A stretch of DNA of 52,232 nucleotides. Origin: Candidatus Pacearchaeota archaeon CG_4_10_14_0_2_um_filter_35_33 (GTDB lineage: Archaea > Nanobdellota > Nanobdellia > Pacearchaeales > GW2011-AR1). A program made the translations under genes and the position numbers. How positions within the stretch are numbered: position 1 is the first letter of the stretch; the number at the start of each line of letters is the position of its first letter. The stretch covers positions 1-52,232 of the forward strand of contig PFOR01000009.1 in the NCBI GenBank assembly GCA_002792635.1, in the 5' to 3' direction. The notes under the pieces were generated by a model. That model ran no database searches, was not told the origin of the DNA, and saw nothing but the letters and a program-made list of their open reading frames with translations. Below, one piece after another: positions 1 through 52,232 of this stretch.

Positions 1-1
1 A

Positions 2-184
2 TCTTACCCTCCAGAAAAGAAAATGGATGCAGACGAATCAAGATTAAGAATGGCTGTAATTGCCGGTGCTGCAAAAGCATGCAGGTATAAGGATGAACAT
101 CCAAGAGCTTCCGAACAGGAAGTAGTTCAAAACATAACTGACAACGTCAAAGAAATCCTGGACAAAATCGATAATCCCTTTTAG
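2..184 (+). CDS. C-terminal end of a CDS truncated by the window edge, function unknown
   Basis: Open frame from base 2 (SYPPEKKMDADESRLRMAVIAGAAKACRYKDEHPRASEQEVVQNITDNVKEILDKIDNPF) to TAG at 182-184. Confidence 0.6.
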   Translation, partial: SYPPEKKMDADESRLRMAVIAGAAKACRYKDEHPRASEQEVVQNITDNVKEILDKIDNPF

Positions 185-220
185 CGAGGTTTAAAAACCT
201 TTTTATTTCTCCAAACCCAA

Positions 221-412
221 ATGTCGAATCTACAAGAAATAAAATCAAAAATAGGAGAAAGAAATCTGGAATCCTAGATAGCAGATACGAAAAGACAGCA
301 CGAGGTAGCCCAAGCCTCAGAACGCATTACTTTTCCAGAAGAAAATTACGTTTTGGCACAAATTAACAAAAGGTACCAAGAAAGACAAGAAGCATTCAGA
401 GACTATAACTGA
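221..412 (+). pseudogene. Small 63-codon ORF with an internal in-frame TAG
   Basis: MSNLQEIKSKIGERNLES*IADTKRQHEVAQASERITFPEENYVLAQINKRYQERQEAFRDYN; TAG at 275-277, TGA at 410-412. Confidence 0.4.
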
Positions 413-447
413 AACCTTTAAAAACATATTTCAATCCTTATTCTCGA

Positions 448-573
448 GCGGGGGTTCCGGAGTGGTCAAACGGGCAGGACTTAAGAAGTCTGTCGTTCGT
501 TAGAACGATCTAAAACAGGATTAGGATATCCTGTGGCTTAGTGCCTTCGTAGGTTCGAATCCTACCCCCCGCA
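448..573 (+). tRNA. tRNA-Leu(UAA) with 42-nt archaeal intron (about 486-527) at 37/38
   Basis: GCGGGGG/CCCCCGC acceptor, CAGGA-CTTAAGA-TCCTG anticodon arm after intron removal, TGGCTTAGTGCC variable arm, GTAGG-TTCGAAT-CCTAC T arm. BHB: central helix 480-483/522-525, 3-nt bulges AGA (484-486) and ATA (526-528). Confidence 0.92.
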
Positions 574-575
574 TC

Positions 576-667
576 AATCTGGATTCGAACAGGTTCGAAT
601 ACTTCAGCGAATCCCTGAGCTGAAGTTACCAGGGAACGTAGTTCAATGAGTACCTACCCCCCGCATC
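576..667 (+). other. Post-tRNA element (Leu): hairpin spacer ending in an exact 15-nt copy of the tRNA-Leu 3' end
   Basis: CCTACCCCCCGCATC at 561-575 and 653-667; hairpin ACTTCAGC...GCTGAAGT. Confidence 0.65.
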
Positions 668-1390
668 TCATTTACTCAATTTTAGAAAATTCTCCTCAAT
701 CCTTTTTTCTACATATTTCAAATTCAATCCCTTCATTTTAGCAATCATTTGATAACTTTCTAGAACATTCACTGGCTCATTAGGAAACTTCTTATCTGGA
801 TGGCTATAAGGTGAATCAGTCTCACACAACAACTGCTCTATTGGCACAATCCTCGCAACATTCTGAAAGTGTTCACTTCTCTTAACAGCCGTCGGTATCG
901 ATAAAAACCAACCATTATCAATTATCCTTGAAACCAACTTCAGATTTCCTGAAAAATAATGCATTATCACTTTTTTTGCTTCAGCTTTTTCAAGAATTTC
1001 GATACACTCTCTTTCAGCTTTTCTAGAATGTACGGTTATAGGCTTATCTAACTCTTTTGAAAGAGAAATAAACTTCTTGAAAACAGTTTCTTGCTTTTTA
1101 CTTTTACCTTTAACAAAATCCATTCCGACCTCCCCAATCCCCCAAACCTTCTCAGAATTCTTCCTAATAAACTCAATTTCCTCATCTATGTTTCCTGGTT
1201 CATCAGGATAAACGCCAAGACAAATCTTAACACCATATTCCTCAAAATATTCTAACATTTTTTTATTAGTCTCGGAATCTATCCCATCACTAACTATAAT
1301 GATATTCTTCTTCCTAGCCCTTTCAACGGCTTTCTTTAATTTAATCTCTTTTTCTAACAAATCCAAATGACAATGCACATCTATAAACAT
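668..1390 (-). CDS. TatD-family metal-dependent hydrolase
   Basis: MFIDVHCHLD start, GEVGMDF, PITVHSRKAERE, ETDSPY motifs. Confidence 0.85.
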   Translation of the reverse strand: MFIDVHCHLDLLEKEIKLKKAVERARKKNIIIVSDGIDSETNKKMLEYFEEYGVKICLGVYPDEPGNIDEEIEFIRKNSEKVWGIGEVGMDFVKGKSKKQETVFKKFISLSKELDKPITVHSRKAERECIEILEKAEAKKVIMHYFSGNLKLVSRIIDNGWFLSIPTAVKRSEHFQNVARIVPIEQLLCETDSPYSHPDKKFPNEPVNVLESYQMIAKMKGLNLKYVEKRIEENFLKLSK

Positions 1391-1440
1391 CTAATTCTCT
1401 GGAAAAATAACTTTTTATATCCTATCTTTCTCAGATTTAC

Positions 1441-2040
1441 ATGAAAATTAATATTCCCAATAAGGTTAATCAACTAATAGACACTAAATTAAAAGAATTT
1501 CAATCATTCTCAAACAAAACAGACAAGGGATGGTTCCAGGAGCTCTGCTTCTGCATATTAGCAGCCAACAGCAAACAAAAAACAGCCCAGCAAATTCAGG
1601 AATCATTAAAAGATAGACTGCTGACAATAAACCAATCAGCCTTGGCTTTATATATAAAAAACTCAAAACACCGATTTCATAACAATAAAGCTAAATACAT
1701 AATAGAGGCAAGAAAACACCACCCCCTAAAAGAAAAATTAACAGGTAATGAATCAGAAAACAGAAACTGGCTTGTGAATAACATAAAAGGCATAGGTATG
1801 AAAGAAGCCAGCCATTTTCTAAGAAACACAGGCTCTCAAAATCTGGCAATCCTTGATAGACATATACTTAGAACATTAGAAGAAAACAATATAATTAGCG
1901 AGATGCCTAAATTACTCTCTCAGAAACAATATCTAATAATTGAACAAAAATTCCAAGATCTGGCAAAACAACTAAATATGTCTCCCGCCAGATTAGATTT
2001 AATGGTTTGGTATCTTAAAACCGGAAAAGTTGCAAAATGA
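1441..2040 (+). CDS. N-glycosylase/DNA lyase, archaeal Ogg2-like
   Basis: HhH IKGIGMKEASHFLRN followed by ILDRHI; LDLMVWYLKTGKV C-terminus. Confidence 0.82.
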   Translation: MKINIPNKVNQLIDTKLKEFQSFSNKTDKGWFQELCFCILAANSKQKTAQQIQESLKDRLLTINQSALALYIKNSKHRFHNNKAKYIIEARKHHPLKEKLTGNESENRNWLVNNIKGIGMKEASHFLRNTGSQNLAILDRHILRTLEENNIISEMPKLLSQKQYLIIEQKFQDLAKQLNMSPARLDLMVWYLKTGKVAK

Positions 2041-2171
2041 ACTTTAACGAAAAATGTTATTCCCTATTAAGAAAAGTCCCAAAAGGAAAGGTCACGACTT
2101 ACAAATCAATTGCCCATAAACTAAATTCCAATGCCTACAAGTTAGAATTAGATCAAATAAATAGGAAATAA
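2037..2171 (+). pseudogene. Truncated methylated-DNA-cysteine methyltransferase (MGMT/ATL) N-terminal fragment
   Basis: ATGA overlap with the Ogg2 gene; MNFNEKCYSLLRKVPKGKVTTYKSIAHKLNSNAYK then unrelated LELDQINRK*; active-site region absent. Confidence 0.6.
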
Positions 2172-2199
2172 TATTTTTTCTCCCACCCGATAGGAGAGA

Positions 2200-2400
2200 C
2201 GCGCGCAGTTTTCGAATTCTCGAAAACTAGATAGCAAAAACTTCGTTTTTGATTAACCGGGGATTTCCTTAGTCCTGCGAACAGATAGTTTTTTGTCTTC
2301 GACAAAAATAGAAAAACTTCTTTTATCCGACCAACGAAAACCCAACGAAATTAAAATTTCGTCTAACAAAGGATAAACGATTACGCTTCGCTTCATCCAA
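2200..2400 (+). repeat. Structured non-coding repeat, copy R1
   Basis: AT-rich hairpins (AGTTTTCGAATTCTCGAAAACT, CAAAAACTTCGTTTTTG, TTTTTGTCTTCGACAAAAA, ACGAAATTAAAATTTCGT) and linkers (AGTCCTGCGAAC, AAAAACTTCTTTTATCCGAC.AACGAAAAC) shared with 12.2-12.34 kb in inverse orientation. Confidence 0.6.
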
Positions 2401-2477
2401 ATTTTTTCCAAAACAAAAAGTTGGGGGCTGTTTTGAAACGGAGTCTTTTTAAATAACAGAGAGTAACCAATATTATT

Positions 2478-3389
2478 ATGGCATTATTCAAAATCAATAA
2501 TTCGAATGTAGCAAAACTCTCAACATTAGACATTGGAAAAGAAAGAGATATTCAGAGACTTTTTGAGGAAAATCTCCTAACTATTCTGAACGTTGATTTT
2601 TTGGCAACAGAATACAGCACTTCTTTTGGAGGGAGAATTGACACTTTAGGAATTGATAAAAATGGCTCTCCTGTAATCATTGAATACAAGAGAAACCAAA
2701 ACGACAATGTAATTAATCAAGGTTTATCTTATTTAAGATGACTTTTAGACCATAAAGCAGATTTTGAGATTCTATGTAGAAACAAAAAGATTGATATTGA
2801 AATTGATTGGACTTCACCAAGAGTTATCTGTGTTGCTGAAAGTTACAATAAGTTTGATTTGGATACTGTTGAAATTTTGCCAATCAAAATTGAACTTTTG
2901 AGGTATAGAATTTATGAAGATAATATCCTTCTTGTTGAATCTGAAACTCAAAAGACCATAAAAATTAGCACATCCAAAATCTTTGAAAAAGGAAAAAAAG
3001 AGAAAGACACAACAAAATTGCAGAAAGACTACTCAATTGAAACACATTTGCAAGTTGCATCAAGCCAAATAAAAGAACTATTTATGCAACTTAAAGAAAT
3101 GATAACGAGTTTGGATGAGGCAATAATAGAAGAAGCAAAAGCAAAATACATTGCTTACAAACTGACCACAAATTTTGTTGATATTGTAATTCAGAAAAAT
3201 GCAATCAAAGCATTTCTTAATGTGCCAAGCGGAAAACTAAATGATGCTTATGACATTGCAAGAGACTTAACAAAACCTAAACCAATTGGGCATTGGGGTA
3301 ATGGAGATTATGAGGTTTTGGTAAAAAATGAAGATGAGTTAAAGAAATTATTTGAGCTTATCAAGCAATCTTATAATTACAATAAATAA
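2478..3389 (+). pseudogene. DUF91/NucS-like PD-(D/E)XK nuclease with one in-frame TGA
   Basis: One frame throughout; TGA at 2739-2741 in QGLSYLR*LLDHKADFEI; nuclease motif GGRIDTLGIDKNGSPVIIEYKR. Confidence 0.65.
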
Positions 3390-3391
3390 TT

Positions 3392-4066
3392 TTGATAAAT
3401 ATGAATGACAAATTTAAACCCCCAGAGGACATTAAAGAATTAACAGACCTATACTATAAAAACCCTGGTTCTGAGAAATTGAATAGTCATGCTAAATACT
3501 TGAACAATCCAAATAACTCTTTTAATGGGCTAAATTTTTCAGAAGAATATGTTAAAGAAATATTTACAACAGATTCATTAATTCCTGAAAAAATCCCTGA
3601 AGAAAAAGACAAGAATACTCCCGACTTTAAAATTGAACAGATTAACTTTTTTATTGAAGTAAAATCCATAAATATTGCTTATGGAGAAAAAATAGACCAA
3701 AATAACACAAAGATTAACTTAAAAGATGAGTGTGGTTGGACAGAAAAAATTAATTTGACTATAAATGATATGGAGAAAAAATTTGAACAACTAGATGGAT
3801 TTTTCATTGGAGCTGTTGTTCCTGATGCAATTTATATCTCACTAAAAAATTCAGACATTCTTTGGCATGAAGATTTCATAAGAAAAACCAACTTTTTAAA
3901 ATCAAAATTGAATGCCCTATTTATTGGACATAGAGGGATTGAAGGAAATGTTGAAAATAAAACACCTTTGATATATGTCAAGGATAAAAGTTTTCAGAAA
4001 ACACTTAAAGATAGCTATGAAAATAAATTTAAAATAAAATTAATTGAAAATAGCCTCCCAACTTAG
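3392..4066 (+). CDS. Putative PD-(D/E)XK nuclease-like protein
   Basis: PDFKIEQINFFIEVKS core motif. Confidence 0.45.
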   Translation: MINMNDKFKPPEDIKELTDLYYKNPGSEKLNSHAKYLNNPNNSFNGLNFSEEYVKEIFTTDSLIPEKIPEEKDKNTPDFKIEQINFFIEVKSINIAYGEKIDQNNTKINLKDECGWTEKINLTINDMEKKFEQLDGFFIGAVVPDAIYISLKNSDILWHEDFIRKTNFLKSKLNALFIGHRGIEGNVENKTPLIYVKDKSFQKTLKDSYENKFKIKLIENSLPT

Positions 4067-4175
4067 TCCTACGGACATTTTGCCTTTTACTTCGTAAAAG
4101 AATTTATAGGAAAGGGCGTCAAGATAGTCTTTTTCTGCGGAAAAAGAAATTTATTAGGGAGCGTCTTACTTCTTT
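4065..4175 (+). repeat. Structured non-coding repeat, related copy R3
   Basis: TTAGTCCTACGGACATTTT plus CTTTTACTTCGTAAAAG and CTTTTTCTGCGGAAAAAG hairpins. Confidence 0.4.
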
Positions 4176-4267
4176 ACTAAAAATACTTTTCCATTCTCTT
4201 CTTTTATTATTTTTTCTTTTTCCAATATTTAGCCTTTTTATCGATTATCTGTTCAGTGTCCATTCGG

Positions 4268-4762
4268 TTACCTCCTCTTGCCAATCTCCTTTTGAAATTT
4301 ATCTCTTATTTCATTAACCTTTTTCTCGTTTAATTTTATAATAACAGATTTGCATTTAACTAAAAATTCAGGGGCTTTCTGAATCATTTTATTATATTGT
4401 TCATCTGGAACAGTTCTATCGATATAATATTGAGAATCAACTCTGGCTTTTAATGAATCCTCTGCAAAATCCAATTCACTTTCTTCAAAATATTCTTCGA
4501 GGAATCTTTTTGCAAATTCAATAGTGCAGGAATGAATTTCGCATTTTACACCTAATTTCATCAAGACAGCGTATAATGAGAAATAGATTGTGTAGTATGC
4601 TGTTGAGATTTTCCAATCTTTGATTATGTTTACTCTCATTGATTCAAGAGCTTCTTCAGCTTTCTTAATATAAGCGCTTGCTAAATCTGAATTCGATTCA
4701 ATTAAGCCTAATCCTTCTTTTTTTCCTGCACACCATTTTATTTTATCCATTTTTGAATACAC
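4268..4762 (-). CDS. HEPN-domain protein (MNT-HEPN module)
   Basis: YIKKAEEALESM...ISTAYYTIYFSLYAVLMKLGVKCEIHSCT...RVDSQYYI; overlaps the MNT gene. Confidence 0.75.
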   Translation of the reverse strand: MYSKMDKIKWCAGKKEGLGLIESNSDLASAYIKKAEEALESMRVNIIKDWKISTAYYTIYFSLYAVLMKLGVKCEIHSCTIEFAKRFLEEYFEESELDFAEDSLKARVDSQYYIDRTVPDEQYNKMIQKAPEFLVKCKSVIIKLNEKKVNEIRDKFQKEIGKRR

Positions 4763-5333
4763 TCTGTATAAATTGCTCTACATTTAGAAAAACCACATGA
4801 TTTTTTAAAACTTCTTTTAGAAGAATATCTTTTGTTAGATTCTTCTTAAATGTTTTCAGAGGATAACATTTAATGCTTATTTCTATACCCAAATTTTTCG
4901 AGATTTTTTTTATTTCGTCATTGTTATAACTTCCTGCAATAAAAATATCCAAATCAGAACCTTCTTTTTCTAATCCCTTAACATAACTTCCAAAAATTAT
5001 GCCGATTCCTTTAATATTGGGAGTGATTTTTTCTATTATTTCTTTAATCAAAAGTTTTTTTTCTAAAAATGCAATCGCTTTATATTGTTCTACGAAAGCA
5101 AGATACCGTTTAGTGAACTCGCTTGGATTTAATTTAAATGTTTTAATCTTGCCTTTAGTTTTTGATTCTATCGCTCCCTTATCTTCCAAATCCTCAAGAA
5201 TAAGCTGTGATGTTCTCGGACTAATTTTCAGTAATTTTTCAACTTCTCGAATATAATATTCTCTGTTAAAATCGTTCGTAAATAGAGATAATACCTGCAA
5301 GGTATTTTCTGTAAATTTTATCTTTTTATACAT
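4743..5333 (-). CDS. wHTH-nucleotidyltransferase (MNT) antitoxin-like
   Basis: GIIFGSYVKGLEKEGSDLDIFIAG (GSxxxG...SDLD) with N-terminal winged helix. Confidence 0.78.
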   Translation of the reverse strand: MYKKIKFTENTLQVLSLFTNDFNREYYIREVEKLLKISPRTSQLILEDLEDKGAIESKTKGKIKTFKLNPSEFTKRYLAFVEQYKAIAFLEKKLLIKEIIEKITPNIKGIGIIFGSYVKGLEKEGSDLDIFIAGSYNNDEIKKISKNLGIEISIKCYPLKTFKKNLTKDILLKEVLKNHVVFLNVEQFIQSVFKNG

Positions 5334-5588
5334 ATGTATGATTAATAATACAATTACTATATAAAGCTTTCGGTAGCCCAGAAAATGACAAATGACACCC
5401 CTAAATGTTCTTTTAAAAAAAGAAACAAAAAGATTAAAACCTCCTCTCGTCCTACAGACATTTTCACTCCATACGGTCGAATTTATCAGTAATCCAAAAA
5501 CTTTGCTTTTTTCTATTGAAGAACTCCCTCATCCTGCCTATTTTAGATATTATAAACAAAACCAGTATAACAAGTCCAGTATGGTAAA

Positions 5589-5644
5589 ATCAAAAAGTTC
5601 TTGTGTGTTTGAACTTTTGGATGCTCAAGAAACCTTGACATAAT
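5589..5644 (-). repeat. PATE/MITE-like repeat copy A (internally deleted)
   Basis: Minus strand ATTATGTCAAGGTTTCTTGAGCATCCAAAAGTTCAAACACACAAGAACTTTTTGAT. Confidence 0.75.
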
Positions 5645-5733
5645 AATCGCAGAACCCCAATCTTTCTGATACTCAAATCAAACGCCTACTGCCCAACATA
5701 AAAGTATACAAGAGTATCGTCCCTGCTTTAATC

Positions 5734-7041
5734 CTAGATAAACTTCCACTTCTTCAAAATCTTTTCCAGGTTCAAATCTTTCTCTTCTAAAGTATAAGTT
5801 ACATTGACAATCGGCTTTTTTGTCTTAATTATTGCAGATAATTTTATAGGCGTTCCGGAAACTACAACATCACAAGGAGTATTATTAATCGTGGTCTGCA
5901 ATTCCTGGATTTGTTTCTTTCCATAACCCATTGCCGGCAAAACATCAGTAACATGTCCATACTTTTCGTAAGTTTTCTTTATACTTCCAACAGCATACCT
6001 CTTAGGACTCACAATCTTAGCACCAGCATTCTTTGCTGCAATATATCCCGCCCCAAACTTCATACCTCCATGAGTTAATGTAGGCCCATCTTCAACTATC
6101 AATGCTCTCTTTCCCTTCAAATGATCTTTATCTATTTTTAATCTCGACGCAGCTTTAATTACACTAGCATTCGGATTAAATTTCTTAATATTTTCCTCAA
6201 TTTCCTCAATCCCTCCTTTAGGTGCCGTCTCAACTTTGTTAATAATTATTACATCAGCCATTCTGAAATTAGCTTCTCCCGGATGATAAATCATTTCATG
6301 TCCAGCCCTATGAGGGTCAGTAACAACAATATGTAAATCGGGTTTATAGAAAGGCAAATCATTATTTCCTCCATCCCACAAAATAATATCTGCTTCCTTC
6401 TCTGCCTCTTTTAATATCTTTCCATAGTCGACACCCGCATATATTACCATCCCTTTCCTTATCCACGGCTCATATTCTTCCCTTTCTTCTATAGTGCATT
6501 CATATTTGTCAAAATCCTCATATGTTTCAAATCTCTGCACCTCTTGTTTTATCAAATTCCCATATGGCATTGGATGCCTAATTGCAACAAATTTCTTGCC
6601 ATGTTTCTTTAACACTTCCGCGATTTTTCTTGTTGTTTGGCTTTTTCCGCATCCCGTCCTGACAGCACAAACACTGATAACTTTTTTTCTGCTCTTAAGC
6701 ATAGTCTCCTGACCAAGCAAAACAAAGTCAGCCCCATTTGCAATTGCGATGGAAGCTTCGTGCATAACAGCTTCATGGCTTAAATCAGAATGCGAGAAAA
6801 CAACATCATCAATCTTATATTTTTTAATCAGCACAGGCATATCAGATTCAGGAAAAATGGGAATATCTTTCTTATACAACTTCCCCGCAAATTCCTTCGG
6901 AAAATTTCTTTTATCAATTCCAGGTATTTGCTCAGCAGTAAAACATTTCACATCATAATCCTTATTGTCTTTATACTTCACCAAAAAATTGTGAAAATCC
7001 CTCCCGCCTGCACCTGAAATAACTACATTTCTTTTTTTCAT
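5734..7041 (-). CDS. Cyclic 2,3-diphosphoglycerate synthetase-like P-loop GTPase
   Basis: P-loop AVRTGCGKSQTTRK; ILWDGGNNDLPF; VIIINKVETA; Rossmann-like N-terminus VVISGAGGRDFHNF. Confidence 0.75.
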   Translation of the reverse strand: MKKRNVVISGAGGRDFHNFLVKYKDNKDYDVKCFTAEQIPGIDKRNFPKEFAGKLYKKDIPIFPESDMPVLIKKYKIDDVVFSHSDLSHEAVMHEASIAIANGADFVLLGQETMLKSRKKVISVCAVRTGCGKSQTTRKIAEVLKKHGKKFVAIRHPMPYGNLIKQEVQRFETYEDFDKYECTIEEREEYEPWIRKGMVIYAGVDYGKILKEAEKEADIILWDGGNNDLPFYKPDLHIVVTDPHRAGHEMIYHPGEANFRMADVIIINKVETAPKGGIEEIEENIKKFNPNASVIKAASRLKIDKDHLKGKRALIVEDGPTLTHGGMKFGAGYIAAKNAGAKIVSPKRYAVGSIKKTYEKYGHVTDVLPAMGYGKKQIQELQTTINNTPCDVVVSGTPIKLSAIIKTKKPIVNVTYTLEEKDLNLEKILKKWKFI

Positions 7042-7237
7042 ATTTATTTAAGGAAAATTGTTTTTAAAAAACTATCCCAAATAGTTAAAAATACTTGGTT
7101 AAGTTATTTTCGTACAAAACTATTTGGGAAAATGCTTCTTCTCCACGATACTCAACATCTGCCCATCTTCTATCTCCTTCATGTGAAATTATCTGTTGTT
7201 TTCATTAAAGTCAACTCTTACCCCCTTATTTCTGGCT

Positions 7238-8503
7238 TTAACTTCCATCCCCACACCCCATGAAGTTACATATTTTTCCGGAATGCTTGAACCCTTTCTT
7301 TCTAATTTCTTTCATAGATTTTTCTAAAACACTTAAACCGACATCAATTTCTTTCTTATTGACAACATAAGGGGGAATCAATCTTATCCCTTTTTCTCCC
7401 GCTCCCAAAACTAATAATCCTCTTTTCGCAGATTCAATAACTAAATTATCTCTTTCTCTGGAATCCTGTAAGTCAAATGCGGTCATCAATCCCCTCCCCC
7501 TAATATTACCAACTTCAAGCTCATTCAACCTCTTCATCATATATTTCCCGTTCTTTCTGTTTTTCTGCAAGAGTTTTTCTTTCTTTATTATATCAATTGT
7601 TTTCATACCAAGCATCATATCAACGACACTTCCACCGCCCCATGTCGATGATAATGCTCCCGGCTCATCAGGAAACATATTGGAAACAGTAGCTCCTACC
7701 TGAAGAGCTTTAGCAGCACTAAACACGTCAGGCCTTATTCCATAATGCTCAAAGCTCCACCATTTTCCCGTTCTACCCATTCCAGCCTGCACCTCATCAG
7801 CAATATAAGGAATCTTATTATTCTTGCATATAGAATAAACACCCCTTACCATTTTTCTTTCAGGAACCCTATATCCTCCTTCTCCCTGTAAATGCTCTAA
7901 AATCACAAGCCCAACGCTCTGGCTTCCGTGTTTCTTTATTATATCTTTTAATTTATCTCCCGCACTTTCATCAAAAGGAAGTTCTTTATTCGGTTCTAAC
8001 ATATAACCCTTTCTATGGATTGGTTTGGAATGATGCAAACTTAATGCCCCAAGAGTTCTTCCATGAAAAGCCCCCTGAAAACTTATTGTAAATTTCTTTT
8101 CCTTTCTTTTCCGCATTGCAATCTTTATCGCATTTTCGACAGCTTCCGCCCCGCTGTTTGACAAGAAGGCCTGTTTCATCCCTTTAGATATAGAAAGAAC
8201 TTTGTCAATCATTTTTAAATGCTCTCTAACGGTAAAGTCCTGCCCGGCATATTTCACGGGAAAACTTTTCAAGGATTTTACAATTTTCAATAGTTCTGGA
8301 TGATTGTAACCAAGAGGATTTGTCGCTATTTGAGATGCAAAATCAAGAAATCTGTTACCATCAATATCTTCACAATAAACACCCCGCCCCTTGCCAGAAA
8401 ACACAAGAGGATGCGGAACACCATAACCTCCGTTTTTCTTCTTCAACTCTACAAGAAACCTCGCAGATTTTGGTCCCGGTATTTTTGTTTTTATATTTAT
8501 CAT
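7238..8503 (-). CDS. Class III PLP aminotransferase (ornithine/GABA type)
   Basis: FLSNSGAEAVENAIKIA, YIADEVQAGMGRTGKWW; the position before LQVGATVSN carries the expected PLP Lys (AAKALQVG). Confidence 0.85.
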   Translation of the reverse strand: MINIKTKIPGPKSARFLVELKKKNGGYGVPHPLVFSGKGRGVYCEDIDGNRFLDFASQIATNPLGYNHPELLKIVKSLKSFPVKYAGQDFTVREHLKMIDKVLSISKGMKQAFLSNSGAEAVENAIKIAMRKRKEKKFTISFQGAFHGRTLGALSLHHSKPIHRKGYMLEPNKELPFDESAGDKLKDIIKKHGSQSVGLVILEHLQGEGGYRVPERKMVRGVYSICKNNKIPYIADEVQAGMGRTGKWWSFEHYGIRPDVFSAAKALQVGATVSNMFPDEPGALSSTWGGGSVVDMMLGMKTIDIIKKEKLLQKNRKNGKYMMKRLNELEVGNIRGRGLMTAFDLQDSRERDNLVIESAKRGLLVLGAGEKGIRLIPPYVVNKKEIDVGLSVLEKSMKEIRKKGFKHSGKICNFMGCGDGS

Positions 8504-8545
8504 CTCTTTTTATTTCCAAAAATTTATTATGCGTCGGATGGTTAA

Positions 8546-8731
8546 TTATGCCTGAAACAAATAAAAGTATTTAAATCCTTGTTCATCCCAATGTATAAAG
8601 CATTCTTTAATAATTAGATTTTGAGAATTATCTCCAACAGAATGAGATTTAACCTTTTTCAGCAATCTAAAGGACACTTCTTTATCGTGATTTACAACCG
8701 CTTCTTTTCCAATCCACTTTAATGTAGGCAT
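8546..8731 (-). pseudogene. N-terminal fragment of a site-specific adenine DNA methyltransferase (Mod-like)
   Basis: MPTLKWIGKEAVVNHDKEVSFRLLKKVKSHSVGDNSQNLII then divergent tail. Confidence 0.6.
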
Positions 8732-8732
8732 C

Positions 8733-9884
8733 TTATACAATCACCACATCTAAAATCTCGTGAGCAACAAAAAGTTTATTTCTTTCTTTTTCACTTGTAG
8801 GTTTTAGGATATTTAGTTTAATTAAATTTTGAACAGCTTTTTTTGCAGTAGGATAGGTGATATTTAATTTTTTGGCAACTTGGTTTATCCGTATAAAAGG
8901 ATTCATAAAAAGCAAATCCACCAAACTCAATAAATTTATTGCTTGTTTATGGTTTTTCGTTTTCTCTTGGTACTTCTCACTAAGTTTTTGAATTTTTATC
9001 GTTCTCTCCAATGCATCTTCAGATTGAACTTTTATTGCTTCTAAAAAGAACTTAATCCATTCTTCAAACTTGCCTGTTTTGTTTGCATTTAACAAAGTTT
9101 CATAATACTCTCTCCTATGTTTTTCAAAATAATCACTTGCATATAGAAGAGGTTTTGAAATTTTATTTTTCTTACAAAGATAAAGAGTAATTAATGACCT
9201 TCCGATCCTCCCATTTCCATCACAAAAAGGATGTATTGTTTCAAATTGATAATGCATTAAAGCACATTTAATCAATAAAGGCATTTCGTCGTACTTATTT
9301 AGATATTCTATTAACCCATTAACTAATTTTTCAACTTCTTCTTGAGGTGGGGGAACGAAAGTTACATCTTGAATTTTTGTATTTTTTGGACCAATCCAAT
9401 TTTGGACAGGTCTAAAATTTCCAGGTAAAAGCTCGTTACCTCGAACGCCCTTCATTAAAAGTTTATGCATCTCTTTTATTAGTTCTGTGTTTATTGGCTC
9501 CTTTTCAATTTTCTTTAAAGCATAATTCATAGATTTAAGATAATTTCCAACTTCTGTTGCTTCTATGTCTTCTTTTTCAATACCCTTGGCTTCTGTTAAA
9601 AAGTAGTCTGATAGAGAAATTCTTGTCCCTTCAATTCTCGAACTTGAAAGAGCTTCTTTTTTTAGATAAGGAATAACTAATAAATCTGGGTTTGGTAAAA
9701 GCAATCCTGCTCCAGAAAGTTTGCTTAGAGTGCTATCTGCTTTAGAAAGTGATAAAACCAATTGAGGAGTATAGTCAAAATTTGGAGGAAGTTTTTCTGG
9801 AATAAAGGATAAGTATTCCCCATGTTCTTCAGTTTCTTTCTTAACTAACTTCCCAAAAGCTCCTTTAAATTCAGAAGTTTCCAT
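8733..9884 (-). CDS. Fic-family protein with N-terminal inhibitory motif
   Basis: HPFCDGNGRIGRS (HxFx[DE]GNGRxxR) and SSSRIEGT (SxxxEG). Confidence 0.9.
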   Translation of the reverse strand: METSEFKGAFGKLVKKETEEHGEYLSFIPEKLPPNFDYTPQLVLSLSKADSTLSKLSGAGLLLPNPDLLVIPYLKKEALSSSRIEGTRISLSDYFLTEAKGIEKEDIEATEVGNYLKSMNYALKKIEKEPINTELIKEMHKLLMKGVRGNELLPGNFRPVQNWIGPKNTKIQDVTFVPPPQEEVEKLVNGLIEYLNKYDEMPLLIKCALMHYQFETIHPFCDGNGRIGRSLITLYLCKKNKISKPLLYASDYFEKHRREYYETLLNANKTGKFEEWIKFFLEAIKVQSEDALERTIKIQKLSEKYQEKTKNHKQAINLLSLVDLLFMNPFIRINQVAKKLNITYPTAKKAVQNLIKLNILKPTSEKERNKLFVAHEILDVVIV

Positions 9885-9990
9885 GATAATTATGATTGAA
9901 AAGACTATTTAAAACTATGTTTTCTTATTAAACAAAATAGGCAAATCGTTTAATAACGATTTTTCTTATTAAATGCTAATTTAAATACAT

Positions 9991-10179
9991 TTAATATAAT
10001 TGAATAAAAAGCCATTTATCATGCCTGCATAAATCTTGTGCTTCTCCACCAACAACTTTTCCCAACCACTTTTTTATTTTAGGAGAATTAACTTTATCAT
10101 TATAAACCCAATTTTCATTTCCAGTGTTATAGGGCGGGTCTATGTAAATACATTTTACTTTTCCAATATAATAAGGCAT
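9991..10179 (-). pseudogene. Internal fragment of an adenine DNA methyltransferase (Mod-like)
   Basis: MPYYIGKVKCIYIDPPYNTGNENWVYND (DPPY motif) then premature end. Confidence 0.7.
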
Positions 10180-10374
10180 AAAATAATAGAAATTGTTGTT
10201 GTATTTTTGTCTTGTGAGCCGCCGCCTTTTTTGCTTCTTTTTTCTTAAAAAGAAGATGGGGGAGTTCTGTTGTTTTCCAAAAAATCAGGCAACCGAAGAA
10301 TATTTAAAGATTGAAATTGTAATAATACTAATATGTTCCCCGGTATGGCTTCGGCAATGCCGGGCACTTATATT

Positions 10375-10562
10375 TTATTCTTTTATCTCATTGATTATAT
10401 TATCTACACAAAACGATTTATCACAAGTATGTTTTAAATAGTTTGAAGAAGTTGATTTGAAATAAGCATTAATTACCTTCTTCCCTAATTTTTGTGCTTT
10501 CTGAATTGCGGGCACAAAATCTTCATCTCCAGAAACAATTATTGCAGTATCGTAAAGATTTT
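10375..10562 (-). pseudogene. C-terminal fragment of a NYN/LabA-like PIN-fold protein
   Basis: Frame without start: LYDTAIIVSGDEDFVPAIQKAQKLGKKVINAYFKSTSSNYLKHTCDKSFCVDNIINEIKE*. Confidence 0.55.
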
Positions 10563-10711
10563 GTATTTACTTTATTCTTAATCTCAAAGTAAATAGTTTT
10601 TGTTCCAAACAAAATTTTTGAATTCTCTTTTATTACTTTCTCAAATTCTTCTTCTTTTTTAAATTCAGTTTCTACAAACTTTTCTCCATCCATAAAAATT
10701 GCTGATTTCAT
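10563..10711 (-). pseudogene. N-terminal fragment of a putative nuclease-family protein, fused into NYN remnant
   Basis: MKSAIFMDGEKFVETEFKKEEEFEKVIKENSKILFGTKTIYFEIKNKVNTK then out-of-frame junction. Confidence 0.4.
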
Positions 10712-11319
10712 CTCTTTTGGTAAGGCGTTCCTCCATTAAATTTTAGTATACTCTCAACTAATTCAAACTCTTCTGAATCTGTTTGTAACTGATGAATACT
10801 ATAATCATATTTTGGAAATTCTTCTGTTAATTTTTTTAACACATTCAGGAACGTATCAAAGTAACTAATTCTTTTTTTATTTGATGTAAACTGAATAGGT
10901 AAATGGTTTGTGACTTTTACAATCTTTTTAGACAAATCACTAAGGTTATTATTATCTTTAGTTTTTATTTTAGAGTTTAGATGAATATCTTTATTAGTAT
11001 GATGATTCCTATCAAAATCTAAAAATAGTTGGATAGTTTCCTTTGAATCTATAATAAAAAACTCCATCAATAATAATCTTTCATCTTTATTTCTTTTAAC
11101 ATCTTGTGTTATTCCTTGGTATTGAATAGAAAACCACCTTTTATTTTCCTTGAATAATAACACTTCAAAACTATTTTTATAAGAATCGTAAGGAGATATA
11201 TAAATTATTTTTCCATTTTCTTTTATAGGCATTACAATTTCATTTAACAAGTTATCCCTTATTTCATTAGGATGATATTTATTTCTTAAACTTATAATAA
11301 ACTCCCCATTAGCTTCCAT
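10708..11319 (-). CDS. Hypothetical protein
   Basis: 203-aa ORF, start overlaps the downstream remnant. Confidence 0.5.
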   Translation of the reverse strand: MEANGEFIISLRNKYHPNEIRDNLLNEIVMPIKENGKIIYISPYDSYKNSFEVLLFKENKRWFSIQYQGITQDVKRNKDERLLLMEFFIIDSKETIQLFLDFDRNHHTNKDIHLNSKIKTKDNNNLSDLSKKIVKVTNHLPIQFTSNKKRISYFDTFLNVLKKLTEEFPKYDYSIHQLQTDSEEFELVESILKFNGGTPYQKR

Positions 11320-11321
11320 TT

Positions 11322-12152
11322 TTAAACATCCATCTTTTCTTCTGCTACTTCCTTAATCTTGTTTTGGATTCTCTCTTTAAACTCCTTTCCAAACTCATCA
11401 AATATTTCTAAAACTTCTTCATATGTCCCTTTTCCGCCTAAAAGTTCCCAGAATTTTTCAGCAACATAAAGCTCTTTTTGTTCATCCAAATATCCCTGCA
11501 TTGTAAATCTGCTATACGGTTCTGGATGATATGGATTATAAGGAATTGCTAAAATTGTATTAACTTTCTTTTTTCTGAGTGCTACCTATTCTAGCAATTT
11601 TTGTTTTGATTTGACGAAAACATCTATATTGGGCTTTGCCGTTTTTATCTCAATATAATATTCTTCATCTCCTTTTCTTAAAAATAAATCAGCCCTGATT
11701 TTAATTCTTCTTCCGCCGTTATTCTTGCATTTTAGAATTTCTTTAATCTCTTGTTCTTTATTGGCTGTTCTTGTTCCATTCTTTATTTCCTGAAGAATTT
11801 GAGAAATTACAGAGTTTTCTTCATTTGTAATTTCTCCCTCAACATCATAACCTGTTCTTATTTTGTCATAATTAGTTGAAGCAACAATTTTAGAGATTTT
11901 TTCATAAACAGACATCCCCAATGTTGTGGCTAAAGAATGTATGAAAGAGTAAGAAGCAACTTTTTCGGCATCCTGCATCAATTTAACCAAAAAGGGCATA
12001 GCAGTTGTTTCTCTTGCATACTTAGACAGCTTGTCATCTAACTTTAATTTTAACAGATTCTTTATTTCTTTAATTTGGTTTTTATTCAATGTCATATCAT
12101 AGGAAGATTGTCTTTTATTTATAAATACTCTGATTTCTGCGTAGCAGACCAT
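11322..12152 (-). pseudogene. TdeIII-like type II restriction endonuclease with one in-frame TAG
   Basis: Frame continues past TAG (11586-11588): KQKLLE*VALRKKKVNTILAIPYNPYHPEPYSRFTMQGYLDEQKELYVAEKFWELLGGKGTYEEVLEIFDEFGKEF; RADLFLRKGDEEYYIEIKT nuclease motif; likely start at 12095. Confidence 0.6.
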
Positions 12153-12199
12153 TTATCCGAAGGATTAGGAACCCCCTAATAAATAGAAAAATTTTGGAG

Positions 12200-12341
12200 A
12201 GTGAACCGAACTATTTAATCATTGTTAGACAGAATTTTCAGCAGAAAATTTGTTTCCGTTTTCGTTAGTCGGATAAAAGAAGTTTTTCTCTATTGTTGAA
12301 AACAAAAGCTATTTGTTCGAAGGACTGCGGGCAATCTCTCA
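12200..12341 (-). repeat. Structured non-coding repeat, copy R2 (inverse of R1)
   Basis: Minus strand AGTCCTTCGAACAAATAG...AGAAAAACTTCTTTTATCCGACTAACGAAAAC...GTCTAACAA matches R1 linkers. Confidence 0.6.
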
Positions 12342-12407
12342 AAATTATATGGTCGTCGCCCCCCCCCCAGAAAAATTAAAATTTTGACGAAGCCAAGCAA
12401 CAATGTA

Positions 12408-13865
12408 CTACTCTATCCCCTGTGCCTTCTGTAGCTTCCCGGAATAATCAAAATAAACTGCTTTTGTTTCCGAGAATTCATTAATTCCTTCAATACCTGC
12501 CTCTCTTGTTCCGTTTCCCGTACCTTTAACTCCCCCAAACGGAAGATGAACTTCAGCCCCGATTGTTGATGAATTAATATATGTAATTCCAGTCTCACCT
12601 TTATTTATAACATCAAAGGCCGTTTTCATATCCCTTGTATAAACTGCGTTTGATAGTCCATAATCAACATCATTTGCAATTTTGGTTGCTTCATCCATAT
12701 TTTTAGCTTCTATTATAGAAACAATAGGTCCGAATATTTCCTCCTGACATATTTTCATTTCACTCTTGCAATTAGTAAAAATTGTAGGTTCAAAGAAATA
12801 GCCCTTGCCTTTTATTTTCCTCGCCTTTCCTCCATGAAGAAGTCTGGATCCCTCTTCTTTACCAATAGAAACATAACTTGCCGACTTCTTAACAGCAGTT
12901 TCGTTAATTAAAGGCCCAATATCTGCCGTCAATCCAGAACCTAGTTTCAATTTCCTTACTCTTTTAACTAACATATCTTCAAATTTCTTTTTAATATTCT
13001 TATGTACCACGACTCTTGAAGATGCTGTACATCTCTGTCCTGTTGTTCCAAAAGCACCCCATATCACGCCCTCAACTGCCAATTCCAAATCGACGTCTTT
13101 ATCCACAATAATCACATTCTTTCCGCCTAACTCCAGACCAACTTTCTTAATTCCGGCTTTTTTCAGTATCAATTCCCCTATTTTCTTGCTTCCCGTAAAA
13201 GAGATAGCCCGAACATCAGGATTTGTAATCATTTCATCACCCACATCCTTTCCAGAACCTGTTACAAGATTAAAGACGCCCTTGGGCAATCCTGATTTCT
13301 CAATTATTTTTGCCAGCTCTATCGCGCAAAGGGGTGTATCCGATGAGGGCTTAAAGACGATTGTATTCCCACAGATTAATGCAGGAGCAATTTTCCAGGC
13401 AGGTATCGCAATAGGAAAATTCCATGGAGTTATTAGGCAACAGACGCCAACAGGATTTCTAACAGTCATGGCAAACTTATCTGGAAGTTCTGATTTTGTT
13501 GTATATCCGAAAAGTCTTCTTCCCTCTCCAGCCATATACTCAAAAATGTCAATGGCCTCCTGAACATCCCCTCTTGTTTCTTTCAAAACTTTTCCCATCT
13601 CTTTAACCTCTATCTTAGCAAGTCTTTCCTTTTCTTTAATCAAACAATCTCTTATTTTCCACAAATATTTCGCTCTTTCAGGAGCAGGCATATCTCTCCA
13701 TACAGGAAAGGCCTTTTTTGCGGACTTAATGGCTTTCTTAACATCAATTTTATCTGACTTCTGAAATTTCCCCACCCCTTGCTCTGTAGCAGGATTCAGG
13801 CTGTCAAAAGTCTTTTTAGAATCAGAAGACAACCATTTTCCGTTAATATAATTTTTATACACCAT
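12408..13865 (-). CDS. NAD(P)-dependent aldehyde dehydrogenase
   Basis: ALDH motifs TPWNFPIAIPAWK, FTGSKKIGE, GLELGGKN, GQRCTASSR, EEIFGPIVSI. Confidence 0.92.
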   Translation of the reverse strand: MVYKNYINGKWLSSDSKKTFDSLNPATEQGVGKFQKSDKIDVKKAIKSAKKAFPVWRDMPAPERAKYLWKIRDCLIKEKERLAKIEVKEMGKVLKETRGDVQEAIDIFEYMAGEGRRLFGYTTKSELPDKFAMTVRNPVGVCCLITPWNFPIAIPAWKIAPALICGNTIVFKPSSDTPLCAIELAKIIEKSGLPKGVFNLVTGSGKDVGDEMITNPDVRAISFTGSKKIGELILKKAGIKKVGLELGGKNVIIVDKDVDLELAVEGVIWGAFGTTGQRCTASSRVVVHKNIKKKFEDMLVKRVRKLKLGSGLTADIGPLINETAVKKSASYVSIGKEEGSRLLHGGKARKIKGKGYFFEPTIFTNCKSEMKICQEEIFGPIVSIIEAKNMDEATKIANDVDYGLSNAVYTRDMKTAFDVINKGETGITYINSSTIGAEVHLPFGGVKGTGNGTREAGIEGINEFSETKAVYFDYSGKLQKAQGIE

Positions 13866-13906
13866 CTTTTTCCTAAAAAGATGCTTTAATTTATAAATTT
13901 TATGAA

Positions 13907-14752
13907 TTATAAGCTTCCAATTACTTCAGCAATTGCCCTAGAAACTAAATGTCCTGTATGCTCTTGAATGTCATGCTTTGGACTCACCTCAACAATATCC
14001 ATCCCTATCAAGCCAAGTCCCGTAATCTTTTTTATCAGATACAAAAATTCCTCTGATGACAGCCCTCCCGGAACAGGCGTATCAACGCCTGGAGCAAATG
14101 CGGGATCCACAACATCCATATCAATCGACAAATAAACCTTGCATTTTCCAACTCTTCTCTTTATTTTTTGAAATACCTTTTTTATTCCTATTTCTTGAAT
14201 ATCAAAGGGAGTGATGGTCATCATATGTTTTGACTTCAGGTTTTCAATCTCTTCTCTTTCGGGGGCTCTTGTTCCAACTTCAATGCTTTTCTTTTCATTA
14301 AAATTCTCCAGTTTTCCTATATCACAAATAACACTCCCATAATAACTATCCTCCGCGCACCTTATGTCTGGATGAGCATCAAAATACACCAATGATATAT
14401 TTTTCTTACAGTCATTAACTCCTTTCATTACTTCTGTTGTAACACTATGGTCCCCTCCAATAACGATGGGTATCTTTTCAGATTTTAATATTCCCAAGAT
14501 TTGTCTTCTTAAGGTGTTCTTCTTTAAATTTCCTAAATCATGTACTTTCTTTCTTATCACACCAGATGAAGATTCAGTTTTTCTACCTTTTTTCTTATCA
14601 AATACCTCTTCCTGATTTGATATATTTCTTATATAATCTGGTGCTTTAGAGACCTCATTTTTCCTTTTGCTTTTGCTTCCTGAAGAGTCAGGCACTCCAA
14701 GTAAGATTATCTCTGCATCTTTTATTTTTGAGTTGTGTAAAAAGAATTTCAT
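13907..14752 (-). CDS. Ureohydrolase (agmatinase/arginase family)
   Basis: GGDHS, DAHPD, SIDMDVVDPAFAPGVDTPVPGG; ATGA overlap with the OTC stop supports start at 14752. Confidence 0.85.
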   Translation of the reverse strand: MKFFLHNSKIKDAEIILLGVPDSSGSKSKRKNEVSKAPDYIRNISNQEEVFDKKKGRKTESSSGVIRKKVHDLGNLKKNTLRRQILGILKSEKIPIVIGGDHSVTTEVMKGVNDCKKNISLVYFDAHPDIRCAEDSYYGSVICDIGKLENFNEKKSIEVGTRAPEREEIENLKSKHMMTITPFDIQEIGIKKVFQKIKRRVGKCKVYLSIDMDVVDPAFAPGVDTPVPGGLSSEEFLYLIKKITGLGLIGMDIVEVSPKHDIQEHTGHLVSRAIAEVIGSL

Positions 14753-15654
14753 GTTTTTACTCCCAAACATTTCAACAAAACCGCCTTTTCGCTCCACATC
14801 CTGTTCTCTGCCTGCTGATAAACTACACTTCTTTTAGAATCAATCACGTCATCTGTAACTTCATGCCCTCTTTTTGCAGGAAGACAATGCATAAATATTG
14901 CTTTTTTATTAATATTAAATATCTTACCATTAACTTGATATGGCTTTAGCATCTTGATTCTTTTTTTCTCCTGCGATTTAGGAACCTGGTATGACATCCA
15001 TGTATCAGTATAAATCACATCAGCATCCTTAACAGCTTTTTTAGGGTCTTTAATATATTTGTATTTACCTTTCGCAATCACTTTTGGATTTGGCAAGTAC
15101 TCTTTCTTATCTGGAGATGAAATAATGATTTCTGTTCCAGTTCTATTTCCTTCCAATATCAAAGAGTGAACAACATTATTATTCGCATCCCCAAGAAAAG
15201 CAATTTTCTTTTTTTGGAATCCGCCAAGCTTCTCTTTTATAGTTAAAAAATCTCCCAAAACCTGGCACGGATGATAATAATTTGTTAAACCATTTATTAC
15301 AGGGACATCAGCATACTTAGCAATCTCTTCAATCTGCTTATGCTCATACAACCTTGCCATAATCACATCACTATATCTAGCAATAACTTTTGAAAAATCC
15401 TTGATAGATTCTTTCTTTCCCAATGTGCTATGTGATAAATCATAAAATATTGCATGCCCTCCTAACTGATACATCGCAATATCAAACGACAAATACGTTC
15501 TTAAGGAAGGTTTGGCAAACAACATTAATAATGTCTTACCATTAAGAACATTAACAGTTTTCCTATTTCTCTTCAACTTCTCAGCCCTTATTATAACATC
15601 ACTTATATCACTCTTTTTCCAATCTTCCAAGGATAAAAGGTCTCTTTTTTTCAT
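14749..15654 (-). CDS. Ornithine carbamoyltransferase-like protein, substrate uncertain
   Basis: KPSLRTYLSF, YHPCQVLGDF, DTWMSYQVP, HCLPAKRGHEV. Confidence 0.82.
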   Translation of the reverse strand: MKKRDLLSLEDWKKSDISDVIIRAEKLKRNRKTVNVLNGKTLLMLFAKPSLRTYLSFDIAMYQLGGHAIFYDLSHSTLGKKESIKDFSKVIARYSDVIMARLYEHKQIEEIAKYADVPVINGLTNYYHPCQVLGDFLTIKEKLGGFQKKKIAFLGDANNNVVHSLILEGNRTGTEIIISSPDKKEYLPNPKVIAKGKYKYIKDPKKAVKDADVIYTDTWMSYQVPKSQEKKRIKMLKPYQVNGKIFNINKKAIFMHCLPAKRGHEVTDDVIDSKRSVVYQQAENRMWSEKAVLLKCLGVKT

Positions 15655-16535
15655 TTCACTATCTCCGTACCTTTACTAATATCAAAACCACTTATTATAA
15701 CTTTCTTTCCACCTTTTTCCAAAAACCTGATAGCAGATTCAACTTTAGGCCCCATACTTCCCGCAGGAAATTGCTCTTCCTTGTAATATTTTTTTATTTC
15801 CTTTAACTTTATCTTCCCCAGATGACGTTGTCCTTTCTTATTGTAATTGTAATAAACCCCATTAGTATCCGTAATCATAATTAATTGGTCTGCTTTTATG
15901 GATGTAGCGAGGCATTGTGAAGCCCTGTCTTTATCTATCACAGCTTCAACACCATCTAATCCTCTTGCCATTTTCACAACAGGAATCCCTCCGCCTCCAG
16001 CAGCAATTACAATTGCATTGTCATCCAAAATATCATCGATTATCTTTGTTTCAATAACTTTTATAGGTTTAGGGCTCGGAACAACCCTTCTATAACCACG
16101 ATTAGAATCTTTCTTAATAATAAATTTCTTTCCTAGTTTCTTAGCTTCTCTTGCATTATAAAATGACCCAACGAATTTTGTTGGATTTCGGAAAGCAGAA
16201 TCTTTCTTATCCACAAGAACCTGTGTAAGAACTGTAACAACTTCTTTCTTCTCTTTAAACAAATTATGTAAATTTTGTTGTATTAAATAGCCAATCTGCC
16301 CTTCTGTCTCAGCATCTATCACATCCAAAGGCATCTTTATTCCAGCTTTCTCCTGTTGTAATAATAAATATCCAGCCTGAGGCCCATTCCCATGTGTAAT
16401 CACAACTTTATTCTTTTTAATAATAGGAAATAACTTTTTCATGGCCCTTTCAGTATTCATTTCCTGAGTTTCAATGCTAGGCCTCTCGCCCTTTTTTAAC
16501 AAGGCATTCCCTCCAAGTGCTATTACAACTTTCAT
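15651..16535 (-). CDS. arcC: Carbamate kinase
   Basis: MKVVIALGGNALLKKGE, THGNGPQ, AAGGGGIPV, AVIDKD, GSMGPKVESA. Confidence 0.92.
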   Translation of the reverse strand: MKVVIALGGNALLKKGERPSIETQEMNTERAMKKLFPIIKKNKVVITHGNGPQAGYLLLQQEKAGIKMPLDVIDAETEGQIGYLIQQNLHNLFKEKKEVVTVLTQVLVDKKDSAFRNPTKFVGSFYNAREAKKLGKKFIIKKDSNRGYRRVVPSPKPIKVIETKIIDDILDDNAIVIAAGGGGIPVVKMARGLDGVEAVIDKDRASQCLATSIKADQLIMITDTNGVYYNYNKKGQRHLGKIKLKEIKKYYKEEQFPAGSMGPKVESAIRFLEKGGKKVIISGFDISKGTEIVK

Positions 16536-17695
16536 ATCACTTTCTCCATTCTTTTCAATGCTTTTTCAATCAATTCATATTTAGTTGCAAAACTCATCCT
16601 AACATAACCTTCTCCGTATTTCCCGAACTCTGTCCCAGGAATAACAGCTACTTTTGCCTTCTTCATCAACATATCAGAAAACTTCACACTGTTTTTTCCA
16701 TTAATGTTAGCAAACGCGTAAAAAGCACCTTCAGGCATCACAGTTTTTAATCCCATGTCATTTAATCTTGGAACAATCATATCTCTTCTTCTCTTATATT
16801 CTTTTACCATGCAATTAATATATTTATCAGGTAGGGAAAGTGCTTTTATTCCCATTAACTGCGAAATAGATGGAGGAGCAAGAGTCATGTAAAAGTTTGC
16901 CTGATTTATTTCATTAAGTAATTTGTCTCCCGTTGTTAAATACCCAAGTCTGAAACCACACATCGCATACTCTTTAGAAAATGTTTGAAATGTAATGACG
17001 TGATTATCTAATCCGTTTAAACTTCCAATAGATATATGCTTCTTATTGTAAGTTATTTTCTCATATGCCTCATCCGCCAATATTATCAAATCTTTATCAA
17101 CTGCAATATCGGCAATCTCCTCTAGTATCTTCTTCCCTAAAACATTTCCGGTTGGATTGCTTGGTGTATTAATTATTATGGCTCTTGTTTTTTTACCAAT
17201 CAATTTTTTTAATCTATCTGGATTTATATTCCAGGAATCCTCCTCATCCAATTTCAACAATTTTGGAACCCCATTTACCAACTTAATAATAGGGATATAA
17301 CTAATAAAACCAGGACTAGGAACAATTACCTCTTCTTTTTTGTCTACCAAAGTCAAAAGAGTAGCAAAAATTGCTTCCTCACTTCCACAAGAAACCATAA
17401 TATTGTCTTCGTTGGTTTTAATCTTATTTTCTTTTCTTAACTTTTGAGCAATTTTTTTTCTTAATTCCAACATCCCTTGTGGCTCAGAATAGCGTGTTCC
17501 TTTTCCTTGCTTCAATAATTTAGAACCATAATTCAATATCCTTTTATCCGGCAAAAAGTCTGGCTCTCCAGGCCCTAAACTTATTATCTTATTATCTTTA
17601 TCAATCGTTTTTTTAATTCTTGGAAATTCAAGTTGTGGGAGATTTAAATCCCTATCTGATAAATGTTTCAATAAGTCCATGTTCACCTCAATCAA
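16532..17695 (-). CDS. Class I/II PLP aminotransferase
   Basis: NTPSNPTGNVL, ADEAYEKI, TFSKEYAMCGFRLGY. Confidence 0.9.
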   Translation of the reverse strand: MIEVNMDLLKHLSDRDLNLPQLEFPRIKKTIDKDNKIISLGPGEPDFLPDKRILNYGSKLLKQGKGTRYSEPQGMLELRKKIAQKLRKENKIKTNEDNIMVSCGSEEAIFATLLTLVDKKEEVIVPSPGFISYIPIIKLVNGVPKLLKLDEEDSWNINPDRLKKLIGKKTRAIIINTPSNPTGNVLGKKILEEIADIAVDKDLIILADEAYEKITYNKKHISIGSLNGLDNHVITFQTFSKEYAMCGFRLGYLTTGDKLLNEINQANFYMTLAPPSISQLMGIKALSLPDKYINCMVKEYKRRRDMIVPRLNDMGLKTVMPEGAFYAFANINGKNSVKFSDMLMKKAKVAVIPGTEFGKYGEGYVRMSFATKYELIEKALKRMEKVI

Positions 17696-17870
17696 AACAA
17701 CAAATTAAACTTTTTAAATCATTCCAGAATAACAAACCTGTCATCTTTTAGTTTTATCAGATAATGCAATAAAACCTAGAACAATAAACACAATAACAAC
17801 AATAATCGTCCAAGTTGTTTTGGAATTCCTTGCAATTCCAGGGAAAAATCTTTTGGGTTATATAAATTTT

Positions 17871-18338
17871 CTAATCCTTTTTCATCCAACCAGAATTAAT
17901 CTTCTTTGTTATCTTCTCGATTTCAGGACTAAATTTAGAGTTCCAGAACTTCAGGGATTTCTGGAAAAACTCTTTTTCCAGCTCCTTATTTTTAGAAATC
18001 CCGACGTGAATATTCAAACTAACAAAAGACATAGATTCAGATATCAAACTATTCAGAGCTTTTTTATCATCATCATGCAACATCCTAGATTCATTCATCA
18101 AAATCATATTCCCCGGAGCAGTAAAAAGTAGATTATGCAAATACTGATTCCAATTCATTAATGTTTCAGCAACCTTGCTGGCTAACTGCCTGGATAAGTT
18201 ATTAGAGACAAAACCATCTTGCATTACTTGATCCCTGACAAAAAAAGCCTCATCCAGTTCATCCAGTTCAACCCCAATTTCCTGTTTAATCTTGTCAAAA
18301 TCATCATCCAATTGTTTCAATAAATCTTTCTTATCCAT
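17871..18338 (-). CDS. Hypothetical protein
   Basis: 155-aa ORF. Confidence 0.55.
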   Translation of the reverse strand: MDKKDLLKQLDDDFDKIKQEIGVELDELDEAFFVRDQVMQDGFVSNNLSRQLASKVAETLMNWNQYLHNLLFTAPGNMILMNESRMLHDDDKKALNSLISESMSFVSLNIHVGISKNKELEKEFFQKSLKFWNSKFSPEIEKITKKINSGWMKKD

Positions 18339-18377
18339 AAATCTACTTCCTTAGTGAGTATATAAATTTAATCAAAT

Positions 18378-18743
18378 TTAAGGGACGCATCCTGTTTTCT
18401 GGCTCAACTGAGCAATTGTCACCTCACCACTAATCCTGCTACTATCCGCAAACTCCCATGTAGGGTATCCGGATATTCCTGCCTGCTGACATTCTAATGT
18501 CTGACCATCCCCACCAGGCGTAGAACATTCAATATAATTTATATTACTCCATGAGGTCCCAAACATTTTCTTTTGATTGGTGCAATGAGAACACCAAAAA
18601 GCACCATACATTTTAGCTCCAGAGTCTGTTAGGCACTGAGCAAATTCATCGTAATCTCCAGAAGCCTTAGGTAACATCAAATAAATCGCCCCAATCAGAA
18701 TTATAACCAATACTATACCTAAAACAATATTTCTATTTTTCAT
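18378..18743 (-). CDS. Membrane-anchored thioredoxin-like protein
   Basis: N-terminal TM, YGAFWCSHCTNQKKMF, SGYPTWEF. Confidence 0.8.
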   Translation of the reverse strand: MKNRNIVLGIVLVIILIGAIYLMLPKASGDYDEFAQCLTDSGAKMYGAFWCSHCTNQKKMFGTSWSNINYIECSTPGGDGQTLECQQAGISGYPTWEFADSSRISGEVTIAQLSQKTGCVP

Positions 18744-18756
18744 TTTACAAAATTAT

Positions 18757-19581
18757 TTACCTTGGCCTGGCCTTGTTCAACGGTTTAAACCCTGTCCAGT
18801 TATTCTCAAACATTTGTTTCATAGAAGAAGCTAAAAAATTACTTGATAACCAAACAGCCGTATCATAGCTTGGATGCACACTCTTGTCATCCAATAGCAT
18901 TAGCATCATTTCCTTGTTATCTATCAATGCAAATCTTCCATTGTTTTTCCCATCAACACTTCTAACCTCTGCAAATTTAGAAAGTTCTTTTGCAACTTTA
19001 TAATTATCCTTATTTATAGGCGCAGCAACCCTTACCTTAACACCCCTCTTTTTTGCCCTCTCAAACTCAGGCAATAAAGATTCCATCTTTCTATTAAGTC
19101 CTTCAGCGCTTGTAACAATAACAGCCTCTTTGTTAGCGTTCTTCAACATCATGTCCAGATGATTGTACATGTTTTGTCTGCCTTTCAAACTTCCAGACAA
19201 ATCAGATGGTTCAACATACTTAACACCATTACTATATAAACCAGACAACTCTTCCAAAACCTCATCACCTTTCAGTTTATCAAGTCTCTTAGATTTTTCA
19301 TTCGCTTCAACAACCAAATTTTTCTTAACCCTCTCCACAACCTCTTCAGGTTTCAATGCAATAAACTTAATTGGCTTTCCAATCTTCATCACAATAAAGC
19401 CCTTCTTCTCCAAAGATTCCAAGATATCATACGTCCTTGAACGAGGAACATCTGAAATGTTGCTCAACTCTCCAGCTGTAGAAACACCCCTGGATAATAA
19501 AGAAGTCCAAACTTTTACCTCATACAAATTAAGATCAAATATTTTTCTCAACCTACTCAAAAATTCTTCGCTTACTATCAT
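18757..19581 (-). CDS. TrmB-family transcriptional regulator
   Basis: N-terminal wHTH (SDVPRSRTYDILESLEKKGFI) and C-terminal effector-like domain. Confidence 0.82.
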   Translation of the reverse strand: MIVSEEFLSRLRKIFDLNLYEVKVWTSLLSRGVSTAGELSNISDVPRSRTYDILESLEKKGFIVMKIGKPIKFIALKPEEVVERVKKNLVVEANEKSKRLDKLKGDEVLEELSGLYSNGVKYVEPSDLSGSLKGRQNMYNHLDMMLKNANKEAVIVTSAEGLNRKMESLLPEFERAKKRGVKVRVAAPINKDNYKVAKELSKFAEVRSVDGKNNGRFALIDNKEMMLMLLDDKSVHPSYDTAVWLSSNFLASSMKQMFENNWTGFKPLNKARPR

Positions 19582-19672
19582 TTAGCACACCCTATATTCT
19601 ATTGAATATTATCTGGTATTTAAATGTTTTCCACAATACCCCTTAAGAATTACGAATATAAGTTTGTTACTA

Positions 19673-22477
19673 CTAAAAATTAAAACGAATCTCTCTATCT
19701 CTGACTTTCAACAGCACCATTTCAGAGGATTTATCATCGGTAAAATCCAGTTTTTCGGAGCCAGTTCTTTCCTTCAAAATACCTTCAAATTTTTGAATTC
19801 TATCAAGTAAATCACTATCAACTGATAGTTTCAATTCAATTCTATCTTCCTTTTTTAGCCCTCTTTTCTTCCTCTCCGCCTGAACCCTTCTAGAAATTTC
19901 TCTGACAAATCCCTCTGCTTCTAACTCTTCATTTGTCTCAAAATCCAATTCAACGCCCACATTAACTCTCTCCTTTATATTTCCTTCCAGTTCTTTAACA
20001 TTCAATTGTTTCTTTATTATTTCCTCAACACCTTCGGAGAGCTTATTGCCTGTAACATATTTTGCTCCCTTCAACGGCCATCTTAAACCGATTTGTTCTT
20101 TGTCTCTTATAGACAATCCAGATTCTATTATTTGCATCGCAATGTCAAATTCTTTTTCTAACTTGCTATCAATTTTCTTCTCATCTATCTTAGGCCATGA
20201 ACATAAATGCACACTTTCTTCTTTTTGTCCCATTTTCTGCCATAAATCATCAGAGATGAACGGAACAACAGTTGAAAACATCTTCAAAACATTCAAATAA
20301 ACTTTCTTAATTGTATCAAGAACAACTTTTTCTTGTCTATTCCTGACAAATTTAATGTAATCTCTGGATAAAGTCAGATAAAGCTCCTCAATTCTTCCAA
20401 TAGTTTCATCCAATCTATATTCTTCAAACAACTTCGTAACCTCTTTTATTGATGAATTCATTTTAGATAATATCCATTTATCTTCATCCTGAATTTTTCC
20501 TTTATCCAAGTCTTGTCTTTCCAAATCTAAAATATAATTTGCAATATTTCCCAAAATTAGCAAATTTCTTTGCTTAACTTTAATATCATCCCAATTAAAA
20601 TTAATATTCTCGCCAGCAGTAATTTGACAAATGTAATTCCTAAAAATGTCAACAGAATATTTATCAATTACCTCATAAGGCGAAATTATATTTCCAAGAG
20701 ATTTTGACATTTTTGTTCCTTGAAAGTCGAGAATCATTCCGTGAGCAAATACATTCTTAAAACAGGATTTCTGGAACATAATTGCAGAACATATTTGCAA
20801 CATTGAAAACCATAATCTTGTATGTTCGGTTCCCTCCAACACCAAATCAGCCGGAAACCATTCTTCTATCAATTTAGCATCATTATGCAAACAATTCCAA
20901 GAGGCCGTCCCAGAATCAATCCAAACATCTGAAACATCAGGAATTCTCTTATATTTTTTCCCATCCTTCTCTATGATAATTTTGTCAATCCAAGGTCTAT
21001 GAAGGGTTAAATCATCAAATTTCTTTCCAGTTAATTCTTCAAGTTCTTCAACACTTCCGACAACAAAATAATCTTCTTCATCTTCTTCATTAATCCATAA
21101 CGGAATAGGACAACCCCAATATCTCTGTCTAGTAATGCTATTGTCCTTCAAATTTTCTGTCCATCTCACATGACTCTCCCCCGCTTTTTTAGGAACCCAC
21201 GAAACACCTTTATTCATTTCCACAAATTTAGGGACCATATCTGCAATTTTCAAAAACCATTGTTCAGTTGCTCTGAACACAACAGGCTCATGACTTCTCC
21301 AAGAGTGAGGGTATTCATGTTCAATTTCACTTTTCGCAACAAGAACTCCCTTCTTCTCAAATTCAGCAATAAATTTCTTATCGTCTTTCTTTGCAACCCA
21401 TCCAGAATATTTTCCTAAGTTTTCCATCTCTCCCCTCTCATTCAACGTGTTAAACGCCCCAATTTCATATTCTTCTCCGACCTCAGCATCCTCTGGTCCG
21501 CATCCAGGAGCACAATGAACCAGTCCAGTTCCTGCCGAAGTATCTACATATTTCTCACTTAAAATTATTGTGTGAACATTAGCCCATTTCTTTTTTAATT
21601 TGGAATAAATATCTTCAAGCTCATCATTCAGAATGTGCGTATATTCTAGCCCTTTCAAATCTTTCCCCTTAAACGTTTCTAAAATTTCAAGCTTCTCTCC
21701 TATCAAACTAGAAATAAATACTCCCGCAAGGTCTTTTGCAATAATCCACACTTCATTTCCAACTTTGGCTCTGACATATTCTAGTTCAGGATTAACCATT
21801 ATGGCGAGATTGTAAGGAATCGTCCAGGGGGTTGTAGTCCAAATTACAAAATATTCATCTCTATCTTTCCTCTTAAACTTCAAAAAGATAGATTCATCCT
21901 TGATAGTTTCGTACTCCAACTCGTGTTTAGCCAGGCTGGTTTCAGTTTCAGCATCCCAGTGCATGACCTTCTTTCCCTTATACAACCTATTTTGCCCCCA
22001 TGCTTTCTTGAAGAAAGCCCATTGCCCTCCAATATATTCCTTTTCAATCGGCTTGTAAGCCCCCTCATGGTCCATCCATACGGCCAAGCGCCACAAGTCC
22101 TCATTCATGTATCCCGCATGCTCTTCTGCCCAATCTATACATTCTTTAACAAATTTATCAACACCATATTTCTCAATTTCCTCTTTTGTCTTTATTCCTA
22201 ATTTTTTCTGGACTTTATGTTCTGTTGGCAACCCATGCATATCATATCCACCCCTATCCCATACATTATATCCGTTCATTCTCTTATATCTCAAAATAAT
22301 ATCTTTTAGAGAATTATTCCAAGCGTGTCCAATATGAAGCTTCCCAGAGGTAAAAGGAGGGCCTTGCAAAAAATAAAACTTCTCTCCTTTCTTATTCTTC
22401 CCTTTAACTTTCTCATAAATCTCTTTATCCTCCCAGAATTTCAAAATCTTCTCCTCAATAGCCTTAAAGTCAAACAT
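19673..22477 (-). CDS. ileS: Isoleucyl-tRNA synthetase
   Basis: FTSGKLHIGHAWNN, WTTTPWTIPYNLA, KMSKSLGN. Confidence 0.95.
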   Translation of the reverse strand: MFDFKAIEEKILKFWEDKEIYEKVKGKNKKGEKFYFLQGPPFTSGKLHIGHAWNNSLKDIILRYKRMNGYNVWDRGGYDMHGLPTEHKVQKKLGIKTKEEIEKYGVDKFVKECIDWAEEHAGYMNEDLWRLAVWMDHEGAYKPIEKEYIGGQWAFFKKAWGQNRLYKGKKVMHWDAETETSLAKHELEYETIKDESIFLKFKRKDRDEYFVIWTTTPWTIPYNLAIMVNPELEYVRAKVGNEVWIIAKDLAGVFISSLIGEKLEILETFKGKDLKGLEYTHILNDELEDIYSKLKKKWANVHTIILSEKYVDTSAGTGLVHCAPGCGPEDAEVGEEYEIGAFNTLNERGEMENLGKYSGWVAKKDDKKFIAEFEKKGVLVAKSEIEHEYPHSWRSHEPVVFRATEQWFLKIADMVPKFVEMNKGVSWVPKKAGESHVRWTENLKDNSITRQRYWGCPIPLWINEEDEEDYFVVGSVEELEELTGKKFDDLTLHRPWIDKIIIEKDGKKYKRIPDVSDVWIDSGTASWNCLHNDAKLIEEWFPADLVLEGTEHTRLWFSMLQICSAIMFQKSCFKNVFAHGMILDFQGTKMSKSLGNIISPYEVIDKYSVDIFRNYICQITAGENINFNWDDIKVKQRNLLILGNIANYILDLERQDLDKGKIQDEDKWILSKMNSSIKEVTKLFEEYRLDETIGRIEELYLTLSRDYIKFVRNRQEKVVLDTIKKVYLNVLKMFSTVVPFISDDLWQKMGQKEESVHLCSWPKIDEKKIDSKLEKEFDIAMQIIESGLSIRDKEQIGLRWPLKGAKYVTGNKLSEGVEEIIKKQLNVKELEGNIKERVNVGVELDFETNEELEAEGFVREISRRVQAERKKRGLKKEDRIELKLSVDSDLLDRIQKFEGILKERTGSEKLDFTDDKSSEMVLLKVRDREIRFNF

Positions 22478-22633
22478 ACCTATATTTCACCTCTTTCACT
22501 TTTAAATCTAACTACAAAAATCAATTCACGCATAAAAAATAATCTTCTTTTCATCGCAGACAAACTCCGCTAAATCAAATAATACTAGGAATAGAAATAA
22601 TTTCCCCAGACATATTTTCTTTAGAAAAAAAGG

Positions 22634-22885
22634 TTATTTAAATTTTCCCTTAATCCATTTCTTATCGGAGCTCTTCAGCAGACTTACAAGAGTGGTAATA
22701 AAAATAAATCCGAACGTCCAACTAATCTCGCTCTCATCTATTAGCCAAAAGCCAACAATACCTAAAACAGAGATAATGATCAAAGTCTTAAACCACTTCC
22801 GCCCAGATTCCAATTCATCTCTTGCCAAGTAAGCTATTAAAAACCCTACGGGAATCGCTAAAATCAAAATTACTAGTTTAATCAT
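22634..22885 (-). CDS. Small membrane protein
   Basis: Hydrophobic ORF overlapping upstream gene. Confidence 0.5.
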   Translation of the reverse strand: MIKLVILILAIPVGFLIAYLARDELESGRKWFKTLIIISVLGIVGFWLIDESEISWTFGFIFITTLVSLLKSSDKKWIKGKFK

Positions 22886-23604
22886 TTCTTTCCCCTCCCC
22901 AACCTAAGACCCACGCCAAATCCAAATAAGATTAATCCAATCGTTAGAATGATTAGATAATTTCTTAACACCATCCAGGCAATTTCATTGATGAATCCAT
23001 CAACCGCAGGCAAATCTTCAAAGCCCAGCCCTGCAGGGAAAGCAGAAACAAAATTATTTCTAATCTCAGAATTAACAATGAAACTGATAAAGAAAAAGCT
23101 CCCAGATATGATGAAACTAATTCCCGTATAAATAAGAAAACTCATTTTACCAACAAAAATCAATCCAAGTATTGATGCTGCGGCAACAATAGCCAAAAGG
23201 CTCATAGCAGTAATTAAACCATCATTAATTTTTTGTAGGTTTGCCCCCGATTCTTCCAATTTATTTTTAGCCTTCTCTTTAATCCTAATTTCGGCAACTT
23301 CCTTCAGATTATCTCCAACATCAGAACAATTAATTTCAAATTGTCCGTATTCACCTAAATCCCCTGCAAAACTTTCAACATCAATTTTACTACATTCATC
23401 ACCTAGCACTCTTTGACCATCGTCTATATAAGAATAATAGCCCTCTGAAAGATTATCTATGCCGTTCCCCATAACTTCATTAATTTTTTTTTCGACATTA
23501 AAGTCAACCGCACTTAAAATTGAAAATATAAGAACAAGAAAGATTAAATCAACAGTCAAAAACACAGTCAGTACGAGTTTAATAAGCTTTTTAATGTTAT
23601 CCAT
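22882..23604 (-). CDS. Multi-pass membrane protein
   Basis: 240-aa ORF with several hydrophobic segments. Confidence 0.55.
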   Translation of the reverse strand: MDNIKKLIKLVLTVFLTVDLIFLVLIFSILSAVDFNVEKKINEVMGNGIDNLSEGYYSYIDDGQRVLGDECSKIDVESFAGDLGEYGQFEINCSDVGDNLKEVAEIRIKEKAKNKLEESGANLQKINDGLITAMSLLAIVAAASILGLIFVGKMSFLIYTGISFIISGSFFFISFIVNSEIRNNFVSAFPAGLGFEDLPAVDGFINEIAWMVLRNYLIILTIGLILFGFGVGLRLGRGKK

Positions 23605-23638
23605 AAGCTAAAACAAACTGGAAAATATATAAACCTAA

Positions 23639-24463
23639 TTAATTCTCGTCTCTTCTTAATCTCTCAAGTTCTTCCTGATCTTTCCTCAATTTTTCCTCGG
23701 CAGATTTTATTCTTTCCTGATTCCTCATCTTATTAAGTTCCTGTTGAGCTTCTCTTATCTTTCTTTCAGCCTCTGCTATTCTTGCCTCAGTAGTCATGTC
23801 TCCTCTAGATCCTACAGACTCTACAGGTTTAGGTTCAGGCACATTAGGCATTTTTCTGTCCCTAGGGTCAGAATAACCCATCTTAGTCCTTCTAGTCCTA
23901 ACCATTTTACCAACAACAAATCCAATTATTCCAGCTAATAACAGTACGCCCAATACATAATAGAATATAATCGAAACCGAGCTACTCGAATCATCAACAA
24001 CAGCGCCAGTAATTTCGCCATAATCTTCGCCTGTATTTCCCTCCCCCGTTAAAGTAGTATTAGCACCCTCTTCAGTTGAATTGTCTTCATCCTGACCATC
24101 ATCTCCTTGTTCATTATCATCAAAAATACTCTCATCTTCTTCAGTACTCATATCAAGAAATACTTTGCTACCCACCTTAACATTGTTGAATTCCTGCTTC
24201 ACAAGAGCATCTCCATTTTCAATGACATAAGCAACAATATTCAAGCTACTCGAATCGGTTGTAAGATTCCCATTTAGTGTACCATGCAAATCTGTTTTTC
24301 CAGGGTATTCAGTTCCTATAAAATTACCTCCATTAGCACTAAACATTTTCAAGACAACATATCTAAAGGGGTAATCAGTCTCAACAGTTAAATCAACAGT
24401 CTTCGCCATAATGGCAGGAACTAATATTAACAAGACTAGCACCACCACAAATATTTTCTTCAT
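23639..24463 (-). CDS. Secreted/membrane-anchored protein with acidic linker, TM and coiled-coil tail
   Basis: Signal peptide, DE-rich linker, TM, EAERKIREAQQELNKMRNQERI tail. Confidence 0.6.
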   Translation of the reverse strand: MKKIFVVVLVLLILVPAIMAKTVDLTVETDYPFRYVVLKMFSANGGNFIGTEYPGKTDLHGTLNGNLTTDSSSLNIVAYVIENGDALVKQEFNNVKVGSKVFLDMSTEEDESIFDDNEQGDDGQDEDNSTEEGANTTLTGEGNTGEDYGEITGAVVDDSSSSVSIIFYYVLGVLLLAGIIGFVVGKMVRTRRTKMGYSDPRDRKMPNVPEPKPVESVGSRGDMTTEARIAEAERKIREAQQELNKMRNQERIKSAEEKLRKDQEELERLRRDEN

Positions 24464-24502
24464 CCCCCAGTTAAAACATTCCTATTTATAAATTTTATTG
24501 GG

Positions 24503-24588
24503 ACGTCTGCGCTAGGATTCCCGGAGCGTGTAAGCGCGAGGGTGCTACGAAACTTGTTCTGCGAGCACGTTCGAATCCGTAAAAAATA
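24503..24588 (-). other. Post-tRNA element (Ser): hairpin spacer ending in an imperfect copy of the tRNA-Ser 3' end
   Basis: 24503-24520 acgtctgcgctaggattc vs tRNA 24588-24605 acgcctgcgccaggattc (16/18); hairpin GTGCT...AGCAC. Confidence 0.6.
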
Positions 24589-24672
24589 CGCCTGCGCCAG
24601 GATTCGAACCTGGGAATCCACAAGGGAAACGGGATTAGCAATCCCGCGCCGTAACCACTGGGCCACGCAGGC
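24589..24672 (-). tRNA. tRNA-Ser(GCU)
   Basis: GCCTGCG...CGCAGGC acceptor, CGGGA-TTGCTAA-TCCCG anticodon arm, long variable arm, CCAGG-TTCGAAT-CCTGG T arm. Confidence 0.92.
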
Positions 24673-24814
24673 ATGACATTTTAGACAGAAATTAGCTTAT
24701 AAGTTTTATCATATCCTTTCTAACCCATATTTTACCCCCATCTAAATCCTTAAAACCCAATATTATACTCAATTAGCTATATCACAAAATATATATTATA
24801 ATATAATAAATAAA

Positions 24815-25210
24815 ATGTCCTGGCAAATTTTACTGTTATCCGCAACATCTCTTACGTTAATACTATCTATGATTCTATTAATATTTCGATTCAAAACATC
24901 TCTCAAACTATTCTTTCCATTGATAACAGATTTGATTATGTCAAGGTTGCCGATGCAGAAAACTATGCACTTTAGTGCATTGATGAATGCAACCTTGAGC
25001 ATCCAAAAGTTCAAACAAACCCCACACTTTAATGGAGTAAAACATAAGAACTTTTTGATATTCACTATTGGATTCTCGCTAAGGTTATCCAAGAACCAAA
25101 ACATAATAGATATGGGCTATTTTATGACTGACATAAGTTTCTTGTTCATAGAAATATTGTTCACAATAGCTCTAATTCTTGGTCAGATGAAATACTGGAA
25201 GATTAATTAG
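24815..25210 (+). CDS. Small membrane ORF containing repeat copy B
   Basis: ORF runs through repeat copy B; flanks hydrophobic. Confidence 0.35.
   Translation: MSWQILLLSATSLTLILSMILLIFRFKTSLKLFFPLITDLIMSRLPMQKTMHFSALMNATLSIQKFKQTPHFNGVKHKNFLIFTIGFSLRLSKNQNIIDMGYFMTDISFLFIEILFTIALILGQMKYWKIN
24935..25059 (+). repeat. PATE/MITE-like repeat copy B (longest, two hairpins)
   Basis: ATTATGTCAAGGTTGC...ATGCACTTTAGTGCAT...GCAACCTTGAGCATCCAAAAGTTC...CACACTTTAATGG...GAACTTTTTGAT. Confidence 0.8.
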
Positions 25211-25811
25211 GTTTCTTTCTCTTATACCACCTAGCCGCAAAGAAAGAGCCGACTAATGCTCCAAGCATATTCGATATCAAATCAAGCCCAAGGTTGTATA
25301 AATCTCCTACGCCTGTTCTTTCAACAAAAATAAAGACTAAAAATTCAACAATCTCATTCAAGGAACCAAGACCCATTGAACCAAGCCATGCAACAAATAT
25401 TGCAGCTCCCAATTTATTTCTATTTTTCAGTCGTGGGGCAATTATCTGGAAAACCACAACTGCTGCAACAAAAAACCCATAGAAATGAATTACTTGATCC
25501 ATTTTAAGTATAAAGAAGTCTCCACTCAGCTCTATTATCTTAATTAGTTTTAGATTATAGAGAGCCACCCCCTGAATAATAATGCTCCCGCCTAACATAT
25601 GCAACAACCCCCATATCGACAATAACCACAAGGCAAGATTATCCAACTTAGTTTTTTTAAGAGTTAAGAGAACAATGGCACCAACAAAAACAAGATTCAC
25701 AACATATGTGAGAAATTCATAATTTTCTGTGACAATGTAATATATGCCGAAAATTATAATATAAATTAAGCTAAATATAATTACAACCCACTCCCCCCTC
25801 TTTAAACCCAT
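25203..25811 (-). CDS. DUF2238-like multi-pass membrane protein
   Basis: MDQVIHFYGFF, GLGSLNEIVEF, DLISNMLGALVGS. Confidence 0.6.
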   Translation of the reverse strand: MGLKRGEWVVIIFSLIYIIIFGIYYIVTENYEFLTYVVNLVFVGAIVLLTLKKTKLDNLALWLLSIWGLLHMLGGSIIIQGVALYNLKLIKIIELSGDFFILKMDQVIHFYGFFVAAVVVFQIIAPRLKNRNKLGAAIFVAWLGSMGLGSLNEIVEFLVFIFVERTGVGDLYNLGLDLISNMLGALVGSFFAARWYKRKKPN

Positions 25812-25842
25812 CTGATAAAAAGGAATTTTGCATTTATATAAG

Positions 25843-26067
25843 TTACTTCTTTTTCTTTTCAGCTCTAGAAATCATTTCTTTTTTCAATCCCAAGAAGATA
25901 CCACCCTTCTTTCCACCGACATAGCTATTTTCTCCTGGCTTAATGATATCATTCAGCTCATCCAGTTCAACATCAACATGCGTGACTGTAGCTCCAGACT
26001 TGCCTTTAACATGAACATACACATCTGCCTTTCCTAAATGTATCTTTCCTTCTGCTTTCCCACTCAT
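25843..26067 (-). CDS. Small hypothetical protein
   Basis: 74-aa ORF, start overlaps the upstream stop. Confidence 0.5.
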   Translation of the reverse strand: MSGKAEGKIHLGKADVYVHVKGKSGATVTHVDVELDELNDIIKPGENSYVGGKKGGIFLGLKKEMISRAEKKKK

Positions 26068-26845
26068 CTTACACTAAAATCAACCATCACAGGAAGATAG
26101 TCAGAATAATTTAATTTTAGAACTTTATAATCTTTGACTTTAATTCCTCTTGTAAGGACATAATCGAATCCCTTATCTGGATAATAAGAAGGGAATGTAT
26201 TGCCCCTCTTAGACATTTCCAGGTCTGTTTCCTTTAATAGATCTTTTAATTTGCTATCTCCTTTAAAGGTATTAAAATCACTCATTAAGATTAGAGGGCT
26301 CTCGATTTTTCCCACAAAGTTTTTCAACTCATCAATCTGCCTTCTCCCATCTCTTTTCCCAAGAGCCAAATGAACTAGCATCAATCTTATCTTTTTTCCA
26401 ACGTTAATGTCGCCCTCAATGACGACTCTCTTAACTCCTTCGTGAAACTCTTCTCTTTTAACACCAGAAATTTTATTCTTAGAAAGAATGGCATTACATT
26501 GTTTATTCATCACAGGAATCCTCTTATATCTTTTTCCATACTTTTCCGCAACAACTCTATGCTTCAATCCCAACTCCTTGGTGAAATGGCATATTTCATC
26601 ATGTTTCTCCATAAATGAATTCTTGCTAATCTCAACCAATGCAAGAATATCTGGATTATGTTCTTTCAGCTCTTTTATTATGTCAAGGTTGCATTCATCC
26701 ATGCACTGAAGTGTTGGGTAAAACATAAGAACTTTTTGATCTTATAATCTATCATACTAGGATGTCTAAACCTTCTCCAAAATTTCAGATATCCCAATTT
26801 TCTTCCAGTCAATCCCTCGAGATATTCAATATTGTAAAGTATCAA
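26064..26845 (-). pseudogene. Endonuclease/exonuclease/phosphatase-family gene interrupted by repeat copy C
   Basis: Upstream frame MILYNIEYLEGLTGRKLGYLKFWRRFRHPSMIDYK, repeat C, then IIKELKEHNPDILALVEISKNS in another frame; ILMSDFNTF and GFDYVLTRG motifs follow. Confidence 0.7.
26677..26740 (+). repeat. PATE/MITE-like repeat copy C
   Basis: ATTATGTCAAGGTTGCATTCATCCATGCACTGAAGTGTTGGGTAAAACATAAGAACTTTTTGAT. Confidence 0.8.
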
Positions 26846-26906
26846 TCTCGTCGTGAAAAACGGGGGATGCTAAACTTTAAAAGCCCTTTTATATCACTAT
26901 TATCAT

Positions 26907-26982
26907 AGCGGGGTGGAGCAGTCTGGAGTGCTCACCGGGCCCATAACCCGGAGGTCGCGTGGTTCAAATCCCGCCCCCGCTA
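26907..26982 (+). tRNA. Initiator tRNA-Met(CAU)
   Basis: AGCGGGG/CCCCGCT acceptor (A1-U72), CCGGG-CCCATAA-CCCGG anticodon arm with three G-C pairs. Confidence 0.92.
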
Positions 26983-27069
26983 TATTTGAAGAGATTTTCA
27001 AATACTTTAGTAAGCCTACGAGCTAAAGTTCCCGCGGAACTTGTTCTGCGAGGACCTGCCCCCACTATC
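26983..27069 (+). other. Post-tRNA element (Met): hairpin spacer ending in an imperfect copy of the tRNA-Met 3' end
   Basis: CCTGCCCCCACTATC (27055-27069) vs tRNA end CCCGCCCCCGCTATA; hairpin ACTTTAG...CTAAAGT; homologous to 576-667. Confidence 0.6.
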
Positions 27070-27104
27070 AAAATTCTTATAAAACCCTCCCTCTAGAGAA
27101 TAAT

Positions 27105-27674
27105 ATGAAAAAAGTTTATATCATACAGGGACGGGGTGGAAAGCCAGAACACGGTTGGTACCAATGGTTAGCAGAAGAATTAAAGAGAAAAGGCTTTCAG
27201 GTTTTCTTACCACAAATGCCTAACACAGACATGCCAACAATAAACGAATGGGTAGGAGCACTAAGATCAATAGCGCCAACCCCCGACGAGGAGACTTATT
27301 TCGTTGGACACAGCATAGGTTGCCAAACAATTCTTAGATATCTTGTTACACTTCCCCCGGAAACAAAATTGAACAATGTAATTTTGGTTGCTCCTTGGGT
27401 GAGTTTAGACGAAAAAACAATGGCTGAAGAACCAGGATCCATTCCTATCGCAAGACCCTGGATAGAAACACCAATAGATTTTGATAAAGCTAAACTACAT
27501 CCAAAAAAATTTATCTGTTTGTTCTCAGATAATGACACTTATGTCCCCCCGGATAATCAAAAATTCTTTCAAGAAAAACTGAGCGCAGAAATCATAATAG
27601 ATAAAGGAAAAGGTCATTTTGATAAAGATTCAGGAATCAAGGAACTTCCCGGAATACTTTCATTTTTCAATTAA
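27105..27674 (+). CDS. RBBP9/YdeN-like serine hydrolase
   Basis: VGHSIGCQTILRYL nucleophile elbow, DNDTYVP, GKGHF. Confidence 0.85.
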   Translation: MKKVYIIQGRGGKPEHGWYQWLAEELKRKGFQVFLPQMPNTDMPTINEWVGALRSIAPTPDEETYFVGHSIGCQTILRYLVTLPPETKLNNVILVAPWVSLDEKTMAEEPGSIPIARPWIETPIDFDKAKLHPKKFICLFSDNDTYVPPDNQKFFQEKLSAEIIIDKGKGHFDKDSGIKELPGILSFFN

Positions 27675-27711
27675 TAGTTATCTTTAAATTCACCAATTAA
27701 CTATTTTCACC

Positions 27712-28374
27712 ATGTTAATATTAGGAGTAGACGATGCAGGCAGAGGCCCATTAATAGGGCCAATGATTTTAGCAGGAGTGCTGGCAGAAAAACCAAAAGA
27801 AAAATTATTCAAATCCAGCAACATTAGAGACTCAAAACTTGTCCCCCATAATGAAAGAATAAAACTTTCAAAATTAATTAAACAACATTCAATAAAAACA
27901 AAAATCATTTCTACTTTCCCCGAAGAAATTGACAAATCATTAAAAACAGGAACAAATCTTAATACCTTAGAAGCCATAAAGGCTGCATCAGTCATAAATT
28001 ATTTGAATCCAAAGAATAAATCAGTAAAAGTTATTCTTGATTGCCCATCAACAAATACAATAGCATGGAAGAACACACTGTTAAAATATGTAAGGCATCC
28101 TGGAAACTTGACAATTCTCTGCGAGCACAAAGCAGATTTTAATTATCCCATCGTGTCTGCAGCATCAATATTAGCAAAAGTCCAGAGAGAGGAGGAAGTT
28201 GAAAAACTAAAGAAACAATATGGAAATTTTGGCTCTGGTTACCCCTCAGACCCAAGAACAAAGGACTTCTTAAAGGAAAACGGCAAGGAATTAAAAGATT
28301 CCGGGTTATTCAGAAAGTCCTGGAGCACTTGGAAAAAAATCTTTCCTGATAAAGCCCAGAAGAGATTGTTCTAA
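27712..28374 (+). CDS. rnhB: Ribonuclease HII
   Basis: GVDDAGRGPLIGPM, KHKADFNYPIVSAASILAKVQRE, GSGYPSDPRTKDFL. Confidence 0.95.
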   Translation: MLILGVDDAGRGPLIGPMILAGVLAEKPKEKLFKSSNIRDSKLVPHNERIKLSKLIKQHSIKTKIISTFPEEIDKSLKTGTNLNTLEAIKAASVINYLNPKNKSVKVILDCPSTNTIAWKNTLLKYVRHPGNLTILCEHKADFNYPIVSAASILAKVQREEEVEKLKKQYGNFGSGYPSDPRTKDFLKENGKELKDSGLFRKSWSTWKKIFPDKAQKRLF

Positions 28375-28411
28375 CCCTAACTTTTAAATATCATTATCAA
28401 TATCTTCAAAC

Positions 28412-29482
28412 ATGACATTCCAAGAATTATTAGAAACCATTTATTGGGGAAACACCGGCCAGCAGTACCTAATAGCTCTGGCAATATTTATTATCTTATT
28501 TATCATATTCAAGATATTTGATTCTGTAATCATCTCTATATTAAGAAAGGCAGCCAAAAAAACGAAATTTGGCTGGGACGATTTAGTAATTGATTTCATC
28601 TCGGCAATCCATTGGCAATTCTATGCATTTGTAGCATTTTACATCGGAACATTATACTTAACACTCACAACAATATTAACACAGGCACTGAAATTCTTAC
28701 TATTGATTTTCATAGCGTATTATGTCGCACAAGGCCTATCAAGAATGGTAGATGGATTTACTAATAAACAGATAGAGAAGAGGAAAAAAATCACTGGAAC
28801 TATTCAAAACACTTCAATGATTAAAGTCTTTGGAGTTCTGTTTAAGATAGTAATTTACGTTGTCATGTTGTTAATGATTCTTTCTAATATGGGGATAGAA
28901 ATCACACCATTAATCGCATCTCTAGGAGTGGGTGGAATCGCAATTGCCATTGCCCTCCAAGCAGTTTTATCTGATTTATTTGCAGCATTCGCAATCTACT
29001 TCGATAAGCCATTCAAAGAAGGTGATTTCATAATAATTGGAAATGACATGGGAACTGTAAAACGTATTGGAATAAAGACAACAAGAATTGAAACTCTTTC
29101 AGGACAGGAGTTAATAGTTTCAAACACAGAGATGACAAACACAAGAGTCAACAACTATGGGAAGATGAAGAAGAGGAGAATAGTATTTCCATTCGGTGTT
29201 GAATATGACACGCCTGTAACAAAGCTAAGGAAAATAAATAAGATTGTTGAAAAAATTCTAAAGGAAACAAAGAATGCAGACTTAGACAGAGTGCACTTCA
29301 AAAATTTTGGCGATTTTAGCTTAAATTATGAAGTTGTTTATTATGTCAATAACTCGGACTACGCAAAATACATGGACATCCAGCAAGATATTAATCTAAA
29401 GCTAAAAGAAGCCTTTGAGAAGGAAAAGATTGTATTTGCCTTCCCTACCCAGACCCTCCATATAGATTCTTTCAAGAAGTAG
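28412..29482 (+). CDS. MscS-family mechanosensitive channel
   Basis: TM-rich N-terminus, IALQAVLSDLFAAFAIYFDKPFKEGDFI. Confidence 0.88.
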   Translation: MTFQELLETIYWGNTGQQYLIALAIFIILFIIFKIFDSVIISILRKAAKKTKFGWDDLVIDFISAIHWQFYAFVAFYIGTLYLTLTTILTQALKFLLLIFIAYYVAQGLSRMVDGFTNKQIEKRKKITGTIQNTSMIKVFGVLFKIVIYVVMLLMILSNMGIEITPLIASLGVGGIAIAIALQAVLSDLFAAFAIYFDKPFKEGDFIIIGNDMGTVKRIGIKTTRIETLSGQELIVSNTEMTNTRVNNYGKMKKRRIVFPFGVEYDTPVTKLRKINKIVEKILKETKNADLDRVHFKNFGDFSLNYEVVYYVNNSDYAKYMDIQQDINLKLKEAFEKEKIVFAFPTQTLHIDSFKK

Positions 29483-29522
29483 TTAAAACAATCTTTAAAT
29501 ATTAATCATTCTAAGAGCCAAT

Positions 29523-32390
29523 ATGACCCACATCAAAAAGCTAGTCATGCAGGGATTCAAGTCATTCGCTCCTAAAACAGAAATCAGCTTCGACTCCGGA
29601 ATCAATACAATTGTCGGACCAAACGGCTCTGGTAAAAGCAACATATCAGATGCCATATCATTCGTCCTCGGCAGATTATCTGCAAAATCCATGAGGGCAA
29701 AGAAATCCTCCAACCTCTTATTCATGGGCTCCAAATATGCCAAGCCATCTCATGAAGCCTCTGTCGAGCTAGTATTCGATAACTCAAAAAGCTCTTTCAA
29801 TCTTCCAGAAAAAGAGATAAAGTTAAAAAGAATCGTAAAGAGAAATGGCTCTTCTGTCTATAAGTTAAACGACGAGACAAGAACGAGAGGAGAAATACAA
29901 GAAATCCTCGCCCACGCCGGAATCGATCCATACGGCTTTAATATTATATTACAAGGGAACATTCAAAGCATTGTGAAGATGCAACCGGATGAAAGAAGGA
30001 AAATAATCGAGGAAGTAGCAGGCATATCCATATATGAAACCAGGAAGCAGAAATCATTTAAGGAGTTGGAAAAAACAGAAGATAGGTTAAAAGAAATATC
30101 AACAATCCTAAAAGAAAGAACATCATTTTTAAGAAATCTGGAAGAAGAAAGAACCCAGGCATTAAAATTCAAATCCCTCGAAGAAACAATCAAAAAATGC
30201 AAAGCCTCTATCTTATCAAGAAAAATCCAAGACAGAAAAAAAGAACTTTCTGATTTAAGCAAATCAATTTCATCTAATTTAGAAAAAAAGGATAAAATTA
30301 AAAATCAGTCAGATAAAATCCAAGAGAAAATAAACCAATTAACAAAAAAAGTTGAAGAAATAAATACCCATATTCAAAAATCTTCTGGCTTGGAACAAGA
30401 ATCTCTTAACACAACAATAGCAAACCTTAAGGCAGAAATAGAAGGATTAAAAGTAAGGGAAGAAAACTTTCATAACAGAAGACAAGAAACAGAAAAGAGA
30501 TTAGAAAACCTTCAAGCATCTCTGCCAGAATTAGAAGAAGAGATAAAAGACTTAAGAGAAAAATCTCCCTTGATGGCGAAAAAGCAAGAAGAATTGCAAA
30601 AGAAAAAAGAAGAGCTAAAAAAGATTCAAGAAGAAAAAGAAAACTTTCACACTCTTAAAGCAAGACTTTCATCATTAAAAGACATGATAAAAGAAAAAGA
30701 AAGATATCTTGCAAAAGCAGATTCCGACTCTGAAGCGACATTAAAAAGATTAGAAGAACTTTCTAAGAACTTAAAATACTCTGGAATCCAAGAATGTCTG
30801 CGACAGATAAAAACACTCCAGGAATCATTATCAATTAACAAGAACAAATTACAGTCAGTATCTCAAGAACATACAGAAAGCCAAAAACAAATTTCAATCG
30901 CAGAATCTAAGATTCAGGAAGCTGAAAATATCAAGCAGAAAGTAAGTGAAATAGACCTTTGTCCCCTATGCCAAACAAAAATATCTGAAAAACATGTAAG
31001 GCATGTCTTCCAAGATTCAGATAACAAAATAGCATCAGCTAAGGAATTAATAGAAAAGTCTCAAAAAACCCTAGAAAAAGCAACGAAAGAGAAAGAAAAT
31101 TTGGAATCCAGGATTAATAATCTGGAATCTCAACTCTCATCAGCTCATGAGGAATTGGTAAACCATAAATCCATCTCGGAAAAAAATGAATTGCTCCGTG
31201 AAATCCTAGAAACACAATCATCATTAAAACAAGAACTCCAGGAACTAGACAAAAAAAGGAATTCGTTAGAAGATAAAGCGATAGATTTATCAGGTATAGA
31301 AGAATCTTATCTGAAAAAATTACATGAGATAGAGGAAATATCTTCCAGAAATGAAAAAAATCTGGATCAAACACTTTCCTTTAAAGAAAGAGAAATCGAA
31401 CAAACTCGTGGTTTAATAAAATCAACCTCTGCCAATTTAGAAGAAATAGATGAAAAGCTTGATGATATAATCTCTGATTTACAAGAAAAAATGAATCTTT
31501 TGGAAGAAAAGGAAGCCGAAGAAGACGAATTATCCAAAAAATTCAAGAAAATGATTGAGGAAAGAGAATCAATACAAAAAACAATAAGCGAGGAAAATTA
31601 TAATGTAATAGAAAAAGGGAATGAGATTAGACAAATAGAAGACCAGACAAACACGCTAAAAATAGCACAGGCGAAAATTGATGCAACTAAAGATGCTCTG
31701 GAAATGGAAATCAAGGACTTCCCTGATGTAGAATTAATAAAAGGCACAATACAAGTTTTAGAAGAAAGACTTGTGAAAGCCCAGGATGCCATAAACAGAA
31801 TCGGCTCTATAAACCTAAAAGCTCTTGAAGTATACGAGGAAGTAAAAGAGGATTACGACAAGATAAAAGAAAGAGCAGATAAAATAGAATCAGAAAAAGA
31901 TGAAATCCTCAGGATTATCGCAGAAATCGATAAGAAGAAAAAAAGAAGTTTCATGAAATCATTTAAAGCCATTAATGAGATATTCTCAGAAAACTTTGCC
32001 AGGTTATACACAAAAGGAAAAGCATATCTAGAGTTAGAAAACACTCAAGACCCATTTGAAGGCGGAATTAACATAGCAATCAAATTAGCAAAAGGAAAAT
32101 ACTTTGACATCACATCCCTATCAGGAGGAGAACAAACACTAGTTGTCATATCATTATTATTCGCAATCCAAGAATACAAACCATATCATTTCTACATCTT
32201 CGATGAAATAGATGCAGCCCTGGATAAAAGAAACTCACAAAGACTTTCTTCTCTACTAAAACAGTATATGCAAAACGGTCAGTATATTGTCATAACACAT
32301 AATGATGCAATAATCACAGATTCCAATGTTCTTTATGGAGTCTCCATGCATGATGGGATTTCAAAGATTCTAAGTATGAAGTTGGATTGA
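29523..32390 (+). CDS. SMC-family ATPase with central zinc-hook-like CPLC motif
   Basis: SMC Walker A VGPNGSGKSNISDAISFVLG, signature SLSGGEQTL, Walker B FYIFDEIDAALD; CPLC at residues 480-483 of 955. Confidence 0.9.
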   Translation: MTHIKKLVMQGFKSFAPKTEISFDSGINTIVGPNGSGKSNISDAISFVLGRLSAKSMRAKKSSNLLFMGSKYAKPSHEASVELVFDNSKSSFNLPEKEIKLKRIVKRNGSSVYKLNDETRTRGEIQEILAHAGIDPYGFNIILQGNIQSIVKMQPDERRKIIEEVAGISIYETRKQKSFKELEKTEDRLKEISTILKERTSFLRNLEEERTQALKFKSLEETIKKCKASILSRKIQDRKKELSDLSKSISSNLEKKDKIKNQSDKIQEKINQLTKKVEEINTHIQKSSGLEQESLNTTIANLKAEIEGLKVREENFHNRRQETEKRLENLQASLPELEEEIKDLREKSPLMAKKQEELQKKKEELKKIQEEKENFHTLKARLSSLKDMIKEKERYLAKADSDSEATLKRLEELSKNLKYSGIQECLRQIKTLQESLSINKNKLQSVSQEHTESQKQISIAESKIQEAENIKQKVSEIDLCPLCQTKISEKHVRHVFQDSDNKIASAKELIEKSQKTLEKATKEKENLESRINNLESQLSSAHEELVNHKSISEKNELLREILETQSSLKQELQELDKKRNSLEDKAIDLSGIEESYLKKLHEIEEISSRNEKNLDQTLSFKEREIEQTRGLIKSTSANLEEIDEKLDDIISDLQEKMNLLEEKEAEEDELSKKFKKMIEERESIQKTISEENYNVIEKGNEIRQIEDQTNTLKIAQAKIDATKDALEMEIKDFPDVELIKGTIQVLEERLVKAQDAINRIGSINLKALEVYEEVKEDYDKIKERADKIESEKDEILRIIAEIDKKKKRSFMKSFKAINEIFSENFARLYTKGKAYLELENTQDPFEGGINIAIKLAKGKYFDITSLSGGEQTLVVISLLFAIQEYKPYHFYIFDEIDAALDKRNSQRLSSLLKQYMQNGQYIVITHNDAIITDSNVLYGVSMHDGISKILSMKLD

Positions 32391-32460
32391 GAAACTATAA
32401 AAGCCCAAATCCATTTATCCCGGCATGATATTTGAAAAAGGGGAGTTGAAAACTTTATAG

Positions 32461-32841
32461 CCGTTTTATTTAGATCATCTTCTATCTTCAATCCTGTATT
32501 TTTCAGCAGCCTTTCTAGTTGTTTACTTTCTTGGAATTGGTTTTAGTACATTTCAGATAGGAATTCTTGTAGCAGCCATGCCCCTTACGGGATTACTTTT
32601 CGAAGTTCCAACCGGAGCAATAGCCGATATTTATGGAAGAAAGTTTTCAGTTCTTTTAGGGTATGCTATAGAAGGCATTGGATACCTATCATTATTTTTC
32701 ATACAAGACTTTTACGCAGTTCTATTAGCCTTCGCAATAATAGGATTCGGAACAACATTTTCCTCAGGAGCCAAAGAAGCATGGATCACAGATTTAATCA
32801 AAGGAAAAAAAGGAAAATATTTGAAAGACTATTTAGTTTGA
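32461..32841 (+). pseudogene. MFS transporter N-terminal fragment interrupted by the RM island
   Basis: PLTGLLFEVPTGAIADIYGRKFSVLLG ... GAKEAWITDLIKGKKGKYLKDY, then stop at island border. Confidence 0.7.
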
Positions 32842-32845
32842 GGGA

Positions 32846-34300
32846 TTAAGCTTTAGTTTTCAACTCATTGATATCACTTAATATTTCATTTTCTAACTTC
32901 TCAATTCTTTCCATAATTTGTTCTGGTGGATCATACTTAACATCTTGATATTCAATTTCTTTATACTTTGATATGCTTAAATCCCAATCATCATTTTTAA
33001 TTTCTTCAATTGGAACAAAAAAATGCTTTTTCTTTCTATCTTCGTTATCTTCATCTTTTCTTTTTTCAAAGCTTCCTATAATATCAGGTATATCTCCTTG
33101 TCCGTCATCTATTTGTGTTCTTTTATCATCTAAACTAAAACCATCACTTTTCATGTCATAAAACCAGACTCTTTGAGTTGGCTCTCCTTTAGTAAAGAAT
33201 AAAACAGCAGTAGGAACTCCTGCATATGGTTTGAACACTCCAGAAGGCATTTTTATAACTGCGTCTAATCTGCATTTTTCTAAAAGAATCTGCCTAATTG
33301 ATTTATGGGCTTTTGAATTTCCAAATAAAACACCATCCGGAACAATAACCGCACATCTACCACCACTTGCTAAAGAATTATACATTAATTCCAAAAATAA
33401 TAACTCTGTTTTTCTAGTTTTTATTAATAAATTATCACTCATCTCAGACTCATCAATACTTCCCTTAAATGGAGGATTTGCTAAGATTAAGTCATAAGTA
33501 TTTTCTTCATTATATCTTTTTGAGAGTGTGTTTAGTTGTTGAATATTTGGCCTAGTTATTCCGTGCATCATTAAATTCATTAAAGAGATTCTTGTAAGTG
33601 TTTGATCAATATCATAGCCATATAAAGATTCTTCATCTAAGATTTTCTTTTTCTGAGCTGTTAAAGTGCTAACTCCATCTTTTTTATTGGAGTTTAAGAT
33701 ATACTCATAAGCATTAATTAGAAATCCTGCAGTTCCACATGCTGGATCTAAAATCCTATCCCCATATTCTGGTTTTGCTAAATTAACCATCATTTTAATA
33801 ATGTGTCTTGGAGTTCTGAATTGTCCGTTTTTTCCTGCTGTTTGTAATTCACTTAAAAGATATTCATACATATCTCCTTGAGTATCTTGATTTTGCTCTT
33901 TAATGTGCATGTCATTTATTATTTTCACAGCCTCCATTAAAAGCGAGGCAGTTGGTATCTCAAAATTAGCATTTTTCATATATTTAGCATAAAATGAATC
34001 TCCGTTATCTAAATTTCTTAAGGAAGGAAATACTTTATCTCTAACATGATCCATTATTTTATCAGCAGAGTAATTGCTCCATTCAGACCATCTGCAATCT
34101 TTATGGTTTTCAAAAATAGATTTAAACTTTTCTCCTGTTAATCTTGCCTCTTGTTCTTTTCTAACATTTTCATCCTCTAACCTTTTCATAAAAATTAGGA
34201 AAGATATTTGTTCAATTGCTTGTAAGGGGTTAGAGATTCCACCAGACCAAAACTTATCCCAAAGCTTCTGTATTTGTGATTTTAGTTGTGGGTGTAGCAT
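32846..34300 (-). CDS. hsdM: Type I restriction-modification methyltransferase subunit
   Basis: DPACGTAGFL, LILANPPFKG, N-terminal HsdM region. Confidence 0.93.
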   Translation of the reverse strand: MLHPQLKSQIQKLWDKFWSGGISNPLQAIEQISFLIFMKRLEDENVRKEQEARLTGEKFKSIFENHKDCRWSEWSNYSADKIMDHVRDKVFPSLRNLDNGDSFYAKYMKNANFEIPTASLLMEAVKIINDMHIKEQNQDTQGDMYEYLLSELQTAGKNGQFRTPRHIIKMMVNLAKPEYGDRILDPACGTAGFLINAYEYILNSNKKDGVSTLTAQKKKILDEESLYGYDIDQTLTRISLMNLMMHGITRPNIQQLNTLSKRYNEENTYDLILANPPFKGSIDESEMSDNLLIKTRKTELLFLELMYNSLASGGRCAVIVPDGVLFGNSKAHKSIRQILLEKCRLDAVIKMPSGVFKPYAGVPTAVLFFTKGEPTQRVWFYDMKSDGFSLDDKRTQIDDGQGDIPDIIGSFEKRKDEDNEDRKKKHFFVPIEEIKNDDWDLSISKYKEIEYQDVKYDPPEQIMERIEKLENEILSDINELKTKA

Positions 34301-34302
34301 TT

Positions 34303-34797
34303 TTACATTTCCTTAAATTTTTTTCTTAGGTTATTTATTTCTTGGATTGTCAGTTTTCCAAAGTATGCCCTTAATTCTACATTAAACCTTTGTGCAACTT
34401 TTAATCGCTCATCGCATTTTTCTTTATGTATTGGCTCAGCATCATTCATAGGTATATAATATTGATTGTCTATCCGGTCTTTTTTGAATTCAGAGAAAAT
34501 TAGATATAGATTTTCTAAATCAAACAATTCTTTTATCAAAAGCACTGCTCCAGAATGATTTTCACATTTGATTCCACATTTAAAAAATAGTGACTGAACA
34601 GTGTTGTAGATTGAGTAATAAGCTTCTGAAACTGCGTTCTCATATATTCCTGCACCATATGCAAGTTTTGCTACTTGCATGCATTTTTCACTTTTTATCA
34701 AATATGATTTAGATATTTCTTCAGAAGGGTCTACAAGCTCTAATCTTTCTTCTTGTTTTAGTTTATTCAAAAAATTTGATTTTATCATAATACTCAT
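34303..34797 (-). CDS. HEPN-domain protein (MNT-HEPN module)
   Basis: Similar to 4268-4762: YYSIYNTVQSLFFKCGIKCENHSGA, KDRIDNQYYIP. Confidence 0.75.
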   Translation of the reverse strand: MSIMIKSNFLNKLKQEERLELVDPSEEISKSYLIKSEKCMQVAKLAYGAGIYENAVSEAYYSIYNTVQSLFFKCGIKCENHSGAVLLIKELFDLENLYLIFSEFKKDRIDNQYYIPMNDAEPIHKEKCDERLKVAQRFNVELRAYFGKLTIQEINNLRKKFKEM

Positions 34798-35362
34798 CTG
34801 CCCCCCTTATTATTACATGATTTTTTATTATTTCTTTTATTAATAAATCATTTTCATTGAATTTTCCAATTTTTATACTTATCAAATCATAGATTTTTTG
34901 TATTTCTTCTTTGACTTTCTGATTTGTTGTTTCGATGTAAACATCAATATCGCTGTCTTTTTTTGAATTTCCTTTTGCATAGCTTCCAAAAAGAATTATT
35001 AAATTGCAAGTGCATTTTCTGATAATATCTCGAAAAATAGGTTCAAGCTCTGGATATTTTAACAGTATCTTTGTAAGTTTGTAGTTTTCAGCATTTAAGA
35101 CAAATGATTTTGAGATTAAATTTTTTTTAATAAAATAAATATGATTTTTTCCAACAACCCTATAATCCAATACATTTATTTTTAGTAGTTCTTCAAGTAT
35201 TGACTGCACTCTTGTTAAAGAGGTCTTTAGTTCTTTTGCCAGTTCTCTTTGATGCATCTCTTTTTTTAAGAGGAGTAACAGTACTTCATACATATAATTG
35301 ACTTTTATTTGTGTCATATGACTTTTTAATAAGTCAGTAGTATTTAAGTCTTTTGCTTTCAT
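34763..35362 (-). CDS. wHTH-nucleotidyltransferase (MNT) antitoxin-like
   Basis: NLIILFGSYAKGNSKKDSDIDVYIET; winged-helix N-terminus; ATGA-type overlap with hsdS. Confidence 0.78.
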   Translation of the reverse strand: MKAKDLNTTDLLKSHMTQIKVNYMYEVLLLLLKKEMHQRELAKELKTSLTRVQSILEELLKINVLDYRVVGKNHIYFIKKNLISKSFVLNAENYKLTKILLKYPELEPIFRDIIRKCTCNLIILFGSYAKGNSKKDSDIDVYIETTNQKVKEEIQKIYDLISIKIGKFNENDLLIKEIIKNHVIIRGADEYYDKIKFFE

Positions 35363-36528
35363 CTTACTAACTCCCCTTTAAATGCTTTCTGCATCAAAAC
35401 CCCATTTAATTGTTCAATTTCTTCTAACGATTGTTTTTGTTTTTCTTTTATTTTTTCAATATGCTCGACGATTGAGGCAAAGGTTTGTTGGAGTTTGAGG
35501 GGTGGAAGGGGGATTTTAATAGATTTGATAACTTGCTGAGAAATATTTGGCTGTCCACCCCCAAAACTTGAACTAACTAATTTCTTTTTGATTGAACCTA
35601 AGAAGTATAATAAATAGATATTATTTAATAGATTGTTATCTTTGGGGATTAAAGAACAAATTGCTTGGTTTGTTGTTGCTCTAATTTTTAGCATGGAAAT
35701 TTTTCCAACACTTGCCCCATACATTGCGATTAATACGGTATTTGGTTCAAGATATTTTGCACTACTATTTTTTAATCCTAATTCAGTTATTTTTTCCTCA
35801 GTATTATGGATATAACCTTTATCTAGTTCTCCGGATTTAACCCATAGTATTGTTCCATTCTCCCAATATTCTTTTTTAATCCTTGAAGGTGTTCCGCCAC
35901 TTGTAGTATCACATAACTCGCGTATTTCTTTCTCTTCAAACTTCTCCTTCAAAAACACCTCACTAAAAACACTCTTCAGATAATCATCTAAAAACTCAAG
36001 TGTCTGTTTTCTTTTTTCTTTAAGATGTTCTGCTTTTTCTAAAATTGAAACTATGGCTTTTTGGGTTGGGAAGGGGGGGAGGGGGATTTTAATAGATTCA
36101 AACCTTCCTTTAGTAATATGTTTCATAGTTGAGCCATGTGTTTCTCTCATAAACAGATTTATACTCCTCTTCACAAAATAAAATAGATATTCTTTATCAA
36201 TAAAATCTCCTTTAGGAACAACTTTGAAAATATGCTGATTTAACCACCCTTCTTCTTTATCCCAGATAAATGCGTCTAAAGTTGCAGACCATGAAATTAA
36301 TAAATCTCCTCTTTTAACTAGATATTTACCTTCAAATTTCTTTGTCGTATAATTTGGGTTTGTTATAGAGCCTGTTAAGTCTTGAATACGAATTATTAAT
36401 TTTCCTTTTGGTTCCCATTCTGAAGGTTTAAACGCCCTACCATTTACAAATTGTGCTATTTCCTTTAATTCAACTTCCTTCCATTCTACTTGATTAATTT
36501 GTTTTATTTTCATTTTTTCTTTGTTCAA
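35359..36528 (-). CDS. hsdS: Type I restriction-modification specificity subunit
   Basis: Two TRDs each ending IKIPLPP...Q followed by a coiled coil. Confidence 0.92.
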   Translation of the reverse strand: MNKEKMKIKQINQVEWKEVELKEIAQFVNGRAFKPSEWEPKGKLIIRIQDLTGSITNPNYTTKKFEGKYLVKRGDLLISWSATLDAFIWDKEEGWLNQHIFKVVPKGDFIDKEYLFYFVKRSINLFMRETHGSTMKHITKGRFESIKIPLPPFPTQKAIVSILEKAEHLKEKRKQTLEFLDDYLKSVFSEVFLKEKFEEKEIRELCDTTSGGTPSRIKKEYWENGTILWVKSGELDKGYIHNTEEKITELGLKNSSAKYLEPNTVLIAMYGASVGKISMLKIRATTNQAICSLIPKDNNLLNNIYLLYFLGSIKKKLVSSSFGGGQPNISQQVIKSIKIPLPPLKLQQTFASIVEHIEKIKEKQKQSLEEIEQLNGVLMQKAFKGELVR

Positions 36529-37147
36529 CGCTCTTTTTTAATTCTAAAATTAATTTATCCATTAACTCATTTTGTGGCTGTAAGTTTTCATAAACCACAA
36601 CCAATCTTTTCCAAACTTCTTTTAAATCTTTACAAAATTGAGGGAAATTTGTTTCTAGTGTTTTATCCTTGCCATATACAGCATTACCAAAATCCCAACT
36701 GTGAGCTAAAACGTTTCTAACATTTTTTAGTTTGTTTAACATCTGAAACGTGTCATCAGAGATTAATTTCCACTCATCTCTTAAAATATGTATTTTTTGG
36801 GAAAAATCAATTTTGGTATTAAGCGAATCCAGCCAAGAGCCTCTAGCAGAAAAATCCTCTTTTAATATAATTGCTTGGATTATTTCATTAGTCATAAACT
36901 CTATTTTAGTAAATGAATCTAAAATTTCTCCGCGATCCAATCTTCTAGGAATTACCTCTCCAAACTCCTCCCTATGAAGACCATGACTTATATTCCCCCC
37001 ATATACTCTGAGCCATTGCTTTTTTCCAACTATAAAAATTTTTAAAGGGCGTATTCTATGATTATCCATTATTGCAATTAACTCTTTTAGCTTTTTCTCA
37101 TCTATATCTTTTGGTTCTCCAATATCTAATGTTGCTTTTCTATTCAT
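36494..37147 (-). CDS. HEPN-like protein with R-x4-H motif
   Basis: LKNVRNVLAHSWD. Confidence 0.55.
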   Translation of the reverse strand: MNRKATLDIGEPKDIDEKKLKELIAIMDNHRIRPLKIFIVGKKQWLRVYGGNISHGLHREEFGEVIPRRLDRGEILDSFTKIEFMTNEIIQAIILKEDFSARGSWLDSLNTKIDFSQKIHILRDEWKLISDDTFQMLNKLKNVRNVLAHSWDFGNAVYGKDKTLETNFPQFCKDLKEVWKRLVVVYENLQPQNELMDKLILELKKSVEQRKNENKTN

Positions 37148-37781
37148 TTTTTAATCCGTTTGCCTCATTTTGTATTTCTGCCTGACTTTTGCCAAGGAGA
37201 ATCCGAGAATATATTTCTTTCTTAAATAGAATACTTTGGTTATAAGCTAAAATAACATCAATAAGCCACTGAAAGTTGCTAACAAATTCCTTGTTTGCAA
37301 AAAGGACATTTTTCCAATTCTGATCCTTAAAAAAATGTTTATAGGGTACATCAGTAATAAATTCCAGGTCTTGTGCATCCCATTTAACAGGAACATGGGC
37401 AAAAATATCTCTTAGCGCCTCAAATCTTTCTAAGGTGACAGAGAGATTTTCCTTAGCCTCACCACCTAATTTTGGAAATGCATCTTCAATAAGCTTTTTC
37501 ATATCTCTTGACTTAGTCTTAAATCGAGGCATATTTTCTCTCTCTCTTATTCCCCTAACTAAATGAAATTCCTTTTTTGAATGATCCATAACTAAATCTT
37601 TGCCTGTTGCAGAAATTAAATTATTAAAACACATTTCAATTATTATTGAGAACTCGATAGTAATCCCTCTTATTTCTGTCATAAATTTATGTTTTTCTCT
37701 CAAGTTTGGAATACCATCTGCAATCTTTAGGGCTTCCTCCTTCATCTCTTCAATTGTTGGAATTTTATTTTCCTTCCCCAT
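37140..37781 (-). CDS. HEPN-like protein with R-x4-H motif
   Basis: RFEALRDIFAHVPVKW. Confidence 0.55.
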   Translation of the reverse strand: MGKENKIPTIEEMKEEALKIADGIPNLREKHKFMTEIRGITIEFSIIIEMCFNNLISATGKDLVMDHSKKEFHLVRGIRERENMPRFKTKSRDMKKLIEDAFPKLGGEAKENLSVTLERFEALRDIFAHVPVKWDAQDLEFITDVPYKHFFKDQNWKNVLFANKEFVSNFQWLIDVILAYNQSILFKKEIYSRILLGKSQAEIQNEANGLKNE

Positions 37782-37784
37782 ATT

Positions 37785-38393
37785 CTACAAAACACCCCCA
37801 GTTTTATCATCAACCCAAACCCCGTTTATCTTTGTCTTATCTTCCCAAAGACTATTTTCATTTCCTTCTTTAATTGCCTTATCAAGTTCTTCCTGACTCA
37901 TCCTGGATAATTCTTTATCTATTGTCTCTCTGATTTCATCTTCACTCTCACCGACAAAACTCATATCATGAAAATTTAAATCCGCCTTTGTTAATGCCTT
38001 GCTCCATTTTTCAGCTAAATCTCTTTTGGAACTCCAAAAAATCATACCTTGTTGAATAATAGCAAAAAAATCACTAGTCAAAATAGAATAAGAAATTTCA
38101 TCTTCTCCGTCATAAAATTTTCCTTCTCCGTCTTTCAATAATTCAATATTCTTAACCGCTTCTTCATAATTAACTTCAAAAACACTCTCAACAACTTCAT
38201 CATTTAGCTTTAAAATCCTTATATCTTCTTTTGGAAGAAATTCAATAAAAGTCTCCATCAATTTACCATGTTCTTCCCTATCAAAACCAAACATCTCTTT
38301 TGACTTAAACTCAACATACCAATAAAACTCATTTTCTTTTTCAATTTCATCGGTATTTCTTCCAATTAATTCATTCATTTCTCCATTCCTCAC
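37785..38393 (-). CDS. Acidic hypothetical protein in RM operon
   Basis: 202-aa ORF overlapping upstream gene. Confidence 0.55.
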   Translation of the reverse strand: MRNGEMNELIGRNTDEIEKENEFYWYVEFKSKEMFGFDREEHGKLMETFIEFLPKEDIRILKLNDEVVESVFEVNYEEAVKNIELLKDGEGKFYDGEDEISYSILTSDFFAIIQQGMIFWSSKRDLAEKWSKALTKADLNFHDMSFVGESEDEIRETIDKELSRMSQEELDKAIKEGNENSLWEDKTKINGVWVDDKTGGVL

Positions 38394-38643
38394 TTTTAAC
38401 CATTTCCCAAAGCTCTTCTTTTATTGTCTTATCTCTTTTGCCTTCCTTCAAAGACTTCATAATCTTATCATAAAAGCCAGGGTAATTATTTTTTATTCTA
38501 TCAAGTTTTAATTTAATATATTCATTTTTACATTTATCTGAGCAAAACAACAAGACTTTTTCATTTGAAAATTGCGGAGCTAACCAGATTCCAGAATTAA
38601 ATTCTTTTCCACATGATTTGCATTTTTCACTCATCCCCTCCAA
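38371..38643 (-). CDS. Small treble-clef-like zinc-finger protein
   Basis: CKSCGKEF...LLFCSDKCKNEY. Confidence 0.6.
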   Translation of the reverse strand: MEGMSEKCKSCGKEFNSGIWLAPQFSNEKVLLFCSDKCKNEYIKLKLDRIKNNYPGFYDKIMKSLKEGKRDKTIKEELWEMVKSEEWRNE

Positions 38644-38660
38644 CCTCCAAAAACATCAAA

Positions 38661-38675
38661 CGAAAAGTTTAAATA
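38661..38675 (+). promoter_or_regulatory. Archaeal BRE/TATA element upstream of candidate ncRNA
   Basis: CGAAAAGTTTAAATA about 25 nt before a G-rich non-coding region; the TATA part could also serve the minus-strand operon. Confidence 0.5.
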
Positions 38676-38698
38676 TTTCATAGTTCTATAATAATCAT

Positions 38699-38790
38699 GC
38701 AGGGGGACGCAACCTGACGAAAGCCACATACACTTATGTGCTGGTGTGGGGAGTAGGATTGACGGACGCCATAACCCTACATTTATTTTG
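38699..38790 (+). ncRNA. Candidate structured ncRNA of unknown family
   Basis: GC-rich against an AT-rich background, no ORF; hairpins CACATA-CACT-TATGTG, CAGG..CCTG, GTAGG..CCTAC; T-rich end. Confidence 0.4.
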
Positions 38791-38800
38791 TTTTCTTGAG

Positions 38801-39268
38801 TCATTTCTGTTTATTCCTCTCTATATTTAATAAAGTATCCAAAACAAGGCTCGCTTGATATTCGGGTGTTCCTCTAATTAGTTCGCTTTCTTTTTTAACA
38901 ATTACTCTTTTACCATCAACAAATCCAACTAACTTATTAAAAGCCTTATATTGACGATTATCTATCGAAATAAAAATTATGCACTTTTCATGTTTTTTTA
39001 TGAATTCTAAAACATCGGCATATATGTCTGCATTATTATATAATTCTTTGATTTTATATCTTAAGAAAAAGGAGAGTATCTTATTTCTTTTTATCCTTTT
39101 TTTCATCGATTTAAGATATTCTTTCTTATGTCTTAGATTTTTATAATGGGTAAATTTCGTTATCTTGGGCAATAACTCAAACATCTTTTCATAACTGATT
39201 ATACTGTATCCAATAAGATTTTCTGAAAAGTCTATAAAAATGTAATAATCAAATTGTTTAAACTTCAT
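38801..39268 (-). CDS. Uncharacterised protein paired with RHH-like gene
   Basis: 155-aa ORF (YYIFIDFSENLIGYSI...IIFISIDNRQYKAFNKL) overlapping the upstream ORF. Confidence 0.5.
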   Translation of the reverse strand: MKFKQFDYYIFIDFSENLIGYSIISYEKMFELLPKITKFTHYKNLRHKKEYLKSMKKRIKRNKILSFFLRYKIKELYNNADIYADVLEFIKKHEKCIIFISIDNRQYKAFNKLVGFVDGKRVIVKKESELIRGTPEYQASLVLDTLLNIERNKQK

Positions 39269-39461
39269 CTTTTAAAACGCCTCCTAGCTTTTTATTAACC
39301 TCTTTCTGCACAAGCTCTCTCAATTTTTGATGAAGGCTTTTTGGTTTACCATTTATGCCCTCGGTTTCGCAGATCTTCATAAGGTTGGCAAACTCCGAAC
39401 GATAAAGCTTAGTTGAGATAACTCGTCTTTCTTCACCTCGTAAAGGATTCTTTTTTACCAT
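39258..39461 (-). CDS. Small basic RHH-like regulator/antitoxin
   Basis: 67-aa ORF RRVISTKLYRSEFANLMKICETEGINGKPKSLHQKLRELV. Confidence 0.45.
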   Translation of the reverse strand: MVKKNPLRGEERRVISTKLYRSEFANLMKICETEGINGKPKSLHQKLRELVQKEVNKKLGGVLKDEV

Positions 39462-39518
39462 TCAAAATACAAAAATGGAAAGTATATAAAGATTGCTATA
39501 AATCGGTCTACCGATTTT

Positions 39519-39875
39519 TTAATTATGTGCAAGTATTGGGCTAGCAAACTCTGTCTTTCTTAATGGGGGCATTGGTTGAGAGAATTGCTTGCCTTTTGAT
39601 TGTAACACAACTAAAAGCATCCATTGATTTCTAAAACTTTTATATTCAATTCTTGCAGAGTTTAGTTCAGATAAAAAACTCTTATTTATCTCAGGATTAA
39701 ACGAACCAAAAAATTCACTAGCATCCATTATTTCTATTCCAACAACCCCATCATCACTATCCAAGTCAAGAACTATTCCTTCTGACACCTCCAAACTTTC
39801 TTTAACATCTTCATTATGTTCATAAATAACTAAAATATCATTCTCATCATCGTAGTCGTATTTCATATTATTCAT
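39519..39875 (-). CDS. DUF2283-like antitoxin-type protein
   Basis: MKYDYDDENDILVIYEHNEDVKESLEVSEGIVLDLDSDDGVVGIEIMDASEFF. Confidence 0.7.
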   Translation of the reverse strand: MNNMKYDYDDENDILVIYEHNEDVKESLEVSEGIVLDLDSDDGVVGIEIMDASEFFGSFNPEINKSFLSELNSARIEYKSFRNQWMLLVVLQSKGKQFSQPMPPLRKTEFASPILAHN

Positions 39876-40207
39876 TGTATTTCTAAGTTTTTAAATCTTT
39901 TTTTGTTATATTTAGACAAGGTTTTCCTACCTAGAGGATAGGCAGTAATTACTCTTAATCTATCTCTAATAGTTATTATGTAAACTCTGCCTTTCCTTTT
40001 TGAATAAACATAAAATAGTGCATATCTTAATTCCTTATTGACTCTTTGCTTTTCAACAAATTTCAAATTTTTAAGAGAAAACAAATCCTCAACTACTTCT
40101 TCTTTTGTTGCCTTTATTCTATTCAAGAGATATTTTTCCAATTTTCCAAACTCAAAATCCTCTTTAGAGTACTTTTCTAATAACTCTTTAGCCTCTTTTA
40201 TTTCCAT
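39872..40207 (-). CDS. Toxin-like partner of the DUF2283 protein
   Basis: 111-aa basic ORF, ATGA-type overlap with 39519-39875; YVYSKRKGRVYIITIRDRLRVITAYPLGRKTLSKY. Confidence 0.5.
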   Translation of the reverse strand: MEIKEAKELLEKYSKEDFEFGKLEKYLLNRIKATKEEVVEDLFSLKNLKFVEKQRVNKELRYALFYVYSKRKGRVYIITIRDRLRVITAYPLGRKTLSKYNKKRFKNLEIQ

Positions 40208-40208
40208 T

Positions 40209-42953
40209 TTATTTCCATCTCAATTCTTTACATTTCTTAACAACATGTTCTAATTGCTTTAATGTAAACTTATCTAATGGCCTTTCTTCTGTTAAAGGAT
40301 GTTTAGCTAAATCCTTTAGTTCAATATGCTTTGTCCTAACAAAAACTTCTTTTAATAATCTTAAAAATTTTAATTGCTCGGAGTTGTAATGCTCATTTCT
40401 TGAAAGTACATACTTATCAAATTCCATCTTTATAATCCCTTCAGGATCAGGAAGGTCTTTTAACCCAATTATTTGCCTCAAAAAGATAACAAAATCAACC
40501 TTAAGGATATTCTGCAAATTATCAATAGTCCAAGTAGGATTTAAACCAGAAAGCTTTTTTTCAATCTCTAAGAGTTCATCAGAAGTTACACCTTCACCAA
40601 ACCTAATTTTTTTAATAAGTGAATCTTTTTCTAAAAGCTCAATTAAATCAGGGTTCTCTTTAATCTCGTGCTTTATTTCTTCAACACTTAAAACAATATC
40701 CGGAGCATTTACTCTTAACATCTTTTTCCTGTCCTTTTCGTAATAAATCAATAAAGGGGCTATTTCTCTAATTAAGAAATCAGCATCATCAAAAGTCAAA
40801 TCACCCCAAAACTTATCACCTAAGACTTTTTTCAGTTCATCACTTTTTGCCTGCACAACTTCTAAACCTTTCTCCCAAATGTTCTCAACTCTTTCTTGAA
40901 CAAAATCTTGAACTTTCCAAATCTTATCCTTATCATCTTCTTTTATAGCATCAAATAGCTTAACGCACTGAGATATAAAATAATAAACCTTTGAATTATC
41001 TGTTTTAGAGTAAATCAATAAAGGGGCTATTTCTTCTTTCAATGTTTTTATGTGGTCTTTTAATTCAAACTTTTTAGAAACAACTTTTTTAATAATTGAG
41101 GCTTTCTCCATAACAACAGGAGAATCCATATCAATTGTCTTTATAGTATCTCTAATTTCTTTTTCTAATATTTTTCTTTGCTTATCATCAAGCTTTTTCT
41201 TTAATAAATCAACTTGTTCTAAGAAAATTCTTGTTTTAGCATCCATCACAGCAGATTTAGCCCTTGATTTGTCAAGCTTATGAAAAATTACATTTGAATG
41301 ATCCCCAAACTTAAAATCTAAAATTAAAAAGTTCTCTTTGACATGGATTCCATCTTTTGAAGGCAATCTATCTTTAAATCTACAAGCTTCTAAATTTCTT
41401 GTTCCTCTTCCCAACATCTGCCAAAATCTGATAGGAGAGAAAACAGGCCTTACAAAAACTAAATTACATATTTCAGGAATATCTACTCCAGTATCTAAAA
41501 CACCGACAGATAAAGCAATTCTAGGTTCATCATATCTATCAAATCTTTTAACTTCATCCATATACCTTGACCTATCTGAAGTTATAACCCTCACATCTTT
41601 AGCTAAAACAGGATATAACTTATCAAAGATTTCTTTTAATGAATCAGCATGTTTTACACTAGCACAAAAGAAAATAGTCTTACATGGCCTACCATCATCA
41701 GATTTATAGCAACGATCTACAAATTCTCTAACAATAAGTTCATTTGTTCTGGCATCTGTAAAATACCTCTCAAACCTTGTTCCCGGAAGTTCTGCCACCT
41801 CAGGATTTTCTTCTTGTTCCTTAAGAGCCTGTTTTAAATCCTTAGTTAATTTTGCCCCTTTAATTCCAAGAGTTAAAACTTGAGTATCAATAACATCCGC
41901 AACATAAGGCACTAAAACATTATCATTAACAGCAGTATCATAATCATAAGCAACTGTTGGCTTTTTATATTCACAATCAAACAAATCAAAAGTATCTCTT
42001 GTTTCCTCACTTGAAGGAGTTGCTGTAAGCCCTAATTTTAAACAATCAAAATACTGAAATAAAATATTATTCTTTTCATAAAAAGATCTATGGGCTTCAT
42101 CAAACACAATTAAATCAAATTCTGCAACTCCAAACTTTTCAAACATAGGCCTTTTTCTTTTATTGTCGTCATCGGTAAGAGTTTGAACTGTTGACGTATA
42201 AAGTGTAGCTGTATCTGAAAAACCTTCAACATTCAACTCACAAACAGGATCTGAAAAAAATGACTTAAACCCTCTTTCCTTAGCTTGATTTGATAATGAA
42301 ATCCTATCAACAACAAACAATACATTCTTAACATAACCTGCTTTAATTAAAGCATCAATAATAGCCATAGATACTCTTGTCTTTCCTGTTCCTGTTGCCA
42401 TATTGATTAAGGCAGATCTATGGCCTTTTTCATAATGCTTAAGAATCTGTTTAACTGCTTCTATACTTCTGGCACGATCAACTATTTTTTTATTTAACTT
42501 AACTTGGGAAGGTTTAATCTCATGCTCAAAAAGATATGCTCTTCTATGAAGGTCTTTTTGTGAAAAAGGAAGTAAAACTTTTCTCCTTCTGTCTTTTTGG
42601 TCTATAAAATACCATGTTTCTCCATTAGTGAGAAAAATAGGAATTGTTTTTTTGAGTTTTTTCTCAATATCTTCTTGATAAGTTTTTGCTTGTATCTCCC
42701 CTTTCTTAAAATCTACCGAACTTCTCTTTGCTTCAATAATGGCAAGAGGAGAGTTATTTTCATCTAAAAGCAGATAATCAATAAATCTATCCTTCCCTCT
42801 TTCAACCTTTCCACTAAAAGGAACATACTCTTTAGTTTTAAAATTAGATTTGAGAGAGTTTACTTCTTCCTTAATATATTTCTTCATCCATCCAACTAGC
42901 TCTAGCTTTGGATCTATTATTTTTTTTCTTGTGTCTTTCTCTGATAAGTCCAT
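40209..42953 (-). CDS. hsdR: Type I restriction endonuclease, R subunit
   Basis: PD-(D/E)XK FIDYLLLDENNSPLAIIEAKR, Walker A NMATGTGKTRVSM, DEAHRS, GRGTRN. Confidence 0.93.
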   Translation of the reverse strand: MDLSEKDTRKKIIDPKLELVGWMKKYIKEEVNSLKSNFKTKEYVPFSGKVERGKDRFIDYLLLDENNSPLAIIEAKRSSVDFKKGEIQAKTYQEDIEKKLKKTIPIFLTNGETWYFIDQKDRRRKVLLPFSQKDLHRRAYLFEHEIKPSQVKLNKKIVDRARSIEAVKQILKHYEKGHRSALINMATGTGKTRVSMAIIDALIKAGYVKNVLFVVDRISLSNQAKERGFKSFFSDPVCELNVEGFSDTATLYTSTVQTLTDDDNKRKRPMFEKFGVAEFDLIVFDEAHRSFYEKNNILFQYFDCLKLGLTATPSSEETRDTFDLFDCEYKKPTVAYDYDTAVNDNVLVPYVADVIDTQVLTLGIKGAKLTKDLKQALKEQEENPEVAELPGTRFERYFTDARTNELIVREFVDRCYKSDDGRPCKTIFFCASVKHADSLKEIFDKLYPVLAKDVRVITSDRSRYMDEVKRFDRYDEPRIALSVGVLDTGVDIPEICNLVFVRPVFSPIRFWQMLGRGTRNLEACRFKDRLPSKDGIHVKENFLILDFKFGDHSNVIFHKLDKSRAKSAVMDAKTRIFLEQVDLLKKKLDDKQRKILEKEIRDTIKTIDMDSPVVMEKASIIKKVVSKKFELKDHIKTLKEEIAPLLIYSKTDNSKVYYFISQCVKLFDAIKEDDKDKIWKVQDFVQERVENIWEKGLEVVQAKSDELKKVLGDKFWGDLTFDDADFLIREIAPLLIYYEKDRKKMLRVNAPDIVLSVEEIKHEIKENPDLIELLEKDSLIKKIRFGEGVTSDELLEIEKKLSGLNPTWTIDNLQNILKVDFVIFLRQIIGLKDLPDPEGIIKMEFDKYVLSRNEHYNSEQLKFLRLLKEVFVRTKHIELKDLAKHPLTEERPLDKFTLKQLEHVVKKCKELRWK

Positions 42954-42997
42954 AAATATAACAAGATAAACCGCTTAAAAAAGCTATCTTAATGTAA

Positions 42998-43366
42998 GTT
43001 CAAACTATCTTAATCACTGGAATTTTCATAGTCTCTGTGGTTTCTATTGCTGCAATAATAACCGTTCTAGTCTTATTTGTTCAAAGCATTGTTTTAGCCT
43101 TTGCAATCACTATCGCAACAATATTCTTCTATACAATGAAACGACCCCCTCTAAGGGTGTATTTCCATAGATTTATTCTATCGGAGTTAAGGGCCACAAT
43201 AGGCTCAATGGAAACAATAGTCCTTTCGGTAGCAAGTATAATTGCAATTCCTCTTGTTGGTTTAGCAGTAGACATATTAGGACCAAGAATAGCTATATTC
43301 CTTTCAGCAATACTATTAGCCCCAGGAATTATAATATTCTATAAAATCAAAGACGCTAAGAAATAA
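42998..43366 (+). pseudogene. MFS transporter C-terminal fragment
   Basis: Frame without upstream start: TILITGIFIVSVVSIAAIITVL...ATIGSMETIVLSVASIIAIPLVGLAVDILGPRIAIFLSAILL. Confidence 0.65.
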
Positions 43367-43428
43367 TTTCTCATAAAATAAAAAAGAGAGAAAGTTAAAA
43401 AAAATAAAAAGAAAAAAGGAAACAAAAT

Positions 43429-44655
43429 TTAGTAATAACTTTCTCCGAACTCTTCGTTCTTCTCAGGCTTCCTTGTCAATAGAACGATAAGAACAATTAA
43501 CAAGACTATAAAGATTATAGCCAAGATTATTGTTAGAACAACAGCAGCGGAATCGCCACCGAATGATGTTCCTTCAACTCTAGCTGTAAAGTTTTCAGTC
43601 TGGATAAGTCCTTCATCGCTGTGTACGTTTACGGTAAAGCCATAGTTTCCTTCCTTGCTAGCATCTGCCGTGAACTTAACAGTTCTGGCAGAGCCGGCAG
43701 GAACAACTACTATTGACTCGTCAAAGTCGACATTCAAACCCTCATCAGCATCTACGATTAACTCGTAAATCTTGATTTCATCGCCTGCATTAACCAAGGT
43801 AATGCTGTAACTTCCTTCTGAACCAACAGCAAAATCATCAGAATTAGATCCTGAATAAATTGTGCTTTTATCAGTGGAACCAACAACAACAATTCTCTTG
43901 ATAACAGTTGTAGTGGAGTCATCGTTGTAAGCAGTAACTTCAATTTCGTAAACACCAGTCTCTACATTGGAAGGTAGCATCAAATACATCCTTCTTTCAG
44001 CAGAGTCGTGTTCATCTTCATCAACTCCTTCGATTGGGTCTTTAGGTGCAAGATCGCCAAAGTAGGCTCTTGTATTTATTCCCAATACAGGAATTTCTGC
44101 TTCAACAAATGTGTCTTCAGCCTCATGTCTTCCTCTGTTCTTCAAAACAATGTCCAAGGCAACGCTTTCACCTGCTTCAACCTCTGTACTAGGGGTATTA
44201 ACAGACAAAATTTCAACCTCGTAGTTGCTTCTCTGAACGTTAAGGTCTACATGATACTCAACGACAGATCCGTCTTCTGTTTCGATGGAAATCTCAAGGG
44301 TTCTTTCTTCGTCTGGATCAATCTTGTAAGGCAAACCGATATGTAGGTTTTCTCTGTAAGTGCTTTCAGCTATTACATCAAACCTTTCAGTTGCTTCAGA
44401 AAGTCCAGGCTCACCAATTATTCGAGCGTAAACTCGGACATCGTCCTTGTCTTCGTTTGCTGTAAATTTAACTGCAATAGCTACAGTTTCACCAGCAGTA
44501 ACAGTTGCACTTTCTCCTTCTTCATAAAAGATGCCATCAACCCAGACACCGTTTATGGTGGCGAATGCACTTACTGTAGGAGCTAAAACTAGCACCAACA
44601 AAAACACTGCGACAAGTGAAGCCAAAACATTTTTGGCTCTCATTTTGGTTTCCAT
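43429..44655 (-). CDS. Secreted cell-surface protein with CARDB-like repeats and C-terminal TM
   Basis: Signal peptide, repeated beta-rich segments, C-terminal TM before basic tail. Confidence 0.7.
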   Translation of the reverse strand: METKMRAKNVLASLVAVFLLVLVLAPTVSAFATINGVWVDGIFYEEGESATVTAGETVAIAVKFTANEDKDDVRVYARIIGEPGLSEATERFDVIAESTYRENLHIGLPYKIDPDEERTLEISIETEDGSVVEYHVDLNVQRSNYEVEILSVNTPSTEVEAGESVALDIVLKNRGRHEAEDTFVEAEIPVLGINTRAYFGDLAPKDPIEGVDEDEHDSAERRMYLMLPSNVETGVYEIEVTAYNDDSTTTVIKRIVVVGSTDKSTIYSGSNSDDFAVGSEGSYSITLVNAGDEIKIYELIVDADEGLNVDFDESIVVVPAGSARTVKFTADASKEGNYGFTVNVHSDEGLIQTENFTARVEGTSFGGDSAAVVLTIILAIIFIVLLIVLIVLLTRKPEKNEEFGESYY

Positions 44656-44779
44656 TTTAGTTTAGTTGATAATTCAACCAATAACCCTTTTATAAACTTT
44701 ATGGTGACAACAATGTTGTTATATTATGTAGTAACAAATAAGCAAAAAATATATAAATGGTATACCAAAGTATATATCT

Positions 44780-44995
44780 ATGAAATCGACGACAAAACAA
44801 CAAAATAATGAAATAACCACTATCAAACTTTCCAAAAAAACAAAGGCTAGATTAGACAATTTAAAAACATATAAAAGGGAGACTTACGAGGATACAATAT
44901 CCAAAATCCTTGGTATACTGAACTTATGTAAGGTCAATCCAGCCCACGCCAAGTCAAAATTGCTACAGATAGATAGACAGAAATTATTCAAGTAA
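44780..44995 (+). CDS. RHH/VapB-like small protein
   Basis: TTIKLSKKTKARLDNLKTYKRETYEDTISKIL. Confidence 0.6.
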   Translation: MKSTTKQQNNEITTIKLSKKTKARLDNLKTYKRETYEDTISKILGILNLCKVNPAHAKSKLLQIDRQKLFK

Positions 44996-45763
44996 TTCCA
45001 GACCTTCAATACAATCGTCAATCATATCAGGACTCTCATTTATCAGGACCACATCCTTTTCTGGCAGGTTTTTGAATAACTCTTTCCATTCCTTTCTCCC
45101 TGTTTTCCTGTGTTTCTTCTCTCCCTTCTCCCCATATATGATGCCAGAAAAATGGCAATGCCATTTCTTTCCTGGGAAAAGCCTTCCAATCTTATCGTAA
45201 TCAACCTTCTTATCTCTCGCAAGAATATGCGCAAAATCAATACACGCAGAACATCCAGCATCCTTGCATAAATTAGAAATTTCTTCAATGCTCCCAAAAA
45301 CATTCACTTTTCCCATAGTCTCAGGATAAAGCTCCACTTTCCAGCCATTCTTTTTTATAACAGACATAATATCTTGGATTCCAGATTTTATCATATCATA
45401 AGCCCCTTCTTTATTCTTTCCATAATACCCCGGATGGAATACTACTCCTGAAGCTTTCAACCAGCTAGCAACCTCACAACAAGCTAGAATCCTGGTCTTG
45501 CTAGCCTCTCTCTTTTCCTTTTCCTGGCTATTCAAATTAACAAAATATGGAGCATGAATGCTTAATGAGATTCCAAGCTCTTTAGCCTTCTTTCCTATCC
45601 TGACAGCATCCTCCTTATTCTTAATATAAACACTATAAGTGAATGCAATCTCACATGCCTTAAATCCGAGTCTATGATATTCTTCCAGCCTCTCCTCAGC
45701 CTCCTTAACACTTCCTAAACCTGCCGGCCCTATTTTTATTGCCATACTTATTGCTTTGAACAA
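44984..45763 (-). CDS. Endonuclease IV-like (AP endonuclease family 2) TIM barrel
   Basis: SIHAPYFVNLNS, VVFHPGYYG, LYPETMGK, ACIDFAHILA, CHFSGI. Confidence 0.85.
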   Translation of the reverse strand: MFKAISMAIKIGPAGLGSVKEAEERLEEYHRLGFKACEIAFTYSVYIKNKEDAVRIGKKAKELGISLSIHAPYFVNLNSQEKEKREASKTRILACCEVASWLKASGVVFHPGYYGKNKEGAYDMIKSGIQDIMSVIKKNGWKVELYPETMGKVNVFGSIEEISNLCKDAGCSACIDFAHILARDKKVDYDKIGRLFPGKKWHCHFSGIIYGEKGEKKHRKTGRKEWKELFKNLPEKDVVLINESPDMIDDCIEGLELLE

Positions 45764-45794
45764 ATCTTTTTATATTTTCTCTAAAACCAGAATT

Positions 45795-46397
45795 CTAAAA
45801 CCTTAATAAATTATTATTACACACTTCCAAAAGAATTTCATGAGGTCCCAATCTATCAAACTCAATTGGATTTTGGATAATTAATTCAGGCATTCTAAAA
45901 CTACTATTATATTCATCGGCAGGAACTCCGAAAATGCATATTTTCTAGTAGCATTAGTTACATTTCAGATACCATTCCATTGCCAATCAGCGAAATGGGC
46001 TCTATCGACAACAAAAGCCCCATCACTAGGTAAGATCTCAAATTTAACTCCCATTATATATATTATCATATGAAAATATCCTAATACCTACTTGCAAAAT
46101 ATCCCATTCTCTTCCTCCATACTCATAATCTTGCCAAGATCTTGGTGCTTTTTCGTTAGGAAAAGCGTAAATGTAGCCATCGCGAGCTCAGTTTGGCAAT
46201 CCAGGAACACTACCTAATGGAACAAGTCTTCTATTTGGCTTAAGGGTTTTATCCTTCCTCTCTTTTTTCAATTTCTTCCAATTATCTATTATTATGTCAA
46301 GGTTGCTTGAGCATCCAAAAGTTCAAACAAACCCCACATTTTAGTGTGGAGTAAAACACAAGAACTTTTTGATGTAATGGAATTCAATCTTTACCAT
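45795..46397 (-). pseudogene. Decayed gene interrupted by repeat copy D
   Basis: MVKIEFHY / repeat D / IIDNWKKLKKERKDKTLKPNRRLVPLGSVPGLPN*ARDGYIYAFPNEKAPRSWQDYEYGGREWDIL, then MGVKFEILPSDGAFVVDRAHFADWQWNGI*NVTNATRKYAF and a frameshift. Confidence 0.5.
46291..46373 (+). repeat. PATE/MITE-like repeat copy D
   Basis: ATTATGTCAAGGTTGCTTGAGCATCCAAAAGTTCAAACAAACCCCACATTTTAGTGTGGAGTAAAACACAAGAACTTTTTGAT. Confidence 0.85.
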
Positions 46398-46432
46398 AGA
46401 AATCGAAAATTTGTACAGTTTTTAAAACTGTC

Positions 46433-46870
46433 TCATCCTAAATCAGCTAATGCATCATCCAAACCGTCCAATAAATATTGGTGTAGTTTCTCTATAATCC
46501 TTTCCTGCAATTTTTCTTTTAATTCACCACTACAAGCCTTTAAATCTTCATCAGGATAGTTTGCAAAACCAAGCGGGAAATAACAATCCATCGAATTGCC
46601 CTCATACTCTCTCAAGCCCAAGTCACCTTCCTTAGCCATTAAAAGTGTAACATCAACCCTACACTCCCTTCCAACACTACCCACAACCTCATATTTCCAA
46701 GAGACTTCAGTTTCTTCATTAATATAAGAAGCAGGCGAACAAGCCCTCATACTCTCTTCAAAACAACCATACGTATCACAACTAATAGGTCTTGAAATAA
46801 AATACACAATCAAAAATATCAATGCCAGAATTACCCACGCTACAATAAAATATACCTCTTTGCTTCTCAT
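46433..46870 (-). CDS. Hypothetical single-TM protein
   Basis: 145-aa ORF with N-terminal TM. Confidence 0.55.
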   Translation of the reverse strand: MRSKEVYFIVAWVILALIFLIVYFISRPISCDTYGCFEESMRACSPASYINEETEVSWKYEVVGSVGRECRVDVTLLMAKEGDLGLREYEGNSMDCYFPLGFANYPDEDLKACSGELKEKLQERIIEKLHQYLLDGLDDALADLG

Positions 46871-46902
46871 AAATAGAATAATTAGTAAGGATATTTAAGT
46901 TT

Positions 46903-48078
46903 TTACAAACTTATCAATTTAACGTTTGTATCAGGAACCGAGGTAAAATTAGTAGCCCCCAAGAACTTAACACCTTTTTCATCACATGCTTTAATTACTG
47001 CAGCAGGAGCTACACCATCTATCACAACAGCAGCAATGCTCTTCCTCGACCTCCTCAAGCTTCCAGAAACTTCCATTTGCGAAACTTCTCTAACGACATT
47101 CAAATCATAGTCTAGAAGCAAGGCCTTCCTACTTCCAGAAATACTTTCAAACTTTTCCTTAATAGTCTGCTTTGCTTTCTCAGCGTCAACTTCTTTTTCA
47201 GGAACATCAGGCCCGGTAGGTTCAGAATGTCTTTCAGAATATCTTCTTCTATAACCTTCATTATCCACCTTATTCAAGTATTCTTTAGCAGGAATTTTCT
47301 TTCTTAATGCTTGCAAAATTTCTTTTCCAGTAAGCTCCTCAACCTCTTTTCCATCGGGAGCAACAGCAATATAACTAATTTTAGCATTGCTTGTAACATT
47401 CTTAACAATCAACTTTCCACCTCTATCACCATCAACGAACAAAGTTAGCTCCTTGCTTTCACCAAGTCTTGTAATTTCCTTAGGCATTTTAACACCCTGC
47501 ATTCCTATAACATTATTTACTCTGTTTTTCAACAAATTAACTACATCCGCTCTTCCTTCAACAACAATTATCTCATCTCCACTAAGGTCTCCAGCAGGTA
47601 ACTTTTCATCCCCATACTCCTGAATCTTTGCAGCTCTTGATTCATCCTTTAATGTTTTGGCCATCTCATTCATACTTCCCCCATCAACCCCTTCTAACAA
47701 CTTCCGGGCCCTATCAATTATGTAATCTCTTTTGCTTCCCCTAACATCCTCAATCTTTTCGATTTCAACACTTGCCTCAGTTGGCCCAATTCTATCAATC
47801 GTTTCAAGAGTTGCAGCAATAATCGTTGTTTCACTTTTATCTAAAGCACTTGGAACTTGGATTTCTCCGATTGATTTTCCATCGACAGATTCCAAATCAA
47901 CTTCAATCCTTCCAATCTTTCCTTCCTTTTGCAATTCACGCATTTCCATATCAGCACCCAAAAGACCTTCTGTCTGTCCAAAAATAGCACCAATTACGTC
48001 CGGTTTTTCAACTGGACCTTCGGCTCTGAAATTCGCATAAATCATATATTTTATTGAAACCGGACTTATCTTTGCCAT
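46903..48078 (-). CDS. dnaG: Archaeal DnaG-like primase (TOPRIM)
   Basis: IIVVEGRADVVNLLK, LFVDGDRGGKLI. Confidence 0.92.
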   Translation of the reverse strand: MAKISPVSIKYMIYANFRAEGPVEKPDVIGAIFGQTEGLLGADMEMRELQKEGKIGRIEVDLESVDGKSIGEIQVPSALDKSETTIIAATLETIDRIGPTEASVEIEKIEDVRGSKRDYIIDRARKLLEGVDGGSMNEMAKTLKDESRAAKIQEYGDEKLPAGDLSGDEIIVVEGRADVVNLLKNRVNNVIGMQGVKMPKEITRLGESKELTLFVDGDRGGKLIVKNVTSNAKISYIAVAPDGKEVEELTGKEILQALRKKIPAKEYLNKVDNEGYRRRYSERHSEPTGPDVPEKEVDAEKAKQTIKEKFESISGSRKALLLDYDLNVVREVSQMEVSGSLRRSRKSIAAVVIDGVAPAAVIKACDEKGVKFLGATNFTSVPDTNVKLISL

Positions 48079-48329
48079 TTTCTCTTCTCCATTTCAGAAA
48101 GAACCAGATAATCTCTTATTCTTAAGGGCATAATAACTTAAGCCCAATCGTGAGCATGAACATGAAAGTGAAATTGATCCTTTCTGGAACTACTTCAAAA
48201 CTAAGGTATTTAAATTTTTCTATCAATGCGTGACGGTTAGAAACCCATCCACATATATAAACTTTTCTCGTCGATAAATATCCTAGAAACATTTATATAT
48301 TACATATATTCTTTAGGCATGTAAAAAAG

Positions 48330-48452
48330 ATGGTGATGGAAACAGAACTTGAAGTTGACAACATCGCAGCTTCTTTAGGCGATGAAGACGACAACAACAA
48401 GGCAGATATAGACGAACTTTATGGCGGACTAGAAAGCGCCGGATACGTTTAA
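48330..48452 (+). CDS. 40-aa acidic small protein
   Basis: MVMETELEVDNIAASLGDEDDNNKADIDELYGGLESAGYV; AT-rich promoter upstream; hairpin terminator directly after. Confidence 0.6.
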   Translation: MVMETELEVDNIAASLGDEDDNNKADIDELYGGLESAGYV

Positions 48453-48458
48453 CTTTTC

Positions 48459-48490
48459 GGCCCTGTGCAAAAGGGCCCATATTTTTTTAA
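48459..48490 (+). terminator. Hairpin plus T-tract terminator
   Basis: GGCCCtgtgcaaaaGGGCC followed by ATATTTTTTT. Confidence 0.7.
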
Positions 48491-49038
48491 TATTTTTTTA
48501 AATTTTGATATTCTTTTATTAATCCGAGGGCTTGATAAAGGTTTAACAATTTACCTCTAATTTCTTTTTTTTCATCATCGTTTAAACTCAAAGTCATCAT
48601 CTTTTCATATGTTTTTTTAGCTTGATTTCTTTTATCCCGCTTCATATAATATTCTGCCTGGTTTTGATAATAATTCTTTAATCCATTTTTCATTTCTTCT
48701 TTTTCTTTAGAATTTCCACAAGCTAATGCAAATTTAAAAACCGTGTCTGCTTCATCAAATCCACCACCTCTGATAAATAGCTCAGCAGATTTCATGTAAT
48801 CCTGTATTTTTCCTCGATAAGTTGTATTAATGTCTGCAGAATTTTTAATCAACTTTGCAGCTTCTTTAAACATGTTTCTCGATTCATAGATTTTGGCAAG
48901 TCTTATCTGAACAAATTTCTTCGTATCAAAATCAATACTAGACCTCATAGCTCTTTGAAGATAATCCATCCTAACATAGTCACCCATGCCTTTAAGTTTC
49001 AATTCAATCTCGTGCTTAGACCTCTCTTTTATTTGCAT
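48487..49038 (-). CDS. TPR-like helical repeat protein
   Basis: 183-aa ORF with repeated helical segments (AKIYESRNMFKEAAKLIKN, SAELFIRGGGFDEADTVFKFA). Confidence 0.55.
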   Translation of the reverse strand: MQIKERSKHEIELKLKGMGDYVRMDYLQRAMRSSIDFDTKKFVQIRLAKIYESRNMFKEAAKLIKNSADINTTYRGKIQDYMKSAELFIRGGGFDEADTVFKFALACGNSKEKEEMKNGLKNYYQNQAEYYMKRDKRNQAKKTYEKMMTLSLNDDEKKEIRGKLLNLYQALGLIKEYQNLKKY

Positions 49039-49086
49039 CTTCGATAAAAGTGAAATTGGTTTATATTAATTTATGTCCTAGAAGAA

Positions 49087-50358
49087 TTACTTAGCTTTCA
49101 ATTCAATACAAACACCAGCACCAACTGTAGCTCCAGCGTCTCTGATTGCGAACCTAGCCATGTGTGGATTATCTGAGTTTGTTTCCAAAACTAAGTTTCC
49201 AATAGGCTTTATCTTAACCTTAGCAACATCTCCTGTCTTCAAGAAATCAGGATTTTCAATCTTTTGTCCGCCTCTTGCTACTTCAATCAATTCTATGAAT
49301 TGGCAAGGAACTTGAGCAGTATGAACGTGGAATACAGGTGTATATCCCTTAGCAATAACTGTTGGATGATTAATAACAACTACTTGCGCCGTAAATTCAT
49401 CAACAATCTTTGCAGGTTTAGTAACATCACAGACAACATCTCCTCTTGCAACATCCTTCTTACCAACTCCTCTGATGTTTATACCAACATTATCTCCAGC
49501 TTCAGCTTCCTGTAATTGTTCATGGTGGGCCTCAATACTCCTGACCTCTCCATTTACTCCAGTTCCAGATCTTCCCGGAAGAACAACAACTTTCTGTCCA
49601 ATCTTCATGACTCCAGAAATTATCTTACCAACAGGAACTGTTCCAATTCCAGTAATATCATAAACATCCTGTAGAGGCATCCTCATAGGCAAGTCCGTTG
49701 CTTTATCAGGGTCCTTGAACAAATCAAGCTGCTCATACACTGTAGGCCCTTTATACCAAGCCATTTTATCAGACTTATTGAAAACATTATCTCCCATAAA
49801 TCCAGAAGCTGCTATAAATGTCATTTCCTCCGGCTTGTATCCTGCTGTCTTTAACAAAGTTCCAAGGCCTTCCTTAACTTTGTTGAAAGCGTCTTCCTTG
49901 TACTCAACAGTATCCATCTTGTTTACCAAGATACAGATATCTCCAACACCCATTGTCTTTAACAACCATAGGTGCTCTTTAGTCTGTGGCTGAACTCCTT
50001 CTTTAGCAGCAACTACAAGAAAAGCTGCATCTGCCTGCGAAGCTCCAGTAATCATATTTTTAACAAAGTCCTTGTGTCCAGGTGCATCAATTATTGTAAC
50101 TTCCCTCTTATTAGTAATAACCTTCTGGTAAGATAAGTCAATTGTAACTCCTCTTTCTCTCTCTTCTTTGAATTTGTCCATAACATATGCGAATTCGAAT
50201 CCAACCTTTCCCTTCTCCTGAGCCATCTTCTTCAATTTCTCAAGCTCCTGAGCAGGTAAATTACCAGAGTCAAACATCAATCTACCGATAGTCGTACTCT
50301 TTCCGTGGTCGACGTGACCTACAAAGGCAACATTTAATCCAGGTTTCTCTTTCGCCAT
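49087..50358 (-). CDS. Elongation factor 1-alpha
   Basis: GHVDHGKSTTIGRLM, RGVTIDLSY, DAPGHKDF, NKMD. Confidence 0.96.
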   Translation of the reverse strand: MAKEKPGLNVAFVGHVDHGKSTTIGRLMFDSGNLPAQELEKLKKMAQEKGKVGFEFAYVMDKFKEERERGVTIDLSYQKVITNKREVTIIDAPGHKDFVKNMITGASQADAAFLVVAAKEGVQPQTKEHLWLLKTMGVGDICILVNKMDTVEYKEDAFNKVKEGLGTLLKTAGYKPEEMTFIAASGFMGDNVFNKSDKMAWYKGPTVYEQLDLFKDPDKATDLPMRMPLQDVYDITGIGTVPVGKIISGVMKIGQKVVVLPGRSGTGVNGEVRSIEAHHEQLQEAEAGDNVGINIRGVGKKDVARGDVVCDVTKPAKIVDEFTAQVVVINHPTVIAKGYTPVFHVHTAQVPCQFIELIEVARGGQKIENPDFLKTGDVAKVKIKPIGNLVLETNSDNPHMARFAIRDAGATVGAGVCIELKAK

Positions 50359-50447
50359 GTTTTGTTATTGAAAAATAAGGTATTTAAATCTTTCGCCATG
50401 TTTTGCCCACACTAAAAACTTAAATAACACTTTCATCTCAATAAGCT

Positions 50448-51044
50448 ATGGTATTGCTAAAATCAGTGCCAATAAAAATTGGAACGAAAATGCCGGACTT
50501 TCTATTGAGAGATGCCGAAGATGTTTCTCACCACTCCAAAAGACTTTATGGAGAGAAAGGCCTTTTAGTAATCTTTACCTGCATTCATTGTCCCTATGCT
50601 CAGGCTGTCTGGCCAAGAATTATCCAAATTGCAGACCAAGCATCCGAGCTTGGGATTAATACTGTTGCAATAAACCCAAACATTAACTCAGAATTTCCGG
50701 AAGATTCTCCCGAAGCAATGAAAACTTTTATTAAAGAAAACATTTTAAAGTTTCCATTCCTCCAAGATTCCAGTCAAAATACGGCCAAAAAATATCAAGC
50801 CCAATGCACTCCTGATATATATTTAATGGATTCCAACAGGAAGTTAGTTTATCATGGAAGGATAGACGATAATTGGCAACATCCAGATAAGGTTACAAAA
50901 CATGAATTGTTAGAAGCTATCAACAATCTAGCAAATGATTTTCCAGCAATTCCAGAGGAAGATCAAGAACCCTCGATAGGATGTTCAATAAAATGGCTCG
51001 ACAATCAAGAGCCCGTGGACGACTTAGACAAACATGTCAAATAA
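50448..51044 (+). CDS. AhpC/TSA-type redoxin
   Basis: FTCIHCPYAQAVWPR, AKKYQAQCTPDIYLMD. Confidence 0.85.
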   Translation: MVLLKSVPIKIGTKMPDFLLRDAEDVSHHSKRLYGEKGLLVIFTCIHCPYAQAVWPRIIQIADQASELGINTVAINPNINSEFPEDSPEAMKTFIKENILKFPFLQDSSQNTAKKYQAQCTPDIYLMDSNRKLVYHGRIDDNWQHPDKVTKHELLEAINNLANDFPAIPEEDQEPSIGCSIKWLDNQEPVDDLDKHVK

Positions 51045-51363
51045 CTTTTACGAACGAACTGTAACAATAAATGACCCGGAAGGAATTCATGAAAGACCTT
51101 CAGGAGCAATCGCACTTCTTGCAAGAGAATATCTAGGAAGGGTAGAGCTAGATTATGAGGGAATGACTGTAAATGCAAAAAATGATATGTTTGTTCAATC
51201 TCTTGGTGGACTTTATGAACATTCAATAACAGTAAGAGTTTCACCAGAACATGATAAAGCTCAAAAAACATTAGATAAATTAACAGAATTAATTTCTTCA
51301 GAAGAGATGACCTCATCATCAACTCTTTTATTGACTGCAAATCAAGTTTTGAGAAGCAACTAA
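51034..51363 (+). CDS. HPr-like phosphocarrier protein
   Basis: GIHERPSGAIALLA (G-[LI]-H-x-R-P) and NAKNDMFVQSLGGL region. Confidence 0.7.
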   Translation: MSNNFYERTVTINDPEGIHERPSGAIALLAREYLGRVELDYEGMTVNAKNDMFVQSLGGLYEHSITVRVSPEHDKAQKTLDKLTELISSEEMTSSSTLLLTANQVLRSN

Positions 51364-51425
51364 CTTGCTGAAAACAATCATTTTACTAAAATAAAACATA
51401 TAAACTAAATAATCTAATCCAAGAA

Positions 51426-52232
51426 ATGACAAAAGATGGTGATTTATCAGAGCTTGTTCTAATTTCCTCCTCGAGAAATACATCTTTCGCCAGAAGCATA
51501 ACAGAGTATTTAAATCATCAATTAATTGAAGTAGAACAGAGAGATTTTAATGACGCAGACATATTAAGAAGAATAGAAGATCATGAAAGTGTTCGTGGAA
51601 AAAGAGTTGTCCTAATTTCAACGCACGAACCACCAATTCCAGAGAGGATGTATGAAGCGAATATATGACTTGATGTAATGGTCAGGGGAGAGGCTGACGA
51701 CATAACAATCATATTTCCATATTTTCCAGGAGCAAGACAAGATAGAAAAAGAAGAAGAGGCGAACCAATAAATATAGTAGCCAATATAAATAATCTAAGG
51801 GGAACGGCACACGACCAAGTTGTCAGGCTAAGATTCATGACGGCAGATTTACATTCCGCACAATCTCAAGCATTGGCAACAAGATTTGATAATTTGTCAG
51901 CAATGCCATTATTTATCTAAGATATGAAAGCAAATTATGACTCAAATATAACTGTTGTTGCACCAGATTCAGGGGCAGTTGCAGATGCAGAAGAACTAGC
52001 AGGAAGAACAGATGCAAAAGAGATAGCATTTATTCCTAAAATAAGAAATCCGCAAACAGGAAAAACTAGAAACTATGGCATAATTGGAGACGATCCCTCC
52101 GGAACATCAGTAGTTTTGTGGGGTGACATAGTTGACAGCGGTTCAACTTTAGAAGGGGCATGCAATGAAATAGAGAAGGCAGGAGCATCAGGGATTGCAA
52201 TCTATACAACCCATGCTTTATTCAATCCTCCA
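51426..52232 (+). pseudogene. prs: Ribose-phosphate pyrophosphokinase with in-frame TGA and TAA, truncated by window end
   Basis: One frame throughout: PYFPGARQDRKRRRGEPI, TADLHSAQSQAL, VVAPDSGAVADAEELA, LWGDIVDSGSTLEGA; TGA 51666-51668, TAA 51918-51920. Confidence 0.7.

Follow-up and report, generated by a model that had tools for sequence, protein, structure and literature searches.

The initiator tRNA-Met gene of an archaeal contig is followed by a hairpin-forming sequence that resembles the one behind a tRNA-Leu gene of the same contig, which raises the question of what these sequences are and how they came to lie there. The window (the whole 52,232-nt stretch of DNA that was analysed) belongs to a 777-kb, 27-contig draft archaeal genome (G000; 89% complete). 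An earlier note had proposed that the Leu and Met post-tRNA elements are homologous; the strings it quoted were located at 600-667 for Leu and, once an alignment gap is removed, at 27003-27069 for Met.

Elements behind tRNA-Leu, tRNA-Met and tRNA-Ser

The features of the two elements, and of an element from another core family behind tRNA-Ser(GCT), are as follows.

448..573, plus strand: tRNA-Leu(TAA), intron-bearing, host of the Leu element (Rfam tRNA match, 44.9 bits)
581..590, plus strand: inverted copy of the Leu T-arm (GGATTCGAAC), exact (pattern match 553-590)
601..626, plus strand: main hairpin of the Leu core (ACTTCAGC...GCTGAAGT) (8-bp hairpin fold; compensatory changes relative to homologues)
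653..667, plus strand: direct copy of the tRNA-Leu 3' end (CCTACCCCCCGCATC), 15 nt exact (sequence match)
24589..24672, minus strand: tRNA-Ser(GCT), host of the other core family (tRNA prediction and Rfam)
24569..24578, minus strand: inverted copy of the Ser T-arm (GGATTCGAAC) (pattern match 24569-24609)
24503..24520, minus strand: direct copy of the tRNA-Ser 3' end, drifted (GAATCCTAGCGCAGACGT) (sequence match; the orthologous Ser tRNA of G002 is empty)
26907..26982, plus strand: initiator tRNA-Met(CAT), host of the Met element (Rfam, 53.1 bits; ARAGORN)
26983..27004, plus strand: hairpin P1 of the Met element, its 5' strand resembling the inverted T-arm and its 3' strand being TTCAAATA (fold)
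27004..27029, plus strand: main hairpin of the Met core (ACTTTAG...CTAAAGT) (fold; stem comparison)
27055..27069, plus strand: direct copy of the tRNA-Met 3' end, drifted, 12/15 nt (sequence; alignment)

The proposed homology was confirmed. Without their last 15 nt, the Leu and Met cores give a local alignment score of 15, against a shuffle maximum of 14 (n=2000, p=0.0005), and a third homologous element, which aligns over its whole length, lies behind tRNA-Leu(CAA) of the same genome. The main stem reads ACTTCAG/CTGAAGT in Leu(TAA), ACTTTAG/CTAAAGT in Met and ACTTAAA/TTTCAGT, with one mismatch, in Leu(CAA); its fifth pair is C-G, T-A and A-T, respectively, in agreement with the compensatory hairpin changes that had been claimed. 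According to the same note, the last ~15 nt track each host tRNA. This applies to the exact 15 nt of Leu and fails in part for Met, where only 12/15 nt match and the copy has drifted. Likewise, the suggested concerted evolution of the 3' copy with its tRNA is met only by fresh copies, which are exact, and later drift is seen at Met, Ser and the Lys element of G001. In contrast to the drifting distal copy, close host tracking is a property of the inverted T-arm copy directly behind the tRNA, which had gone unmentioned and is exact for Leu and matches at ~7/8 nt for Met.

Two other features of this genome were recorded. A gene resembling a type I restriction R subunit (HSDR_N, ResIII, EcoEI_R_C) is found at 40209-42953 on the minus strand of the window. 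The introns of tRNA-Leu(TAA) (448-573), tRNA-Tyr and tRNA-Ile(TAT) (L032, L019) have a hairpin-like motif in common, GTTCGTTAGA(A/G)C, which is possibly another spreading mini-hairpin, within tRNA genes.

Common plan, host matching and occurrence

The elements share one order, consisting of the complete tRNA, a spacer of 0-20 nt, the reverse complement of the host T-arm (e.g. GGATTCGAAC), a short strand similar to the T-arm, with which hairpin P1 is closed, then hairpins P2 and P3, and finally the tRNA 3' end again. They measure about 45-200 nt, many of them ~70-85 nt. The distal direct copy spans the T-loop (nt 56-62) to the tRNA end or slightly beyond; its start, mostly at T-loop nt 56, 57, 58, 61 or 62, is uniform inside each core family, and its length is mostly 15-39 nt, sometimes reaching into the trailer. 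When all 40 Rfam tRNA matches of G000 and the window Leu were read, direct 3'-end copies were found behind Lys(TTT), Lys(CTT), Gln(TTG), Leu(CAA), Leu(TAA), Ser(GCT), Met and Arg(GCG), the last without an inverted part, and Phe, Gln(CTG) and Cys had the inverted T-arm copy only.

Each tRNA tail was also compared with its own 250 nt downstream. Host-specific direct copies with a score of at least 12 were detected at 5/40 tRNAs in G000, 3/36 in G001, 7/32 in G002 and 17/33 in G019, compared with 0 to 0.13% in first-order Markov shuffles and 0 to 1.1% with the tails of other tRNAs (zero in both controls for G019). Some weaker matches need not be elements, such as that of G002 Gln(CTG), which falls within the adjacent tRNA.

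Host matching of the inverted copy was assessed in 26 elements, selected by the direct repeat alone, from four genomes with all tRNAs read. The inverted copy equals its host at both T-loop 57 and 59 in 24 of the 26 (shuffles: mean 7.7, maximum 17). For example, G019 hosts with CGAGT are followed by the inverted copy CTCGAAC, and those with CGATT mostly by ATCGAAC. At the level of sequence comparison, the left end of the element is thus shown to be an inverted copy of its own host's T-arm, either host-templated or host-adjusted.

A search for the inverted pattern gave matches in 19 genomes among 58 relatives, with almost none in the reversed control, and in 16 among 160 genomes of the phylum; convergent tRNA pairs (L094, L101), which also match, were excluded. 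In a scan of named genomes, the tRNA-linked cases among the matches listed come from Pacearchaeota, Nanoarchaeota, Woesearchaeota, Aenigmatarchaeota, Diapherotrites and Thermoplasmata, together with a few bacteria, e.g. Omnitrophota and Jorgensenbacteria. The loci L098, L165, L169, L173 and L183, from Thermoplasmata assemblies, have only an inverted T-arm copy at the same tRNA-Met, conserved across genomes.

Several single loci were also recorded. At L196, tRNA-Glu(TTC) is followed by two tandem ~115-nt units, which have another core and a repeat whose start lies at T-stem nt 52. A degenerate tRNA-Asp-like sequence (L038:695-756; 27 bits) lies immediately upstream of an intact tRNA-Asp. Long-range tail copies, which might have exposed an autonomous element, are isolated cases (L048 at 1.2 kb, L148 at 3.2 kb), and no transposase or integrase was recognised between the copies by reading translations, without a family search. 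At L048:1450-2770, the tRNA-Cys 3' half is repeated ~1.2 kb downstream, flanking a methyltransferase-like ORF, and this region is possibly a tiny tRNA-bounded island.

Empty and filled tRNA sites and the reshuffling of cores

Orthologous tRNAs were compared among three congeneric species (G000, G001 and G002), guided by shared flanking genes; all genomes are draft assemblies, and the comparisons are between species, with no strain-level pair. The gap between Leu(CAA) and Arg(CCT) is 1 nt in G001 and G002 and holds a ~88-nt element in G000. Three further tRNAs differ in state: elongator Met is filled in G001 and empty in G002, Trp has the reverse pattern, and for Ser(GCT) the filled site is that of G000 and the empty one that of G002. 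The presence/absence comparison that the earlier note had called for thus found both states at four sites. Since the G002 Trp flank past the distal copy resembles the flank of the empty G001 site, the new DNA sits between the tRNA and the old flank. The G000 Ser core and the G002 Trp core belong to one family, with compensated stem changes, indicating that a single family has come to occupy different tRNAs in sister species. All three congeners carry the Lys(TTT) element at orthologous tRNAs, with changing stems. For initiator Met, the orthologous G001 tRNA, which has the upstream gene in common, carries no element; the downstream gene differs, so no clean flank comparison is available at this locus.

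In G019 the elements are arrays of 1-3 modules, in each of which a hairpin X precedes AGGTCGA-Y-GAGGCC. The types of X and Y are combined in many ways, the modules being reshuffled among tRNAs, and all 15 places hit by a module query in BLAST are at tRNAs; in one genome, about 18 different tRNAs are followed by related, gene-free core modules of ~60 nt. Both stems of X covary, the first as GATATG/CGTATC, AATTTG/CGAATT and AGTTTG/CGAACT, the second as TTAC/GTAA and CTAC/GTAG, with fixed GA/GA mismatches. In some cases the distal copy is itself trailed by an inverted copy (L058, L204, L045, G019 Arg and G019 Leu(TAA)), and a second full or partial repeat unit lies behind the first at L045, L046, L204 and L058, being whole at L045 and L046. 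Such stacked units look like the putative product of repeated insertion or tandem growth.

These comparisons show a hairpin core that separates the tRNA from the flank originally downstream of it, and behind the core a second copy of the host's 3' part that starts in the T-loop (sometimes with trailer bases); because of this duplication the proximal tRNA stays intact. They likewise show related cores that are common to different tRNAs of one genome, reshuffled, fixed in orientation and strictly located at tRNAs. The earlier suggestion of insertion or templated copying is supported by the empty and filled orthologues and the host-specific 3' copies, which do not separate the two options.

Candidate explanations and their implications

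Our preferred reading, to which we assign a probability of roughly 0.6, is that these sequences were left by a mobile mini-element, non-autonomous and without genes, whose insertion is restricted to the 3' ends of tRNA genes and to one orientation. The filled/empty polymorphism expected of a non-autonomous mobile element is met at Leu(CAA)-Arg(CCT), Trp, elongator Met and Ser(GCT) among the three congeneric species. Enzyme-family searches of G000 and its relatives found no autonomous partner or mobilising enzyme.

The main rival, which we regard as unlikely, is a trans-acting transposase or integrase (casposase-like Cas1, tyrosine recombinase or HUH), supplied by a virus, a plasmid or a larger element, that would make staggered cuts in the T-loop and leave a target-site duplication, with the mini-elements as MITE-like passengers. 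The direct repeats sometimes take in trailer bases, as expected from a staggered cut, and a precedent exists in casposons, which like the elements here target the tRNA 3' end, need a T-loop motif and produce a direct target duplication. The casposase reads the motif TCAAATC, requires it together with terminal inverted repeats, and makes a duplication of 14-15 bp that starts ~8-9 nt downstream of the motif and is flanked by those repeats (PMC6614799). Unlike the elements here, casposons are kilobase-sized, carry genes and terminal inverted repeats, and duplicate a sequence outside the T-loop (PMC6614799). The repeats in our elements start inside the T-loop at nt 56-62 and are mostly 15-39 nt, which fits neither the length nor the position of casposon duplications, and no terminal inverted repeats were seen, by inspection only, between the left (inverted T-arm) and right ends of the listed elements. 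Nor does the enzyme inventory favour this rival: Cas1 was not found in G000 itself (89% complete) and is present in G002 and G019; RVT_1 reverse transcriptase, as a retroelement using target-primed reverse transcription would need, was not found in G000, G002, G004, G016 and G019; Y1 transposase was not found in the element-rich G019 or in G004, G032 and G036 and is present in G000, G001 and G002; and tyrosine recombinase was not found in G035 and G018. None of these four enzyme types follows the distribution of the elements. Single absences are weak in drafts estimated to be 77-89% complete; combined, they argue against one resident enzyme. None of the eight viral contigs from the scans carries the module. 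An inverted T-arm in two viral contigs, at the same bacterial tRNA-Ala sequence, was judged to be chance. Another origin from larger elements, that attL and attR of a tRNA-integrating plasmid or virus were left adjacent after cargo loss, is already disfavoured and seems to us very improbable. The 3' ends of tRNAs are classic attachment sites, and direct copies there are classic integration scars; the duplicated 3' end, a trait of tyrosine recombinase elements, is present here with the tRNA kept whole, and at L048 one such copy lies at a distance of 1.2 kb. However, tRNA-targeted integrase elements bear genes and use one or few tRNAs per integrase, whereas here one core family occupies many tRNAs, related gene-free modules stand at about 18 tRNAs in a single genome, each copy matches its own host, and the ~45-200 nt between tRNA and copy are too short for an integrase gene. 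We know of no attachment-site scheme that includes a host-matching inverted T-arm copy.

It could also be that the trailers are functional host RNAs, serving pre-tRNA processing, quality control or regulation, which were kept and duplicated, with gain and loss being secondary; we consider this improbable. The hairpin stems covary, stem mismatches show an excess of G-T over A-C (12 versus 5) that would fit RNA, and the Lys element is kept in the three congeners, which could mean a host function. Yet presence is patchy even among congeners, distal copies drift, the same tRNA carries unrelated cores in relatives, and folding relative to shuffles is equal for the sense (z -2.1) and antisense (z -2.3) strands. 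A pre-tRNA switch onto the distal copy was also rejected: in minimum-energy folds the tRNA 5' strand favours that copy in 23/25 cases (median 5.1 kcal/mol), but shuffled cores give an equal preference (mean -4.3 observed versus -4.7 shuffled), and the effect is therefore an artefact of topology. On visual inspection, the core did not fit a kink-turn, a C/D-box or a spliceable bulge-helix-bulge, and no Rfam family matches the cores, only tRNA and 5S rRNA being above the cut-off.

Other mobile hairpins offer partial parallels to the mini-element reading. REP/BIME arrays and MITEs are likewise short, gene-less, non-autonomous hairpin units in mosaic arrays, but they are not tRNA-confined and lack a host-copied inverted T-arm, and the HUH (Y1) enzyme of REPs, the RAYT transposase, was not found in G019. 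To our knowledge, no tRNA T-arm specificity has been described for the mobile GC clusters and double-hairpin elements of fungal mitochondria. These, too, are very small mobile hairpins; they fuse and are shuffled, and no enzyme of their own is known (PMC4478555). They differ in being organellar and in their 2-3-bp duplications.

As for how the mini-element might move, all tRNAs share GGTTCRANTCC and T-arm sequence brackets the core, from which we infer that T-arm homology may let the core spread, through template switching or recombination, with a nick or stalled fork at a tRNA gene as a possible starting point. The host-matching inverted copy would then be inferred to arise from fold-back copying or quasi-palindrome correction, and the hairpins would presumably aid folding of the copied strand. 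We offer only tentatively the stronger form of this idea, a replicator made of arrayed, reshuffled hairpin cassettes between duplicated T-arm halves, which would depend on T-arm homology, fold-back copying and the host replication and repair machinery, with no genes and no enzyme of its own. The loci with an inverted copy only (Phe, Cys, Gln-CTG) are not needed by a pure transposition model.

A literature search, for which subscription papers were mostly out of reach, found no description of such elements, and the class is widespread and apparently undescribed. Mobile DNA commonly integrates at tRNA genes, and elements at tRNA 3' ends are already known; the gene-less, multi-tRNA, host-copying form is new, and possibly more than that. 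Annotators of tRNAs should be aware that a hairpin trailer and a false additional 3' half may follow a genuine tRNA. The element is ~70 nt long and without genes, it sits at over half of the tRNAs of one genome, and it writes both direct and inverted copies of its host. If it were a new replicator, it would be a tRNA-confined cassette that moves without an enzyme of its own, and its many natural empty and filled sites provide material on the movement of very small elements in the archaea with the smallest genomes.

Follow-up and report, generated by a model that had tools for sequence, protein, structure and literature searches.

The stretch of DNA analysed here (52,232 nt, referred to as the window) contains a type I restriction-modification (R-M) locus in which HsdR, HsdM and HsdS are all encoded. 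The genes and features of this locus are listed below in their direction of reading; the four genes designated P1 to P4 are referred to as cargo.

40209-42953, minus strand: HsdR, EcoEI type, without an N-terminal DUF4145 (HEPN) domain
39872-40207, minus strand: small gene between hsdR and cargo, weakly BrnT-like
39519-39875, minus strand: small gene between hsdR and cargo, DUF2283
39258-39461, minus strand: small gene between hsdR and cargo, RHH-like by eye
38801-39268, minus strand: small gene between hsdR and cargo
38695-38782, minus strand: conserved 88-nt element, just upstream of the cargo
38371-38643, minus strand: P1, treble-clef (L24e/zf-FCS-like) zinc protein with CKSC...CSDKC; ATG at 38634 is the likely start
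37785-38393, minus strand: P2, acidic protein of 202 aa
37140-37781, minus strand: P3, HEPN-like protein of 213 aa, motif R124-DIFA-H129
36494-37147, minus strand: P4, MtlR-clade HEPN-like protein of 217 aa, motif R144-NVLA-H149
35359-36528, minus strand: HsdS specificity subunit; ATG at 36513 is the likely start
34763-35362, minus strand: wHTH-nucleotidyltransferase (MNT antitoxin-like), GSx10DxD
34303-34797, minus strand: HEPN protein (PF05168), partner of the MNT protein, RIDNQYY in place of RX4HXY
32846-34300, minus strand: HsdM methyltransferase

A preliminary description of this DNA had placed four overlapping genes upstream of hsdS, and P1 to P4 are indeed found there, their junctions consisting, by ORF coordinates, of overlaps of 8-35 nt or a gap of 3 nt, with P4 overlapping hsdS. 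Similarly, the proposed operon-like run with HsdS and HsdM was confirmed, as hsdS, the MNT gene, the HEPN gene and hsdM follow P1-P4 in the same direction, while hsdR is located upstream, beyond the four small genes including that for the DUF2283 protein. The pair between hsdS and hsdM is of the MNT-HEPN type, consisting of the GSx10DxD nucleotidyltransferase and a HEPN partner that matches Pfam above the cut-off and has no histidine at the usual position of RX4HXY. The R-M block splits an MFS transporter gene, the flanking remnants of which align with residues 5-139 and 289-398 of related proteins. These remnants reside at window positions 32428-32832, with an in-frame stop, and 43025-43354, and the middle part, about residues 140-288, is missing.

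P3 and P4 had been assigned to the HEPN proteins on the basis of the motifs RDIFAH and RNVLAH. The bare R-x4-6-H pattern had to be rejected as evidence for such an assignment: of 132 ORFs between 150 and 300 aa long from all loci compared, 46 contain it, or about a third of the ORFs of similar size. It is rather the conservation of the arginine and the histidine among homologues that supports the HEPN reading. The preliminary description had made its assignment dependent on this conservation, which was found: both residues are invariant in the P3 family (8/8 homologues, at 38-72% identity) and are present in P4, in its homologue and in all seven MtlR-type relatives. The further claim of three HEPN-type proteins holds in graded form, clearly for P4 and moderately for P3 by profile comparison, and by Pfam for the partner of the MNT protein, even though the latter carries RIDNQYY.

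For P4, a two-sequence profile was compared with seven plasmid-borne MtlR-type proteins, yielding an hhalign probability of 95.6% (E 1e-8) over P4 residues 61-154. The match includes RG...E, FxxK and RNxFAH; in contrast, the N-terminus of P4 differs from that of MtlR, and the operon is an R-M and not a mannitol operon. P4 scored 19.4 bits against DUF4145 (PF13643; E 0.0011), which is below the Pfam cut-off of 23.1 bits, and gave no Pfam match to MtlR (PF05068). Thus, P4 appears by sequence to be related to MtlR and DUF4145, but it is no member of either family by the curated cut-offs, and its interpretation as a divergent HEPN-like protein of the MtlR clade is supported by the profile comparison. 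The AlphaFold model of P4 alone was unusable (pLDDT 45). No P4 homologues were identified in viral contigs or phages, plasmids gave one weak MtlR-like match, and a relative in G207 stands alone with no R-M genes within the stretch read. One MtlR-like gene of an Acinetobacter plasmid (L014 4923-5468) has a BrnT/BrnA pair and a SecB-like gene in its vicinity, and the plasmid-borne MtlR-like genes may serve as toxin-antitoxin (TA) or defence genes and not in mannitol repression.

The P3 family was not matched in Pfam, including its HEPN families, nor in NCBIfam, PHROGs or PADLOC. All its homologues originate from records named Nanoarchaeota, Pacearchaeota or Woesearchaeota, and none was detected in viral contigs or plasmids. 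Six of the eight family members (the homologues in L016-L021) carry an HNH-like CxxC-HH-CxxC insert (best Pfam E 0.022), which is lacking in P3 of the window and its 72% identical relative. In an alignment read by eye, the usual catalytic asparagine and the last histidine of this insert are apparently missing. The P3 profile gave no direct match to DUF4145 or to the window's Pfam HEPN protein. With the insert cut out, profile-profile comparison with P4 resulted in a probability of 72.9% (E 3e-5), with RG...E, FxxK and RxxxAH of the two proteins aligned with one another. The insert-free profile reached 71.2% against a combined MtlR and P4 profile and 19.3% against the MtlR set alone. The fair control for this score consists of two-sequence families and not of single sequences; the next best of 25 other matched two-sequence families reached 1.1%, and the best single sequence of another protein 5.0%. 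The score fell to 8.9% when the insert was kept in full-length P3, to 4.3% with P4 as a single sequence and to 0.3% with P3 as two sequences, so that the match depends on profile depth on both sides and on removal of the insert. P3 is plausibly a HEPN-like protein, with moderate support for homology to P4. The AlphaFold model of P3 (pLDDT 81) is mostly helical, with both motif residues (R124 and H129) located where a helix ends; a Foldseek comparison of this model with the PDB gave no HEPN match, and a PDB sequence search yielded nothing useful. As Foldseek did not match P3 to a HEPN structure and the P4 model was unusable, we infer HEPN identity for both proteins from their sequences, with the better support for P4.

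The reading of P1 as a treble-clef zinc finger, put forward in the preliminary description, was borne out by its resemblance to the treble clefs of L24e and zf-FCS. P1 was considered as a marker for related modules and rejected, as most of its matches in 103 genomes were weak and are probably ribosomal L24e. Most P2 homologues possess a C-terminal SEC-C motif, instead of which P2 of the window has a LWEDKTKINGVWVDDKTG tail. Several P2 homologues adjoin R-M genes (L030, L032, L033 and L127), a P2 relative in G374 is located immediately before hsdS, and L031 harbours relatives of both P1 and P2. P2 and its G374 homologue share a tail of the form LWE[DN]KTKINGVWVDD with a protein of G185 that differs from them in other respects, and all three are encoded in type I R-M loci (window 37785-37886, L109 798-1304 and L034 6284-7099).

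To place the locus in context, the window genes were compared with 13 type I loci, five of which are operons with the same gene order (G371, G189, G137, G379 (L130) and G393). HsdM identity was 71-74% in all five and HsdR identity 54-73% in four of them, the L130 stretch giving a weak partial match only. P1, P2, P4, the MNT protein and its HEPN partner had no match in the five operons, and P3 was present in one, so that the four-gene neighbourhood is not conserved among them. Relatives of the cargo occur apart or in other combinations. Two type I operons (L015 and L021) combine P3 with hsdS and lack P1, P2 and P4; in L017, an N6/N4 methylase and a CfrBI-type endonuclease are encoded next to a P3 homologue and a P1 relative; and the P3 relatives in L018-L020 have no R-M genes within the stretch read. 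We therefore rejected P1-P4 as a conserved module. The preliminary view that the four genes form one undescribed defence module was abandoned also since HEPN proteins in R-M operons have long been described (PMC3710099, PMC3506569).

What is conserved is a chassis of the order hsdR, small TA-like genes, slot A, hsdS, slot B and hsdM. In the window, slot A is occupied by P1, P2 and the distantly related MtlR-type HEPN-like proteins P3 and P4, and slot B by the MNT-HEPN pair. In the related loci, the cargo beside hsdS encodes DUF4145 (L130), HEPN (L128) or PIN (L131, L124) domains, and transglutaminase (L015), M48 peptidase (L128) and SLFN_AlbA_2 (L122, L130) domains are found around hsdS. A second locus of G379 (L129) has an MNT and HEPN pair in the same place as that of the window, with the HEPN protein just under the cut-off. 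In G399 (L125 4905-8179), genes with SIR2 and Piwi domains resembling a short-Argonaute pair are located between hsdM and hsdS.

The 88-nt element upstream of P1 is GC-richer and recurs in two other loci. In G371 (L122 6212-6299) it follows a relative of the gene that precedes it in the window, and in G210 (L123 10034-10122) it follows hsdM. In all three loci it directly precedes cargo genes of type I R-M systems, and an 18-nt core is identical in all copies. The three sequences are compatible with an outer helix bearing two double compensatory changes, a result that 44 of 500 shuffles also reach. The reading frames of the core block differ between the window and G371 (alignment read by eye), which speaks against a small protein. 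The element had no match in Rfam, and a search of 43 loci and of viral contigs gave no further copies. These features are suggestive of a structured RNA or a DNA site.

PrrC-PrrI is one precedent, and at least 16 clades of HEPN proteins have previously been linked to R-M systems; by analogy to PrrC it has been proposed that the R-M complex holds the RNase and frees it once a virus has defeated restriction (PMC3710099). DUF4145 is also known in fusion to type I restriction subunits (PMC3506569), and we found it at the N-terminus of a Vitreoscilla HsdR of the same EcoEI type as that of the window. The HsdR of the window is devoid of this domain, so that its role may be taken over in trans by the HEPN-like proteins encoded separately. 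The locus shares with these systems the EcoEI-type HsdR and the occurrence of HEPN-type proteins inside or fused to a type I system; it differs in being archaeal, in the separate MtlR-clade genes adjoining hsdS, and in the lack of an ABC ATPase, no ATPase domain being matched in P3 or P4 by Pfam as would be expected for PrrC or RloC. In Escherichia coli, DarTG2 resides between hsdS and hsdR at a site that has been called a possible hotspot (PMC12255303). Toxin genes between type I subunits are common to both cases, and an M48 peptidase lies nearby in E. coli, as it does in L128; here, however, the genes are HEPN-like instead of DarT, the host is archaeal, and the cargo flanks hsdS on both sides. 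Finally, the MNT-HEPN pair beside P1-P4 and its counterpart in G379 resemble the known TA type, although the HEPN partner in the window is devoid of the RX4HXY histidine and P3 and P4 belong to other HEPN-like clades. The locus is hence an archaeal variant of a theme described in 2013; new are the P3 family, the conserved 88-nt element and, for Nanoarchaeota, the pattern of slots.

Based on the analogy to PrrC, P3 and P4 probably provide a second-line RNase response. As putative RNases or RNA binders, they would be silent in the uninfected cell, perhaps restrained by contact with the R-M complex, an inhibition we presume from PrrC, or by P1 and P2, for which a role as restraining partners is likewise conjectural. 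A virus that blocks restriction would act as the presumptive trigger and release P3 and P4, whose predicted RNase activity would then cut RNA and stop growth. We regard it as an evenly balanced proposition that P1-P4 are swappable cargo of a Nanoarchaeota type I R-M operon with P3 and P4 as such second-line RNases. A wider version, in which Nanoarchaeota type I R-M operons are exchangeable weapon platforms with varied toxin systems (HEPN-like pairs, MNT-HEPN, PIN, SIR2-Piwi, proteases) in the two slots flanking hsdS, a conserved structured element at the edge of the slot governs how cargo is expressed or exchanged, and P3 and P4 are a matched pair of HEPN RNases triggered via the R-M complex, appears improbable.

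It might also be speculated that P3 and P4 constitute one or two stand-alone TA units which stabilise the island by addiction, with P1 and P2 or each other as antitoxin and without any link to restriction. The overlapping gene pairs, the other TA-like genes of the island (the MNT-HEPN pair, and DUF2283 with its BrnT-like neighbour) and the occurrence of P3 away from R-M genes are in line with this scenario, but P3 and P4 are not inherited as a set with P1, P2 or each other, and their recurrent position beside hsdS points to a connection with R-M; we consider it rather unlikely. To about the same degree we doubt that P3 and P4 are non-catalytic, MtlR-like RNA-binding regulators tuning expression of the R-M operon. 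By profile, P4 is closest to MtlR, a family in which many members are regarded as inactive RNA binders (PMC3710099), and the cargo is immediately preceded by a conserved element that may be structured; yet P4 retains both the arginine and the histidine, which are invariant in the P3 family, and neither of the other two loci with the element (G371, G210) contains a P3 or P4 match. The most improbable account is that P1-P4 are neutral hitchhikers of a recombination hotspot around hsdS, as might be suggested by the fast turnover of cargo against the conserved chassis and by the interrupted MFS gene, since toxin, nuclease and protease domains abound in the cargo of related loci and the P3 motif has remained unchanged across divergent homologues.

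R-M and CRISPR-Cas systems are underrepresented in DPANN archaea (PMC12988326). Should P3 and P4 prove to be RNases linked to the R-M complex, a two-layer defence of the PrrC type would extend to these archaea, and a HEPN-like family without Pfam, NCBIfam or PADLOC match would be added. In addition, a conserved chassis with variable cargo at hsdS offers a simple handle for finding more defence genes of Nanoarchaeota. Elsewhere in the window, a tRNA match over 126 nt at positions 448-573 suggests an intron-containing tRNA gene.
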